A stretch of 64,000 nucleotides of DNA from the NCBI RefSeq assembly GCF_000186865.1, contig NW_008705561.1, positions 373,711 to 437,710 on the forward strand. The letters are read 5' to 3'. How positions within the stretch are numbered: the first letter of the stretch is position 1; each line of letters starts with the position of its first letter. The position numbers and the translations under genes were made by a program. The notes under the pieces were generated by a model. That model did no database searches. It was not told the DNA's origin and saw only the letters and a list, made by a program, of their open reading frames with translations. Shown one piece after another: positions 1 to 64,000 of the stretch. The stretch comes from Aureococcus anophagefferens (Eukaryota; Sar; Pelagophyceae; Pelagomonadales; Pelagomonadaceae).

Positions 1-656
1 GGTGCCTGGCCACGGCCCTGCCGAAGCGCGGCAAGTTCCTCGAGTTCGGCATGACGACGGGCCTCGTGTCGTCGCGTTTGAAGGACTTGGTCGACCGGTC
101 CGTGTCGATCGTCGTCGCGGACCCGAGCGACAAGGCGCGCCTGGGCATCTTAGACGACCTGAAGCAGGTGGGCCGCGACCCGGACGTCAAGGACGAGGAG
201 GACTACGTCTCCGAAGTGTTGGTCAACGGCAACGTGAAACTGGTGCGCGCGGACGCGCGCGCGAAGGCGCTCTCGGAGTTCGAGGCGCTCAAGGAGATGG
301 GGCCCTACGACGTCATCTACCTCCAGAACGCGAAGGACTACGTCGTCGACTTCGAGCCCTTCTTCGCCGACCTGGCGAAGCATTTACTGGTCAAACCGTC
401 GGGCAAGCTCTGCTTCCTCGAGGACAAGGACTTCGGCTTCGTCCTCGGCGACGACGCGGTCCACGCGGGGCTCGTGGAGGACGACGCGTCGGGCGAGTGC
501 GTCGTGCTCCAGAAGGGCCGCGACCTCTTCATCTTCGGCTACGAGGACGGGCCGGGCTTCCCCCTGCCGGGGAGCCCCATCCCCGCGCCGCGCGCCAAGA
601 AGGCGGACGCGATGCTCAAGGGCGGCAAGGAGGCCGGCCTCCTCGACCTCGACTAG
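1..656 (+). CDS. Methyltransferase-like protein, 5' part missing
   Basis: The frame is open from the left edge to a TAG at 654-656, so the gene starts outside the window; the internal Met at 51 is not a convincing start. The visible 217 residues begin with a stretch reading FLEFGMTTGLVSSRL, which resembles motif I of class I SAM-dependent methyltransferases (hydrophobic strand, acidic residue, glycine-rich turn). A second strand, SIVVADPS, lies where the acidic end of strand 2 is expected. Later segments alternate strands and helices, and the tail is Lys/Gly-rich. No catalytic signature identifies a substrate. The gene converges on the RRM gene, with 39 bp between stops. The methyltransferase fold is inferred from one motif and could be wrong. 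Confidence 0.5.
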   Translation, partial: CLATALPKRGKFLEFGMTTGLVSSRLKDLVDRSVSIVVADPSDKARLGILDDLKQVGRDPDVKDEEDYVSEVLVNGNVKLVRADARAKALSEFEALKEMGPYDVIYLQNAKDYVVDFEPFFADLAKHLLVKPSGKLCFLEDKDFGFVLGDDAVHAGLVEDDASGECVVLQKGRDLFIFGYEDGPGFPLPGSPIPAPRAKKADAMLKGGKEAGLLDLD

Positions 657-695
657 GCCGCCCCTTTTTTTGCAGACGCGCTAACGGACGACTAG

Positions 696-1250
696 TTACT
701 CCGCGCCGTCCCCGGCGGCGCGCGCGGCGCGCTTGGACTCGCGGATCTCGAAGGCGGCCGTCGCCTTCTTCTCCTTGCGGCGCTTCGCGAGGCTCGTCGC
801 GTCGTCGAGGCGGATGGGGCGGCCCTCGACGGGCTGGCCGTCGAGGGACCGCAGGGCCGTCGTCGCGTAGAGCGGGTCGCTGTAGGTGCAGAAGCCGTAG
901 CCCTTGGACTGGCCCGTGAACGAGTCGCGGACGATTTTCACGTGCGTCACGGGCCCCACCGCGCCGAAGAAGGGCTTGAGCGTGTCCTCCGTGACGTCGT
1001 AGCGCACGTTCGCGAAGAAGATGCGGTTCGGCACCTCGGCCTCGCGCTTGCGCCGCGCGTTCGCCCCGACGGACCCGCCCGTGTTCTTCTCCGTGACGCG
1101 CCGCCGGTTCTTCTTCGTCACGCCGTGGCGCACGACGAGCGGAGCGGCGGTCCGCGTCGACGGGGTGGTCGTGTGGGGCGCCAGGAAGGCGCGCGCCGGG
1201 GCGAGGAGGAGGGCGGCGGCGCCGAGGAGCAGCTGTGTCGAGGCCACCAT
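696..1250 (-). CDS. Plastid-targeted RRM RNA-binding protein
   Basis: A 184-residue protein. The ATG at 1250 gives a hydrophobic signal peptide of about 20 residues ending in APARAFLAP. That Phe-containing motif is the bipartite plastid-import signature of heterokont and other secondary-plastid algae (cleavage just before F). A basic linker follows, then one RRM at about residues 74-150, with RNP2 as RIFFANV and RNP1 as KGYGFCTY, both with the aromatic residues that stack on RNA. The C-terminus is short, Lys/Arg-rich and then acidic. The likely role is RNA binding in plastid RNA processing or translation, similar to single-RRM chloroplast ribonucleoproteins; the target is unknown. The gene is divergent from the UDG-like gene, with a 17-bp tandem repeat between them. 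Confidence 0.8.
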   Translation of the reverse strand: MVASTQLLLGAAALLLAPARAFLAPHTTTPSTRTAAPLVVRHGVTKKNRRRVTEKNTGGSVGANARRKREAEVPNRIFFANVRYDVTEDTLKPFFGAVGPVTHVKIVRDSFTGQSKGYGFCTYSDPLYATTALRSLDGQPVEGRPIRLDDATSLAKRRKEKKATAAFEIRESKRAARAAGDGAE

Positions 1251-1387
1251 GCTTGCTTCGCTGCGGCACTGCCTCAGCACTGTCGAGCGCGCGACTTCAA
1301 CTTGAAGCCTGCGGCTCTCGAGGTGAGCTGCTCTCCGCAGCGTTGCCTCGGTTGCTGCCCGCCTGTCTGGTCTCGCAGAGCTGCGCT

Positions 1388-1506
1388 GCTTAAGCTGCCC
1401 GCCTGCTTGAGCTGCCCGCCTGCTTGAGCTGCCCGCCTGCTTGAGCTGCCCGCCTGCTTGAGCTGCCCGCCTGCTTGAGCTGCCCGACCGCTCAAGCTGC
1501 CCGCCT
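1388..1506. repeat. 17-bp tandem repeat (7 units) in a divergent intergenic region
   Basis: Seven head-to-tail copies of a 17-base unit (gcttgagctgcccgcct). Four central copies are identical and the first, sixth and seventh carry one or two substitutions. The array fills most of the 264 bp between the starts of the RRM gene (minus) and the UDG-like gene (plus), ending 8 bp before the latter's ATG, so it lies in the presumed shared promoter and 5' UTR. Confidence 0.95.
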
Positions 1507-1514
1507 CCGAAGCC

Positions 1515-2380
1515 ATGGAGTCCAAGAAGCGGCCGAGGACCGAGACGCCGCCGCGGAAGCCGGCGAAGCAGCCGAGAGAGACGCCCACACCGGAGGCGGC
1601 GGACGCGGACTGGATGGACCGTCCTCGGTCGTTCGCGAACCTCGCGAACCTCGCGGCCGCGCGGGCCCTCGACGTCGCGCGCGTGCGGCCGCTGCGCGCG
1701 TACGTCGCCGCGCTCCGAGAAACCGCCAAGGACGCGACGCTGCCCGACTTCGATCCGCTGGGCGGCGGCGTCGATGCCACGGTGCTGTTCCTGATGGAGG
1801 CGCCGAGCGGCAACGCGTCCGTCGCGCGCGGCGGGAGCGGCTTCATCTGCCCGAACAACGACGACGTCACGGCCGTCATCGACGCGGAGCTCAAGGAAGC
1901 GGCGGGGCTCGCGAGGGACCGAGTCGTGGTGTGGAACGCCTGCCCCTTCTACGTCGGCAGCGCGACGAAGATTCGCAAGCCGACGCTGAAGGACATGAAG
2001 CCCTACGCGACGCACCTCGTCTCCCTGCTGAAGCTCCTGCCGAAGCTCAAGGTCCTCGTGACGCTGGGCGCCGTCCCGCGCGAGTTCTGGGCCAAGCAGT
2101 GCTTCGGCGACGACGACCTTCGGTCCCGCATCGTCGAGGTGCGGCCGCGGCGTCCCGCCGCTTCGAGGGGCGTAGAGAGCATCCGTCGTAGGCGACGGGG
2201 CCCCTCACGGTGATCCACTCGCGGCACCCCTCGCTCCAGTCGATCAACCAAACCAAGGGCGCGCGAGGGGCGCTCCTCCGGTGCTACGCGCGCGCCTCCG
2301 AGCTCTCCCGGGCGCCGCGCCCCCGCGAGTGGACCCACGTCGATCGCTCGAAGAACGAGCACCTCGCACTGGACTTATGA
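1515..2380 (+). CDS. Uracil-DNA glycosylase superfamily protein
   Basis: Two exons, 1515-2138 and 2192-2380, give 270 residues. The 53-nt intron (2139-2191, GTGCGG...CGTAG) is phase 0. It is supported because the downstream frame supplies the glycosylase active-site motif missing from exon 1: IHSRHPS at residues 216-222, the leucine-loop-type HPS motif. In exon 1, LFLMEAPSG (about 91-99) matches the water-activating GEAPG-type loop of family 4/5-like enzymes, and VVVWNACPFY (about 137-146) the following strand. The Lys/Arg-rich N-terminus may be a nuclear signal. The predicted role is removal of uracil or a related damaged base. The motifs are variant, so it may instead be a non-catalytic or alternative-substrate member. 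Confidence 0.75.
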
Positions 2381-2703
2381 CTCGCGTAGTCGCGCCCGCG
2401 TATGGGCGAACATCAGGACCACAGTCTGGACCCGAATTACGAAGCGCTGGTCCCACAACAACAACACGAAGCGGCGGCCGCGGCCGGGGCCTGCGTCGGA
2501 GGCGCGAGGGTTTCGCGTTGGACTCGCGCGCGACGGTCGAAGGCCGGTCGATGCGACGTGCGCTCGGACATCCAAGGAAGTACATTAACTTGCCACAGAA
2601 GGACGATTAGATCCTTGTTCGGCTTCAACTGCGAATGTTTATGGGAAGGTCATCATCATCGCGCGCGAAACGGACATTTTTTTCCGGGACGCGGCGCCGC
2701 GCC
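2381..2703. other. Intergenic, convergent 3' ends, no gene seen
   Basis: Between the stops of the UDG-like gene and the DnaJ-zinc-finger gene. The open frames here lack family motifs. Base composition falls somewhat towards 2600-2690, consistent with two 3' UTRs. No repeat or structured RNA was recognised. Confidence 0.5.
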
Positions 2704-3378
2704 TCAGTCGCCGCCCGACGACGCGTCGTCGCCCGCCTTCCCGGACACTCGCCTGATCGCTCGTCGCTGGAGCATGCGGCCGACCTCGAGCATGTCGCCG
2801 GGTCGATTCTCCGCGCGGATGATGTCGTCGGCGAGCGCCGCGATGCCGATCTCGTCGAGCTGGCGCTCGATCTCGTCGTCCTGGGCCTTGATCTCCTTGC
2901 GGTCGAAGGCCGCGGGGATCGTGAGGCCCGTGCCCTCGCAGTTGACGCAGACGTGCTTGCCGTCCGCCCTGGCCGCGTCGGCGCCCTCGCAGGTGTGGCA
3001 CTTGCTGCCGTCCGCGAGGAGGCCCGTGCCCATGCAGGTCGCGCACTTGAGGTAGCCCGTGCCCTCGCCTACGCGGATGACGGGTGGGGGAGGGGGGCGG
3101 GCGGCGCGGAAGGGGTTTCGGGGCGCGGACGCACAGTAGGCGCAGACTACGCGTTGTTTCGCATGAAATCTGTTGTTCTCGTAGACGGCCAGCGTCCCGG
3201 CGACGCCCATGGAGCCGCCGACGAACGCCGCCGCGCCGTCGCCCACGAGGCGCACGGTGTCGAGGTCCATGTGTCTTCTGACGAGCGACCGGGGCGCCGG
3301 CGCCGGGGCGCCCGGCGCCGTGAAGGATGAGACGACGGCGAGCGTCGCGAGGGACAGCTTGAAGAGCTGGACGCCCAT
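2704..3378 (-). CDS. Plastid DnaJ-type zinc-finger protein without a J domain
   Basis: Exons 3378-3135 and 3068-2704 give 202 residues. The 66-nt intron (3134-3069, GTGCGT...CGTAG) stays in frame and contains no stop, so an unspliced reading is also open. Splicing, however, creates CAYCEGTG at residues 79-86, an exact CxxCxGxG repeat. Further CxxC motifs lie at 90-93, 105-108 and 122-125, giving four pairs as in the DnaJ cysteine-rich domain, BSD2-like and PSA2-like chaperones. The ATG at 3378 was chosen because it starts a signal peptide ending in VVSSFTAP, a heterokont plastid-import motif. The likely role is disulfide or protein-folding assistance in the plastid. No J domain is present. 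Confidence 0.82.
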   Translation of the reverse strand: MGVQLFKLSLATLAVVSSFTAPGAPAPAPRSLVRRHMDLDTVRLVGDGAAAFVGGSMGVAGTLAVYENNRFHAKQRVVCAYCASAPRNPFRAARPPPPPVIRVGEGTGYLKCATCMGTGLLADGSKCHTCEGADAARADGKHVCVNCEGTGLTIPAAFDRKEIKAQDDEIERQLDEIGIAALADDIIRAENRPGDMLEVGRMLQRRAIRRVSGKAGDDASSGGD

Positions 3379-3482
3379 GTCGGCGGCCGGCGACGCTTCG
3401 ACGCGTTCTTTCTGGGCCCAGCTCGCGGCTGCCTGCTTCAAGCGCGTCGGCTGTGGAGCAACGCGATTTTGTCGCCAGCGTC

Positions 3483-3730
3483 ATATAGAAAATAGTTATA
3501 TTATGGAAAAATTAAAGTCAGTCGCATATTCCAGCGATTTCATTGGTCGAGGACAGAAGATAACACGTATTCTTTGTCCGACGCCACACGCTGCGGTACC
3601 TGGAAGTATTTTTGTGAATGGGTGGCCTCGGGACGCCGCCAGGTGCCCTTCATCGCAATTTTGAAGAAAATGGTGCGTCTCGGACAAAAGATCGCTACTC
3701 TGGTTTTCATAGCTTGACTATTTTCTATAT
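3483..3730. mobile_element. AT-rich MITE-like element with 14-bp terminal inverted repeats
   Basis: A 248-bp segment bounded by the perfect inverted repeat ATATAGAAAATAGT (3483-3496) and its reverse complement (3717-3730). It is far more AT-rich than its surroundings and has no coding capacity. It lies in the 454-bp gap between the start of the DnaJ-type gene and the stop of the armadillo gene. No convincing target-site duplication was found next to the repeats. Class and autonomous partner are unknown; it could be a long imperfect hairpin of another origin. Confidence 0.6.
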
Positions 3731-3832
3731 GTACCCGGCCGCCGCGCGCCGACGACTCGGCGCCCGCCGGCGTGCCCGGCCACCCCCAGCCACCTACGCG
3801 CCCGATCACACGGACGATTACGCGAAGGCCGG

Positions 3833-6800
3833 TCAGTGGTGCCCCTTGGACGCGTTGGGGTCCTGGGACGCGGTCTTGTCGAGGTAGGAGAGCGTCTCCT
3901 CCGTGCCGCGCTTCGTCTCCTGGGTGACGCGGGCCTGGAGCATGGCCGCCGCGCCGAAGCCGATCTCGGATCTTCCCCGGCGCGCGGCGGCGCCGCCGCC
4001 GTGGGTCTCGGACGTGTGGGGCATCATCTTGACGGCGTTCGACGCGAGCGTGCCCACGGTCAGCGCGGCCTTGTACTGGAGCTCCTCGTCCGTCGTCCGC
4101 TCGCGGCCCAGCCGCAGCAGGGCCTGGATGCCGCCCTCCTGGGCGATGGCGACGTGGTTCTCGAAGTTGTCCGCGAGCTTGAGGAGCGCGAGCCCCGCGT
4201 AGTGGCGCGGCTCGGCCTGGATCGACATCATGGCCACGAGGGGCTTGAGCGCCCCGAGCGCCACGAGGGCGACCTGGAGCTCGCGGTCGCTCGCGAGGTG
4301 CGCCAGCGCGAAGGCCGACACCTCCTGGCACTCCACGTCCTCCAGGGACGCGATCGCGATGATCGCCTCGAGCGCGCGGTCCGACGCGAGGTGGCTGTGG
4401 AACTCGACGGATTCCGCGAGGCGCGCGAAGAAGTAGGCCGCCGCGCGCTTGATCTCCAGGTTGCAGTCGTAGACGATGGCCACGAGCTTCGAGATCGCGC
4501 CGAGCTCCACGAGCTGCGCCTTGACCTCGCCGTCTTCCGAGAGCGAGCCCAAAGCGTAGACGCCCGCGAACTGGCACTCCTCGTCGTGGCTCTGGAGCAA
4601 ATTCAGCAGCGGCTCCAGGCCCTGCTCGCGCATGATGCCCAGCTTCGTGATGGCCTGGGGCCCCAGCGCGAGCGCGTTCAACGCCAGCGCCGCGCAGAGC
4701 TGCATGCGCGCCTCCGGGAAGCGGCACATGTCCACGAGGGGCCGCACGGCGCCCTCCTCGACGATGCGCTCCTTGTTCGTGCCGTGGTCGCCCAGCGCCA
4801 GCGCCGCCAGCGCCAGCGACGCGTAGCGCTGGATCTCCATGTCCGGGAACCGCGCGAGGAACATGAGCGGCCGGATGGCCCCGAATTCCACGACCTTGGC
4901 CTTGTGCTCGCCGCAGCTCAGGTTGCAGAGGCTCAGCGTCGCGTAGCGCTGGCAGGCCACGTCCAGGGACCGCGCGAGCTTGAAGAGCGCCGGGAGCGAC
5001 CCGCCCAACACCGCGCGCGCGCGCACCTCCTCGGACTGCGTGAGGCACGCGAACGCGCGCGCGGCGTCGCGCTGCACGCGCGCGTCCTCGGCCTCGCCGA
5101 CCTTGGCCAGCGTCTCGATGGCGCCCTCGCGCACCAGGTCGCTCTGCAGGTCCAGCGCGTCCGCGAGGTTCGCGAGCGCGAAGACCGAGTCGCGGACGAC
5201 CTGCAAATCCGTGTAGAGCGCGAGCACGAGGATCGTCGTCAGGCCGCCCTGGCGCAACAAGCTCGCCTTGTTCTCGACGCTCAGCGTGAACGACGCCAGC
5301 GCCGCCGCCGCCGTGCGCTGGTACTCCAGGAGCGGCGACTGCGCGAGCTCGAGGAACGGCGACACCATCTGCTCCTTGACGATGTAGACGCGGACCTCCG
5401 GGTGCGACGACAGGAACCGCAGGCCCATGGCCGCGTAGCGCTGGCAGACGTCCTCCTCGCTGCCGCACAGGTGCACGAGCGCCTGCAACGCGCCCTGGCG
5501 GTACGCCGTCACGTGGTTCTCCTCGTTCGACGTCACGTTCGCGAGCGCGCGCGCGCTGTCCTGCTGGATCTCGTCGTTCTCGACGCGCGCGAGCGTGCAG
5601 AGCACGGGGATGCAGCCGTTGGACACGAGGGAGATCTGGTTCTCCGTCTCCTCGCTCAAATTCGCCAGGAAGCCCGCGACCTGGCACTGGAGGTCCTCGT
5701 TCGCGCGCGACGCGTTCCGCACGAGGGGCGGCAGCGCGCCCGCCTCGACGAGGGGCCGCTTGAGCTCGTCGTGGAGGCTCAGGTGGCGCAGCGACGCCGT
5801 CGCGAGGCACTGGAGGCTCAGCTCGCGGTTCTTCGACAGCGCGACCATCGCGTCGATGCCGCCCTTGGCCGCGTAGACCAGCTTCAGCTCCGGGTTCGCC
5901 GCCAGGTCCCGCAGCGCCGTCGCCGCCTGGCGCCGCGTCGGCACCTCCTTGGAGTCGCGGATCTCCAGCAGCTGGAAGAGGGCCTCGAGGCCACCGTTGT
6001 CGACGATGCCCTGGTGCGCGTCCTTGTTCGGCGTGAGCTTGCGGAAGCTCAGCGCCGCGTTGTACTGGCACTCGCCGTCGGGCCCCAGGGCCAGATGCAC
6101 CAAACCCGGCAACCCGTCGGAGATGATCGTCGACTGGTGGTGGAAGGACGTCAATAAGTTCGCGATCGCGCGCGACGCCTCGCGGTGGATGTCGACGGAG
6201 TCGTGGTCGATCAACGCGACCATGCAGCGCGACCCGCCGTAGGCGGCGACGTGCGTGTGCGTCGTCATGTCCTCGGCCAAGTTCGCGAGCGAGCCCATGG
6301 CCTGGCGCGCGGCCTCGCGGTCGCCGCACTGCGCCAAATGGACCATCGCCGGCAGGCACACCTTGGCGACGTCCAAGCGCACCTCGGGCTCCAGCGTCAC
6401 GTTGCAGAGGCACGCCGCGACCTCGCGCTGGATCTCGAGCTCCGCTGAAAGGCCCGCGCTCGCGAGCGCCGGCAGCCCGCCGCTCTTGACGAAGCGGCGC
6501 CGGTTCTCCGGCTCGTTCGTCAACCGCCGGAGCGCCGCGAACGCGAGGCACTGGCTGTGGATGTTGTTCGACTGGGCCAAAAACACGAGCGGCGGCACGC
6601 CCCCCGCGCGGCCGATCTGGGCCAGCAGGTCCGGGTCCGAGCTCAAATTCGCGACGTTGAACGTCGCGTACTCGCGCACGGACGCGTCCGGCGAGTCCGT
6701 CGCGAGCGCCATGAGCACCTTGAGCGCGCCCTTGGCCATGACCGCCGGGTGGTTCGCCTCGTTGGACGTCACGTTCACCAAAACCATGAGCGCCTGGCGC

Positions 6801-9800
6801 TGCGAGTCGAGGTCCTTGTCGTCCGACGCCAGATCCAACACCGCGGGCAACCCGCCGTGGACGATGATCTGGACTTGAGTTGTGGGGAAGTTGGCCATGT
6901 TCCCGAGGCAGATGCAGGCGTAGCGTCGGACGTCAACTTCAAAATCGCGCAGGAGGCCCAGCGCGGCCTGCAACCCGCCGCCGCGCGTCGCGACGGACCG
7001 CGTCTGGATGTTCGCGGCGAGGTTCGCGAGGGACATGATGGCGAAGCGCTTGCAGTCGACGTCCACGGACTTGCAGAGCTTGATCAACGCCGCCGTCGCG
7101 TTCGCGCGGACCATGGCGATCTGGTTCGCGGCCGCGCACGAGATGTTGTAGAGCGCGAGCGCCGCGGACCGCTGCACCTCTAAACGCCCGTCGTCCCGCG
7201 CCGCCATGGTCACGAGGGGCCCCAGGGCGCCCGCGCGCACGAGGGGCACGCGGTTCATGCGGTTGGACGCCAGGTTGCAGAGCACGAAGCCCGCGAAGCG
7301 CGCGCACTCGGGGAACGCGTCCGCGTCCAAGGACATGCGGATGAGCGGCAGGATGGCGCCGTGGCGCACGACGTGCTCCTGGTTCGACTTCTCGTTCGTC
7401 AGGTTCGACAACGCCATGGCCGCGTAGCGCCGGCAGAGCTCGCTGTCCGGGTCGTCGAGCATCTTCACGAGCGGTCTTAACCCGTCGAGCTTGACGACCT
7501 TGACCTTGTTCGCCTCGTGGACGCAGACGTTGCATAAAGCCATGGACGCGAAGCGCCGCACCTCGGGCTCGCCGCTGCGGCAGGCGTTGATGAGGAGCTG
7601 CATGCCCCCCGCCTCGACGACCTTGGGCTGGTTCGCCGTGTGCGCCGAGAGCCGGCAGAGCGCGCGCGCGGCGAACTGCTGGCACGACGAGAAGGGCGAC
7701 TCGAGGAGCGCGATGAGGGGCTTCAGGGCCCCCAGGTCGACCATGGTCACCTGGTTCTTCGTGATCGTCGACAGGTTGCCGATCGCGATCGCCGCGTCGC
7801 GGCCGCAGTTCTCCTCCGTGTTCAGCGCCAAATCGAAGAGCGCCTCGAGCTCCGACGGCCCGAAGACGCCGACCTGGTTGTCCGGGTGGGCGCTGATGCT
7901 GCAGAGCGCGCGGGCGACGTCCATCTGGATGCCCGCGTGCGGCACGCGCGACAGCCGCACCAAGGGCGCGAACGCGCCGTCGCGGACGAGCGCGAGCTGG
8001 TTCTGCGCGTCCTCCGCCAGGTTGCCCAACAACCCCGCGCACTGGGCCAACAAATCCAGGTCCAGCCCCTCGGCCGTGCCGATGGTCATGTCCGCGGTCC
8101 GCGGGTCGTCGGGCTCCGCCTCGTCGCGGTCGCCCATGAGGCACTCGTAGACGGGCCCCAGGCCGCCCTCGCGCACGATGGGCCGCTTGATGCGCGAGCT
8201 CAGGCTCAGGTGGCGCAGCGCCGAGATGCCCAGCACGCGCAGCTGCAGGTCCTTCTCGCGCGCGACGGCGATCATGCACCGGAGGCCGCCCTCCTCCGCG
8301 AAGGTGACCTTGTGGTCCTTGTTCGTCGCCAGGTCCCGCAGCGCCGCCGCCGCCTGGCGCTGCGTGTCCACGTCCCGCAGGCCCACGAGCCCGATCAGGG
8401 GCTGGAGGCCGCCCTTGGCGACGATCGTGTCGTGGTTCGCTAAATTCGGGCTCAGCTTCCGGAAGCAGAGCGCCGCGTTGTAGAGGCACTCCTGGTCCCG
8501 GCTGCAGGCGATGGCGAACAAGGACCGCAGGCCGTCCTCGGCCATGAAGATGCTGTGGCTGCCCTCGGACGACAGCAGGTTCGACATCGCGCGCGACGCC
8601 TCGCGGTGCACGGATACGTGGCGCGACCGCATCAGATAAATCAGCGTGTGCATGCCGTTGAGGTGGTGGCCGATGGCGCGGTGCGTCATGGGGTCCTCGG
8701 CGACGTTCGCGATGGCGCCGCACGCGAACCGCGCGACCTCGACGTCCGACGACTGGCAGAGCGCGAGCAGCGGCTGCGCGGCGCCGGAGAGGATGATGTC
8801 GGCCCGGTTCGCGTCCGCCAAGGCGAGATGGCACAAGCACGCCGCGACCTCGCGCTGCGTCTCGAGCTCCGGCACCATGGCCGCCGTCGACAGCGGCACC
8901 AGACCGCCGCCGCCGACGATCGCGACGCGCGACTCCGCGTGCGTCGACAGGTGGCGCAGCGTCGCGCAGGCCTGGCAGCGCGCGTGCTTGTCGTCGTCGC
9001 CCGCGAGGAGCACGAGGGGCGCGATGATGTTGCCCGCGACCATGACGTCGTGGTTGTCCGTCCGCGTCGCCATCTTGTTGCACGCGAAGACGGCGTCGAA
9101 GCGCGTCTCGAGGTCGTCCTGGGTCATGGAGTCGACGAGCACGGACAGCGCGCCGGCCTCGAGCACGGCGTCGTGGTTGTCGTTCTGCGTGAGCAGGTTC
9201 CCCAGCGCGAGGCACGCGTAGCGCCGGGCCTCGAGGTCGTAGCCGAGGTCGTCGACGAGCTGCATCTCCTGCTCCGTGTCGTCGTTGTCCTCGTTCTCGA
9301 TGTCGCCCAACAGCCCCGCCGTCGACACGACGGCGTGCGTCTGCTCCAGCGGGCTCGGCGGCGCGCCGCCCTCGGCGGCCAGCGACGGCGCGCCGTCCGC
9401 GCCGATGCGCGTCCAGCGCCGCCGCCCGCCGCCCGCGAGCTCCACGAGCACGTTCGGGCCCTCGGCCTCGAGCAGACCCGCGTGGTTGCGCCAGTTCGTC
9501 GCCATGTTCAGGAGGCCGCACGTCGCGAAGCGCGCGACGAGCGCGTCGCCGTTCTTCGCCGCGCGGACCAAGGCGACGCACGTGCCCGAGTCCAACAAAA
9601 TGTCGTGGGTCTCGTGGTTCGCGGCGATGTTCGCGATGCAGCGGCTCACCTCGCGCGCGAGGCCCACGTCCGCCTGCGTCACCAAATCGTTGAGGAAGCC
9701 GGCGGACGCGTCGGCGATCCACGGCGTCGACTCCCGGCCCTCCTTGGCGCGCCGCGGCGGGTGGGCGCCCAGGGGCACGCCGCCCGACGCGAGAATGGAC

Positions 9801-12800
9801 ATGTGCGTCTTCTCGTTCTCGGAAAGGTTCGCCAGCGCGCCGCAGGCCTGGCGGAGCGTCGGGACGTCGTCGTCGCGCGCCAAAGCGACCAGATGCTGGA
9901 GCGCGTCGCTGTCGGAGATGTCGACCTTGTTGTCCTCGTTGAGGCTCAGCGAGTTCATGGCCGCGGCGGCCTCGCGCCGGATCTCGACGTCGTCCGGGTT
10001 CCGCGCCGCGAGGCCCAGAGCCTCCAGCGCGCCCGCGACGACGATGGGCCGCCGCGCCTCGGGCGCGGAGCTCAGCCCCCGGAGCGTCGACACGGCGGCC
10101 TTGACGTCCGCGCTCTCCTCGGAGCAGGCCAGGCTGATGATCGGCGGCAGGCCGCCCTCGGAGACGATCGCGGGCCGCCGCACGGGGTCCACGGCCAGAT
10201 TGCAGAGCGCGTAGGCGATGCACCGCTGCGTCTCGAGGTCCGCGGCGTTGCCCACGGTCACGAGGGGCGCCAGCGCGCCGCCGTCGACGACCTCCTCCTG
10301 GAGGCTCCGGTCGCTCGCGATGTTGCCCAGCGTCACGGCCGCGAACAGCCGGTACGTCGTGTCCGCCGAGCACAGGAACGAGATCAGCGTCTCGATGTCC
10401 ACGGACCGCAGGAACTGCATGGGGCTGTTGCCGATGCAGCCGCACAGGCTCAAATTGCAGAGCGTCGCCAGCACCTCCATCTGGACCTCGACGTCCTGCG
10501 ACGACGTCAGCGCGAGGAGCGGCTCCAACCCCCCTCTTCGCACGATCTCGTCGCGGAGCTTCGCGTCCGTCGACAGGCCCCGCAGGCCCTGGACGCCCCG
10601 CAGCTGCGCCGCCGGGTCCGGCGACGCCGCGAAGGCCACCAGGGGCCCCAGGCAGCCGTGGAGCAGGATCTCCTCGTGGTTCGCGGAGTTGCTGCTCAGG
10701 TTCGCGATCGCGAAGCAGGCCGCGTTGCGGATCTGCGAGTCCTGGTCCTCGAGGAGCGCGGCGAGGAGCTCGACGATGGCCGCCTGGACGAGCTGGGCGT
10801 GGTTCGCGCGCGTCGCCGCGACGTTGCAGAGCGCGAAGACCGCGTAGCGCTGGCTGTCGAGGTCGCCGTTGTCGCGGCGCGCGAGCGAGATGAGGGGCTG
10901 GAGCGCGCCGGCCTGGAGGATCTTGGCCTGGTTGCCCATGTTCGTCGCCAGGTTCGCGACGCCCATGGCCGCGTAGCGCTGGCAGAGGAAGTCGGGCGAG
11001 CTCAGCGTCGGCACGAGCGGCAGCAGCGCGCCCGCGGCGACGATCGCGGCCGTGTGCGAGTACTCGGCGGACAGGTTGGCGATGGCGCGCACGGCCTCGC
11101 GCTGGACGTCGACGGACTTGGACCGGAGCACGAACTTGAGGTGCTGCAGCAGGCCCGTCTCGATCATCGGGCCCTGGTTCTCGAGCGACTCCGCCAAATT
11201 CGCGAGCACGCCGCAGCTCTGGTGGGCGATCTCGACGTCCAGCGAGTGGGCGAACTTGATGAGCACGTCCATGCCGTTGTGGCGCACGATGCTAATCTTG
11301 TTCGCCTCGCTCAAACTCAAATTGCGCAACGCCGCCGCGAGCTCGCGCTGCACCTCGATGGAGTCGCTGTCCGCGAGCGCGAGCAGCGGCTGCAGGCCCT
11401 TCATCTCGACGAACTGGAAGCGGCACTTGGGCGTCAGGCTCAGCTGGCGCACGGCGAGGCACGCCTGGAGGTGCGTGTCCTGGTCCTTGTCGCGGAGCAA
11501 GGTAACTAACGGCCGGAGCACGCCCATGCGCTCGAGCACGCGGTGGTTCTTCTCGTTCGACGCCACGTTGTTCAGCGCGAAGGACACGCAGCGCCGCGTC
11601 TCCAGGTCGTCCGACGTCGCCAGCGGCATGAGCGCGGCGACGGCGCCCGAGTCGAAGAGCTCCTGGTGGTTCGTCGTCACGATGGCCAGGTTCCCGATGC
11701 CGAGCGCGCCGAAGCGCCGCGCGACCGTGTCCTCGCCCCGGGCGAAGTTGACCATCTGGGGGATGGACCCGGCGCGCTGGAGCGCCGCCTGGGAGTCGCG
11801 CTTCGCCGCGAAGAGGGCCAGGGCCCGCGCGACCTCGCGCCGGACCTCCGGGTCCGGCGACTCCGCCAAGAGCAGCAGGTACCGCAGGCTCCCCTCGTCG
11901 ATGAGGCGCCGCTGCGTGCGGCCCTCGACCATCTCCGCCAGGTTCGCAAGACAGGCGCAGGCGTGCGTCTCGCGGACGACGTCGCGGCTCTGCATCAGCG
12001 CGATGAGCGCGCCGATGACGCCCGACCGCGCCATGGTGACCTTGTTCTCCTCCGCCAGCGCCAGGTTGCAGAGCGCCGCGGCGACCTCGCGCTGGACCTC
12101 GACGGACTCCGACTGGACCGCCAAAATCAACGGCTCGAGCGCGCCCTCGCGGACCAGCTGGAGCCGGATCGTCTGGTGCGTGCCCAGGCCCCGGATCGCG
12201 GCGATGGCCTGGAACTGGACGTCCGTCGACCCCGCGTCCGTCGAGGGGAAGGCGTAGCGGATGAGCATCTTGAGGCAGCCCGCCTGGACCACGGCCTCCA
12301 GATTCTCGCCGTTGGAGCACAAATTGCCGAGCGCGAAGATCGAGTACTGGCGGCATTTCACATCTCTATGCTTGCCGAACGCGGCCAGCGTCGGCAGCGC
12401 CTCGGCCATGAGCGCCGGGTGGTTCGCCTGGCACACGGCCAAATTCGCCAGGATCAACAGGCAGTAGCGCACGCACTCGAAGTCCGACTTGGACTTGGGG
12501 TCCAGCGCGAGGTGCGCCTCCCCTACTACCGGCTCCAGGATGCCCGTCGCGATCATCTTCGGCTGGTTTTGGAGGTTCGAGGCGAGGTTGCAGAGCGCCA
12601 TGGCCGCCATGCGCTGGCAGCGCTCCTCCTCGGACCGGAGCATGATCATGAGGTAGCGCTGCGCGCCCGCCCTTAAAATCTCGTCGCCGTACTCGATGTT
12701 CGCGGCCAGGTTGCCCATCGCGCGCGCGGCCTCGCACTGCACGAGGGGCGCCTGGCCCACGAGCACCTCCATCAACGCCGGCACGGGGTTGTGGTCCATG

Positions 12801-15280
12801 ATGAGCGACGTGTTCTCGACGACCTCGCACAGATTCGCCAGCGCGCAGCACGCCATGCGCGCCGTCTCGACGTTCGCGTCGCGGATGGCCGCGATGATGG
12901 GCGGCAGGCCGCCGTTCTTCGTGATGTCGACCTTGTTCTCCTCCGCGAAGGACAACGTGCAGATCGCCGGGATGACCTCGACCTGGATCTCGGGCTCGTC
13001 CGTGCGCGCGAGGTAGAGCACGGGCTCGAGGCCGCCCTCGTCCGTGACCTGCTTCCGCACGTCCGAATTCTGCGCCACCTTGACCAGGGCGTAGGCCGCG
13101 TACTGGCGCACCTCGGCGTCCGGCGCGTTCGACAGCGAGATCAGCAACGGGAGCATGCCCTCGGCGACGAACGCCGCGTGGTTGTCGACCGTCGACGCCT
13201 GGTTCGCGATGGCCAAGACGGCGTAGCGCTGGATCTCGAGCTCGATGTCCTCGGACCGCGCCAGCGTGCACAGGGGCTCCAGCACGCCCGAGTCCATGAG
13301 GGGCACGCGGTGCCGCTCCTGCGTGCACAGGTTGCCGATGCCGAGCGCGCCGACGCGCTGGCACGCCGTGTCCTGGCTCAGCAGGTAGGAGATCAGGAGC
13401 TGGTGGCCGCCGCCCTTGACGATGAGGTCCGACGTCTCCGAGTCCGACGCGCACAAGTTCGCCAGGAGGCGCCCGGCCTCGCGTTGCACCTCGACGTAGC
13501 GCGACCGCATCACCGCGATCGTCGGCCGCACGCCGCCCTCCCTGGCAATAATCTCCTGGTTCTCCTCCATCTCCGCCAGGTTCGCGAGGCAGGCGCAGGA
13601 CTGGGCGGCGATGATCATGTCGTCGCTCTGGCAGTGCGTGATGAGCGGCGGCACCGCGCCGCACTTGGCGATCTCGAACTTGTTCTCGTCGCCGAGCGAC
13701 AGGTTGTTGAGCGCCGCGCAGACCTCTCTCAAAATCTCCACGTCCTCGGACGCGAGGAGGCGCGTCAGGGGCTCGAGGCCGCCCTCCTGGACGACCTTCA
13801 TCTTGTTCTCCGCGGACACCGATAGACCCCGGAGCGCGGCGGCCGCCTGCTGGTGCACGTCCGGGTCGTGGGCGTAGGCCAGCGTGATGAGGGGTTGCAA
13901 ACCGCCCTGCTCGACCATGATGCCGTGGTTCGTCACGGCGCAGCTCAGGTTCGCCAGCGCGCAGCCCACGTAGTACTGCGACATGACGTCCGCGGAGTTC
14001 GACAACGAAAAGAGCGCGTGGAGCACGCCCTCCTCGATCATGACCGCGTGGTTCGCGACCGTGGCGCTCAGGTTCGCCAGAGCGAGCACGGCGTAGCGCC
14101 GGCCCTCGAGCTGGCCCCGGGGGTCGTGGGCCAGGGCGATCAGGGGGCGGATCGCGCCGGCCTGGACGACCTTGATCTGCGACGCGATGGTCGTCGCCAA
14201 ATTCGCCAGACATAGCGCGGAAAACCGCTGGCAGTTGATGTCGTTGATCTCCAACGCTTTCACCATGGGCAGCAGCACGCCCTCCTTGAGCAGCGTCTGC
14301 TGCACGTCCGCGTTCGACGCCAAATTCGCGATGGCCCGCGACGCCTCGCCCTTCGTGTTCACGTCCTCCGAGAGGGCCAACGCCACCAACGGCGCCAACC
14401 CCCGCTCCTCGAGCAAGCGGCCGTGGAGCTCCGCGAGCTCGACCAAATTCGCGATCGTGCAGCACGCGTGGCGCTCCGTCTCGACGTCGCCCGACAGGAG
14501 CATGGCGATGATCGTCGAGATGGACCGATCGCAGATCTCCATCTTGTTCTCCTCGACCGACGACAAACAGTTGAGCGCCGCGGACACCTCCCGGAGCACG
14601 TCGATCTCGTCCGTGCGCGCCATGAGCACGACGGGGTCCAGGATGCCCTCCTGGACCACCAGAGGCCGGTACTGGGGCGTGATGCACAAGCCCCGCAGGG
14701 CCGACATGGCCTGGCGCTGGGCGTTCATGTCCTCGCAGCAGGCCAGCGCCACGAGGGCCGCCGCGCCGCCCTCGTCGACGATCTGCTGCCGGTGGTTCGC
14801 GTTCGCGGCGATGTTCGAGAGCGCGAACGCCGCGTAGCGGCCCGACTCGATGTCCTCGGTCTTGAGGAGGCACATGAGCGCGTTGATGCCCTCGGACTTG
14901 ACGATCTCCTCGTGGTTCATGGGCTCCGCGGCCAGGTTCCCGATGGCCATCGCGCAGTACTGGCGGCCGATCAAATCGTTGTTCTCCGCGGCCGTGTAGT
15001 CGATGAGCGTCGTCAGGCAGCCCTCGGCGACGATGGCGAGGCGGTTGAAGCTCGCCGACGCGCAGTTGCCGATGGCCAGGGCGCTGAAGCGCTGGGCCTC
15101 GTTGTCCTGCGACCCCGCGAGCAGGTTGATGAGCGACTTGATGCCGCCTTTTTTGACGATGCGCTCGTGGAGCTCGACGTGCGTCGAGAGGTCGCAGAGG
15201 CCGAAGGCGACCTCCTTCTGCTCCCGGGGCCGCCGCACGCGCCGGCCCTTGGCGATGAGCGCCTCCAGGACCTTGGCCAT
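3833..15280 (-). CDS. Giant armadillo-repeat protein (3,815 residues)
   Basis: A single uninterrupted frame of 11,448 nt from ATG at 15280 to TGA at 3833. Nearly the whole protein is armadillo repeats of about 41 residues, roughly 90 by length, with recurring forms like RYAALALANLA, ENK..I...G.L.PLI.LA and VQREVAAALCNLS. The first 20 residues (basic) and the last 70 (Gly/Ala/Arg/Thr-rich) lie outside the array. Every six to seven repeats a variant pair recurs (RGLS... then REVAAALCNLSL.ENK), for example near residues 195, 484, 733 and 1030, so the array has a 250-300-residue higher-order period. Vac8 and other ARM proteins are protein scaffolds. No kinase, ubiquitin-ligase or membrane domain is attached, so the partner is unknown. 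No signal peptide is seen. Confidence 0.92.
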   Translation of the reverse strand: MAKVLEALIAKGRRVRRPREQKEVAFGLCDLSTHVELHERIVKKGGIKSLINLLAGSQDNEAQRFSALAIGNCASASFNRLAIVAEGCLTTLIDYTAAENNDLIGRQYCAMAIGNLAAEPMNHEEIVKSEGINALMCLLKTEDIESGRYAAFALSNIAANANHRQQIVDEGGAAALVALACCEDMNAQRQAMSALRGLCITPQYRPLVVQEGILDPVVLMARTDEIDVLREVSAALNCLSSVEENKMEICDRSISTIIAMLLSGDVETERHACCTIANLVELAELHGRLLEERGLAPLVALALSEDVNTKGEASRAIANLASNADVQQTLLKEGVLLPMVKALEINDINCQRFSALCLANLATTIASQIKVVQAGAIRPLIALAHDPRGQLEGRRYAVLALANLSATVANHAVMIEEGVLHALFSLSNSADVMSQYYVGCALANLSCAVTNHGIMVEQGGLQPLITLAYAHDPDVHQQAAAALRGLSVSAENKMKVVQEGGLEPLTRLLASEDVEILREVCAALNNLSLGDENKFEIAKCGAVPPLITHCQSDDMIIAAQSCACLANLAEMEENQEIIAREGGVRPTIAVMRSRYVEVQREAGRLLANLCASDSETSDLIVKGGGHQLLISYLLSQDTACQRVGALGIGNLCTQERHRVPLMDSGVLEPLCTLARSEDIELEIQRYAVLAIANQASTVDNHAAFVAEGMLPLLISLSNAPDAEVRQYAAYALVKVAQNSDVRKQVTDEGGLEPVLYLARTDEPEIQVEVIPAICTLSFAEENKVDITKNGGLPPIIAAIRDANVETARMACCALANLCEVVENTSLIMDHNPVPALMEVLVGQAPLVQCEAARAMGNLAANIEYGDEILRAGAQRYLMIMLRSEEERCQRMAAMALCNLASNLQNQPKMIATGILEPVVGEAHLALDPKSKSDFECVRYCLLILANLAVCQANHPALMAEALPTLAAFGKHRDVKCRQYSIFALGNLCSNGENLEAVVQAGCLKMLIRYAFPSTDAGSTDVQFQAIAAIRGLGTHQTIRLQLVREGALEPLILAVQSESVEVQREVAAALCNLALAEENKVTMARSGVIGALIALMQSRDVVRETHACACLANLAEMVEGRTQRRLIDEGSLRYLLLLAESPDPEVRREVARALALFAAKRDSQAALQRAGSIPQMVNFARGEDTVARRFGALGIGNLAIVTTNHQELFDSGAVAALMPLATSDDLETRRCVSFALNNVASNEKNHRVLERMGVLRPLVTLLRDKDQDTHLQACLAVRQLSLTPKCRFQFVEMKGLQPLLALADSDSIEVQRELAAALRNLSLSEANKISIVRHNGMDVLIKFAHSLDVEIAHQSCGVLANLAESLENQGPMIETGLLQHLKFVLRSKSVDVQREAVRAIANLSAEYSHTAAIVAAGALLPLVPTLSSPDFLCQRYAAMGVANLATNMGNQAKILQAGALQPLISLARRDNGDLDSQRYAVFALCNVAATRANHAQLVQAAIVELLAALLEDQDSQIRNAACFAIANLSSNSANHEEILLHGCLGPLVAFAASPDPAAQLRGVQGLRGLSTDAKLRDEIVRRGGLEPLLALTSSQDVEVQMEVLATLCNLSLCGCIGNSPMQFLRSVDIETLISFLCSADTTYRLFAAVTLGNIASDRSLQEEVVDGGALAPLVTVGNAADLETQRCIAYALCNLAVDPVRRPAIVSEGGLPPIISLACSEESADVKAAVSTLRGLSSAPEARRPIVVAGALEALGLAARNPDDVEIRREAAAAMNSLSLNEDNKVDISDSDALQHLVALARDDDVPTLRQACGALANLSENEKTHMSILASGGVPLGAHPPRRAKEGRESTPWIADASAGFLNDLVTQADVGLAREVSRCIANIAANHETHDILLDSGTCVALVRAAKNGDALVARFATCGLLNMATNWRNHAGLLEAEGPNVLVELAGGGRRRWTRIGADGAPSLAAEGGAPPSPLEQTHAVVSTAGLLGDIENEDNDDTEQEMQLVDDLGYDLEARRYACLALGNLLTQNDNHDAVLEAGALSVLVDSMTQDDLETRFDAVFACNKMATRTDNHDVMVAGNIIAPLVLLAGDDDKHARCQACATLRHLSTHAESRVAIVGGGGLVPLSTAAMVPELETQREVAACLCHLALADANRADIILSGAAQPLLALCQSSDVEVARFACGAIANVAEDPMTHRAIGHHLNGMHTLIYLMRSRHVSVHREASRAMSNLLSSEGSHSIFMAEDGLRSLFAIACSRDQECLYNAALCFRKLSPNLANHDTIVAKGGLQPLIGLVGLRDVDTQRQAAAALRDLATNKDHKVTFAEEGGLRCMIAVAREKDLQLRVLGISALRHLSLSSRIKRPIVREGGLGPVYECLMGDRDEAEPDDPRTADMTIGTAEGLDLDLLAQCAGLLGNLAEDAQNQLALVRDGAFAPLVRLSRVPHAGIQMDVARALCSISAHPDNQVGVFGPSELEALFDLALNTEENCGRDAAIAIGNLSTITKNQVTMVDLGALKPLIALLESPFSSCQQFAARALCRLSAHTANQPKVVEAGGMQLLINACRSGEPEVRRFASMALCNVCVHEANKVKVVKLDGLRPLVKMLDDPDSELCRRYAAMALSNLTNEKSNQEHVVRHGAILPLIRMSLDADAFPECARFAGFVLCNLASNRMNRVPLVRAGALGPLVTMAARDDGRLEVQRSAALALYNISCAAANQIAMVRANATAALIKLCKSVDVDCKRFAIMSLANLAANIQTRSVATRGGGLQAALGLLRDFEVDVRRYACICLGNMANFPTTQVQIIVHGGLPAVLDLASDDKDLDSQRQALMVLVNVTSNEANHPAVMAKGALKVLMALATDSPDASVREYATFNVANLSSDPDLLAQIGRAGGVPPLVFLAQSNNIHSQCLAFAALRRLTNEPENRRRFVKSGGLPALASAGLSAELEIQREVAACLCNVTLEPEVRLDVAKVCLPAMVHLAQCGDREAARQAMGSLANLAEDMTTHTHVAAYGGSRCMVALIDHDSVDIHREASRAIANLLTSFHHQSTIISDGLPGLVHLALGPDGECQYNAALSFRKLTPNKDAHQGIVDNGGLEALFQLLEIRDSKEVPTRRQAATALRDLAANPELKLVYAAKGGIDAMVALSKNRELSLQCLATASLRHLSLHDELKRPLVEAGALPPLVRNASRANEDLQCQVAGFLANLSEETENQISLVSNGCIPVLCTLARVENDEIQQDSARALANVTSNEENHVTAYRQGALQALVHLCGSEEDVCQRYAAMGLRFLSSHPEVRVYIVKEQMVSPFLELAQSPLLEYQRTAAAALASFTLSVENKASLLRQGGLTTILVLALYTDLQVVRDSVFALANLADALDLQSDLVREGAIETLAKVGEAEDARVQRDAARAFACLTQSEEVRARAVLGGSLPALFKLARSLDVACQRYATLSLCNLSCGEHKAKVVEFGAIRPLMFLARFPDMEIQRYASLALAALALGDHGTNKERIVEEGAVRPLVDMCRFPEARMQLCAALALNALALGPQAITKLGIMREQGLEPLLNLLQSHDEECQFAGVYALGSLSEDGEVKAQLVELGAISKLVAIVYDCNLEIKRAAAYFFARLAESVEFHSHLASDRALEAIIAIASLEDVECQEVSAFALAHLASDRELQVALVALGALKPLVAMMSIQAEPRHYAGLALLKLADNFENHVAIAQEGGIQALLRLGRERTTDEELQYKAALTVGTLASNAVKMMPHTSETHGGGAAARRGRSEIGFGAAAMLQARVTQETKRGTEETLSYLDKTASQDPNASKGHH

Positions 15281-15574
15281 GGCGCCGCGGTCGTCGTGCG
15301 CGCGACGTGCCGACCGTCGCCGCCGCGCTTAGGAGTGTCTCTCCGGTGCTGCGGCGCTGCGGGAGCACCCGCCGGCCGCCGCGAGAGCCTCCGGCCGCCG
15401 CCGCGCGCGTCGGCCGTCGGCCGCACCCAACGTCGGGTGCCGGCAGCCCGCGCTACCCGCCGTGCTATCTAAGCGGCCGGGGCAAGCGAAGTGCAACTGG
15501 TTCAACGACGGCTGATTCGGCGCATTTTTGGCTGCGGACGGCTCTGGGCTCCCCATCTGCGGCCTCCGTTCGTC

Positions 15575-16870
15575 ATGTACGACGTCCTCGTGCCGTCGAC
15601 GAAGCGGGACCCGAGGGAGAAGAAGATCCTCTACGAGATCCGCGTCATCTCCGAGGAGCGCTGCGGCCGCTTCGAGGTCAAGGACCGGGCGTCCAAGGCC
15701 TGGAGCGTCTGGAAGCGCTGGGCCGAGTGCCGCAAGCTCTCCGAGGCCCTGAAGAGCGGCGTCGTCGTCGCCGGCGGCCTGCCCCCCTTCCCCGAGCACG
15801 CCAAGCAGGCCGTGCTGACGCTGGGCAAGGGCAGCGAGAAGCGGCAGGCGGAGCTCGAGGTCTGGCTCAAGAAGCTCTTCGCGGCGCTCTGCAAGGACCG
15901 GGACATCTTCTACGACCACCGCCTCGTCGAGTTCTTCGGGGGCTACATCTGCCCGGACAAGGTCGAGGCCGAGGTCCGGGAGGCGTCCGACGAGCCCATC
16001 ATCCTGGGCCCGCCGCCGGGCGAGGCGCCCGCGGCGCCGCCGCCGCCGCCGCCGGAGGAGAAGACGGAGGAGCCGGCGGCGTCGAGCGGCTACCCGGACT
16101 ACATCCACCGCGTCGCGGGCGACGGCCTGGCCGTCGCCCACCCCGACGAGGCGCGGCCGAAGCGGCGGCCGTCGGCGAACCGCGTCGGCCCGCCGAAGAC
16201 GTTCGAGATCCCCATCCCGGGCTCCCTCGTGCGCATCGGCGACGACGTCATCGAGCCCCTCCACGGCTGGCAGGGCCTCGAGTCGCGCAACGCCGTCGGC
16301 GTCGTCGTGTCGTCCGCGTTCGACCAGGCGACGAAGTCGACGTCCGTCGTCGTCGCGTTCAACGCGCCCGCGCGCTTCGTCGCCGACGTCAGCGAGCTCG
16401 TCGCCCAGGACGACGACGACGCCGAGGCGGACCTCGTGGGCCGCATCCTCAACGCCCACAACGACTACGAGGGGCTGGCCTACGCCAAGTACAAGCCGCA
16501 CAAGCCCTTCAAGACGACGGAGAGCTCCAAGGCCCAGAGCCCGCGCGGCTACCAGTTCAGCGACGTCATCGCCACGCCCGAGACCATCCACCTGGAACAG
16601 AACGAGAGCTTCACCTACGTCTCCACGCGCACGGGCGCGAAGACGACCTACACGTACACGACGGAGACGGAGGACTACTCGACGCCCGCGCCGGAGCCGC
16701 CCAAGAGCAGCAGCTGGCTCTGCGCCTACCCGCAGGCCGACGACGCGACGCTCACGGACGAGGACGAGCAGATCCCCATCCAGCGCTACCCGGACGCCGC
16801 CGGGGACGGCTACGAAGACGACATGTTCAACATCATGCTCTGCAACTCGTCCACCGTCGAGGCCATTTGA
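15575..16870 (+). CDS. PX-domain phosphoinositide-binding protein
   Basis: A 431-residue protein. The first ATG of the open frame is at 15575; the frame opens earlier but has only a GTG there. Residues about 15-120 look like a phox-homology (PX) domain: a basic strand region, WSVWKRWAECRKLSEAL, the proline loop LPPFPEH and a helix RQAELEVWLKKLF. PX domains bind phosphatidylinositol 3-phosphate and related lipids on endosomes. A Pro/Glu-rich linker (about 150-180) and a 250-residue C-terminal region that I do not recognise follow; its tail is acidic and Thr/Tyr-rich. The gene is divergent from the armadillo gene, with 294 bp between starts in which no element was identified. Confidence 0.75.
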   Translation: MYDVLVPSTKRDPREKKILYEIRVISEERCGRFEVKDRASKAWSVWKRWAECRKLSEALKSGVVVAGGLPPFPEHAKQAVLTLGKGSEKRQAELEVWLKKLFAALCKDRDIFYDHRLVEFFGGYICPDKVEAEVREASDEPIILGPPPGEAPAAPPPPPPEEKTEEPAASSGYPDYIHRVAGDGLAVAHPDEARPKRRPSANRVGPPKTFEIPIPGSLVRIGDDVIEPLHGWQGLESRNAVGVVVSSAFDQATKSTSVVVAFNAPARFVADVSELVAQDDDDAEADLVGRILNAHNDYEGLAYAKYKPHKPFKTTESSKAQSPRGYQFSDVIATPETIHLEQNESFTYVSTRTGAKTTYTYTTETEDYSTPAPEPPKSSSWLCAYPQADDATLTDEDEQIPIQRYPDAAGDGYEDDMFNIMLCNSSTVEAI

Positions 16871-16969
16871 AAGTGCCCACTCGAGCGCCCGCCCCGAACT
16901 GCCCCCCGCCTTTCCGTTGCTCATACATGTGCATCTCATGCATGGGCCGAGCGAACGTCGAGACTTCTT

Positions 16970-18109
16970 CTAGGCGGGCGCGAACGCGGCCGGAAACGGC
17001 GGGACGCTCCCGGCGAGCGTCGCTTCGTGTTCGAGGGCCCCTCCGTCGCCGACGGAGAAGGACGCGACGGTGCTCCCGTGCTGTCCGGCGACGAGGAGCG
17101 TGCCGTCGGAGGCGAACGCGGCGCCGCGGGGGAACGCGTCGACGTCCTCGGTCCGGCGCGACGCGACGAACGGCTTCAGCGGCTCCGACACGTCGACGGA
17201 CACGACCGCGCTGTCCTCGCCGCGGACCGTCGCGAAGATGTAGTTGCCCCGGACGAGCAGCTCGGCCGCCTTGGACCTGTTCGAGGGCGCCGATGGCAGC
17301 AGGGAGACGATCGGCCCCGGCTCGAATTCGAGCTCGCCAGAGGCCTCGGTAAAGGACCAGGCCTGGAGAAACGATCCCATCTCGTGCAACACGTAGAGCA
17401 CGTTGTGCGACGGGTGCTCCCGCGCGTGCCGCGGCCCGGCGCCGGGCGGCGACGCGGCCGAACCGACGCGGCGCAGCCGGCCGCTTCCGTCGTAGCGAAA
17501 CCCGTAGATCCGATCGCCGCCGAGGTCGCAGGCGAACGCGATCCCCGGGAGCCGATGCGAGACGACGACGGAATGGATGTGGCTCGCTCCCTGCCGGCCG
17601 TCGGGGTCGACGTGCGACGGCGCATCTACAGCAGCAGAATCCTCTAGCGTGAGCCCGCAGCCATCGCGCCGCGAGAACGCGGCGACGGACGCGCCGCTGG
17701 AATTCGTTCCGTCGTCTGGTGCTGCGTAATTTGCGATCAGCATCAGCTGGCGATCGGGCGAGAGCTCCATGTACAGCGGCGTCTTTCCTCCCGAGGGCTC
17801 CGACGCCACTAGCGCGAGCGCGCCGTTGTCATTGCGAAAGCTCGCCACGCGGTTCGTGTCGTGCAGCGCCGCCCAGGTGCAGTCGCCGTCGGTCACGAGC
17901 CACGACGGGATGCCGCCGGCGTCCACGCGTTCGAACTGCGGCCACGACAGCGCGCCCGTGGCATCCACTTGGACTGCCCCTATTAAGCGCTCGTTTTTGG
18001 GATCGTCCACGCAACCATGATCTAGCACGTCGCATCCACCACTGCCGACGAAGAACAGCTCGGCGCTGGCGACGCCGACGCCAGCCATCACTAGGAACAA
18101 GCGCATCAT
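16970..18109 (-). CDS. Secreted 6-phosphogluconolactonase-like beta-propeller protein
   Basis: 379 residues with an N-terminal signal peptide (MMRLFLVMAGVGVASA) and no other membrane segment. The body shows repeated propeller blades typical of the lactonase family (YbhE/Pgl, cycloisomerase-2 type). Examples are TPLYMELSPDRQLMLIANY, GASHIHSVVV, GAGPRHAREHPSHNVLYVLH and PRGAAFASDGTLLVAG. Bacterial relatives hydrolyse 6-phosphogluconolactone in the cytosol, whereas this copy should enter the secretory pathway. It may therefore act on another extracellular lactone or be a binding propeller. The gene is intronless in this window and divergent from the selenoprotein gene (94 bp between starts). Confidence 0.8.
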   Translation of the reverse strand: MMRLFLVMAGVGVASAELFFVGSGGCDVLDHGCVDDPKNERLIGAVQVDATGALSWPQFERVDAGGIPSWLVTDGDCTWAALHDTNRVASFRNDNGALALVASEPSGGKTPLYMELSPDRQLMLIANYAAPDDGTNSSGASVAAFSRRDGCGLTLEDSAAVDAPSHVDPDGRQGASHIHSVVVSHRLPGIAFACDLGGDRIYGFRYDGSGRLRRVGSAASPPGAGPRHAREHPSHNVLYVLHEMGSFLQAWSFTEASGELEFEPGPIVSLLPSAPSNRSKAAELLVRGNYIFATVRGEDSAVVSVDVSEPLKPFVASRRTEDVDAFPRGAAFASDGTLLVAGQHGSTVASFSVGDGGALEHEATLAGSVPPFPAAFAPA

Positions 18110-18203
18110 CGTTGGTAGCGAGGCGATTCTGCCATGCTGAAATCCTGGCTTATAATTGCCGTCAAGAAGGCATCAATAACAACCTAACGGTTGAGCAGCT
18201 AAC

Positions 18204-19298
18204 ATGGAGCTGGCCGTCAAGGCCATGACCGAGCGGCTCGTCGAGGACTGCGGCGGCTGGCTGCCGCTGACGATGCGCGCCTGGCGCAAGTACACGCGGC
18301 GGAAGCTCGAGAAGAAGCGGCCGGCGCCGGCGCCGGAGCCCGAGGAGGTCGTCGAGGCTGCCCCGGAGCCCGAGGAGGAGCCGCGCGTGGCCTGGGCGGA
18401 CGCCGACGACAGCGGCGGCGACGGCGAGCTCTACGGCGAGGGCTACAGCGAGGGCAAGCTCGAGGACGACGACGACGACGCACTGTCCTTCGAGGTCGCG
18501 CCGGCGCCGCCGCGGCCGAAGCGGCGCATGAGCGGCTTGGAGCGCGACGAGGCCGTGGCCGCGGCGGCGCTGCTGAGCCGGCGGCGCGACGCGTCGGCGA
18601 CCTACTTCCTGCACCAGCGCCAGAGCGAGACGACGCGGAACCGGTCCGGCGTCGAGAGGCGGCACCCCGAGCGCGCGCCGCCGAGCAAGCGGTTCGCGTG
18701 GCTCGACCAGCAGGGCGTGCCCGCCGCGCACGCGGAGCACACGGCCGCGCGGGCCCTGGCGCTCTTCCCCGCGCTCAAGTGCCTCGAGGTCGCGACGGGC
18801 GTCGCGCAGCACCTCTTCCTCGCGCTCGACGCCGCGGCGCTCGTCGTCGAGTTCTACCTGTCCAACGACGCGCCGCGGACGCGCGAGCCCGTCGTCGCCG
18901 TGGACCCCTGATGCCCCGTGCGCGGCGGCCGGAGCCTCGACTCGCTCGACGCCTTCGCCGCGCGGTGCCGCGCGGGCGCCACGCCCCTCGGCGACGTCGC
19001 GGCCGCAGGCGGCGTCGCCTTCGTCGCCGTCTGCATCGACGACGACCCCCGCGTCTGCGCGCGCGAGGCGCGCCGCAAGTGGCCCCACCTCGCCCACTTC
19101 TGGATCGACTCGAAGAACGTCGCGGCCGCGCGGATCGCGTTCGTGCCGAACCGTGCGGTCGTCCGCCGGGACCGGTCCGTCGCCAAGTGGTGGGACGGCT
19201 CCAACGGCAACGTGCTGCGCGGGCCCCACGGCGCGAGCCGCACCAACGGCTCCCAGTCCCTCGTGCGGGCCATCGCCAGCGCGCTCGACGACGCCTAG
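18204..19298 (+). CDS. Predicted selenoprotein with thioredoxin-like C-terminal domain (UGA = Sec236)
   Basis: From ATG 18204 the frame meets TGA at 18909-18911, then continues open in the same frame for 128 codons to TAG at 19296-19298. The second part contains no Met codon, so it cannot start on its own. It carries thioredoxin-fold features: strand AFVAVCIDDD, KWPHLAHFWID, then IAFVPNRAVVRRD and KWWDG. The TGA lies after strand VVAV in VDP-U-CPV, at the start of the next helix, where thioredoxin-fold proteins have their redox residue. Reading TGA as selenocysteine gives 364 residues with Sec236-Cys237. A SECIS-like hairpin starts 13 bp after the stop. The N-terminal half is acidic or basic low complexity of unknown role. 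A plain stop giving a 235-residue protein cannot be excluded. Confidence 0.72.
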
Positions 19299-19310
19299 GC
19301 GCGCGCGCCC

Positions 19311-19387
19311 GCGGGAAGCCCCATGACGGCCGCCGCCGCGACCACCGCCCCGGACGGTGTCGCGCGCGGCCCGACCCCGCTTCCCGC
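19311..19387 (+). promoter_or_regulatory. SECIS-like selenocysteine insertion element in the 3' UTR
   Basis: A hairpin with eukaryotic SECIS architecture. Helix I is a perfect 9-bp stem (gcgggaagc 19311-19319 with gcttcccgc 19379-19387). Next come a C-rich internal loop (CCC/CCCC), then ATGA at 19323-19326 opposite GA at 19373-19374, which can form the tandem G.A quartet. Helix II has about 17 bp with three single-C bulges (19328-19347 with 19355-19371), and the loop is 7 nt. The usual apical AA is absent; CC at 19342-19343 may substitute, as in CC-type SECIS. The element lies 13 nt after the TAG of the UGA-containing gene. Confidence 0.65.
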
Positions 19388-19559
19388 ACGTGCGGCTGCG
19401 CCTTAATTCAACGAGACGACGCGGCCTCGGGCGGGCCTCCCCTTCAACAACTTCTTCAATGAGGAGTCAAGCAAGAATTCTTAGCAGGATTGAGCATGTT
19501 GTTCGAATGTTGGCTGGTTAATTAAGGCAGCCAGTTGTAGGCAGCCCTCGTTACGGAGC

Positions 19560-20928
19560 ATGCTGGCGCGATGCGGGCCCGCTCGCGGCGCGATGCGAGG
19601 CATTGCACGCGCGCAGCAGCGCCGCAGCACGACCACGGCCGGAGAGCGCCTCCGGAACAATCCGGGCACCTACTGGACGATACCCGTCGTCGCGGCGGCG
19701 GTCGGCTTCGGCACGAATTACGTGGGCGCGCGTCGCCCGGCGCCGCGCGGCCGCGCGCGACGCGCCGGCGGAGGTTCCGCCGCCCGCAGGTCCAAATGCT
19801 CTTCTACCCCATCGACTACATCGGTCTCGAGCTCTGGCGCCTGAAGGACTCGCCGTGGGGCCTCTTCGGCTGGCAGGGCGTCGTGCCGACGAAGTGCGAA
19901 CAAATGTCCGCGCGGCTCGTCGACGTCATCACCGCGAAGCTCCTGTCGCTGCCCGAGGCCTTCGGGCGCATCGACGCGTGCGCTCTGGGCGGTCTCCTCT
20001 GCGGACCCGTCGCCGACGCGATCGCGCGCGACGCGGGGCCCGCGTGGGCGTTTATGTTGAGGCCCGCGCTGCCCTGGGCGCTCGCGCGGTGCGTGCGCGC
20101 CATGCAGCGCGACATCGACGACATCCTGGACCTCGAGCACGTCGTCTCGACGGCGTTCCTCGCCAGCGTCCTGCGGCTCGGACGATTCTCGAGAGATTCT
20201 GGGTGGGAAAACGATGAAACATCGTCACCGAAGCACTCGGTAGGTTCCTGCGCGACAAGTCCGTACTGGTCGACTTATTTCAGGACGTCGCGCGCGTCGA
20301 GCTCGATTTTCTCGTGCGGTCGGGCCTCGGCTTCGGGTTCCTCTTCGGGGTGGGCCAAGCGGCCGTCTGGCTCTACCACCCGTATCGCGTACTCCTCCCC
20401 CTGGCCGGCTCCGTCGTCGGCTACGCGACGAACTGGGTGGCGATCAAGCTCGTCTTCGAGCCCGTGGAGCCCGTGGACGTCTTGGGAATGGAGGTCCAGG
20501 GCCTCTTCGAGAAGCGGCAGCCCGAGGTCTCCGACGCGTTCGCCGCGTTCCTGCGCGCGCGCGTCCTCACGTCGCCGCGCCTGCTCGCCGAGCTCGTCGA
20601 CGGCGACCGCGCGCCGCGGCTGCGCGCGCTGCTCCGGCGGGAGCTGCCCTTCGTCGTCCCGGACTCCGTGCTCGACGCGGCGATCGGCGGCATCCGCGCC
20701 GTCGCCGCCGCGGAGCGCCACGGCGCCCACGACCTCATCGACGCGTCGCTCGACCTGGAGGCGGACCTCTCGGCGAAGCTCAAGGCCCTGCCGTCGGCCG
20801 AGTTCGAGAACCTGCTGCACCCCGTCTTCCAGGAGGACGAGTTCACGCTCATCCTCGTCGGCGGCGTCCTCGGCGCCGGCGCGGGCATGGCGCAGCTCGC
20901 GCTCGGCGCCGCGACCGTGGCCCTCTAG
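19560..20928 (+). CDS. DUF445 family membrane protein
   Basis: Exon 1 (19560-19721) encodes a basic, Arg-rich leader and IPVVAAAVGFGTNY. A 68-nt intron (19722-19789, GTGGGC...CGCAG) joins it to VQMLFYPIDYIGLELW and LFGWQGVVPTKCEQM, which are hallmark DUF445 sequences. A second intron must lie in the AT-richer stretch 20166-20259 because the frame changes there. Phase-consistent options are 20166-20233 (GC-AG, 68 nt), 20203-20243 (GT-AG, 41 nt) and 20168-20259 (GT-AG, 92 nt). The last exon (to TAG 20926-20928) repeats the motif as VVGYATNWVAIKLVFEPVEP and ends in a hydrophobic segment. DUF445 proteins are membrane proteins of unknown function; the leader suggests an organelle. Confidence 0.78.
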
Positions 20929-20962
20929 TCGACCCGCATCGTTCGTTCGTTTAAACGTGTCG

Positions 20963-21664
20963 TTAGGAGAAGATGAGCTGCTGGAAGTCCTCGGGCCGGT
21001 GGAAGTTCGGCCGCCGCGAGCCGACGGGCGCCCAGCAGCCCCAGTGGGGGTGCTTCGTGCGATCGCCGCACTTGTAGAAGTTGCAGCTCCACACGGTGCC
21101 CGCCGCCGGCGCCGGGCTGTCTTCGCCGCCGAAGACGTCCCAGGGCACGGTGAACTCGAGGTCGTAGGACGTCGCGGCGTCCCCGGGCTCTATCGCGACG
21201 CCGGCGTCCGCGGCCGTCGCCCGCGTCGGGTGCAGCGAGCTCTCGACGAGCACGCAGGCCGCGTCGTCGCGCGAGAGCGGCCGCCGCTCGCCGCTGCCCG
21301 GGAAGCAATGGTAGCACAGCATCGTGCCGGCGGCGTTGATTTCGAAGTTCCAGTAGTCCGACGCCGCGTGGCTCAGCGCGCCCGGCGACACGAAGAACTC
21401 GCAGCAGCTGTCCTCGCAGACCTGGTCGTTGAAGGCCGTGCGCGCGCAGGTCACGAAGTCGTCGTCGACGCGGAACCGGACCGTGAGGCCGCTGTCGGCG
21501 TAGGACGTCGACGCCGACACGCTGGGCCGGTGGGCGTGGTCGTTCTCGGGACCGGCGTCCGGCCAGTCGTAGTGGCATAGTTCGACGCGCTCCGGCTTCG
21601 CCGAGCTCCGCCGGCAGCGATGCTGCATGACGACGCTCGGGTTTTGCGATCGAGCGCGTTCCAT
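20963..21664 (-). CDS. CBM9-like carbohydrate-binding-fold protein
   Basis: 233 residues from ATG 21664. The pattern SDYWNFEINAAGTML, then YDLEFTVPWDVFGG, GTVWSCNFYKCGD and a C-terminal NFHRPEDFQQLIF matches the CBM9-like beta-sandwich fold found at the ends of bacterial and algal secreted proteins. The family binds sugars or acts as a DOMON-like module. There are many Cys residues (CEDSCCEF, CYHC), suggesting disulfides, yet no clear signal peptide is seen from this start, so an upstream exon may be missing. A (CTG)6 run covers the bases just upstream of the ATG (21664-21683). The gene converges on the DUF445 gene with 34 bp between stops. Confidence 0.65.
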   Translation of the reverse strand: MERARSQNPSVVMQHRCRRSSAKPERVELCHYDWPDAGPENDHAHRPSVSASTSYADSGLTVRFRVDDDFVTCARTAFNDQVCEDSCCEFFVSPGALSHAASDYWNFEINAAGTMLCYHCFPGSGERRPLSRDDAACVLVESSLHPTRATAADAGVAIEPGDAATSYDLEFTVPWDVFGGEDSPAPAAGTVWSCNFYKCGDRTKHPHWGCWAPVGSRRPNFHRPEDFQQLIFS

Positions 21665-21790
21665 GCTGCTGCTGCTGCTGCTGTGGGTGCTCGCCTCAGA
21701 TTTCGCCGCAGTCCATCACTTTTAGCGAAGCCAAGGTGAAGAAATCAATTTAGAATATATCTAATGCATGCATCAGTAAGTAGCTACAGG

Positions 21791-24525
21791 ATGGCGACGA
21801 GAATATTTGCGGCCTTCGCGTCCCTGGCGTCGCTGCCCGCGGCGTCCGGCTCGAGCTTCAAATACATCTACGGCGTCTGGCCCGGCGAGGACTACCTGCA
21901 GGACTTTTGGGGCCCCGTGCGCCTGGGCTTCGAGGGCAGCATCGCCTACGAGCAGTCGCTCCTCGCCGCGAGCGACGACGACGTCGCGGAAATCATCGGC
22001 ACGATCATGAACGGCACGGCGCACATGCGCGACGTGCTCGTCGTCGGGCCCATGCGCCACGGCGAGGCCAGCTACGCGGAATTGCTGCAAGCCGGCGGCG
22101 CGTTCTTCCCCATCGCCGAGGGCGTCGACTTGGCCGCGTACGGCCTGACCAACGCGACGAGCTTCCAGTTCAACTTCAACCCGGACCCCATCAACGCGGC
22201 GGAGCTCGTGGCCCAGGAGATCTGCCGCACGACGGGCTACGGGGCCATCCACCGCGCCATGCGCCTGTACGGCGCCGCGTACGCGGACTCGCGCGTCGAC
22301 GCGAACCTGGCGTGGCTCGAGGAGCACTGCGGCGCGACGATCTTCGAGCACTCGTCGCTGCGGGCCTACTTCCGCGAGGAGACGGCCTACGACCTGGCCT
22401 TCTCCGCGCTCGTCAAGGATTCGTCCGCGTCGTTGATCGTCGCGGCGAACGACCGCATGGTCAAGGGCGCGCTCCGGGCCATCGAGGACACGCTGAGCCC
22501 CGCGGCGGCGGCGAAGATTTTGATCGCGGGCTTCGACTGGACCGAGGACTGGATGCTCAAGCAGGGGAAGATCGTCGCCGACGGCGACCAGTACATGTCG
22601 ACGCCGGGCGTGGGCGCGCGTGGAAATCAACCAGCGAGCTCGGGGCCAAACTTCAGAACTCTCTAGCTCGGTCACATCGAAGTCGATTCGGCTGGCTTTT
22701 GGACGAATCGATTGCTCTCGGCGAGTTCTCGAAGCGCAGCCGAAGAGATCGCGTCGAAACGGTCAAATCGGGTTGAAGATTTGATTTCCACACAGGCATG
22801 GGCGCGTGGCTGTCCATGCAGAACGTCATCGACGTCGTCCGGGCCAACGACTACAACACGACGGCGGACCTTCAGCGCTTCTTCGACGACGACGCGGCGC
22901 AGCTCGAGACGGAGACGTCGTGCCAGTACGCCGACGCCGAGGGCTACGTCGTGTCGGACCTCCTCGGCGGCACGTACGCCGCGGACGTGCGCGCGAAGCC
23001 CGAGAGCGGCGTGGGGCCGACGGTCGTGCGCGTCGGCGCGCGCGACGTCGGCATCGAGGACGTGGACACGGCCGGCGGCAGCTTCGCCGCGACGGTCTGG
23101 ATCCGCCTCGAGTGGCGCGACCCGCGGCTCGCGTTCGACGTCAACATCTACAACGGCACGCTCTACGTCGACACGGATCGCATCTGGTCGCCGGACATCT
23201 ACGTCGACAACCTCATCACGCCGGTCTCCCTCGTGTCTATCAAGGTGCTCCCCGCGTCCATCCTCCCCGACGGCACGGTCCGGGCGACGTTCAAGGCCGT
23301 GGGCGACTTCATCTGCGACATGAACATCGCGCCCTACCCCTACGACGAGCACGAGTGCGCCTTCGAGGTCACGACCGCCGCGACGGTGGACCAGGTCGAG
23401 CTCGTCGGCGACCTCGGCTACAACATCTTCGACGGGCCCGAGGGCTACCTCGACCCGGAGGAGGAGGCCGTCGTCGACTACACGGACTCGTCGACGGGCA
23501 GCACGTTCGGCCGCGTCGACTTCACGATCAAGTTCACGCGGAACCCGGCCTACGTCGTCTCGACCTACGTCCTCGTGGGCTGGGCGCTGAACATGCTCGG
23601 CTTCCTCGTCTTCTGGGTCCCCACGGAGGGGTCGGGCATCGACCGGTCGGGCCTCGCGATGACGACGATCCTCACGGCGCAGTTCATGATGTACGACGCC
23701 AAGGTCACGAAGGATTCCACGTGGCTCGACTTCTACTTCTCGTCCATGATCACGTTCCAGCTCGTCGCTTTCGTCTTGACGGTCCACAGCTCGCGCATGA
23801 ACCGCATGGCGCTCGCGCTCGGCGGCGACGAGACCTACCTCGACAAGGTCTACCGGCGCCAGAACGAGCTCGGCGCGGGATCGGGCCGGCCGTTCAAGAA
23901 CGTCGTCTTCTTCCTCTTCAACCTGCTCTACGGCGGCCGCGACGCCTTCTCCGTGGACCGCTGGGCGCGCCGCTACTTCGTGCCCTTCTTCTTCGCGTTC
24001 CAGATCTTCCTCTCCTTCTACCCCTGGTGGGGCGACGGCGACATCTCCGGCTCCCCCTACACGGGCTTCAACTCGGAGCTGTGCCGACTCAACATCTTCT
24101 TCGCCGCCGTCTATCTGATCGTCCTCGTTCTGGGGCTCGCGTGCCGGTCGTGGGACGACAAGCCCGAGGGCGTCTCCGCGAACTGGCGCCTGAGCCTGCG
24201 CACGCCCCTCTCGCGCGACTCCGAACAGTACGAGGCGTCCGCGCAAATGCTCGCGGCCGAGGAGGTCGCGATGACGGAGGCGTCCGAGGCGTCCGAGCTC
24301 GAGACCCCCCGCGACCGCAAGGCGCGGCGGCGCAGCAAGCGGTCCAAGTCGGACAAGAAGATCCGCGACGCGGCCGTCGTCGCCCCGCCGCCGACCCCGC
24401 CGCCGCGCAGCGACGTCTCCTTGTCCATGTTCGGCTGCGGCGCCTGCGTGGCGGCCCCCGCCGAGGACCGCTTCGACGACCTCCACGCGGCCCACGATGC
24501 GCGCGACACGCCCATGTCCCTCTGA
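21791..24525 (+). CDS. Periplasmic-binding-protein / Cys-loop ligand-gated ion channel fusion
   Basis: Exons 21791-22619 and 22796-24525 give 852 residues. Residues 1-20 form a signal peptide. Residues about 25-320 form a type 1 periplasmic (LacI/sugar-binding) domain, with VKDSSASLIVAANDRMVKG and KILIAGFDWTEDW. Residues about 345-515 form a pentameric-channel ligand-binding domain with a complete Cys-loop (C450 and C464, exactly 13 residues apart, around IAPYPYDEHE). M1 (AYVVSTYVLVGWALNMLGFL), M2, M3 and M4 follow, plus a fifth hydrophobic segment near 705-725 and a charged cytoplasmic tail. The split is an introner intron that keeps the frame. The predicted job is a surface channel gated by a small solute captured by the outer domain. 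ATG 21764 is an alternative start; 21791 starts the signal peptide cleanly. Confidence 0.85.
22616..22795 (+). mobile_element. Introner element, family 1 copy 1 (intron in the channel gene)
   Basis: A 180-bp insertion with imperfect terminal inverted repeats (gcgcgTGGAAATCAA at the left, TTGATTTCCACACAG at the right). It is flanked by an 8-bp near-identical target duplication (gcgtgggc 22608-22615, gcatgggc 22796-22803). The internal sequence is shared with 29721-29923. It is spliced as intron 22620-22795: donor GTGGAA four bases inside the left end, acceptor CACACAG at the very right end. The retained 4 bases plus the 8-bp duplication add exactly four codons, so the frame is kept. Confidence 0.85.
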
Positions 24526-24544
24526 ATTAGAATCCCTACTGGCG

Positions 24545-25354
24545 CTAGTGCATATACATGTACTGGAGCCGCTCGGTGGCGAGCGCCATGGCCGTCGTGC
24601 GCTCCCCGTCGAAGTCGCCGAGGCTCCACAGCTGCGCGGCCGCGCGCGGCGTGCGGACGACGCGGTCCTCCGCGTCGACGCCGTCCCGCGGCTCGAGCGG
24701 CGCGCCGGCGGCCTTGACGAGGTGGACGACGTGGTCCCGGCCCGGCCGCCACGCGCGGTAGGCGGCGAGCGCCGTCCTGTCCTTCTTGCCGCCGTCGAGG
24801 TAGCGCCCGTCGGCGAGTTTCACGGGCGAGAAGAGCCGCGGCACCGCGCAGCTCGCGGCGACGGCTTTCACCAGATCGCCGGACGAGACGAGGCGCGGCG
24901 CGCCAGTCCTCGCGTCGAAGACGCCGACGGCCAGCGGCGCGGGCAGGTCCTCGAAGGTCGGCGGCAGCACGCGCGCGAGGCGCCGCTCCAGCGCGCGCGT
25001 CGACAGGACGCCGCGCCAGGGCGTGCGCGACGGCCGGCAGCTGCGGAGCGGCGCCGACGCCGACAGCTCCGCCGCGACGGCGTCGGCCGAGCAGCCGCTC
25101 GCGAGGTAGATGCTCGCCGCGAGGCTGCCGCTGCTCGTGCCGACCATCGCGGACGGCACGCGCCACGGCGACGCCTCGAGCGCGTCGAGGAAGCCGGCGT
25201 GGCTGCTAAAGCAGCAGAAGCCGGAGGACAGGATCACGTCGACGCTAGTTTTGACTCTCGGCTTATTTGGTGTTGTTACTTGCGTAATGAGCGCTTTGTA
25301 GTCGCTTAATAACGCGGCGGACGATGCGAGGAGCAGCGCGAGCCATGGCAGCAT
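24545..25354 (-). CDS. Patatin-like phospholipase
   Basis: 269 residues with a hydrophobic N-terminus (LPWLALLLASSAALLS) acting as signal peptide or anchor. The patatin signatures are present in order. A glycine-rich stretch, SSGFCCFSSHAGFLDAL, stands in for the oxyanion loop. The nucleophile elbow GTSSG is at residues 72-76 (Ser74). The catalytic Asp sits in YLDGG near residue 190. Patatins are Ser-Asp acyl hydrolases of membrane or storage lipids. Length is a compact single domain. The gene converges on the channel gene with 19 bp between stops and is divergent from the ABC transporter gene. Confidence 0.82.
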   Translation of the reverse strand: MLPWLALLLASSAALLSDYKALITQVTTPNKPRVKTSVDVILSSGFCCFSSHAGFLDALEASPWRVPSAMVGTSSGSLAASIYLASGCSADAVAAELSASAPLRSCRPSRTPWRGVLSTRALERRLARVLPPTFEDLPAPLAVGVFDARTGAPRLVSSGDLVKAVAASCAVPRLFSPVKLADGRYLDGGKKDRTALAAYRAWRPGRDHVVHLVKAAGAPLEPRDGVDAEDRVVRTPRAAAQLWSLGDFDGERTTAMALATERLQYMYMH

Positions 25355-25722
25355 CGTGCGCGTCGACTACGCGACTCCGGTGCTTCTGGTTGCACGGCTC
25401 GCAACACAAAAACGCCTCACATACGCAAGGGTGCAACTTCTGCCACAGTGACGAGCGGCTACAGGTGCGAGAGCGCAAACCTCCACAAGGGGCTCGCGGC
25501 CACAGATCGGCTGACGACGAGCGGCAGCCTCGCATCGCAGACGTCCGCGCGTCTCCGAAACGTCGAGGCGTGCGCAGCGCCCCGTCGGTCGGCCTCGACC
25601 GGGCCACTCGCGCGAGCCCAGGCGCCGCTCCGGACGCGACCCTCGCGCGCCGCCGGCGTCCGCCGCCAGCGGCCGCGGTGTCCCGCGCTCAACCGTGCCG
25701 CTGCGTTCCGTAGGCGGCGACG
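25355..25722. other. Divergent intergenic region, no gene seen
   Basis: 368 bp between the starts of the patatin and ABCG genes, presumably holding both promoters and 5' UTRs. It is somewhat less GC-rich than the genes near 25355-25440. No repeat, tRNA-like structure or recognisable motif was found. Confidence 0.5.
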
Positions 25723-28700
25723 ATGGGCGGCGATGAGCGGGCGTCGCTGCTCCAGCCGCGCGGCGCCTGCGTCTGCGTCGAGGACCTGGGCTACGCGCGC
25801 GAGGCCAAGGGCGGCATGTCCATGGAGCTCAGCGGCGTCAACTTCGTCGCGCAGCCCGGCGAGGTCTGGTTCTGCATGGGCCGCAGCGGGCCCTGGATGC
25901 GCGGCGCCCGCGTCGACAACGAACGGCGCGTGCGTGGAGAAACCGACGCGTGTCTAGGTCGTCCATGCTCGACCTGCTCGCGTGCCAGCGCAACGAGGGC
26001 AAGGTCTGCGGCCGCATCCTTTACGACGGCAACCTCGCGTCGCCCAAGTGGCGCCACCTCATCACGCTCGTCTCCCGGGAGAACCAGTTCAACTGCATCT
26101 CGACGCTCACGGTGCGCGAGATCGTCGCGACGTCCGCGCGGCTCCGCCACGCGGACGGCCACGAGCAGATGGCCGACGAGATCATCGACCTGCTCGGCCT
26201 CACCAAGTGCGCGCACGTGCGCATCGGCTCCGAGACCGTGCGCGGCATCTCCGGCGGCGAGAAGAAGCGCGTCGCCGTCGCCCTGGGGCTCATCGCGCAC
26301 CCGCGCGTCGTCCTCCTCGACGAGCCGACGACGGGCCTCGACAGTACGACGGCGTTGGACGTCATGCGCCACGTGCACGACTCCGTCGCCCAGAAGCAGG
26401 GGCGCACGGTCATCTCGACGCTGCACATGCCCTCGGCCGACGTCTTCCAGAAGTGCGACAACGTGCTCCTCGTCCGCGACGGGCTCACGGTCTACGCGGG
26501 CCCCGCGGCGAAGGCCGTCGCGTTCTTCGCGGGCTCGCCCCACGACTGCGCGCCGGCGCCGCGGGAGAACCCGGCGGACTTTTTGCTGGCCGTCGCCGCG
26601 GCGGAGCGCAGCGCTTTAGGCGGCGTCGCGTCGAAGCTCGCCGGCGCGTTCTCCGCGTCCGCGGCGGGCGCGGCGGCGGCGGGCGCGGTGCAGCGCGCGG
26701 TCTCCGTGCCCAGCGCGACGCTCCCGGGTCTGACGACGAGCGACGCGGACCAGTACCGCCAGGTCTGGGCCCTCGTCTGGCGGTCCATGACCCAGTTCAA
26801 GCGGTCGACGTCCATCTGGAAGACGTCGCTCTTCAAGATGGCGTGGATCGGCTTCCTCTACTCCTCGACGTTCGTGTCCCAGCCGCTGACGTCGACGGGC
26901 GCGGCGAATTTGGAGAGCTGCTACTACTTTTCCTTGATGTTCGGCATCCTGGGCAACCTGCGGGGCATCGTCACGCTCTTCGACGAGCGCGCGCTCTTCG
27001 AACACGAGCGCGCGTCGCGCGCCTACGGGCCCCTGGTCTACTGGGTCGCGACGACGATCGCGCCGCTGCCCTGGCTCGTCTTCGTCAACGTGCTTTTTAG
27101 TACGGTCGTCTTCTTCTCCGTCGGGTCGGGCAAGGTCGCGGGCGCGGCGTGGGTCTTCTTCTGGTACTTGCTCGTGACGCAGCTCACGAACCTCGTGGGC
27201 TTCGCGTGGGCCCAGATGCTCGCGGCCTGGACGTCTTCCTCCCAGGTCGCCATGTCGGTCTGGCAGCCGGGCGTCTACATCTGGAGCCAGACGAGTGGCT
27301 ACCCCATCAAGCTGCCCGTCATCGAGAAGACGAACCCGGCGTACGCTTTGATGTTCGTGTCGTTCACGCGCTGGGCCTACGAGGCCGTCATCTGCGGCGT
27401 CTTCCACGACGGCTGGGGGGACCTGTCGCAGCACGACATCCTGTCGACCTTTGGGTACCCGACGGACACGCCCATCGTCTACTACCTCATCCCTCTGGTC
27501 GCGTTCATCGTGGTGGTCCGCGCGGTGACGTTCCCGCCGCTCCGGGAGAAGCCGCGGACGCTCCAGGCCGTGACGCCGGAGCAGCTCGCCAAGGCGGCGA
27601 CGGTCGACGCCCAGGCCGCCGTCGCCGTGGACCTGAAGGACCACCTCCACAGCGAGACGTCCTCCGTGATGTCGATGAAGCAGGGCGACCCGGTCGAGGT
27701 CGTCGTGCGCGACGTCTACTACTCGGTGCGCGTGACCGACTCCAAGGGCAAGCCCATGGTGAAGCCGCTGCTGCGGGGCGTGTCGGCGGCCGTGAGCCCG
27801 GGCGAGACGCTCGCGGTCATGGGGCCGTCGGGCGCGGGCAAGTCGACGTTTTTGGATCTGATCTCGGGCCGGAAGACGGTCGGCTTCGGCAAGGGCGCGG
27901 TGCTCTACAACGGCGCCCAGCCGACGACGGCCCAGCGCCACGGCATGCAGTGCTACGTCATGCAGCACGACGTCATGATCTCCAATTTGTCGGTGCAGGA
28001 GACGGTGCGCATCGCCGCGCTGCTCCGGCTCTCGAAGCCGAACGACTCGGCCGTCGGCGACCGCGTGCTCTCCATCCTGCAGATGCTCGCCCTGGACGGG
28101 TCGTCCCACGTCCTCGTGAAGGCCCTGGCCACGGGCGAGCGGCGCCTCGCGGCCGTGGCCGTGGAGATGGTCCACCTGCCGGCCGTCATGTACCTCGACG
28201 AGCCGACTTCGGGCCTCGACAGCAAGATGAGCCTCGACTTCGTCAACGCCATGCGCCGCCTCGCGGCCCGCGACGCGACGCTGCTCTGCACGATCCACCA
28301 GCCGACGGAGGAGATCTTCAACCTCTTCGACAAGATTTTGGTCATCGGCGACGGCCGCCGCGTCTACGCGGGGCCGCCGGGCGGCGCCTTGGAGAGCCTC
28401 CGGCCGGACCAGGTCGCGGGCGACCGCAACGCCGCCGAGTACCTCATGGACATCGCCAAGCAGGGCGCGGGGCCCATGGAGGCGAACCCGGGCCTCGCCG
28501 CGCCCGTGCCCGAGGGCTTCGACTACGACGCGATGCTCACGCAGGCGTCCGCGAGCTACGGAAATATATTCTCCATGACCTATATCATGAAGCAGTTCTT
28601 CCACTTCAAGGTCCACTGCCTGCGCAACGCCCTCGTGCTGTCGCACACGCGCCAGGCTTTGAAGATCGCCATGATCCGCAATTTAGTGGTGGCTTTATGG

Positions 28701-29393
28701 TACGGGGTGGTCTACTGGGACCAGACGGACGCGCACTCGCTCGCGTCCGTGACCTACTTCTCGCAGCAGTTCATCACCATGTCGAACCTGCAAGCCATCC
28801 CCCAGATGTTCGACGAGCGCGCGCTGTACTACCGGGAAGTGTCCTCCGGCTTCTACGCGGAGCTGCCGTACTTGGCGGCGCGGTGCGCGATCAACGCGGT
28901 CGTCCAGGTGCCCCTGGTCTTCGTCTACTCCGTGATCACCTACCCCATGGTGGGCCTCCGGGGCGGCGTCTTCTCGGGCTACTTCGTCTTCTTCTTCCTC
29001 GTCATGTTCGGGCTGTCGCTCTGCGGCTACGCGTTCTCGAATTTGATCGCGGCGATCACGCCGAACCAGCAGTCGGCGCTGAACTTGTACAGCGCGCTCT
29101 TCCAGTTCTGCATCTTCTTCTGCGGCTACTCCATCCCCGTGAACCAGGTGCCGACCTACTGGTCCTGGGCGACGAACTTCTCCTTCGCGCGCTGGTCCTT
29201 CGAGGCGCTCGTGCTCAACGAGATGCAGGGCGAACCGGGCGACGACGACCAGGACGCGTCCTACTGGCTCGACTACTGGTCCTTCTCCGGCCACTCCAAG
29301 TTCTCCGTCTTCGGCGTCTTCGTCCTCCAGGTCTTCGTCTTCCACTGCCTCGCGCTCCTGGCCATGAAGTTCGTCTCCTTCCAGCGCACCTAG
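25723..29393 (+). CDS. Full-size ABCG/PDR-type ABC transporter
   Basis: 1,203 residues with order NBD1-TMD1-NBD2-TMD2. The first exon (25723-25898) ends inside the first P-loop. A GC-AG intron (25899-25957) is the only junction I found that keeps both the phase and the P-loop region. NBD1 has a degenerate Walker A (GRSG-PWM-SSMLDLLA, no Lys), but an intact signature (ISGGEKKR), Walker B (VVLLDEP) and His loop. NBD2 has an intact Walker A (GPSGAGKST) but a degenerate signature (LATGERRL). This leaves one canonical and one degenerate ATP site, as in fungal Pdr5. The two six-helix membrane domains lie at about 265-525 and 880-1200. The likely role is plasma-membrane efflux of lipids or xenobiotics. 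Confidence 0.88.
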
Positions 29394-29510
29394 GAACGCG
29401 CGCGCGGCCCGGCGGGGACGCCCCCCCATTCCCCCGCCGGGGCCCATTTTCACCCCCCCGCCTTTTTGCGCGCCCGCCGTCCATCCGCGGCCGCGCGCCT
29501 CCCCCCGTTT

Positions 29511-31550
29511 TTACGACGAACGCTTACCGCAGGACGAGAAGGGCTCGATCGCGCGGTAGGACGAGTCGTTGCGGTAGCCGTAGGCCGACAGCGGGTACGC
29601 GTCCTGCGTGGCCGCGTCGTCCATCCAGAACGTCACGACGTCGCCGTTGTCGCTCCACGCACCCATGATCGCGTCCGCGTCCTCGGCCTCGTAGTAGAGC
29701 GCGGGTGCCATTCGATTCGCCTGTGTGGAAATCAACCACTGGTTTGGGTGGTCCTGACCAAACTTCAGAATTCTCTAGCTCGGTCAAATCGAAGTCGATT
29801 CGGCTGACTTTTGGACGAATCGAATGCTCTCGTCGAGTTCTCGAAGCACAGCCGAAGAGCTTGCGTCGAAACGGTCGCATACGCGCACATTGAAGTCGGG
29901 TTGAAGATTTGAATTCCACACAGGGCCTCGCGTAGTACGAGCAGTAGATCTCCGCGAGGTCGTCCAGCGCCGTCGCGGCCTCGTCCGAGAGCCGCCGCCG
30001 CGTCACGTCGAGGAGGTTCGTCGTCTCGCGCGGGTCGTCGAGGATCTTGAAGAGATTTAGAGACCGGAAGACGCCCGAGGCCGGCGCGGACGCGTTCAGG
30101 ACGTCCGTGCCGTCCGCGTCCCACCAGCCGACGTTGTCGCAGCACGCGCCCTCGTCCTTGTACTTGTTCAGGTAGTAGACGAGCTTGTAGTCGCCGCGGA
30201 TCACCGCGAACTGCTCGTCGACGTACGACGACTCGATGACCGCGTGCGGCGCGGCGTCGTCCTCGCCGAGGATGGCCTTCCACCGATTCGCGCCGTCGAG
30301 GGCGACGCCGCCGTTCTGCGACAGGTCCGCGGCCTGGCGCAGGGCGCCGTGGACGATCGTCGGGAGCCAGTCGCTGACGTGGACGACGGCCGACGAGACG
30401 CGCGCGTCGGGCGCGTGCTTCAAGCTGTGCACGAAGGCGGGCACGCGCAGGCCGCCCTCGAACGGTGTCGACTTGCGGCCCCGGAGCGGGTAGTTGGACC
30501 CGCCGTCGCCCATGCAGGACGCGCCGTTGTCCGACGCGAAGACGAAGACGTAGTCGTCCCACATGCGCTTGGCTTTCAGGGCCGCCACCAGCGCTTCGAC
30601 CTCGTGGTCCACGAGGCGCAGCGCGCCCGCGAAGGTTTCTCGGAGGTGCGAGTGGCCGTCCGGGAGAGACGCCGCCAGAGTTTCGAACTCGGGCGTGGCC
30701 CGGTAGGCGTCGGGCACGCTCACGGTGTAGTGCGGCGCGTTGAACGCGAGCTCCAGGAACAGGGGTTCGGCCGCGTCGTGGCGCGCGACGACCTCGCGCG
30801 CCGCGGACCCGAAGGCGAACGTGGAGTAGGCGCCGTCGTACTCGGCCGCGGCGTTGGCCGTGCCGTTGCTCAGGCTCGTGAAGACGCCCATGCCGCCGTT
30901 GATCGTGTGGTTGAAGTAGTCGTCGTAGCCCGTCGTCAACAGCCCGAAGAACGTGTCGAAGCCGCGCCGCGTCGGCCAGTAGGCCTCCACCGCGTGGCCC
31001 ACGTCCCACTTGCCGACGAGGTGCGTCGCGTAGCCGAGCTGCCGCACGCGCTCGGGGAAGAGCGCGAGCTCGAGGGGCAGCCCGAAGGGGCTGTCCGAGA
31101 GCACGTCCTTCTCCTGCATGCCGACGCTCGACGCGAACATGCCGCTGAGGAGCGCGGACCGCGACGGCGTGCAGCTCGTGTGCGCGTAGTAGCGTCTCAG
31201 CCGCACGCCGGATTCGGCGAGCGAGTCGACGAACGGCGTCGCCGCGCCGAGGTCCGCGCTCTGTGGTACCCGACGTCGTTGAAGCCCGCGTCGTCGATGA
31301 GGACGACGTAGACGTGCGTCGACGGCGTCGAGGATGCTGCGGAGGCGCCGTCCGATGCTGCGGAGGCGTCCGAGGGCGCCGAGGCGCCGTCCGCTGGCTC
31401 CGCGCCGTCCGACGGCGCCGGGTCCGCGGCGAGCGCGGCGACGGGCGCCCGTCGCTGCGTGAGGATGCCGGAGAGGACGAGAGCGCCTCCCACGAGGGCT
31501 GCGAGCAGCCCCAGCAGCGGTGGGAGCCGCTGCGGTAGTGGCTGCCCCAT
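29511..31550 (-). CDS. Sulfatase with an introner intron and a 2-nt frame discontinuity
   Basis: ATG 31550 starts a signal-anchor helix and a Ser/Ala/Asp-rich linker, then VVLIDDAGFNDVGY, the metal-binding start of the sulfatase fold. At 31266-31263 the frame changes: the protein continues as QSADLGAATPFVDSLAESG in a frame reached by skipping two bases (CA). The active-site motif CTPSRSALLSG (Cys converted to formylglycine) and DDYVFVFASDNGASCMGDGG follow. Introner intron 29919-29721 is then removed (phase 0), and the last exon (29720-29511) ends in CGKRSS. The product is a type-II or secreted arylsulfatase, acting on sulfated polysaccharide or sulfate esters. The discontinuity may be an assembly error, a polymorphism or a true lesion. 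Confidence 0.78.
29721..29923 (+). mobile_element. Introner element, family 1 copy 2 (intron in the sulfatase gene, opposite orientation)
   Basis: A 203-bp insertion with inverted ends CTGTGTGGAAATCAA (29721-29735) and TTGAATTCCACACAG (29909-29923). Its internal sequence is closely similar to copy 1 in the same plus-strand orientation, but the host gene here is on the minus strand, so this copy is spliced as its reverse complement. The donor GTGGAATTC and acceptor CCACACAG come from the two symmetrical ends. The flanking 8-mers (cgattcgc and ggcctcgc) match at five positions, suggesting an older target duplication. Confidence 0.85.
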
Positions 31551-31635
31551 GCTCGTACTCGAAGGACTTCACCAATTCTTCACCATTGGCATGAACATGT
31601 TTGACTGCGACGCGCACCGCTGCGCGCGACAAACC

Positions 31636-32607
31636 ATGGACTTCAAGTCCCTGAAACGCCAGCGCGACGGCAAGGCCAAGCGCGGCGACGTCAAGGCGAA
31701 GGCCGCAGCGCTCCGCCAGGCGAAGCTCGAGGCCGAGGCCGCGGCGCGGCGCGACGCGGAGAAGGCGCGCGCGAAGCGGGAGGCCATGACCATGCCGCCG
31801 CCGCCGCCGCGGGCGACGGCGGCCAAGCCCAAGGCGACGAAGAAGGTCGCGTCGCTGACGCGGCCCGCGCCGGCGACGGCGGCCGCGCCGCCCGCCGCCG
31901 CCGCGGGTCTGCCCGCGGGCTTCTTCGACGCGTCCGGCGCGACGCCGGCGGCGCCGGAGCCGACCGCGGCGGCGTCGCTCGTCGCCTACGGCAGCGACGA
32001 CGACGACGACGGCGGCGGCGACGCGGCGGCGCCCGCCGCGCCCGCCGCGGCGCCCGCGGCCGCGGCCGCGTCCGCCGAGGACGACGCGACGGCCGCCGCC
32101 GCCGCGGCGGGCGTGCTCCCGGCGGGCTTCTTCGACAACGCCGACGCGGACCTCCGCGCGCGGGGCATCGACCCGGAGAAGAAGAAGGCCAAGGACGAGT
32201 CCGCGGCCTGGGCGGAGTTTCAGGAGTTCGCGGGCGGCGTCCGGGAGCAGGAGGCCCACGACGAGGCCGCCGAGGCGACGGAGGCCGACGACGAGTACGA
32301 GCGGCGGAATCTCGACCAGGCCTGGTACGAGAGCCGCCTCGCGCCGCTCCTCGCGCGCGCGGACAAGGCCGCCGCGCCGTCGTCCGAGGCCGCGCCGCGG
32401 CTCCAGGACGAATCGGAGGCGCCGGCGACGGAGGACAGCGTCGTCGCCCTGCTCAAGGCGAAGAAGCGCGCGAAGAAGGAGGAGCGCGAGGCGAGGCTCC
32501 GGGAGGTCGACGACGCGTACGCCGACCTCGGCTCCGACGACGAGGACGACGCGTGGCAGACGGGCTTCAGCGGCGTCTGTAGCCACCCCGTCGTGAGGGA
32601 CGACTAA
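31636..32607 (+). CDS. ZNF830/CCDC16-like nuclear protein lacking the zinc finger
   Basis: 323 residues from the ATG at 31636 (context aaccATGg). The protein is Lys-rich at the start, then Ala/Pro-rich. It twice has the motif LPAGFFD (about residues 93-99 and 155-161), followed by ADLRARGIDPEKKKAKDESAAWAEFQEF. This resembles the conserved LPxGFFD...W..FQ region of ZNF830/CCDC16-type splicing-associated proteins. The C-terminus is charged with KKRAKKEEREARLREVDD. The N-terminal C2H2 finger of that family is not present and no upstream exon was identified. Family assignment rests on short motifs. The start is 85 bp from the divergent sulfatase start. Confidence 0.55.
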   Translation: MDFKSLKRQRDGKAKRGDVKAKAAALRQAKLEAEAAARRDAEKARAKREAMTMPPPPPRATAAKPKATKKVASLTRPAPATAAAPPAAAAGLPAGFFDASGATPAAPEPTAAASLVAYGSDDDDDGGGDAAAPAAPAAAPAAAAASAEDDATAAAAAAGVLPAGFFDNADADLRARGIDPEKKKAKDESAAWAEFQEFAGGVREQEAHDEAAEATEADDEYERRNLDQAWYESRLAPLLARADKAAAPSSEAAPRLQDESEAPATEDSVVALLKAKKRAKKEEREARLREVDDAYADLGSDDEDDAWQTGFSGVCSHPVVRDD

Positions 32608-33116
32608 AAGTGGGTCGGCTAGTTTGTACGCTGGGCATGGGCACGGGGTGCGGCCGGCCGCGGGTTTCGCGCGGCCGGGGCCGCGCGGTCGCGCGCGGGA
32701 TCGACGAGCCCATCCCCGTCCGTTCCGCTGCCGTTGCGGGTCGACACCGTCGTCTTATGCGATCAATATGAAAGCCCCCTCGACCCGCCTGTGTCCAAAG
32801 CTCTTCAACATTGTCCGGTCACCGAGAGCCTCTCACATTTCATGTTCGTGCCCTGTGATACTGCTCTCGTCGACGCGCAAAAATTGCTGGCGACGCAGCA
32901 GCATCGCGGAATTTAATTAAGCCAGGTGCGCGCGCGCGTCCTTCGCGGCCGTCTCTTGCCCGCCCGCTACCCCCGCTCGCCCGCGGCGCGGCTCCGCGCT
33001 GGGGCGGCGGACGGTTTCACCATCTTTTCCTTCAACCAGGTTGTTGCTCGGCGGCCGCCCCGGCGATACGGGCCGCCCGCACGGCGTCAATTTTCCCCCT
33101 CGACTCGGCCTGCACC
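32608..33116. other. Intergenic region with an AT-richer island and a short open frame
   Basis: 509 bp between the ZNF830-like stop and the HSF start. At 32734-32916 an open stretch of 60 codons without a usable ATG start (first in-frame Met well inside) ends in TAA. Its composition is clearly less GC-rich than the neighbours, and its codon use is unlike theirs, with many A/T third positions. The translation (..VVLCDQYESPLDPPVSKAL..) looks protein-like but I do not recognise it. It may be a decayed gene or transposon remnant. The rest is GC-rich 5' UTR-like sequence. Confidence 0.35.
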
Positions 33117-34672
33117 ATGAAGTCCGACGTCGCTTCCGACGCCGAGCTCAGCGACGACAGCGCGCCTGCCCCGCGCAAGCGAGCGCGCGCCTCGGCGTCG
33201 ACGCTCCTCCTCGATCCGACGGCGCGGGGCCGCCGCCCCCGCCAAAAGACCCCCCTCCGCTAGCGCGCGTCGACGCCGAAGAGAGCCGACCCGCTCGTCC
33301 GCGGCCGCTCGCGCGCGGGAAAGCGCATCGCGCGTCACGCCGTCGTGATCAGGTACCGGCCCCGGCGCCGCAAGATTATCCCCTTCCTCGAGAAGCTCGT
33401 GCAGCTCATCCAGGTGCGCCGCCGCCCCGCATACGGTCCCTATCCGGACGCCGCCCCCCGCCGCAGGAGGAGCCCGAACTTATCCAGTGGACCAAGGAAG
33501 GCGCGCCGCCGCGTCGATATCTTCGGCCGCAAGAGAGCGACCCGTCGTCCCCAGGTAACATCATCATCCCCGACCCCAAGGAGCTCGAGAAGAAGCTGCC
33601 GACCTACTTCCGCCACGAGCACTACTCGTCCTTCCAGCGCCAGCTCAACAACTTCGGCTACAACAAGCTCCACAAGAGCTCGAGCCCGCAGAACTCGGTC
33701 TACGTGCGCATCAAGGGCGACCAGCTCACGGACATGGACCCCGTGGAGCTGCTCCAGCTGCGGCCCGTGCTCGAGCGGTCGACGCTGCGGCGCGCGAAGC
33801 GCACGCGGCGCAAGGGCGACAAGAAGGCGAAGAAGGCCGCGAAGAAGGACGCGCCGGCGACGCCCGTCCGCGTGTCGCCGACGAGCCCGCTCACGCCGCC
33901 GACGGCCGAGGCCGCGTCGGAGTCCAAGCCCCAGTGCCCCGGCGCGCCGCCGCGGCCCCGGCCCGGGTCCCTCCTCGCCCACCTCGGGCCCGACGCGCCG
34001 CCCGTCGCGCTCCTGCCCGCGCTCGACGGCGGCGGCGCCGCGCCGCCCGGGTTCCGCGACGCGTCCGTGCTCGTGCCCCGCGGCGCGGCGGCCGGCGGCT
34101 TCGCCGAGGCCTTCGCCGAGGGCCACTACGCCCACCTCCCGGGCATCGCCTTCCACCTCGCGCCCGCGCCGGCCGTCGCCGCGCCCGCGCCGGGCCGCGC
34201 GCCGCCGCCGGGCGGCGACCGCGGCGCGCGCTGGGCGCCGACGCCCGGCGCGTCGTCCTTCTCCGTCTTCCAGCGCAAGGCGCCGCCGGCGGGCGCGGCG
34301 GGCGTGCTCTGCCCGGGCCTCTACGCGAGCCCCTTCCCGGGCTACGCGCCCTTCTCCATCGTCGTCGCGCACGACGCGGCCTACCACGGCCAAGTCGCCG
34401 CGGCCGCGGCGGACGCCCGCGACGGCGGCGACGGCGCCCCGGCGCCCTGGCCCTCGCCCGCGCCGGCGGCGGCCGCGGGCCTCGGGCCCGACGGCGCGCC
34501 GGGCCCCGTCGCCGCGGCGTTCTTCGCCGCGCCGCCGCCCGAGGCGCCGCTCCCGAGCCGCCCCCACAGCCCCGACGGCCACTGGCGCGCCAACCTCGAG
34601 GACGACGACGTCCACATCTTCCCCGACGACTTCTCCGACATCTTCCCGCCCGAGGAGCCGTTCCTCCTCTGA
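33117..34672 (+). CDS. Heat shock factor-type transcription factor
   Basis: Four exons: 33117-33196, 33353-33413, 33467-33500 and 33555-34672, for 430 residues. The three parts of the HSF DNA-binding domain lie in different frames and join as KIIPFLEKLVQLIQ, then EEPELIQWTKEG, then NIIIPDPKELEKKLPTYFRHEHYSSFQRQLNNFGY. The last part holds the recognition helix (SFQRQLNNFGY). Intron 2 is GTGCGC...GCAG (53 nt). Intron 3 (33501-33554) is GC-AG, 54 nt, and would otherwise add 18 residues inside the domain. The first intron (33197-33352) is the least certain. A Lys/Arg-rich stretch follows the domain, then a long Pro/Gly/Ala-rich region with an acidic C-terminus resembling an activation domain. No clear heptad-repeat trimerisation region is visible. 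Confidence 0.8.
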
Positions 34673-34815
34673 AGCCCGCGGCCGCCGCCGGTTCGTCTTC
34701 GCCCGCCGTCGATCTCACCGGCGAGGTTCGCCCAAACATCTCTCCACGCGTTCTCTCTTCCCAATTGTGTGCTCCAGCCTTGTTGACTACTCTCCCACCA
34801 CCACGACGCCGGCCC

Positions 34816-34907
34816 CGCTTTTTCGCGCGGCCCGCCTCGCGCTCTCGCGAGCGCGGGGCCGGGCCCCGCTGTTCCGCGCGGCCCGCCTCGCGCTCTCGCT
34901 CGCTCCT
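34816..34907. repeat. Imperfect direct repeat of about 45 bp downstream of the HSF gene
   Basis: Two adjacent, similar GC-rich segments (about 34816-34857 and 34863-34907), each containing the string gcggcccgcctcgcgctctcg. They lie between the HSF stop and the YHS gene stop and have no coding sense. Confidence 0.7.
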
Positions 34908-34939
34908 CTAGACGCTAAATCGCTACTCCTCTTCCAAAA

Positions 34940-35611
34940 TTAGGGCCGCGCCGGCGCCTCCTGGTTCGCCGCCTTCTCGGCCGTGTCGGACGACGCGTCC
35001 CACCAGAAGCAGCCCGTGTTGAAGGCGACGTCGTCGCCGAACCACGCGGTCCACCGCGCGTCGCCGTCCGCGACGTAGGTCGCCGTCGAGCCCGACGCGT
35101 CCAGGTCGTCGTCGACGAGCGTGCCCATGAATTTCGACTCGGGCTTGTCGAACATGAAGACGTAGAGCTTGTCGTCGACGATCTGCCACACGTTCGGATC
35201 CGCGTCGGGCCCGAGCGTCGCCTTCGTCCACTGCGACTCCTCGGCGATGCCCCAGGCGCAGAACCCGCCGAACTGGGGCGCGTAGGCGCTCGGGTCGGTT
35301 AAAAAGGTCGCCCGGTTCGCCGCCGTCGAGAAGTAGAACGTGTAGCCGCCGTACGTCGCGTTGTGCGCCGCGGAGCCCGCGACGGCGTCGGCGCCGTCGG
35401 CGAGCGAAAAGTAGGCGACGACGTCGTAGCCGCTCAGCACCGGGCCGGCGGCGGCCTCGAGGCACGACGCCTCCAGCGCCACCTCCTCTGCGTAGACGAC
35501 GCTCATGAGGTAGCCCCGGTTCTCGGCGACGAAGGCGCCGGCCATGAGCGCGAAGGCCGTGATGTACATGACGCCCAGCATGTGCTTGAAGTTGTCCAGG
35601 CCCTGCATCAT
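34940..35611 (-). CDS. YHS-domain protein with N-terminal membrane anchor
   Basis: 223 residues. The ATG at 35611 precedes a hydrophobic helix (HMLGVMYITAFALMAGAFVA), giving a membrane-anchored or secreted protein. Residues about 55-125 carry the YHS pattern: SGYDVVAYFSL, then YGGYTFYFSTAANRATFLTDPSAYAPQFGGFCAWGI. YHS domains are small metal-associated modules in heavy-metal ATPases and phenol hydroxylases; stand-alone bacterial YHS proteins are often exported. The C-terminal 90 residues (FDDKLYVFMFDKPES-like) repeat a beta-rich pattern of unknown role. The gene is divergent from the GT4 gene (207 bp), and that gap contains a short GAGCT repeat near 35727-35755. Confidence 0.78.
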   Translation of the reverse strand: MMQGLDNFKHMLGVMYITAFALMAGAFVAENRGYLMSVVYAEEVALEASCLEAAAGPVLSGYDVVAYFSLADGADAVAGSAAHNATYGGYTFYFSTAANRATFLTDPSAYAPQFGGFCAWGIAEESQWTKATLGPDADPNVWQIVDDKLYVFMFDKPESKFMGTLVDDDLDASGSTATYVADGDARWTAWFGDDVAFNTGCFWWDASSDTAEKAANQEAPARP

Positions 35612-35818
35612 CGTCGGCCGCGCTCCGAGGCGCGCGACGCGCCCAGAAGCTCGGCCTCTCTCAGACGCACTCCACTTGGGCGCTTGCTCCAGTGGCAGCT
35701 TCGCCGGAGCTGAAGCTGATACGGCCGCTGAGCTGAGATGAGCTGAGCTGAGCTGATACATGTACGGCCCCTCGGGCTGCCCAATCTCGAGCCCCAGTCG
35801 CCTATGGTGTGGTGATCC

Positions 35819-37285
35819 ATGTCGAGCTTCAAGGACTTCGTCAAGGCGCGCAAGGCCGCGGCGGCCAAGGGCGGCGGCGCCGCGGACAAAACACCCGCGC
35901 CGGCGCCGCGCCGGCCGCCCGCCGCCGCGCCGCCGCAGGTCGCGCCGCAGCCGCCCGCGCGGCCGCCCTACGCCGGCCCGCGCGTGCTCATGGTGACGAC
36001 GGCGAACCTCTTCGTCTACGACAACAGCGGCCGGAGCAGCGACATGACGAAGCGGCCCACGGGCGGGCTGACGCTGACGTACGCGCTGACGCGCTACGCG
36101 AAGCGCGCGCTGGCCGCGCGCGTCGTCGCCGTCGACTTCGTCTTCAAGCACTACGAGCGCGAGGCGCGCCGGTGGGAGGGCCTGGACGTGGACTGCGTGC
36201 GCCTCGGCTGCGACCCGCAGATCGCGGCGGGCGCCTACGACGTCGTCGTCGTGAGCTCGCCGGAGCTCGGCGTCGCGCGGTGGGTGTCGGCGCACTGCGA
36301 CGCGCCGCTCAAGATCGCCATGTGCCACGACTACGCCGGCGCGCCCTGGGGCCCGTTCACGAACACGGACGAGGACCAGCGGGAGGAGCTCTACGCCGTG
36401 CTCGCGGGCTGGCGGCTCCTCACGGACTCGCAGCACGTCGCCGACTACCACAACCGGTTCGCGCCCGAGGCCTACGCGGCGCGGGGGCTACCGAACCCGC
36501 CGACGGCGCGCCAGTGCTACGGGGCCTGCTACGGCTACTACGAGCGCCACCGGATGCCCCACTTTGCCGACGCGATCGAGCGCGAGTACGTGACGATCAT
36601 CTCGCCCTGCGCGCCCAAGGGCCTCTCGATGATCGCCGCGCTGTCGCCGATGATGCCCACGACCAAGTTCCTCTGCGTGGCGACGGCCTGGACGAACGGC
36701 GTCGTCCAGCACATCCTGAAGCGCTTCGAGAACGTCGACATCCAGATGGGCACGCAGAACGTCGACGACTTCTACGCGCAGACGAAGGTCCTCATCGTGC
36801 CGTCGATCTGGCCCGAGGCCTTTGGGCTCGTGACCATGGAGGCGTCGGCGCGCGGCATCCCCGTCGTGTCCACGGACCACGGCGGCCTGACGGAGGCGAA
36901 CCCCGTCGCGCGGCTCAAGATCCGGACGCCCTACTTCTACGACCACGCGGGCTTCCAGCTGCTGCGGGACACGACGCTCGACGACATGATGGAGCGGCCG
37001 CGGCCGCCGCCGCCGGACGACGTCGTCGCCGCGGGCGGCGACGCGGAGAAGCGCCAGGAGAAGGTGTCGAAGCACCTCCTGCGCTGCCTGCTGCACATCG
37101 CGCCCCAGGACGTCGCGCTGCCCTTCGCGAACCTCATCCACGCGCTCATGACCGACGACGCGTTCTACGCGGCGGCCGCCGCGGACGCGCGGAAGAGCGG
37201 CCTCGCCTTCATCGAGAAGCACGAGGACAAGATGGACGCCATCATCGCCGAGGACTTCGCGAACCCCGCGGTCTTTAAGTTCTAG
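35819..37285 (+). CDS. GT4-type (GT-B fold) glycosyltransferase
   Basis: 488 residues. A Pro/Ala-rich, low-complexity N-terminus (about 50 residues) precedes a GT-B Rossmann start, GPRVLMVTTANLFVYD. Later come the C-domain nucleotide-sugar motifs: MGTQNVDDFYAQTKVLIVPS and PEAFGLVTMEASARGIPVVS. The latter contains the E-x7-E pair of GT4 glycosyltransferases, followed by GGLTEA. The substrate is unknown. No signal peptide is seen, so a cytosolic enzyme is likely. The TAG at 37283-37285 overlaps the stop codon of the convergent membrane-protein gene. Confidence 0.82.
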   Translation: MSSFKDFVKARKAAAAKGGGAADKTPAPAPRRPPAAAPPQVAPQPPARPPYAGPRVLMVTTANLFVYDNSGRSSDMTKRPTGGLTLTYALTRYAKRALAARVVAVDFVFKHYEREARRWEGLDVDCVRLGCDPQIAAGAYDVVVVSSPELGVARWVSAHCDAPLKIAMCHDYAGAPWGPFTNTDEDQREELYAVLAGWRLLTDSQHVADYHNRFAPEAYAARGLPNPPTARQCYGACYGYYERHRMPHFADAIEREYVTIISPCAPKGLSMIAALSPMMPTTKFLCVATAWTNGVVQHILKRFENVDIQMGTQNVDDFYAQTKVLIVPSIWPEAFGLVTMEASARGIPVVSTDHGGLTEANPVARLKIRTPYFYDHAGFQLLRDTTLDDMMERPRPPPPDDVVAAGGDAEKRQEKVSKHLLRCLLHIAPQDVALPFANLIHALMTDDAFYAAAAADARKSGLAFIEKHEDKMDAIIAEDFANPAVFKF

Positions 37286-37743
37286 CCGTCGCGGCCGAGG
37301 CCCCGGAAGACGGCCGGCGGCTGGCAGAAGCCGAACCAGCCGTAGCCCAGCGAGAGCGCCGCGAAGAACGCGACGCACGCGACGCCGTGGGCGCCGGTGC
37401 TCAGCGTCGTCGATCTCTGGTGCGCCTGCGCGAGCGCGACGGTCACGAGCGCCGTCGAGCAGAAGAGGCCTCGCGTCATATCGCGCCGCGCGCCGCCGTC
37501 GACGACGCGCCGCGCGGACCAGATGACATAGGCCTGCCCGATCATGAACGACGAGAAGAGACGGATGGTCTCCTTGAGGTGCAGCCGCCCCTGGATGTGC
37601 CGCGCGGCGACCTCGGCGCCGTCGTCGAAGAGCACGGCCCAGGACGTCGGTCGGAAGAAGCCGGCGGCGCCGACGACGAGGAGCGCGACGGACGTGATGA
37701 CGAAGAGTGTGTCCAAGCGTTTGCGCTGGGAGAGGGCATCCAT
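37282..37743 (-). CDS. Small four-helix membrane protein, unknown function
   Basis: 153 residues from ATG 37743 with four hydrophobic segments: LFVITSVALLVVGAAGFF, TIRLFSSFMIGQAYVIWSA, CSTALVTVALAQA and VACVAFFAALSLGYGWFGF. Between helices 1 and 2 is a conserved-looking loop, HIQGRLHLKETIRLFS. I do not recognise the family. Its TAG stop is read from the same CTAG tetranucleotide (37282-37285) that ends the convergent GT4 gene. Confidence 0.7.
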   Translation of the reverse strand: MDALSQRKRLDTLFVITSVALLVVGAAGFFRPTSWAVLFDDGAEVAARHIQGRLHLKETIRLFSSFMIGQAYVIWSARRVVDGGARRDMTRGLFCSTALVTVALAQAHQRSTTLSTGAHGVACVAFFAALSLGYGWFGFCQPPAVFRGLGRDG

Positions 37744-37959
37744 CAGAGGGCTGCCTCAGACTGCCTCTCCGACGGCAACGCGGTGATTGTGCCCAGCAAT
37801 TGAAGCCATTCCACGGAGCGATCAGGCTCGACACCAGAGGGCACATCGACGACGGCCGCGCCGCAGTCCGCCGACCGCCTCGCCACACCACATCGCGCCG
37901 CGCGCCGCGCGCCACCTCTCGGACCCCCCCGCACAGCCCTTTTTTGCCGCCCGACGAGG

Positions 37960-39678
37960 ATGCACGTGAACAACGGCGTGCTCCTGGCGAACCCCGTGTC
38001 GCGGCGGCGCGTCGCCGTCGTCGGGTCGTCCGGGGGCTCGGCGGTGCTCTTCGGCACGCCGCACGAGCTGCTCGAGGCCCTCGAGGGCGAGCTGGCGCTC
38101 GTGTCCAACGGCGCGTGCGTCGTCGCCGCGCAGCTCGTGTGCTGCGAGGCGCCGCTGGACGGCGCGCACGCGCGGAGCCCCGCGTCGCTCTGGATCGTCG
38201 ACGCGTCCGTGTCCGCGGAGCCCCAGTGCCTGCTGAGAAGCGACCTGCGCGCCGTCAACGAGCGCGCGCGGGAGCTCGACGCGGCGCTCGCGAAGACCGT
38301 GCCGACGCTCGACGGCGTCGTCGCGGTGTCCGCGGACGCGCGGCTCGGCGGCGCCAACTGCGGCGCGCTCCTCGCCGCGGGCGCGGCGGGCGTGCCCGTG
38401 GCGGGGAGCGGCGGGTCGTCGCTGGCCGTCGCGGCCGCGGACCACGGCTGCCGCCTCGCGGGCAACGCGGGCGGTTCCGTCGCGACGTCCGCGCGGACCA
38501 AGGCCATCGGCGTCGCGGCGTCGCTCGCGGGCTGCTGGGGCGAGGCCTACGCGCCGGCGTCCTTCCTCGGCAAGGAGGCGCCGCCCTGGCGGTCCGTGGC
38601 CGCGGAGCTGCTGCCGGCGTTCGTCTGCGCGGCCGTGCTCGCCAAGTTCCGCGTGCTCCCGGACTCGGAGCGCCTCCTGGCGCCGGCGGCGGGCGCCTTC
38701 GTGGCGACGAAATACGCCCGGGACCTGGGCGCCGTCGCCTGCCTCGGCGGCGCCCTGCTCGGCGCGCTCTGCGGCGGGTCGCCCGCGGCCGCGGCGCTCG
38801 GCGCCGTCGCGTACGCGGTCCTCGCGCCCCACATGCTCGCGCTGGCGTCGCGCTTCCGCGCGCCGGGCACGCTCGCGACGTTCCTCGTCGCCGGGGCGCT
38901 CCCGGCCGGCCTGGGCGTCGCCTTCTGGGTCGCCGTCGCGCCCGTCGCCGACGCGTGCGCCGCGGCCGCGCGGGCCGCGGTCGCGCGGGCCCTGGGGCAG
39001 CCGCTCCTCAACGCCGCCGCGGCCGTCGCGCTCCAGCACGGCGCGCGGCGCGGCTGGTACCACGCCTACTTCCTGCCCGTTATTCTCCTCGAGCACGAGG
39101 CGCTCGCGATGTCGGCCGTCGGCGCGCTCGACGTGCTCGCGCTCTGCTGCGTCGGCGCGGGCGCCTGCGCGGCGCAGCTCGCCGTGCCCCGGGGGCCGTC
39201 GCCCCGCCAGGCGCCGCCGCCGAAGGGAAACCCGGAGGGGTCGCCGGCGCCGCCGGCGCCGCCGCCGCCGCGCGCGGGCGCGGACGGCGACCTCGCGCTG
39301 CGGGGCCTGCTCGTGAACCTCTGCTGCGGCGACTACGTCGAGGCCTGCCACCCGTTCCTCGCGCGGGACCGCGCGCTCGACGTCGCGGCCTACGCCGCGT
39401 CCGGCCTCGCCGGTCTGGCCGGCGCGGGCGCGCGGTCGTCCGCGTACCTGCCGCTGCCCCTGAGCCTCTTCGTCGCCGACGAGCCGGGCGCCTTCGCCGC
39501 GGCGGCCCTCGTCGCCCTCGCGGGGCCCTTCGTCGTCGGCTGCGCGTCGAACGCGAAGCACAACGCGCGCGCCGCCGCGGCCGCCGCGGCCGCGAAGAAG
39601 GCCGCGCCGCCGCCGGACAAGCGCGCGCCGGCGAACGACGGGCCCGCCTACCGCACGCGGCGCCAGTCCTGGCAGTAG
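37960..39678 (+). CDS. Polytopic membrane protein, family not recognised
   Basis: 572 residues from ATG 37960. Residues 1-200 look like a soluble alpha/beta domain with a glycine loop, VAVVGSSGGSAVLFG, and conserved-looking Gly/Ser motifs (GVPVAGSGGSSLAVAAADHG, LAGNAGGSVATSARTKA). The remaining two thirds hold about eight Ala/Leu/Val-rich transmembrane segments. A Pro/Gly-rich loop lies around 405-440 and an Ala/Lys-rich tail at the end. The organisation suggests a transporter or sensor with an N-terminal ligand-binding part, but nothing fixes the function. No intron signals are needed; the frame is continuous. Confidence 0.65.
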   Translation: MHVNNGVLLANPVSRRRVAVVGSSGGSAVLFGTPHELLEALEGELALVSNGACVVAAQLVCCEAPLDGAHARSPASLWIVDASVSAEPQCLLRSDLRAVNERARELDAALAKTVPTLDGVVAVSADARLGGANCGALLAAGAAGVPVAGSGGSSLAVAAADHGCRLAGNAGGSVATSARTKAIGVAASLAGCWGEAYAPASFLGKEAPPWRSVAAELLPAFVCAAVLAKFRVLPDSERLLAPAAGAFVATKYARDLGAVACLGGALLGALCGGSPAAAALGAVAYAVLAPHMLALASRFRAPGTLATFLVAGALPAGLGVAFWVAVAPVADACAAAARAAVARALGQPLLNAAAAVALQHGARRGWYHAYFLPVILLEHEALAMSAVGALDVLALCCVGAGACAAQLAVPRGPSPRQAPPPKGNPEGSPAPPAPPPPRAGADGDLALRGLLVNLCCGDYVEACHPFLARDRALDVAAYAASGLAGLAGAGARSSAYLPLPLSLFVADEPGAFAAAALVALAGPFVVGCASNAKHNARAAAAAAAAKKAAPPPDKRAPANDGPAYRTRRQSWQ

Positions 39679-39711
39679 CGGCGCCCTAACCACCCCTACG
39701 ACGCGCCGCGC

Positions 39712-40028
39712 CTACTCGGGCACGTAGTCCTTGTTCAGCAGCGTGACCTCCTCGCCCTTGTTCATGGGGTACCTGCGGCGCGGTCGTCTCGTGCGTGGCG
39801 GCCGCGCGCGCGGCGACGCGCCGGGCCGCGCATGAGGAACATGGGCTTGTAGCCGAGGACCTTGTCGCGCTTGAGGAGCTTCAACATGGCCCCGAGCGTG
39901 TCGCAGTGGTGCTTCTCGCCCTCCTGCACGAGGTCCTCGTAGGTGCACTTGCCCTCGGGCAGGGCCTTCATGAACTCCATGATCCACTTCTTGTGGCCGA
40001 GGCTTATTGCTTTGGCCTCGTCGGCCAT
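39712..40028 (-). CDS. Costars/ABRACL family protein
   Basis: Exons 40028-39832 and 39772-39712 give 85 residues, the normal length for this family. The protein has KWIMEFMKALPEGKCTYEDL, CDTLGAMLKLLKRDKVLGYK and the C-terminal strand GEEVTLLNKDY. These match Costars domains, small actin-cytoskeleton regulators first known from the C-terminus of STARS. The 59-nt intron (39831-39773) starts with GCGCGG and ends in GCAG. Only this GC-AG junction restores LMYPMNKG in phase; the nearest GT donor gives the wrong phase. Confidence 0.85.
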
Positions 40029-40322
40029 GCTGTGTTATGCGACAGATTCGCCCGGCGCGATGCGACGAGGCGATGCGACGCGACGGCACGAGCGCTGCCG
40101 ACAGCGATGCGATGCACGGCGCGGCGATCTGCTGGCGCACACGGGAGGGCGCTGCACGACGCGGAGCTGCTGGGCTGTGGGCGGCGGCGGCCGAGGGAAG
40201 TGCGCCGCTCTCGATCGAATTGCCGTCACCTTGGCTTCAGCATGAAGGAAGCATAAAGGAGCGCTCGGGCTGCGGGATCCATATGTTAGCACGCGGCCAA
40301 CTTAGGCATGCTACGAGCCCGG
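40029..40322. other. Intergenic, no gene seen
   Basis: 294 bp between the start of the Costars gene and the stop of the ion-channel gene. Several short gcgatgc strings recur near 40058-40115. No tRNA, repeat array or open frame with family motifs was found. Confidence 0.5.
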
Positions 40323-42860
40323 TCAGGACGCCTCGGCGACGCTCTGGGCCTGGTTCCATAGAAAGGAGGTGAACTCCGGGTCGTTGGGGTCGTCGGCGAG
40401 GGCGAAGCGGTCGAGCGCGACCTTGCGCGCCGCCGCGCGCTCCTGGTCGTCGATCGCGCCGATGGCCTTGAGGCGGTCCAGGTCCCGGAGCTTGCGCTCG
40501 ATCCAGGCGCGGTTGTAGACGGGCACGGCGGCCGCGGGCGGCGCGCCGCCGCCGCCGTCCGCGGCGTCGTCCGGGGGCGCGTCGTCGTCGAAGTCGGCGA
40601 ACGAGAGGAAGAACTGGCGGAGCGTGAGCCCCTTGCGCCGCGCGGTGACGCCCGCGGCGTAGACGAGGATGCGCACGATCTGCCAGGCGCCGAAGACGTG
40701 GACGTGCTTGAGCAGCGGCTTGCAGTTCTCGTCGCGGATGATCTCGAGGAAGTCGTCCGCGTCGAGGCGGTACGTCTGCACGGAGTTCACGGCCTTGGCG
40801 AGGTAGTGGCGCACGCGCCGGCGGCCGCTGCCGACGACGAGCGTCGCGATGTCCTCGCCCAGCGCCTCGCCGAAGTTCAACACCTCGATGTCCCACTTGA
40901 TGTTCCGCTTCCGCCGGAACTGCGCGACCTTGCCCGTGTGGATGATGTAGAGCGAGTCGATGCGGCTCCAGTGGGGGTCGATGATGGACTCCAGGGGCAT
41001 GAAGAGCTGGGAGTCGAGCTTCATGGCGAAGGACGTGATGAACCGCGTCTTGATGAACAGGAAGTTGGCCGTCCTCAGCTGCTGGATCTCGTCGTTCACC
41101 GTCGGCGACGACACGCTGCCGACGACGACGCGCTCGTAGGGCACGTGCGTCTCCGTCTCGCCGCCGTCGTACTCCACGTCCAGCGTCCCCCGCTTGCGGA
41201 GGGCGACGATCTTCGCGCGCCGCGGCGGGGGCGCGTCGCCGTCGTCGTCGGGCTCCGAGGCCTCGAGCGGCGCGATCGAGACCGTCGCGTGGACGACGAT
41301 GCCGCAGCCGCGGCGCATGGCGTAGGAGAAGAAGTTGATGCGCCGCACCGTGTCGCTGAGGCGGTGCTGGGCGACGGCCTGCTTGAGGCCCGGCGACATG
41401 GCCTCCATGAGCTCCATGTAGTACTTCTCGCGGTAGATGGGCTCCGAGAGGATGATGTACTCGCGGAGCTTGAGACGGAGGATGTTCGGGAAGTTGTTCT
41501 CGATGAGGAACGAGTTCAGCCCGTCGACCGTCGTGGAGAAGGCGTTGCCCACGGGGTCGAAGTTGCCCAAAATGTTCGCGAGCTCGCCCACGAGGAACGC
41601 CATGACGACGATGCCCAGCAGCAGCACGACGACGTTCAGCACCGTCTCCTCCGAGTTCGCGTCCCCGTAGGCCTCGCCGCTCAGGGCCCCCAACGCCCAG
41701 AGCACGGCCGACGCGTACTGGGGCCAGACGCGGCCCGCCTCCCAGCGCCGCGACGTCGACAGGTACGTCCGCGGGCACCGCGTGCCGTCGTCGTCCGCGG
41801 GGTGGCAGTCGCCCAGCGCGAAGGACGTGATGAGCCGCAGCACGCAGGCCGTCCAGTGGATGATGACGAAGAGCAGGATGAAGTACTTGAGCAGCGTCTG
41901 CAGCTTCATGGGGATCGTGAAGTACTTCTTCAGCTTCGCCATGATCCGCGGCTGCTTCACCAATCGCAACAACTTCATGAGCCGGACGAGGCGGATGATG
42001 CGTAAAAACCCCGCCTGGCCCAGGTTCAGGTCCGTCAACAGGCCGTAGGGGATGAGCGACAGCAAATCTAGTAAAAACCACGTCTTCAGGTAGTGCGTCG
42101 CGACGACGCGCTTCCGCGTCTCCCACTCGCCCCGGTCGCCGTCGAAGTAGGACGTCTGGAAGGCCAGCACCATGTCCCAGAGGAAGCAGGCGTCGGAGCA
42201 CCGGTTGAGCCAGAAGACGAACAAGATGCCCGTCGCGTCGTCGCCGGAGAACCCCTTGCCCCACGGCGCGCCCTCGAGGAACGTGAGCTCGAAGGGCGTC
42301 ACGATGGTGATGACCATGATGAGCACGAGCATGGAGAAGTCCCAGACGAGCCGGTTCGAGCTGTAGGGGTCGAGCACGGGGAAGTAGCCCTCCAAATTCG
42401 TCGGGAACGACACCTGCGACTCGTCGCACTGCTGGCACGTCGCGTTCTCGCGGTTCGCCTCGTCCATGGCCTCCTGCATGGACTTGCCCCGGAAGTTCGT
42501 CGACGCGCGCGCCCGGGCGCGCTTCTTTTTGTCGTCGCCGCCCCCCCCGAGGTCCCGGCTGGAGCCGCCCGGCGACATGGACCCGAACGCGGCGAGCTCC
42601 GCGTCGCTCAGCACGCTCAGCTTCTTCAGGAAGCTGGGCCGCTCGGCGCCCTCGAGGCCCGGCCGCTCGTCCTTGGGCCCCTCGACGCTCGCGTACTGGG
42701 GCGCCGGCTCCACGGCGTCGCTGTCGCTGCCGTGGCCGTCGTCGCGCAGGGGCTGGATCTCCACGGGCTTCGCCCCGGCGTCGCTGTCGCAGTCCCGCCC
42801 CCCGGAGCAGACGCTGAAGCCGCCTTCCTCGCCCTGGAGGCTGCGACGCACGAACTCCAT
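40323..42860 (-). CDS. Voltage-gated CNG/EAG-like cation channel
   Basis: 845 residues from ATG 42860. A 150-residue soluble N-terminus precedes S1-S6: S1 about 170-190, S2 211-236, S3 259-275, S4 284-305 with regularly spaced Arg/Lys (RIIRLVRLMKLLRL), S5 320-345, pore 385-402 and S6 405-430. The selectivity filter reads GEAYGD instead of TVGYGD. After S6 come a C-linker-like region, a Tudor-like stretch (about 548-580, AKIVALRKRGTLDVEYD) and a cyclic-nucleotide-binding-like fold (about 600-715, IDSLYIIHTGKVAQF, LNFGEALGEDIA). In the latter, the phosphate-binding cassette lacks a clear GE...ARAA motif. The C-terminal tail has a helical IERKLRDLDRLKAIG segment. It is probably a membrane-potential-dependent cation channel, ligand uncertain. 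Confidence 0.85.
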   Translation of the reverse strand: MEFVRRSLQGEEGGFSVCSGGRDCDSDAGAKPVEIQPLRDDGHGSDSDAVEPAPQYASVEGPKDERPGLEGAERPSFLKKLSVLSDAELAAFGSMSPGGSSRDLGGGGDDKKKRARARASTNFRGKSMQEAMDEANRENATCQQCDESQVSFPTNLEGYFPVLDPYSSNRLVWDFSMLVLIMVITIVTPFELTFLEGAPWGKGFSGDDATGILFVFWLNRCSDACFLWDMVLAFQTSYFDGDRGEWETRKRVVATHYLKTWFLLDLLSLIPYGLLTDLNLGQAGFLRIIRLVRLMKLLRLVKQPRIMAKLKKYFTIPMKLQTLLKYFILLFVIIHWTACVLRLITSFALGDCHPADDDGTRCPRTYLSTSRRWEAGRVWPQYASAVLWALGALSGEAYGDANSEETVLNVVVLLLGIVVMAFLVGELANILGNFDPVGNAFSTTVDGLNSFLIENNFPNILRLKLREYIILSEPIYREKYYMELMEAMSPGLKQAVAQHRLSDTVRRINFFSYAMRRGCGIVVHATVSIAPLEASEPDDDGDAPPPRRAKIVALRKRGTLDVEYDGGETETHVPYERVVVGSVSSPTVNDEIQQLRTANFLFIKTRFITSFAMKLDSQLFMPLESIIDPHWSRIDSLYIIHTGKVAQFRRKRNIKWDIEVLNFGEALGEDIATLVVGSGRRRVRHYLAKAVNSVQTYRLDADDFLEIIRDENCKPLLKHVHVFGAWQIVRILVYAAGVTARRKGLTLRQFFLSFADFDDDAPPDDAADGGGGAPPAAAVPVYNRAWIERKLRDLDRLKAIGAIDDQERAAARKVALDRFALADDPNDPEFTSFLWNQAQSVAEAS

Positions 42861-43035
42861 GTGGCGCGGGCCCTGCGTCTTCGCTCCCGGAGGGTCGGCG
42901 CTCCCGGACGGGGCTGCCGTGCGTGAGTAGATGGAGCTCTCTGGACTGGATGGCGAGTGCGATTTTCGGCATTCCTAAAACGTTGCCCCTTCAACTTGCA
43001 GTGAGGCTGCCCGTCGATATTATGGTGCTTCGACG

Positions 43036-44046
43036 ATGAGGTTATCGCCTCGTGAGATGAGGTGCTTCGCCTTGGTGTTGGGCCCGCTGCTCGTGCGCGG
43101 CGGGCGCGACCTCGGCGCCGACCCGCTCGCGGAAATGGGCATCAACGGGACGACGACGCACGCCGGCCTCGCGGCCCTGCGCGCGTCGCTGTCGGCCTGG
43201 GGCGTCGGCGACCTGCTGCCGACGCTCGGCGTGAAGAAGTTCGAGCGCGCCAAGCACGCCCTGTCGGCCATGGCGGCCTGCGCCGCGGCGGAGGCGTCGG
43301 CGGACTGCGTGACGCTCGCGCTGCCGTGCGCGCCCATCTTCGGCGAGTTCCTGCACTACGGCGGCGGCTCGGGCTGCCCGGCGTTCCTGCGGCCGTCGCT
43401 GGCCCCGGCCCAGGCCGCCGTCGTCGCCGGCTACGCCCTGGGCGCCGAGACCTTCTTCCAGTGGGGCGGCGGCGGCGGCGCGGAGCTCCTCGCGTCGCTC
43501 GCGTCGCGCGGCTACACGGCCGAGCACTACGCGCCCTGGTGCGAGTGCCTGCGGAGGCGCCCCTTCCTCGGCTGCCTCGACGGGGCGCGGCCCCTGGCGG
43601 CGCCGCGCGTGGCCTGCACGCCCCACCGCCTCTCGCTCAAGGCCTTCGGGCGCCTCGAGCGCGACGAGGGCAAGACGTACCCGCGGAAGCTCGTGGAGGC
43701 GCACCTCCAGTACGTGAGCGCCATCGACGCCACGGGCGAAACGTCCTTCGACGTCGTCCTCATCGACGGCCGCGCCCACGCGTCCGCCGCGATCAAGGCC
43801 GCGGGCTACGCGACCGCGTCGACGGTCGTCCTCGTCAACGACTGGCCCAAGAAGTTCGAGACGCTCGTCAAGCGCTTCTATACCCTCGTCGCCACGGTCG
43901 GCGCGAGCGGCCGCGAGTGCGACAAGGGCGAGCGCGCCTGCCTCGCGGTCCTCACGGTGAAAGGCGAGTACGCGGGGGACAAGGCGACGCACGACCGCCA
44001 CGTGGAGCGCTTCAAGAACTTCATGCGCTCGCCCGTGAACTTTTAA
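43036..44046 (+). CDS. Secretory-pathway protein with methyltransferase-like fold
   Basis: 336 residues. The region around the second Met (43057) begins a hydrophobic signal-like stretch (CFALVLGPLLVRGG); the first ATG is at 43036. The centre shows ALGAETFFQWGGGGGAELLASLASRGYTAEHYAPWC. Later come SFDVVLIDGRAHASAAIKAAG and STVVLVNDW. Together these resemble the SAM-binding glycine loop and the VLIDGR strand of FkbM-like and other small class I methyltransferases. The Cys-rich middle fits a lumenal protein. The substrate is unknown and the glycine loop is atypically Gly-only. Confidence 0.55.
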   Translation: MRLSPREMRCFALVLGPLLVRGGRDLGADPLAEMGINGTTTHAGLAALRASLSAWGVGDLLPTLGVKKFERAKHALSAMAACAAAEASADCVTLALPCAPIFGEFLHYGGGSGCPAFLRPSLAPAQAAVVAGYALGAETFFQWGGGGGAELLASLASRGYTAEHYAPWCECLRRRPFLGCLDGARPLAAPRVACTPHRLSLKAFGRLERDEGKTYPRKLVEAHLQYVSAIDATGETSFDVVLIDGRAHASAAIKAAGYATASTVVLVNDWPKKFETLVKRFYTLVATVGASGRECDKGERACLAVLTVKGEYAGDKATHDRHVERFKNFMRSPVNF

Positions 44047-44326
44047 TTGTGTGTGCGCGGATCTATGGGCCGCGCGCAGAGCGTGTTTTTTGCCGCTGGC
44101 GACCCCTAGCCTACCCCTTGTTGTTTGCTCTTTCTCCTCATCGAAACGATTGTGTGTCGACGCCTCCGTCTCGCGTTTCTGGTTGTAGCCGACGCGAGCT
44201 GCCCGCGCCTCGCGCGCCCGCGCCACCCCGCCGCGCGCGCCGCGACCGGCAACGCAGCACGCGACCGCTCGTCCGCAGGTCTCCCGTGTTCGTCGCGTTC
44301 CGCGGCGTCGCACCCCGTCGTCGACC

Positions 44327-45288
44327 ATGATGACGGCCGGGGAGCCCATCAGCAAGCAGAAGAAGGGCCAGAAGCCCATGAAGCAGCTCTACGACCACCT
44401 CGGGAACCCGAAGAAGGAGGGGGACCCGCCGCTCGGCGTGGGCTACGACGAGGACGGCTGCCCCGTGCCGGACTGGGACATCGAGGTCGACGCGACGCAC
44501 GACAACCCCGACTCGAACGGGTGCGCCCTCAAACCCCCCGCGCGCCCCGCGCGCCCCACGCCCATCCCCGCCCCCCTAGGCGGCGGCGCGGCGCGAAGAT
44601 CGTCGGCGCGGTGCACCTCAAGGACTACGTCAAGTACGTGAAGCGGCTCTGCCCGACGTGGGGCAAGAAGTTCGGCTACGTCAAGAAGGACCGCGTGGGC
44701 TTCTTCGGGTCCTTCACCGTCGACGAGGCGAAGCTCTGCCTCTGCACGGAGGACTTTGGGTGGAAGCTCGGCGACGACGCGGGCCTCGCGCCGACGCCGC
44801 CGTACGTGCGCCTCTGCTACGGCGAGCACCACGGCGAGCAGGAGTCGATCCGCCTCTTCACGGGGCTCAGCGAGGTGCACCTGCTCAAGGATTTGGACCT
44901 GCGCGAGGTCCACTACATGCTCCAGGGCCTCGGCTACGTGAGCTACAACGTGCCGCAGTGGGAGGAGGACCGCTGGTGGGGCGAGGGCATCGACGTCTAC
45001 CCGCAAAAAGTCTCCGCGGGCTTGGCCGGCGGCAAGGGCCCCATGTTCTACTCCTGGTACTACCGCCTGCCGCCCTGGATGCCGGGCCTCGCGCTCGAGG
45101 GCGAGGACGGCGACTACAACAACGGGCCGCTCGCGCTCAAGAAGAAGATGCAGGAGGAGCACAAGGAGATGGAGTACCAGAAGCTCAACGAGGACCACAT
45201 GCTCGACCTCAAGCAGAAGGCCCTCGAGCAGCGCGAGGACTGGCTCTCCCAGGCCGCGGAGGCCGCGGAGGCCGACGAGAAGGAGTAG
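44327..45288 (+). CDS. Conserved-looking protein of unknown function
   Basis: Exons 44327-44520 and 44580-45288 give 300 residues. The 59-nt intron (GTGCGC...CCTAG) restores a continuous frame from HDNPDSNG to AKIVGAVHLKDY. The protein is rich in Tyr and Trp, with segments such as CPTWGKKFGYVKKDRVGFF, VHYMLQGLGYVSYNVPQWEE and MFYSWYYRLPPWMPGLA. It ends in a Glu/Lys/Gln-rich helix (MQEEHKEMEYQKLNEDHM) likely to be a coiled coil. No signal peptide or membrane segment is seen. I do not recognise the family; the aromatic-rich core suggests a folded domain rather than random open frame. Confidence 0.7.
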
Positions 45289-45330
45289 AACGCTCCTCGC
45301 CGTACGTGGCGCGCCGCCCCAATTCCGCGG

Positions 45331-45519
45331 CGCCCCGCCTCCTAAGCCGCCCGCGCCTCGAGCTCTTCTTAGGACCGGCGCGCGCCGTAGACCGCGCGGT
45401 AGTCGCGGACCGCGTCCGCGTGCTTCGCCCCGCCTCCTAAGCCGCCTCGAGCTCTTCTTAGGACCGGCGCGCGCCGTAGACCGCGCGGTAGTCGCGGACC
45501 GCGTCCGCGTGCTTCGCCG
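45331..45519. repeat. Direct duplication of the UMP synthase 3' end
   Basis: Two adjacent copies of about 93-99 bp (45331-45429 and 45426-45519), nearly identical apart from a 6-bp indel. Each contains the last 18 or so codons of the UMP synthase gene on the minus strand (ending AVYGARRS and a stop) plus downstream bases. Only the copy at 45458 onward is attached to the gene; the other is a non-functional tail duplicate. Confidence 0.9.
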
Positions 45520-47172
45520 TCTCCGCGTCGCCGCCCTTGGCCGCGTCGAGGTAGGCGAGGAGGTCCGTGAGCGTGACGATGGGCACGACGGGCACGCCGA
45601 GGTCGCGCTGGACGGCGGCGACGGCGGAGACGCGCGGCGCGCCCGGCTCCGGCGGCGCCGCGCCGCCCGTGACCTCCTCCCGGTCGACGGCGACGCAGAC
45701 CGCGACGAGGATCGCGCCGGCCTGCTTCAGGATGCCCGTCGCCTCGCGCACGGCCGTGCCCGCGGAGATGACGTCGTCCACGAGCAAGACCTTCTTGCCC
45801 GCGACGTCCGCGCCGACGAGCGTGCCGCCCTCGCCGTGGTCCTTCGCCTCCTTGCGGTTGTACGCGAACTGCGCGATGACGCCGCGGCCGGCGAGGGCGG
45901 CGGCGACGCCGGCGCAGAGGGGGATGCCCTTGTAGGCCGGGCCGAAGATGACGTCGAAGTCGAGGCCCGAGGCGACGATCGCGGCCGCGTAGGCCTCGAA
46001 GAGCGAGAGCACGTTGGGACCGTCGCAGACCTTGCCCGCGTTGAAGAAGTAGGGCGAGGCGCGGCCGGACTTGAGCGTGAAGGCCCCGAACTTGAGCGCG
46101 CCCGTGTCGAGCACGCAGTCGATGAAGGCGCGCTGGTGCGGCGCGATCGACGCCGGCGGCGGCTGCGCGAGCGCGCACTCGACGGCGGCGTTGATCTCGT
46201 CGCGGAGCTCGGCGGCCTTGGCCCTGGGGTCCGGCGCGTTGGCGACGGCGCGCGACACGGGCACGACGAGGCGGAGGGACGCGCGCGACGGCGCGGCGTT
46301 GCCCGCGAGCGCCGCGGCGACGACGTCGGACGCGGACGCGCCCTGGGCGCCGACGCCTGGGCAGCAAAAGGGTGCGAAATTCCCAACTTCAAAGGCTCCT
46401 ATCTCGGTCGTTTCCCGCTCGTTTCGGCTGATTTTTGGACGAGCGATCATCTCTCGGAGCGCTCTCGAAGCGTGGGTGCTGTTTCCGGAACGCGCGCGCG
46501 CGGAACACTCACGTTGAAGCGACGTTGAATCACCCTTTTGCTGCCCTGGCCCACACCCGGAGCGAGGATCCACGCGGCGCCGTTCGCGCGCCGCGCGGCG
46601 GCGACGGCGGCGGGCTTCGTCGCGCCGACCACGAGGCCCAGGGGGCGGCTCGCCTCCGCCGTCCGGGCCGCCCAGGCGCCGCCGCAGAGGGCCGCGACGG
46701 TGCCGCGGAGCTCGTCCGACTGCACCTCCTCGGCCGAGCCGTTCGACGTCGCGCAGAGCACGAAGCAGCCCTTGCCCGCGTAGGGGCCCGTCACGAAGGG
46801 CGCGATGGCGTCGTAGCCCAGGTAGGGCGACAGCGTCACGCAGTCCGCGCCGAGGTCGTCGTAGCACGCCTTCGCGTACGCCTCCGCCGTCGCGCCGATG
46901 TCGCCGCGCTTGCAGTCGAGGAGCGCGAGGCCGCCGACGGCGTGCACCTTGGCGATGACGCGCTTGAGGGCCTCGAGGCCCGCCGACCCGTGGGCCTCGA
47001 AGAAGGCCGCGTTGGGCTTGAAGCAGCAGGCGACGTCGTGGGTCGCGTCGATGAGGGACACGCAGAGCGCCTCGGCCTCGGCGGCGCTCGACGCGCGCGG
47101 GTCGAGGCCGACGCAGAGGAACGTCTCCTGGGACGCGCAGCGCGCCGCGAGGCGCTCGAAGAAGCCGGCCAT
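45458..47172 (-). CDS. UMP synthase, OMP decarboxylase-orotate phosphoribosyltransferase fusion (inverted order)
   Basis: Exons 47172-46557 and 46356-45458. The N-terminal half is OMP decarboxylase: FLCVGLDPR, then the catalytic Asp-Lys-Asp cluster in LLDCKRGDIGATAEAYAKA and ILAPGVGAQG. The C-terminal half is OPRT: FGAFTLKSGRASPYFFNAG, FGPAYKGIPL and the PRPP-binding VLLVDDVISAGTA. Together they convert orotate to UMP. The order is the reverse of animals and plants and matches that of several stramenopiles and kinetoplastids. A 200-nt introner intron (46556-46357) interrupts the PGVGAQG loop and its removal restores the motif exactly. The start at MAGFFERL is chosen as the family-like start; an upstream in-frame Met would add 22 residues. 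Confidence 0.92.
46357..46548 (-). mobile_element. Introner element, family 2 (intron in UMP synthase)
   Basis: A 192-bp insertion with 18-bp inverted ends (CAGGGCAGCAAAAGGGTG and CACCCTTTTGCTGCCCAG, 17 of 18 matched). The flanking 8-mers match at six of eight positions (gtgtgggc and gcgtcggc on the gene strand). The ends differ from family 1, but the interior shares strings such as GGCTGA.TTTTTGGACGA and TCTCGAAGC. Here the donor GT is the first dinucleotide of one target-duplication copy and the acceptor CAG is the element end, so splicing recreates the uninterrupted gene exactly. Confidence 0.85.
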
Positions 47173-47303
47173 TACACTGGTGGATGCAATGATGGGTGCC
47201 GAGGACGCAGGATGCTCGAGCTCGATGCTCTCGTTCAAAACTCAGCATCGGCGCTCGCGAGGCATCATCGAGGCACGATCAGCTCCGAAGCTGCCCGGCG
47301 GGG

Positions 47304-47837
47304 ATGGCCACGACCAGCCCCATGGCGACGACGACGCAGCCCCAGCCCGGTTCGGTCGTGACGCAATCGGCGGCGAAGGGCCGCTTGTCGCACGATCCCT
47401 GGGGCTGGCCGTTCTGCGACTGCCTCGGCGCCGCCGTGTGTTGCTGCGATTGCGTCGTGGCGGGCCAGCTGTACGAGCGGCTCGTGAAGCCGGGCAGCTG
47501 CAAGTTCATCGTCGGCGGCTACACGCTGATGATGGTCTTCGCCGCGCTCCTGGCGCTCATCGCGGTCGGCTCCTCGCCCATGAACGCGACGCTCTACCAG
47601 GTCGCGACGTGGCTCGGCTGGCTCACGCACCTCGCTCTCGTCGCCGTCATGGTCGTCGTGCGCGTCGCGGTGCGCAAGCGCGACGGGATCCCGACGGCCG
47701 TCGAGGGCGACCCGTGCGTCGAGGACTGCCTCTGCCTCGTCTGCTGCGCGCCCTTCGCGCAGTGCCAGGTCGCGCGCCAGGAGTACGACGCCGCGCACTA
47801 CGCGTTCGTCTCGATGAACGGCGCCGACGCCGTTTAA
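47304..47837 (+). CDS. PLAC8-family cysteine-rich membrane protein
   Basis: 177 residues from ATG 47304. The PLAC8 (DUF614) patterns are WGWPFCDCLGAAVCCCDCVV with AGQLYERL, and near the C-terminus CVEDCLCLVCCAPFAQCQVARQ. Two hydrophobic segments lie between them (about 70-90 and 103-125). Relatives include plant cadmium-resistance and fruit-weight proteins and animal cornifelin. They are small membrane proteins linked to metal transport and cell-number control. It is divergent from the UMP synthase gene (131 bp between starts) and its stop is 5 bp from the convergent kinase stop. Confidence 0.85.
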   Translation: MATTSPMATTTQPQPGSVVTQSAAKGRLSHDPWGWPFCDCLGAAVCCCDCVVAGQLYERLVKPGSCKFIVGGYTLMMVFAALLALIAVGSSPMNATLYQVATWLGWLTHLALVAVMVVVRVAVRKRDGIPTAVEGDPCVEDCLCLVCCAPFAQCQVARQEYDAAHYAFVSMNGADAV

Positions 47838-47842
47838 AAAAA

Positions 47843-49345
47843 CTATGACGCCGCGTCGTCGGAGGCCGCGGCGTCGCGCGCGGCCGCGGGCGCCGCGGCC
47901 GGATCCTCGTAGCAGACGAAGAAGAGCATGTCCTTGAGCGCGTCGCCCAGGGAGCCCCGGCTTTCGTCGTCGTCGCCCGCCTCCTTCCTCGGGCTGCCGT
48001 CGCCGGCGAGGTCGACGACGGAGACGTTGAAGGCGCCGTCGAAGTCCGGCATCGAGAACGTCGAGTCCGACGACGTCGCGCGCCGCGGCGGGTCGTAGGT
48101 CACGGGCTTGTACAAGTTTTTCTTCTTCTTGCCGTCCAAAGCCGAGCAGCAAAATAAAAAAGCCTTGTTCGTCGCCGACGTGTCGCTCGGGCGCCGGTGC
48201 TTCGGCGGGAGCTCGCGCACCTCCTCGCCGTCGATCGTGCCGACGATGAGCGGCTCCTCGTCGTCCTCCGCGGCCGCGCACGCCGCGAACTCGAAGCCCG
48301 CGATGGCGACGCTCTTCTTCGATGGCGACTCGTCGGCGTCCTTGAAGTAGGCCGCGGCGACGTCCTCGACGGACTCGTCCGCGCCGCCGTCGTCCTCGGG
48401 CGGCGGCGGCGGCGCCGCGGGCCCGACGGGCGCGGCGAGCGACTTGTCGAAGTCGCCGTTGAAGAAGGCGTGCTCCACGAACTGGGCGAAGGCGCGGTCG
48501 TTCCAGGGCGCGAGCCGCGCCTGCGGGTCCTTGAGCAGCAGCCCCTCCAGCAGATCCCTAGCAAAGGGGTCGTCGTCGAACGCGTTTTCGAACGCCGGGT
48601 CCCGGAATAACACGTTGATGAAGAGGTCCCGCGCCGTCGCCGCGCCAAAGGGCGTGCGGCCGCAGACGCACTCGAACAGGATGACCCCGAAGGCCCACCA
48701 GTCCACGGCCGCCGTCGTCACGCCGCCCGTCTTCTGCAGGCGCTCGGGCGCCGCGTACTCGACCGTGCCCGCGAAGCCCGCCTTGCGCGCCGCCGGCCCG
48801 CCGCGCTGCACCGTCGTCGGGCACAGCGTGCTCAGCCCGAAGTCGGCGATCTTGACGAAGCCGTCGTCGTGGAGGAGCACGTTCTCGGGCTTGAGGTCGC
48901 GGTGGATGATCGAGTGCGCGTGCAGGTCCCTCAGCCCGCTCGCGAGCTGCGCCGCGAGCCGGCGCGACGCGTCCTTCTTGAGCCTCCCGCCGCACCTCGC
49001 CACGTGGTCCACGAGGCCCCCGCCGCCCGAGTACTCCATGACCAAGAAGACCTTGTCGCGGGACTGGAACGCGTACTGTAGCCGCACGAGGAAGCGGCTG
49101 TCGATGCCGCAGACCTTGCCTAAAATCTCCCGCTCGGCGACGAGCACGCGCCGGTCCACGGCCTCCTTGTGCATGATCTTCATGGCGTGCGTGCTGCCCC
49201 GCCCGGGGCCCAGGACCTTGCGCACGAGCAGCACGACGCCGAAGGCGCCCTCGCCGACGACCTTGATGGGCCTGAAGGCGCCGGCGACGTCGGGCCCGTC
49301 GCAGAGCGGCCACGAGTTCCGCTTCGTCCAGATGACGTTCGACAT
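47843..49345 (-). CDS. AGC-type serine/threonine protein kinase
   Basis: 500 residues. The catalytic domain covers about 25-320 with all key residues: GEGAFGVV, MKIM (Lys), AEREIL (Glu), HRDLKPEN, DFG and APE. The order of subdomains and SFQSRDKVFLVMEY resemble AGC kinases. The T-loop has GFAGTVEYAAPERL with a phosphorylatable Thr. The C-terminal 180 residues are Ala/Asp/Pro-rich and contain Ser/Thr clusters, with no clear FxxF hydrophobic motif. It is divergent from the AKR gene (153 bp). Confidence 0.88.
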   Translation of the reverse strand: MSNVIWTKRNSWPLCDGPDVAGAFRPIKVVGEGAFGVVLLVRKVLGPGRGSTHAMKIMHKEAVDRRVLVAEREILGKVCGIDSRFLVRLQYAFQSRDKVFLVMEYSGGGGLVDHVARCGGRLKKDASRRLAAQLASGLRDLHAHSIIHRDLKPENVLLHDDGFVKIADFGLSTLCPTTVQRGGPAARKAGFAGTVEYAAPERLQKTGGVTTAAVDWWAFGVILFECVCGRTPFGAATARDLFINVLFRDPAFENAFDDDPFARDLLEGLLLKDPQARLAPWNDRAFAQFVEHAFFNGDFDKSLAAPVGPAAPPPPPEDDGGADESVEDVAAAYFKDADESPSKKSVAIAGFEFAACAAAEDDEEPLIVGTIDGEEVRELPPKHRRPSDTSATNKAFLFCCSALDGKKKKNLYKPVTYDPPRRATSSDSTFSMPDFDGAFNVSVVDLAGDGSPRKEAGDDDESRGSLGDALKDMLFFVCYEDPAAAPAAARDAAASDDAAS

Positions 49346-49408
49346 GGCAGGTCTTCCTTCGGGATTTGTCAGGGCATCGGGCAGCCACGGAGCCTAAAAA
49401 CGAGGTCA

Positions 49409-49423
49409 AGTTGCGGAGCAACT
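49409..49423. promoter_or_regulatory. Short perfect inverted repeat in a divergent promoter region
   Basis: AGTTGC-gga-GCAACT, a 6-bp palindromic pair with a 3-base spacer, in the 153 bp between the starts of the kinase (minus) and aldo-keto reductase (plus) genes. It could be a dimeric factor site or chance; there is no other support. Confidence 0.25.
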
Positions 49424-49498
49424 GATTTTGGTGCCTCCGCTGCAATCGATCGACGCAGCCGGCAGCCACAGCCCGGCTTCGGTATCGACGCAGAAGCC

Positions 49499-50476
49499 AT
49501 GCCGCGCCTCGTCGCCGCTCTCCTCGCGCTGGCGCGCACGGCCGCGGCGGATTTGCCCTGCGCCGCCAAGCCGGAGACATGCGTGCCCATCAAGACGGCC
49601 ACCGGCGATCTCATGATGCCCGCCGTGGCTTTGGGAACCTGGCGCGGGTCCTACGGCGACTGCGCGGACAATGATTACTCATGCGTACGGGCCAAGGCCA
49701 AGGCCTCCGTGGGCGACTGGCTCGATCTCGGCGGCCGCCACATCGACGGCGCCAACGACTACCGGACCCAGGTCGAGATCGGCGAGGCCGTCGCGGGCGC
49801 CGACCGCGAGTCGCTCTTCATCACGACGAAGTGCCCCGGCGCGCTCGGCATGCAGGCGACGATCCAATGCCACGAGGACAACCTCCAGATGCTCGGCCAG
49901 TACGGCGTCAACACGTCGGGCTACGTCGATCTCCTCCTGATCCATTTTCCCTTCGCGATCAAGCCCGAGTGCTACGGCGTGACGACGTCCGCGGACTGCG
50001 CGGCGTCGCCCTACTACGACCCGGGGACCAAGGTCCGCCAGGAGACGTGGAAGGCCATGGAGCTGCTCGTCAAGCTCGGTAAAGCTGTCGCCGTCGGCAT
50101 TTCCGACTACAACGCGACGCACATCGAGGAGACGCTCGAGGTCGCCGAGGTGCCCGTCGCGCTGCACCAGGTCGAGTGGAACCCGAAGAAGCACGACGAG
50201 GACATGCTCAAACTGTGCCAGAAGCACGGAATCCAGCTCCAGGCCTGGTCGCCGCTCGGCGGCGCCGAGGGCTCCGTGCTCGGCGACCCGACGGTCAAGA
50301 AGATCGCGGACGCGCACGGCGTCTCCACGGCTCAGGTCACGCTCAAGTGGTCCCTCCAGCGGGGCGTGGCCGTCGTGACGGGCACGGACAACAAGGACCA
50401 CATGGCGTCGGACCTGGACCTCTTCGGCTTCGCGCTCGGCGACGACGAGGTCGCGGCCATCTCCGCGCTCCAGTAG
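49499..50476 (+). CDS. Secreted or lumenal aldo-keto reductase
   Basis: 325 residues. A signal peptide (PRLVAALLALARTAAA) precedes an AKR barrel with the full catalytic tetrad: Asp and Tyr in HIDGANDY, Lys in TTKCPG and His in LIHFP. NAD(P)H-binding residues are expected near the C-terminus (VAVVTGTDN). Other family blocks are ALGTWRG, AVAVGISDYN, ALHQVEWNP and LQAWSPLGG. AKRs reduce aldehydes and ketones. A secretory leader is unusual for the family, so the protein may work in the ER, in a secondary-plastid compartment or at the cell surface. No plastid Phe motif is evident. The frame is intronless. Confidence 0.88.
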   Translation: MPRLVAALLALARTAAADLPCAAKPETCVPIKTATGDLMMPAVALGTWRGSYGDCADNDYSCVRAKAKASVGDWLDLGGRHIDGANDYRTQVEIGEAVAGADRESLFITTKCPGALGMQATIQCHEDNLQMLGQYGVNTSGYVDLLLIHFPFAIKPECYGVTTSADCAASPYYDPGTKVRQETWKAMELLVKLGKAVAVGISDYNATHIEETLEVAEVPVALHQVEWNPKKHDEDMLKLCQKHGIQLQAWSPLGGAEGSVLGDPTVKKIADAHGVSTAQVTLKWSLQRGVAVVTGTDNKDHMASDLDLFGFALGDDEVAAISALQ

Positions 50477-50555
50477 GGCGGCGTCTTAAATCTCGAGCGA
50501 CACACGCCGCGGCGCGGGGCGCCAAGCCCGGCGGTCCGCGGCGGCGCGCGGCCGG

Positions 50556-52468
50556 TCACGCGCGGCGCGCGGGCTTGATGGCGTGGACGAGGGCCTCGGC
50601 CTGGTGCTCCGTCGCGAGCTCGAGGGTGACCAGCTTGCCCTTGTCCGTGGCGAGGATGACGAAGTTCGGCGGGTACTGGGACGCGCGGAGGCTCGCGTCG
50701 CGCTGGAGCTGCGTCCGCGGCCGCGGCCCCTCGGGAGGCTTCGCGCCGTGCGTGCGGCTGCCGCGCCAGGCGCTGAGGTCCTCGGCGATGCGCAGGCGCC
50801 GCGTCTTCTTGAGCAGGCGCCACTTCTTCGCGGGCAGGATCTGCAGCTCCTCGCCCGGGTCCAGCCGTAAGCTCCGCTCCGCGCGGCCGCGGCGGCCGTG
50901 CTTGTGCACGGGGATCTCGATGCCCGGGACCATGGTCCCCGGCTCGCGGCGCGCGGTTTCCTCCTCCTCCGCCGCCGGCGGCGGCGGCTTCTCCGGCGCC
51001 TCCGCGGCCGGGGGCGCCTCGGCGCGCTCCGCGTCCGCCGCGGCCGGCGGGATGCGCGGCGGGTCCGGCAGGACGACGGCGGACGCGACGGGCCGCGCGT
51101 CGTCGTGCGACGCCTCCGCCGCCGTCGCCGTCGCCAGGCCCGCGTCGCCCGCGGCGACGCGCGCGTCGTACTCCTCGCAGGTCGGCGGCGGCGCCAGGTC
51201 CAGGCACACCGCGCGGCCGCCGAGCGCCTCGGGCAGGAAGTCGGGCCGGATCTCCTCCGTGAGCGCGCCCGTGGCCCCGAGGCCGTGGATGTAGATCTTG
51301 CGCTGCGTGTGCTTCGGCAGGAGCGGGCGCAGGTAGGCGAAGAACGTCGACACGGCCATGGACGCGTTGACGAAGTGCGTCGTGTCCTGGAGCCACGGGT
51401 AGTAGCGCTGCACGAGCGGGATGAGCTGCTTCACCATGCGGTAGCCGCCCGGCAGCAGCGCGTGCCCGAAGGTCAGGCCCTTCATGTCGAAGATCGTGCA
51501 GAGCCGCGCGATCTCGCCCCAGCCCTCGCGCAGCGACCCGCCGGCCGCGCCCGCGCGGTTCGCCTCCCACTGCGCGTGCGCCGCTCGCAACAGCACGCGC
51601 TCGCGGCCGAGCGCGATGCGCTCGAGCTGCATGGACTTGAACTCCAAGGCGTAGGTCTGCCAGGCGATGTAGCCCTCGGCCGTGACGTCCCGCAGCCGGT
51701 GCGCGGGCCAGAAGCCGTACTGCTCGACGCAGAGCGCGTTGCCCTTGACGTCGAATAAAGACGTGGAGCACGGGCACACCGCGAGGCGGTCCTTGAAGAA
51801 GTCGCCCAGGGGCCAGCCGCTCTGGGGCACGTCCCCCTTGCGCAGAAAGGCGAGGATCTCGTCGAGGCCGTTCTCCCGCCGGTAGGCCAGGTACCTGCGC
51901 CCGCGGGTTCGCGGCCAGAAAACGCGCGCCCCCGGGCGCGCGGGCGCCGCGCGCGCGTCGAACGTCGAGAAGGGACGCGGGGCGCGCGCTGCTTGACGGC
52001 GGCGAGGGCCTTGTCCGCCTTCTTGTGCTGGCGCAGGAACCGCAGGAGGCGCCGCTCGCCGTAGGCCTCGGGGTACGGCGGCGCCCTCGCCAGCTCCTCG
52101 CGGCACTCGGACCGCACGAGGTCGAGGAAGTCGCGCTCGCTCTTCACCCAGCGCGGGGCGAGGGGCGCGGCCCGCAGCCAGGCGGCGAAGGCCGGGTCGT
52201 CGGCCTCGTCCCCGGGGATCAGCTCCGGCAGAGGCAGCGGCGGCGCGCGCTCGGGCCCGAGCCAGGCCGTGACGCCGTCGTCCCCGCCGAAGCCCTGCGG
52301 CACGGCGAGGGCGTACTGCATGATGGGGACGCCATCCTCGTCGAGGAGCTCCTTGGTCACGGGCTCCGCCTGGACTTTCGTGACCTCTCCCATACCGCCG
52401 CCGCTGCACACGCGCTGGGTGGGCTGCTTTGCTGGTGGTGGCTCGGTAACAGCACCAACGTCGGCCAT
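50556..52468 (-). CDS. CRAL-TRIO (Sec14-like) lipid-transfer protein
   Basis: Exons 52468-51990 and 51894-50556 give 605 residues. The N-terminal region has ERRLLRFLRQHKKADKALAAVKQ, the CRAL-TRIO-N helix pattern. The lipid-binding domain (about residues 210-360) includes IARLCTIFDMKGLTFGHAL, YYPWLQDTTHFVNASMAVS and LRPLLPKHTQRKIYIHG. The C-terminal half is Pro/Ala/Glu-rich, then has a basic region and a final beta-rich stretch. The 95-nt intron (51989-51895) starts GCGCGC and ends GCAG; only this GC-AG junction gives a consistent phase (KQ-YLAYRRENG). The start is 87 bp from the divergent second kinase. Sec14 relatives exchange phosphoinositides and phosphatidylcholine. Confidence 0.85.
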
Positions 52469-52555
52469 GTTGTCGTCGACGTTGCACTGAGCAACGTCTC
52501 GAATCGCATCACGCCAGCAAGACCGTGAAAATTCGGCTGGGCTTGGTCGATAACC

Positions 52556-53878
52556 ATGGCGGCCATGGCCCTCGAGGGCAGTCCGCTGAAGCGGGCGCGC
52601 AAGGGCCTCGCGTCGCCGTCGGCCACGGCCGTGCCGAAGCCGTCGCCGATTCCCCGCGTGCCGCGCGAGATGAGCCACCAGCGCGACTCCGCGAGCGACT
52701 TCGAGCCCCTGCGCTTCCTCGGCAAGGGCGCCTTCGGCGCCGTCGTGCTCGTGCGGCGCAAGCGCGGCGCCCACGCCGGCGCGACCTTCGCCATGAAGGT
52801 CATGAGCAAGCGCAAGCTCGCGCACCGGAATTTGCAGGAGACGGCGCGCGTCGAGCAGGAGGTGCTGCGGACCGTGCGCCACCCGTGCCTCGTCCACCTC
52901 TGCTACAGCTTCCAGAGCCGCACGCGGTTGTACCTGGTGACGGCCTACTACGAGGGCGGGGCGTTGGACGCGCGGCTCGCGGCCGCGGGGCCGCTCGGCG
53001 AGGCCGAGGCCGCGGGCCACGGCGCGCGCGTCGCGCTCGCCGTGGGCCACCTCCACGCGTCGGGCGTCATCCACCGCGACATCAAGGCGGCGAACGTCCT
53101 GCTCGACGGACGCCGGCGCGCCTTCCTCGCGGACTTTGGCCTGGCCGCGTACTGCGACGACGCCGCGCGGGGCCGGTCGAGGTCGTTCGCGGGCACGCTG
53201 GTCTACATGGCGCCGGAGCTCTTCCTCAAGAGCTGCACGGCCTACGACGGCGCCGTGGACTACTGGAGCCTGGGCATCCTGCTCTACGAGATGTGCGCGG
53301 GGTCGACGCCCTTCGAGGCGGAGCGGCCGCGCGACTTGTTCCGGAACATCCTCCACGAGGCGCCGCGGCTCGGCGCGCTGCCGGAGGCCGCGCGGCCGAC
53401 GGTCGGCGCGCTGCTCGCCAAGGAGCCGGCGCGGCGGCCGAAGCTCGACCGCCTGCGGTGCGAGGGGTTCCTCGCGGCCGCGCTCGACGCGGCCGGCGAC
53501 GGCGGCGACGCGGCCGACCGCGGCGACGCGGCCGCGCCGGCGACGTCCTTCGACGCGCGCGACGCCCACGCCTACCTGAGCCACGAGGGCGAGAGCCTCT
53601 GCGCCGACGTCCGCGCGGACCTCTTCGCGGGCTTCGCGTACCGGCAGGAGTCCGCCGCGCGCGCGCCGGCGATCCCGGAGCGCCGCGAGCCGAGCCTCGG
53701 CGCGGCGTCGACGGGCTCCTCGAACGCCTTCTCCTCGGGCAGCGTCCTCTCCGCGTCCGACGGCGGCGAGGACGAGAAGCGGCCGAAGAAGCGCGGCTTC
53801 CTCTCGTCCGCGCGGAAGACGCTCGCCAAAAGCCTCGGCAAGATCCGCCCGCCGAAGTCCCCCACCAAGGGGGCGTAA
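52556..53878 (+). CDS. AGC-like serine/threonine protein kinase (second copy in the window)
   Basis: 440 residues from ATG 52556. The kinase domain (about 50-305) has GKGAFGAV, MKVM (Lys), HRDIKAANVLL, ADFGL and APEL, all intact. SFQSRTRLYLVTAYYEGG parallels the kinase at 47843-49345, so the two may be distant paralogues. The N-terminus is basic and Ser/Pro-rich, and the C-terminus is Ser-rich then strongly basic (KRPKKRGFLSSARKTLAKSL), which could bind acidic lipid or nucleic acid. There is no hydrophobic C-tail motif. Confidence 0.85.
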   Translation: MAAMALEGSPLKRARKGLASPSATAVPKPSPIPRVPREMSHQRDSASDFEPLRFLGKGAFGAVVLVRRKRGAHAGATFAMKVMSKRKLAHRNLQETARVEQEVLRTVRHPCLVHLCYSFQSRTRLYLVTAYYEGGALDARLAAAGPLGEAEAAGHGARVALAVGHLHASGVIHRDIKAANVLLDGRRRAFLADFGLAAYCDDAARGRSRSFAGTLVYMAPELFLKSCTAYDGAVDYWSLGILLYEMCAGSTPFEAERPRDLFRNILHEAPRLGALPEAARPTVGALLAKEPARRPKLDRLRCEGFLAAALDAAGDGGDAADRGDAAAPATSFDARDAHAYLSHEGESLCADVRADLFAGFAYRQESAARAPAIPERREPSLGAASTGSSNAFSSGSVLSASDGGEDEKRPKKRGFLSSARKTLAKSLGKIRPPKSPTKGA

Positions 53879-54061
53879 CGGGGCCTGTGTGTGTGATTTG
53901 TGGCGCGCGCCTGGGTGTACTTGCGCGCAGTCCTGCGTCGACGGCACGCGGCGTACCCCCGGCGACGCCTCCGGCGAGCCTCCGAGTCGGCGGCAAACTC
54001 GAGCGGGACGATTCTCGACCCACGCGCCGCCGCGCCGACCCGCTGCCGCTGTCAAGCAACC

Positions 54062-54793
54062 ATGGTCCTCACTGCCTGCGGCGCGTTTGAAATGCACGTC
54101 ATGCTCGGCGAGTCGAAAGCGGAAGAGTTCGCGCCAGTGGCTGGATGCGCGCCCTGCGACGGCTTCATCGAGGCCAACCTCTTTGTAAAGGGCGTGTCTT
54201 ACCAGAAGGAGGAGGTCGAGACTGATCCCTTCGGGGAGACGTTCACGCAGGCGTGGCCCGTGACTCCGTACAAGGTGCGCGTCAGCAACCACTCGAACGA
54301 GCAGCGCTGGATCCGCGTCTACGTCGACGGGGAGCAGGCCTACGGCTGCAGCATCAACGCCGGCGAGACGCGCGTCCTGGAAGGCAAGCAATCGCAGCCG
54401 GACCAAGGCGCGTCGGCGATCCACGAGCTCCTGTTCGCGCGGCCGCGCCTCGTGCGGCGCGACGAGAACGTGGACGCGCCCGTCGATCCGGCCAAGCTCG
54501 GCGAGTTCGAATCCGTCCGGCTCGACGTCCACGCGTGCACGCGAGGGGAAGAGACGCGGGGCACGAAGCGCGGCGCGTCCGGCGGCTTCGACGGCGTCAA
54601 CAAGGCCATCTGCAAGAAAGCCAAGGCCGGCGCGATGACGCGCACGGGCGACGAGCTCGCGCCCGCCGCCTTCGTCGGCAAGCCCATGACCAATTACAGC
54701 GTCGGCGCCAAGATCTCCACCCTCCGCATCCGCTACGCGCAGCGCGACAAGCTCGAGAAGCTCGGCGTCGTCAAGGACGAGCCCGACGAGTGA
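54062..54793 (+). CDS. Unknown protein, tandem paralogue A
   Basis: 243 residues from ATG 54062. It has no signal peptide or membrane segment. Strand-rich N-terminal region (AFEMHVMLGESKAEEF, YKVRVSNHSNEQRWIRVYVDG), then IHELLFARPRLVRRD, FESVRLDVHACTRG and a basic KRGASGGFDGVNKAICKKAKAG stretch. The C-terminal helix is TLRIRYAQRDKLEKLG and the end is acidic. The pattern suggests a beta-sandwich with a basic loop. Family not recognised. About 75 percent identical by eye to the copy at 55031. Confidence 0.75.
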   Translation: MVLTACGAFEMHVMLGESKAEEFAPVAGCAPCDGFIEANLFVKGVSYQKEEVETDPFGETFTQAWPVTPYKVRVSNHSNEQRWIRVYVDGEQAYGCSINAGETRVLEGKQSQPDQGASAIHELLFARPRLVRRDENVDAPVDPAKLGEFESVRLDVHACTRGEETRGTKRGASGGFDGVNKAICKKAKAGAMTRTGDELAPAAFVGKPMTNYSVGAKISTLRIRYAQRDKLEKLGVVKDEPDE

Positions 54794-55030
54794 GCCCCGC
54801 GCGCCGCTTTGTAAGAACATGTGTAACGCTCAGTCCCCGGGTCCTGTGTGTGCTTCCCTCCGGTGGCTGGTTTGTGGCGCGCGCCTGGGTCTACTTGCGC
54901 GCAGTCCTGCGTCGACACCGCGTCGCGTGCGGCGCCGGAGCGCGGCTCGCCGGCGCCGCGCGCCAGTTGTGGCATTTATAAAAAGAGCTTGCTCGACACG
55001 ACCGGTCGACCCGCGCCGCTGTCAAGCACC

Positions 55031-55768
55031 ATGGTCCTCACTGCCGACGGCGCGTTTGAAATGCATGTCGTGCTCGGCGACACGAAGGCGGAAGAATTCG
55101 CGCCAGTGCCCGGATGCCCGCCCTGCGACGGCTTCATCGAGGCCAACCTCTTCGTCAAGGGCGTGAGCTACCCCAAGGAGACGGTGGAGACCGACCCATT
55201 CGGCGAGGAGTTCACGCAAGCCTGGCCGGTGACGCCTTACAAACTACGCGTGGAGAACCACTCGAACGAGCTGCGCTGGCTCCGCGTCTACGTCGACGGC
55301 GAGCCCGCGTACGGTACGAAAATCAAGCCCGGCGCCGTGCGCCTCATGGAGGGCAAGCAGTCGAAACCGGGGAGCTCTTCCTCAGCGGTCCACGAGCTTT
55401 TGTTCGCGCGCCCGCGTCTCGTGCGCGTCAACGCCGGAGAATCGGTGGACGGCGCCGTCGACCCCGCGAAGCTCGGCGAGTTCGAGAGCATCCGGCTCGA
55501 CGTCCACGAGTGCACGCGAGGCGAGAAGAAGCGGGGCGTGAAGCGGGGCGCGTCCGGCGGCTTCGACGGCACGAACAAGGCCGTGTGCAAAAAGGCCAAG
55601 GCCGGCGCCATGACGCGCACGGGCGACGAGCTCGCGCCGGCGGCGAACGGCGTCCACAATCGGAGAGAGTACGACGTCGGCGCCAAGATCTCCACCCTCC
55701 GCATCCGCTACGCGCAGCGCGACAAGCTCGAGAAGCTCGGCGTCGCCAAGGACGAGCCAGACGAGTGA
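55031..55768 (+). CDS. Unknown protein, tandem paralogue B
   Basis: 245 residues, start aligned with paralogue A (MVLTADGAFEMHV). Differences from A are scattered over the whole length; the most divergent part is a short insert (KPGSSSSAVHEL) and the APAANGVHNRREYDVG segment. The basic KRGASGGFDGTNKAVCKKAKAG stretch and the C-terminal helix are kept, so both copies are probably functional. The stop is 37 bp from the stop of the convergent EF-hand gene. Confidence 0.75.
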   Translation: MVLTADGAFEMHVVLGDTKAEEFAPVPGCPPCDGFIEANLFVKGVSYPKETVETDPFGEEFTQAWPVTPYKLRVENHSNELRWLRVYVDGEPAYGTKIKPGAVRLMEGKQSKPGSSSSAVHELLFARPRLVRVNAGESVDGAVDPAKLGEFESIRLDVHECTRGEKKRGVKRGASGGFDGTNKAVCKKAKAGAMTRTGDELAPAANGVHNRREYDVGAKISTLRIRYAQRDKLEKLGVAKDEPDE

Positions 55769-55804
55769 GCCCCGCGCGCCGCTTTGTAAGAACATGTGTA
55801 ACGC

Positions 55805-57025
55805 TCAATCCCCGACGTAGACGCGGTGGACGTCGTCGACGAGCTTGCCGAGCTTGCCGCCCTTGTCGACCTTGTCGCCCGCGTGGGTCCCGACGCTCTT
55901 CTGGATGCGGTGCTTCTCCATGTTCTTGCGGAAGGTCGCGTACTTCTTCACGTTGATGAGCTTGGAGTAGGTCGCGGCGTCGCGCTGGATGTTGGGCCCC
56001 TCGCCGGGCTTGCGGCTCGGCCGGTAGGTGACGTTCGTCGACGAGAAGCGCTCCTTCTCGGCCTGCTCGAGGTCCTTCATGTACTCCGAGTTCTCGAGCT
56101 TCTGGAGCCGCTCGGCCTCCTCGGACGCGGCCGTCGCCTCGCGGTCCTGCGCGAGCATGATGGACGTGCGCCGGTTGACGGCCTCGACGTCCTTGTGCCG
56201 CATGGACATGCGGCCGCCGTTGAAGGAGATGGACTGCTCGAGCGTCGCCTTGGCCTTGGGCGTCGCCGCGGCCTCGTCGGCCTTCTCCTGCGCGGACTTG
56301 GCGACCTCCTCGTCGCGCATGGAGTCGCCGACGTGCTGGAGCGAGCCGCCCTCCATGTAGCACCGGTCCATCTCGCGCAGCTTTTCCAGCAGGTCGTCCT
56401 GGCGCTCGCAGCGGCGGTCGATGTGCTTCACCCAGAACTTCACGCCCAGGATCGCGTTGTGCAGGATCTCCTGCATCTCGAAGGCCGGCGCGACGAGCAT
56501 GGGGTAGGTGTTGCAGCGCGTCACGAACTCCTCGCGCGTGATCATGCCCGACTCCGTGAAGTCGCACTTGTCGAGCGCCTCGAGGACCCGCTGCGTCAGC
56601 GGCCGGTCGTAGACGTAGTTCACGAGCGCGACGAACTCGTTCATCTCGAGGTAGCCCGACCCGTCCTCGTCGAAGATCGCAAAAATAAAATGCAGGAGGT
56701 GGACCTTCTGCATGCTGCAGTAGTTGTAGACGGCCGCGGTGTACTCGAGCACGTCGAGGCTCATCTTGTCCGGGGGCTCGTTGTCCATGATCGTCATGGC
56801 CCGCCGGTTGAACACCGTGTCGGCGACGGCGTAGTGGTTGAAGAGCTCCATGGACGTGATCTGGCCGCTGCGATCAATATCAATATTGTTGAACTCCCAG
56901 GCGATGCGCCAGACGACGCGCGCGTCGATCTCGCAGACGAGCATGAGGTGGCGCAGCTTGATGTACTGGCTCGGCGTGATGCGCAGCCGCTTCGCCGTGA
57001 GCGTCATGCTGTAGACGATGCCCAT
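55805..57025 (-). CDS. EF-hand calcium-binding protein, possibly N-myristoylated
   Basis: 406 residues from ATG 57025. It begins MGIVYS, a possible N-myristoylation site. The first EF-hand loop is DIDRSGQITSME (about 50-61), the second DEDGSGYLEMNE (about 117-128), both with standard Ca ligands. A third, weaker EF-like segment (CDFTESGMITREEF) lacks some ligands. The second half is charged and helical with Lys/Glu/Arg runs (KLENSEYMKDLEQAEKERF), ending in Lys/Gly/Asp-rich sequence. The layout resembles calcineurin-B/CBL-like sensors with an added C-terminal extension. It is divergent from the 57227 gene (201 bp). Confidence 0.82.
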   Translation of the reverse strand: MGIVYSMTLTAKRLRITPSQYIKLRHLMLVCEIDARVVWRIAWEFNNIDIDRSGQITSMELFNHYAVADTVFNRRAMTIMDNEPPDKMSLDVLEYTAAVYNYCSMQKVHLLHFIFAIFDEDGSGYLEMNEFVALVNYVYDRPLTQRVLEALDKCDFTESGMITREEFVTRCNTYPMLVAPAFEMQEILHNAILGVKFWVKHIDRRCERQDDLLEKLREMDRCYMEGGSLQHVGDSMRDEEVAKSAQEKADEAAATPKAKATLEQSISFNGGRMSMRHKDVEAVNRRTSIMLAQDREATAASEEAERLQKLENSEYMKDLEQAEKERFSSTNVTYRPSRKPGEGPNIQRDAATYSKLINVKKYATFRKNMEKHRIQKSVGTHAGDKVDKGGKLGKLVDDVHRVYVGD

Positions 57026-57226
57026 GATCGATGCTATCTAAATCGAGACCCGGGGCTGGCGTGGGGAGGACGGCGCATTGCAGCGCACGGTCGATTCGAC
57101 GGGGCAGCCACGGCAACCAGGTCGTAGGTGCATTTGTGGTGAAGCGCTTGCCACACAGCGAGCTCTGGCCTCGTCTTAGAGGCGCCAGCGCAGCGCGACG
57201 CACCGCGCGCGCAGCACCGCGCTGAC

Positions 57227-57853
57227 ATGTCGAGCTTCCTGAGGAACCTCTTCTCCAAGGTCGTGCAGCGCGGCGCCGCCGCCGCCGAGCCGCCGCCGGC
57301 GCCGCCGCCCAAGTGGTCCCAGGCGGGCCTGCCGCCGATGACCAAGTTCCGGCCGCCGACGAAGGACGGCCGGGCGCCCCAGTCCGCCGGCGACATCGAC
57401 CCGAAGCTGTTGGCCGAGCTCTACAAGATGGGCCCCGCGCTCAAGACCGAGACGTCGCAGCCGACGGCGCCGCCGACGAGCGAGGAGCGGTCGCGCAAGG
57501 CCCGCTACGGCAAGCTGCGCCAGACGGAGGCGCCGCCCGAGGGCCGCCTCGTCGAGGCCGACGTCATCCACTTCCTGGACTGGCGCGGGTCGCGGACGTC
57601 GCCGGACGTCGCGTCGTTCGCGGCCGCGCTCGGCGGCGGGCCGGACGCGGAGGCGACGGCGCGCGCGCTCGCGCGCGACTTCGGCCACCCGCAGATCCAG
57701 GAGGACCGGGGCGTGCGCATCGGCCTCTGGGGCGCCGGCTCCGTCGCCGACGGCGTCATCCACGCGCTCCCGGCCGGCGGGGAGCCGCGGCCCGCGGCGA
57801 CGCCCCGGCCGCTGCCGGGACGCCGCGCTAGGCCGCCGCCCGAGGACTCTTAG
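57227..57853 (+). CDS. Small protein of unknown function
   Basis: 208 residues from ATG 57227. It starts MSSFLRNLFSKVVQRG, a short amphipathic basic leader of mitochondrial-presequence type. The centre has KWSQAGLPPMTKFRPPTKDG and a helical ARALARDFGHPQIQED. The end is Pro/Arg-rich. I do not recognise the family. The TAG at 57851-57853 overlaps the convergent stop of the zinc-finger gene by three bases (57850-57853 region). Confidence 0.6.
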   Translation: MSSFLRNLFSKVVQRGAAAAEPPPAPPPKWSQAGLPPMTKFRPPTKDGRAPQSAGDIDPKLLAELYKMGPALKTETSQPTAPPTSEERSRKARYGKLRQTEAPPEGRLVEADVIHFLDWRGSRTSPDVASFAAALGGGPDAEATARALARDFGHPQIQEDRGVRIGLWGAGSVADGVIHALPAGGEPRPAATPRPLPGRRARPPPEDS

Positions 57854-59977
57854 ACTCGTCTGTAGATCATGCCCCGGGCGCAGGCCTTCTCGACGGCGGC
57901 GTCGAGGCCGCGGCCCGCGTAGTCGACGTGGCGGTCGCGCGCCGCGCGGAGCCGTCGCGGCCGCGCGGGCGGCGACGGGCCCGCGGGCGACGACTCCGAA
58001 GACGTGCCGTCGTAGGGCGGCGGCTCGGCCCGCTTCGGCGGCGTGTCCGGCGTTCGCTTGCGCTTCGGCGGCGGCCGCGGCCGCGGCGGCGCGCGGCGCG
58101 GCGGCGGCGCCGCGGGCCGCGGCGCCATGGCCTCGGCGAAGATGGCGGCGTGGAGGTCGGCGACGGCGGCGAAGGCGCCGGCGCGGACGCGGCCGGCGAA
58201 GCCCTCGAGGAAGGCCCGCTGCCGGCCGTCCGCCGCGGCCGCGACGAGCTGCGACAGCGCGGCGACCTGGTCCTCGGGCGCCGGGGCCGCCGGCGCCGCG
58301 CGGGCCTCGCGCTGGAGGCGCTTGCGCTCGCGGCGGTCCCGGCGCTCGGCCTTGCGCTCGCGGAGCCGCGCGCGCTCGGCCTTGCGCGCCGCGCGGCCCG
58401 CCGCCCGGTCCGCGCGGTCCGCGGCCGCGCCGTCGTCGCCGCCGCCGTCGGAGAAGCGGGGGAAGTCGTCGTCGCCGCCGTCGCGGGGCGGCGCCGCCTC
58501 GACGGCGTCGACGGACTCGCGCCGCGGCAGCGCGAAGCCGCTCCCGTCGGACCAGCGGTCCGCGTCGTCGTCGGCCGGCGGCGCCTCGGCGGCCCACTGG
58601 CGCTGCGTCGGCGGCTCGGCCGAATCGTTCCACTGGCGCTGCGTCGCCGGCTCGACCTCGTCCCGCCGCGTCGGCGGCTCGACCTCGTCCCGCCGCGTCG
58701 GCGGCTCGACCTCGCCCCGCTGCGTCGGCGGCTCGACTTCGTCCCGCCGCGCCGACAACTCGACCTCGTCCCGCCGCGCCGGCGGCTCCCGCGGCTCGTC
58801 GGCCGCCGCGGGCTCGTCGTCCCCCGGCTCGTCGAGGCGCGTCCGGTCCGAGTCGGACCCCGCGGCGTCCGGCGCGTCGAGGGTCACCTTGATCTCCACG
58901 GGCGGCCGCGGCGCCGGCGCCACGGCCGGGGCCCAGACGTTCGTCGCGCGCGGCGCGCCGGCCGCGAGGTCCCAGGTCCCGTCGCCGGTCCGCGCCACGC
59001 GGAGGGGCACCGCCGCATCGACGCGGCCGCCGCGCCGGCCCGCGGCCCACCTAGGCACCGCGTCGTCACGGAAAAGGAAAAAGGGGCGGGACGCCGGCGC
59101 GCGCAGCGACGCGAAGACGCCGGCCGACGGGTGCGGCGCGGGGCCCGAGGAGTCCTCGCGGCCGTCGTCCGACGACTCCGACGACGACTCCGACTCGACG
59201 ACGGCCGCGGCGTGCGGCACCGCCGCCGCCGCGCCGTCCGACGCCTACGGCGACGCGCGTCCGGCGGAATCGCGAAACGGAAGCGACGGGCGCGGCGCCG
59301 CGCGGCGTCGACCCGCGACGGGTTCCGGCGGCACTTGTGCGTCTCGTGGCGCCGGCAGCCCGTGAAGTTCGCGAGCGTGTAGCACGCCCCGCAGCGGTAC
59401 GCGCAGCCGATGAGCCTGCGCGCGGAATCGTCCATCGAGACGCGTCGCGGCCGCGGCGGGGCCGCGCGGTCGGCGGGGCGCCGGGGCGCCACGTCTTCTC
59501 GCACTGCGGGCAGCGCCAGAGGAGCCGCTCCGGCGCTTTCTCGCGGACGTCCTTCGCGGACGGCGGCTTGACGCGCTGCCGGCCCTCGTCGTCGAGGTCG
59601 GGCGCGGTCGCGACGCGGCACGCGTAGCACACGGGCACGGGCTCGTCGGCCGGCGGGGCGGCGACGGGCCGGCAGACCGTCGCGGCGGCGCGCGGCGGCG
59701 GCGGGGCGACGGCGGGCCGGGGCGTCGCCGCGGGCGCCTCGCGCGGCGCGGCGTCGACGGCGGAACCGCGCTCCGACGACGACGCGCTCGCGGTGATTCG
59801 CGTCACCCCCGACGCGTCGGCCGGCGTCGGCGCGGCGTCGTTGAAGGACGAGTCCTGCGACAGTCGGACGAAGGCCGAGTGGGCCGGGAGCGCTTTGAAC
59901 GTGTTCGTGACGTCCTCGTCGCACTGACTTTCGTCCTGCGACGGCCCGAACCACTGGCTCTCCTGCGACTGCGACAT
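57850..59977 (-). CDS. Multi-zinc-finger protein with a 9-residue repeat region
   Basis: Exons 59977-59493, 59415-59313 and 59244-57850 give 660 residues. Exon 1 starts MSQSQESQWFGPSQDES and holds CYAC and CPQC (a zinc ribbon). Intron 59492-59416 (77 nt, GTGGCG...GCAG) joins it to CAYRCGACYTLANFTGCRRH and ETHKC. Intron 59312-59245 (68 nt, GTCGAC...GTAG) joins that to a long charged region. The last exon has no in-frame ATG start, supporting the join. It contains a tandem unit of nine residues (RDEVEPPTR-like), five to six copies near 58610-58790, a basic Arg/Lys helix and a Pro-rich tail. It is probably a nuclear DNA/RNA-associated protein; family not recognised. Confidence 0.62.
58610..58790. 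repeat. 27-bp coding tandem repeat
   Basis: Five to six imperfect copies of a 27-base unit inside the zinc-finger gene, encoding (on the minus strand) the nine-residue unit with consensus RRDEVEPPT. The frame is kept through all copies, so copy-number change would alter only protein length. Confidence 0.8.
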
Positions 59978-60170
59978 CGCGCGCGTGGTCGCGGTGCACG
60001 ACGCGTCGGAGGAGGAGGAGCGGCGGGCGTTTGCGGGGGCGTCGAGGGGGCGGGCGAGGCGTCGATGAGGGCGGCGCCGAAGAAGTCGCTTAAAATCTCC
60101 ACTTAGAGGGTAAGCAGCCGACAGTGCCGCCGCGCCCCGCCCGGCATAAGCATGGAATGCTCGTAAGGGG

Positions 60171-62360
60171 ATGTCTGATTTCATCGACTTTGAGGTGGTG
60201 AGTTCCGACGACGAGGAGGACAGCGGCGCGAGCTTCAGCCACTGCGGCCCGGATGGCGCGTGGACGCCCTACCCGCGGTCGCAGTGCGCCACCATCGACC
60301 GCGCCATGGCGAAGCGGCCCGCCGGCGGCGCCGTGCAGCTCTCGCGCCACCTGCCCTTCGAGATCCGCTGGGGCGCCGAGGCCGTGAGCGCGCGCATGCC
60401 CCAACCGCCGCGGAGCCGCATGATCCAGGTCAACGCGCGGTCGCAGAACACGCGCGTCGTCCGCCGGGACCCGACGCCCAAGGACGAGCTCGCGGAGCTC
60501 ATGGGCCGGCGCGAGCTGTCGCCGCGGTCCGTCGGGCGCGTGAAGCGGCTCATGTCGCAGCAGAGCGGCGGCGCCTCGGCCGACGCGCCGCGGACGCCCG
60601 GGCGCGACGACGACGACGACTACCGGCTCCGGCGCAAGGCGGAGCTCCGCCGGCTCGTGGAGAAGAAACAGCTCAACGCCGCGGAGAAGCTCCGCGTCCA
60701 GCACCTGAGCGCGTACCTCGGCGGGAAGCTCTCGTTCTGCCCCGGCGACGAGCGCGCGCGGAGGGAGGGCTGGCCCGCGCTCCGGGGGTCGGCCGCGCGG
60801 CGGACCCGGGGCCCCCTGGGCTGGTCCCGCGAGGCCACCCGCTGGTTCGTCCTCGGCCGGGCCGACGGCGAGCCCGGCGGCGCGGAGCTCGACTGGACGC
60901 TGCGCTGGTTCGACGACGAGGCGGCCTTCGCGCGGGGCGACGCGCCGCGCGGCGCCGCGTCGCTCCGCCACGGCGACGCGGAGCTCCGGGGCGAGGGCGC
61001 GGACATCGAGGTGCGCGTGTCCGGCGGCGACGGCTTCGCCCTGGGCTTCGACGACGGCGCGGACCGCACGCGGTGGTGGCGCGCGCTCGCGACGACGATC
61101 GCGAGGACGCGGCAGCTCGTCGACGACGGCGGCGCGCCGCTGCGCGCGGGCGCCGCGAAGCGCGACGGCGACGACGCGCCGTCGGCGCTCGAGGCCGCCG
61201 GCGCCGCCGTCTACGGGTCCCTCTTCGGCGTCGAGCCGCGCGCGCCGAGGCGGCGGGAAAGAGCGTTGAGCGTCGACGGCGGCGACCGCGGCCGCGCGGG
61301 CGAGGCCAAGGAGGCGTACCAGCAGGTCGTCAAGCTCATCATCCGCCCCCCGCGCGCGAGCTACGGCCCCGCGGACCTCGGCCCGTCGAAATTCATGTTC
61401 CCGCGCCGGTTCCTCGAGCCCGGCGTCGTCGGCGTCGAGCGCGTCGACTTTTCCGTGACGAACAAGTTCGACTACGCCCTGCAGGTGTCGCACTGGCGGC
61501 CCGAGCACCGGCCGCCGAAGCAGACGCCCTGCATCCTGTACCTCCACGGCGACGCGTCGTGCCGCGTCGAGGCGCTCCAGGTGCTCAAGCTCGCGCTCGA
61601 GCTGGGCGCGTCGCTCTGCGCGGTCGACTGCGGCGGCTCCGGCCTCAGCGACGGCGAGTTCGTGAGCCTGGGCTACTACGAGCGCCACGACGCGCTCGCC
61701 GTGCTCGACGAGCTGCGCGCGGCGGAGCTCTGCGACGGCAACGTCGCCTTGTGGGGGCGGTCCATGGGCGCGGTCGCGGCGATTCTCGCCGCGTCGACGC
61801 TGGATCCCTTGGTGTCCTGCGTCGTCGCCGACAGCCCCTTTAGCTCGCTGCCGGACCTGTGCCACGACCTGCTGGACAAGCACGTGAAGACGGGGCTCCT
61901 CGTCGACGCGGCGATCGAGGTCGTCTCCGCGTCCGTGGCCTACCGCGCGGGCTTCAACGTCCGCGACGTCGACGCGGAGGACGCGATCCCCGCCTGCGTC
62001 TGCCCCGTCTGCCTCGTCCACGGCGACGAGGACACGTTCGTGCGCGTCGACCACAGCCGGCGCCTCCTCGCGGCCGCGACGGCCGCGCCGGAGACCAAGT
62101 TCGTGCCCCACGCGGGCGGCAAGCACGACTCGCGGCGGCCCGACGCCGTGCTGAGCGCCGCCGCGGCCTTCCTGCTGCGCCACCTCCGCCGCGAGGCCGG
62201 CGGCGCCAAGGCCGAGCGCGAGCTCGCGAGCTGCCTCGCCGTCTACGAGACGCCCATCTCCGCGCCGCCCTGGGCCGGCGCCTCGGCCTTCACGTCCGGC
62301 GCGACCGCGAAGCGCCAGTCCCAGGTCAAGGGCGCCCTCGGGCGGGCCTTTCGGTTCTGA
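60171..62360 (+). CDS. WWE-PH-alpha/beta-hydrolase fusion protein
   Basis: 729 residues from ATG 60171. After an acidic leader, residues about 25-105 look like a WWE domain: GAWTPYPRSQCATIDRAM, FEIRWG and MIQVNARSQNTRVVRR. A basic helical linker follows, then a PH-like region (about 205-310) ending in the invariant-Trp helix DRTRWWRALATTIA. The C-terminal half (about 420-690) is a serine hydrolase: PCILYLHGDASC, nucleophile elbow GRSMG, catalytic Asp in VHGDEDTF and His in GGKHDS. WWE domains usually bind ADP-ribose or appear in ubiquitin and PARP proteins. The mix suggests an esterase or peptidase recruited by modified protein and lipid. It is divergent from the zinc-finger gene (193 bp). 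Confidence 0.72.
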   Translation: MSDFIDFEVVSSDDEEDSGASFSHCGPDGAWTPYPRSQCATIDRAMAKRPAGGAVQLSRHLPFEIRWGAEAVSARMPQPPRSRMIQVNARSQNTRVVRRDPTPKDELAELMGRRELSPRSVGRVKRLMSQQSGGASADAPRTPGRDDDDDYRLRRKAELRRLVEKKQLNAAEKLRVQHLSAYLGGKLSFCPGDERARREGWPALRGSAARRTRGPLGWSREATRWFVLGRADGEPGGAELDWTLRWFDDEAAFARGDAPRGAASLRHGDAELRGEGADIEVRVSGGDGFALGFDDGADRTRWWRALATTIARTRQLVDDGGAPLRAGAAKRDGDDAPSALEAAGAAVYGSLFGVEPRAPRRRERALSVDGGDRGRAGEAKEAYQQVVKLIIRPPRASYGPADLGPSKFMFPRRFLEPGVVGVERVDFSVTNKFDYALQVSHWRPEHRPPKQTPCILYLHGDASCRVEALQVLKLALELGASLCAVDCGGSGLSDGEFVSLGYYERHDALAVLDELRAAELCDGNVALWGRSMGAVAAILAASTLDPLVSCVVADSPFSSLPDLCHDLLDKHVKTGLLVDAAIEVVSASVAYRAGFNVRDVDAEDAIPACVCPVCLVHGDEDTFVRVDHSRRLLAAATAAPETKFVPHAGGKHDSRRPDAVLSAAAAFLLRHLRREAGGAKAERELASCLAVYETPISAPPWAGASAFTSGATAKRQSQVKGALGRAFRF

Positions 62361-62493
62361 CGTGTGTAAGATGTTCGCTTTCAAGCTGGCTTCAAGGTGG
62401 TTGTTGCCGCTCGACTCGACCTCACTCAGCTTTGCAGTGCCGCAAGGTGAGTGCGCGCCGCTTCCGCGCCGTGGCCTGACCGCCGCTGCAGCC

Positions 62494-63543
62494 ATGACGG
62501 GCCGGCGGCTCGCCGCCGCGCTGCTCGCGTCCATCGCTTTCACGTACACGCCGCAGAACCGGCGACCAACGAAGCAGCGCACCGCGCCGCCACCAACCAC
62601 CAGCACGGACCGCGTCGTCGCCATCGGGGACGTCCACGGCGACCTCGAGGCGCTGCGGAGCTGCCTGCGGCTGTCCGGGCTCGTGGACCGCGAGGACGCC
62701 TGGGTCGCGGCGCCGGGCGCGACGTTGGTCTCTTGCGGCGACGTGCTCGACCGCGGCGACGGCGACTGGGATTGTTTGACGTACCTCGCGGACCTCAAGA
62801 CGCGCGCCACGGACGCGGGCGGCGACGTGCACCTCGTGTTGGGCAACCACGAGGTGCTCAACGTGCTCGGCGACGTGCGCTTCGCGTCGCGGGGCGCGTT
62901 GGTGAGGTGCGCGTGCGAGACGGACCCGGGCCGGTCGCCCGGGTCGCGCGACGACGAGTGGCTCGTGGCCGCGCGGAAGCGCGCCTTCGCGCCGGGTTCG
63001 GGCGAGGGCGCGAGGCTGCTGGCGGCGCTCTGCGGCGACGCGCCCGTGGCGCGGGTCTGCGGCGACACGCTCTTCTGCCACGGCGGCCTCCACGTCGTCG
63101 CTCTCACCGTCGGCGCGGCCGCGCGGCGCAAGGCGCGCGGCGGCGACGCGCCGGGCCCCGGCGCCGGCTCCCGCGCCTTGCTCGACGCGCTCAACGGCGA
63201 CGCGGCGCGGTGGCTCGGCGGCGCGGGCCGCCTGCCGCCCGCGCTGTCGCCGTCGCCGAGCTCGCCCGTCTGGAGCCGGTCCTACTCGCATCCGGCGGGC
63301 GCGGAGCCGTCGCCGCGCCAGTGCGGCGACGCGCGGTCGGCGCTCGACGCCCTCGGCTGCGCGCGCATGGTCGTCGGCCACACGCCCCAGCTCAACCAGG
63401 GCATCAACGCGTGCTGCGACGACAGCGTCTTCCGCATCGACACCGGGCTGAGCGCGTACTACGGCGGGCCCAAGGAGGTCCTCGAGCTCCGGCCGGGGAG
63501 GAGGCCCGCGGTGCTCCGCTCCGCGCCCCGCGGCTTCCTCTGA
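62494..63543 (+). CDS. Shewanella-like (SLP) metallophosphatase, probably plastid-targeted
   Basis: 349 residues. All metallophosphoesterase blocks are present: GDVHGDLEAL, GDVLDRGDGD, LGNHE, CHGGL and VVGHTP. The order and the long spacer between GNHE and GHTP fit Shewanella-like PPP-family phosphatases. The ATG at 62494 gives a leader (LAAALLASIAFTYTP) with a Phe at the signal cleavage, the heterokont plastid motif. Plant SLP1 is also chloroplastic. An earlier in-frame Met at 62371 is an alternative start. The predicted substrate is phosphoprotein. Confidence 0.85.
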   Translation: MTGRRLAAALLASIAFTYTPQNRRPTKQRTAPPPTTSTDRVVAIGDVHGDLEALRSCLRLSGLVDREDAWVAAPGATLVSCGDVLDRGDGDWDCLTYLADLKTRATDAGGDVHLVLGNHEVLNVLGDVRFASRGALVRCACETDPGRSPGSRDDEWLVAARKRAFAPGSGEGARLLAALCGDAPVARVCGDTLFCHGGLHVVALTVGAAARRKARGGDAPGPGAGSRALLDALNGDAARWLGGAGRLPPALSPSPSSPVWSRSYSHPAGAEPSPRQCGDARSALDALGCARMVVGHTPQLNQGINACCDDSVFRIDTGLSAYYGGPKEVLELRPGRRPAVLRSAPRGFL

Positions 63544-63658
63544 TCTGGGGAGCCCCAATTCGCAGGCCTCACGTAAATTCGTCTGTACCGTCGTTCGCGG
63601 CTGACAAAGTCGAAAAGCGCTTACCCCGGAGTCGGAGGGCGAGCGCGCGCGGTGTCCC

Positions 63659-64000
63659 CTAGGGCTGCCAGGTGCCCGGCTTCTCGACGGCGACCTCGAT
63701 CTCGACGGGCTTGGGGGGCAGCTTGGACGCTTTGGTCTTCGCCAACGAGTAGAGCAACACGCCGCCCATGGCGACGCTGGAGCCGATGATCTTGCGCGTG
63801 GACACCTGCTCGCCGAGGAAGAGCACCGCGGCCAGCAAGATCGCGACGCGCTTGAGCGAGTTGGCCACGGCGGCGGACACGGGGCTCAGCAGGTCCAGGA
63901 CGCGGAAGCCCATCTCGTTGTAGCCGTAGTAGAGGAAGCCGCACGCGACGAGCTGGCGCGCGAACGCGAGTTGATCGGGCATCTGTTGGAACGCCGCGAG
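63659..64000 (-). CDS. Plastid phosphate (triose-phosphate) translocator, C-terminal part
   Basis: The frame continues out of the right edge. The visible 113 residues carry FLYYGYNEMGFRVLDLLSP and SAAVANSLKRVAILLAAVLF, then GSSVAMGGVLLYSLAK, closely matching the last two to three helices of plastid triose-phosphate and related translocators. The Lys-Arg of the SLKRV segment contributes to substrate binding. The tail after the last helix is short and charged. The family exchanges C3/C6 sugar phosphates for phosphate across plastid envelopes. The start and targeting sequence lie outside the window. Confidence 0.85.
   Translation of the reverse strand, partial: LAAFQQMPDQLAFARQLVACGFLYYGYNEMGFRVLDLLSPVSAAVANSLKRVAILLAAVLFLGEQVSTRKIIGSSVAMGGVLLYSLAKTKASKLPPKPVEIEVAVEKPGTWQP

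Follow-up and report, generated by a model that had tools for sequence, protein, structure and literature searches.

The window analysed here, a continuous stretch of 64,000 nucleotides from the genome of Aureococcus anophagefferens, carries on its plus strand a coding sequence (18204-19298) that starts with an ATG at 18204, ends with a TAG at 19296-19298 and, with TGA translated as selenocysteine (Sec, U), specifies 364 residues. The in-frame TGA that would encode Sec is codon 236 (18909-18911) and lies in the local context VAVDP-U-CPVRGG. Downstream of it, within a predicted thioredoxin-like domain comprising residues 188-364 (18765-19295), the codon for Cys277 (19032-19034) supplies a candidate partner for the Sec residue. 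A hairpin with the organization of a selenocysteine insertion sequence (SECIS) element occupies 19311-19387 of the plus strand; it presumably belongs to the same mRNA as the gene, since both are on the same strand and 12 nt separate the stop codon from the first helix. An earlier, sequence-only reading of this DNA had proposed a selenoprotein gene with its own SECIS hairpin, and had placed the TGA and its other coordinates correctly. Head-to-head with the selenoprotein gene, and starting 95 bp upstream of it, is a 379-residue frame on the minus strand (16970-18109), which from its sequence looks like a beta-propeller lactonase. Elsewhere in the window, 2560-2664 of the minus strand is a probable U14 (SNORD14) C/D snoRNA, scoring 54.3 bits (E 9.6e-9) against a gathering score of 64, which it does not reach.

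The second half of the window gene is coding, on three grounds that do not involve the hairpin: a paralog, relatives among predicted proteins, and codon-position GC. GC content at third codon positions (GC3) in the frame of the gene is 0.99 before the TGA and 0.98 after it, and falls to 0.75 in the 3' flank; in the paralog it is 0.96 before the TGA and 0.98 after. Between the TGA and the TAG lie 128 open codons without an ATG, just as the sequence-only reading had observed, but the openness that it offered as evidence has no force, because stops are missing from all six reading frames of the C-terminal half (C-half) in DNA of about 70% GC. At the other end of the protein, the N-terminus (MELAVKAMTERLVED..GGW) is common to two relatives, P0002 and P0003, and a related start is found in P0004.

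Our search of the organism's own genome (G000; 49.05 Mb in 86 contigs) returned one paralog (L002, contig C4, minus strand; hereafter paralog B), which is 40% identical over residues 156-359 (E 2.3e-24) and contains a single TGA. At this codon the two genes align without gaps, window VAVDP-U-CPVRGG against paralog VAVDA-U-SRVRGG. With P0017 as query, no third family member was found in the same genome, bar a match of E 0.04 in the Ala/Pro-rich part of the query, and scans of viral contigs found no relatives.

A database of 5.8 billion proteins contains the family in two separate pieces. All 16 relatives of the N-terminal half (N-half) end at the residue just before the TGA; they reduce to about four distinct sequences and fall without exception on the same side of the family as the window gene. 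None of the 26 C-half relatives contains the segment upstream of the TGA; nine of them start at the position of Val239, where window gene and paralog both have GTG, and some others carry unrelated sequence in front. One C-half relative, P0028, derives from an MMETSP transcript assembly. P0004 and P0023 each have a longest contig of 3,111 bases, and may therefore be neighbours on a single contig. A gene caller confronted with a Sec codon would produce just this division of the family. The sequence-only reading had named homologues ending at the TGA as grounds for abandoning its proposal, and such homologues exist; yet they fit Sec, because they are gene-caller predictions and matching C-halves exist. 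It had also called for homologues with Sec or Cys at codon 236, and the search yielded the paralog with its TGA at the aligned position; no full-length relative with Cys there was found among the limited sets of candidates scored from this database (for two of the searches, the 8000 that shared most words), from which the absence of Cys homologues cannot be proved. The metagenomic relatives are known as protein predictions, and the codon at their break is probably TGA, rather than TAA or TAG; for the paralog's clade (clade B) that codon is known from one gene, L002.

In a tree of the C-halves with 19 rows, the window gene and paralog included, 11 rows group with the window gene and eight with the paralog (support 100/99), with a long-branch warning attached to P0036. 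The duplication behind the two clades looks old, judging by the several divergent members on each side of the tree, and both copies in this genome retain TGA at the same codon. Paralog B has a further peculiarity: the TGA that closes its frame also forms part of the AUGA core of its SECIS (nt 2145-2148 of the oriented L002 sequence). Taken at face value, this gene uses its first UGA for Sec and the next, which lies within the SECIS 134 codons further on, as its stop. The C-terminal residues of paralog B, HGPDPARRAP, recur at the ends of the relatives P0019 and P0027, so the arrangement may be shared.

The genome encodes a tRNA-Sec with anticodon TCA (UCA; 73.9 bits), and its known selenoprotein genes provided a local standard for SECIS structure. 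Controls were taken from its members of GPX, Rdx (SelW/T-like), MsrA and Sep15/SelM; 12 of the 31 matched stretches of these four families have a TGA in frame. The 13 control hairpins (L004, L006, L007, L011-L014, L021-L023, L028, L031 and L032) represent 11 of these 12 stretches, together with L007, the exon that follows the twelfth (L010, the TGA exon, the two making up one GPX gene with one hairpin), and L014, an Rdx locus with no TGA in its matched stretch that was added by hand. Scanning for [AG]TGA, a single stem-loop and GA, with a flanking helix, located a hairpin at 12 of the 13 loci, between 7 and 192 nt past the stop. At the thirteenth (L028, MsrA, contig C38; nt 1888-1942) the next in-frame TAG comes 54 nt after the hairpin, which may thus lie partly in coding sequence unless splicing ends the frame sooner. 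Every control has a C after [AG]TGA and a C before GA, and both the window hairpin and that of the paralog agree. As negatives, 17 stretches of the same families without TGA, initially left out of the controls, were scanned subsequently: 15 have no such C/C hairpin near the stop, L015 shows a weak one within the open frame, and one (L033, Sep15/SelM-like, contig C11, minus strand) has a hairpin of -43.7 with C/C flanks 60 nt after its stop. L033 was matched only from profile position 16, and so could be a downstream exon of a selenoprotein gene whose Sec codon lies in an earlier one. The negative set supports the selenoprotein reading of the window gene.

The definition of a SECIS places AUGA (5' side) and GA (3' side) between two helices (PMC8704476), and the window hairpin has this plan. 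Helix I is a perfect 9 bp (19311-19319 paired with 19379-19387), followed by ATGA at 19323-19326 opposite GA at 19373-19374, and by helix II (19327-19372), whose 46 nt exceed the 29-41 nt of the 13 controls. Hence helix I and the ATGA/GA core are as the sequence-only reading described them; helix II does fold with the 17 bp that it counted, but these are interrupted by bulges and do not form one continuous helix. The apical loop, CCCCGGA, lacks the AA(R) motif. This AA is not a defining SECIS feature here, given that it is missing from the predicted terminal loop of 10 of the 13 control SECIS too, and CC variants of the apical motif are known.

The window hairpin is more than a chance fold. 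At -48.9 kcal/mol it is the best of 516 [AG]TGA cores on both strands of the window, the next best reaching -39.5, and none of six Markov-1 replicates of the 64 kb attains -40 kcal/mol. Against dinucleotide shuffles, a stretch of 106 nt is moderately better than expected (z -2.25; 4 of 200 shuffles as good). The paralog hairpin has the strongest folding score of all 15 (-60.5). Folding energy alone does not separate SECIS elements cleanly, five of the 13 controls falling between -29.6 and -39.0.

Covariance models were applied, as the sequence-only reading had recommended. Rfam SECIS_1 (RF00031) gave no match at the locus, but it gave none in the whole genome either, control loci included, and therefore has no power here. 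A model of the genome's own type, R1, built from four of the 13 control SECIS picked for clean alignment and with the window gene excluded, ranks 19313-19384 first in the window (27.1 bits, E 0.0027); across 164 kb, the training hairpins aside, only two control SECIS outscore it. Among the untrained controls, L032, L014, L013, L006, L022, L004 and L007 score from 37.5 down to 16.3 bits, the lower values lying among the background, L012 is matched by a 31-base apical piece only and L011 is missed. The paralog SECIS, at 23.4 bits, does not stand out from the background, in which a training hairpin read in reverse complement reaches 25.2 bits and a hit at another place 23.2.

A decaying gene would be expected to carry a nonsense codon within a long frame, and on that basis the TGA might be put down to a pseudogene or a sequencing error. 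Two old paralogs, however, share the break at one aligned codon, all 16 N-half relatives have it at one and the same residue, and codon-position GC is unchanged after it; we consider decay or error exceedingly improbable. An intron that removes the TGA has some raw material, in that the 60 nt on each side contain five GT, between 9 and 58 nt upstream, and a single AG, whose end lies 23 nt downstream, and the N-half relative P0016 has an insertion resembling a retained intron, at another place. Any such intron would remove part of the motif VAVD-x-U-x-x-VRGG, which is kept on both sides of the codon in the gap-free alignment with the paralog. If the TGA were instead a genuine stop with an unrelated or second gene behind it, that gene would have to manage with a C-half that lacks an ATG in the window gene and the paralog alike. 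Neither the intron nor the true stop is, in our estimation, a credible explanation.

Selenium-free read-through of the UGA, in which a near-cognate tRNA inserts another amino acid, has one point in its favour: conservation of coding across a UGA cannot, on its own, tell Sec from other read-through. SPS1-UGA of Hymenoptera is a proposed precedent for decoding of this kind, but in that case a SECIS is absent, as is most of the Sec machinery (PMC4561486). Both paralogs here have a hairpin of the genome's SECIS type, tRNA-Sec is present, and the predicted fold puts the codon close to its redox position. Read-through without selenium is thus very unlikely, and Sec is almost certainly the residue specified by UGA 236 of the window gene, with the 3' hairpin as a SECIS of the genome's own type.

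Structure prediction suggests what the Sec residue might do. AlphaFold2 models, compared with solved structures by Foldseek and VIA-align, assign the C-terminal domain a thioredoxin-like fold on the TlpA/ResA/CcmG side, and place Sec236 in the loop that joins strand beta1 (residues 212-218) to helix alpha1 (242-256). The sequence-only reading put the TGA at the redox site of a thioredoxin-like fold, and the models agree in setting Sec near the usual redox position; the Sec-bearing loop is of low confidence (pLDDT under 50 at residues 49-52 of the domain model), as is the charged N-terminal half of the product. The U-C redox pair of that reading, conversely, is not sustained, because the residue after Sec is Ser in the paralog (U-S), and these two sequences are the only ones to show this residue. 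There is no CxxC, UxxC or CxxU motif, the window gene having U-C-P-V and the paralog U-S-R-V. Cys277 appears to be a better partner for Sec than the adjacent Cys: it is the only Cys kept in the majority of the aligned C-halves, present in 16 of the 18 rows with a residue in that column, where the remaining two have Ser and Asn. An invariant Val-Pro (314-315) seems to stand at the position of the thioredoxin cis-Pro loop. Scans found no match to a thioredoxin-superfamily model among 17 members in Pfam or four proteins in NCBIfam, and searches of Pfam, NCBIfam and PDB sequences gave nothing credible, the best being E 0.013 to an unrelated Pfam family and E 0.43 in PDB.

The proposal of a selenoprotein gene with its own SECIS is therefore borne out computationally by the TGA paired in two paralogs, the recurrent break in their relatives, the coding character and codon bias of both sides, a SECIS of the type found elsewhere in the genome, a tRNA-Sec gene and the fold class of the models; from these we infer Sec insertion in the cell, catalysis and the identity of the partner Cys. 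In eukaryotes the SECIS recruits SBP2, EFSec and Sec-tRNA. The ribosome would accordingly read UGA 236 as Sec, with the 3' SECIS recruiting the Sec machinery, and the product would consist of a charged N-terminal half and a C-terminal thioredoxin-like domain with Sec in the loop just before helix alpha1. Since the second Cys of a CxxC motif is missing, the protein would most likely be an oxidoreductase or peroxidase that works through a single selenol, with Cys277 or an external thiol to resolve it. It may be that the gene belongs to a thioredoxin-like family, so far undescribed and always with Sec, that occurs in pelagophyte-like algae and has two ancient paralogs, a lone selenol working with Cys277 at the end of strand beta2, and, in paralog B, a stop codon that is also the UGA of the SECIS core; we judge the chances for and against this larger proposition to be evenly balanced.

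Predicted-protein sets hold the family as two fragments, so that it is easily missed in standard annotation. The apical AA is mostly missing from SECIS elements in this GC-rich genome and the public SECIS model is silent there, and the selenoproteomes of such algae may consequently be undercounted. Should Sec prove to be the sole residue used at position 236, the family offers a test of what selenium does that sulfur cannot.

Thioredoxin-fold selenoproteins are well known in algae, and the window gene resembles algal selenoproteins generally in its in-frame UGA, its downstream SECIS with an AUGA/GA core and its Sec near the redox position of a thioredoxin-like domain. For A. anophagefferens, 82 selenoprotein genes in 33 families have been reported; the families of that study include 'Hypo' and 'TlpA', and the thioredoxin-like ones that it names include TlpA, PRX, AhpC, PDI and SELENOU (PMC7539508). 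A VHL-SelM fusion has been reported for this species as well; a scan for VHL gave no match in the genome and none in the control genomes. In the parts of the 82-gene study consulted, the window gene's motif is not described; its gene lists are in supplements, where a prior listing, for instance as 'Hypo' or 'TlpA', is possible. Unlike those algal families, the window family is without a thioredoxin Pfam match, without a CxxC, UxxC or CxxU motif and, among the limited candidates scored, without a Cys homologue. Peroxiredoxins, thiol peroxidases and human PGFS/PRXL2B provide no sequence match to the window protein in Pfam. PGFS/PRXL2B is kin of SELENOU.

The closest parallel is with the TlpA/ResA/CcmG (DsbE) thiol-disulfide oxidoreductases, which the protein resembles in predicted fold and order of elements and which are its nearest solved structures by Foldseek and VIA-align. 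Aligned identity is only 6-18%, and Val239 stands in place of the C-terminal Cys of CxxC. About 17 residues separate strand beta1 from Sec in the model, a longer spacing than that between beta1 and the active site in ResA. Unlike these oxidoreductases, moreover, the window gene is eukaryotic and its product carries an extra N-terminal half.
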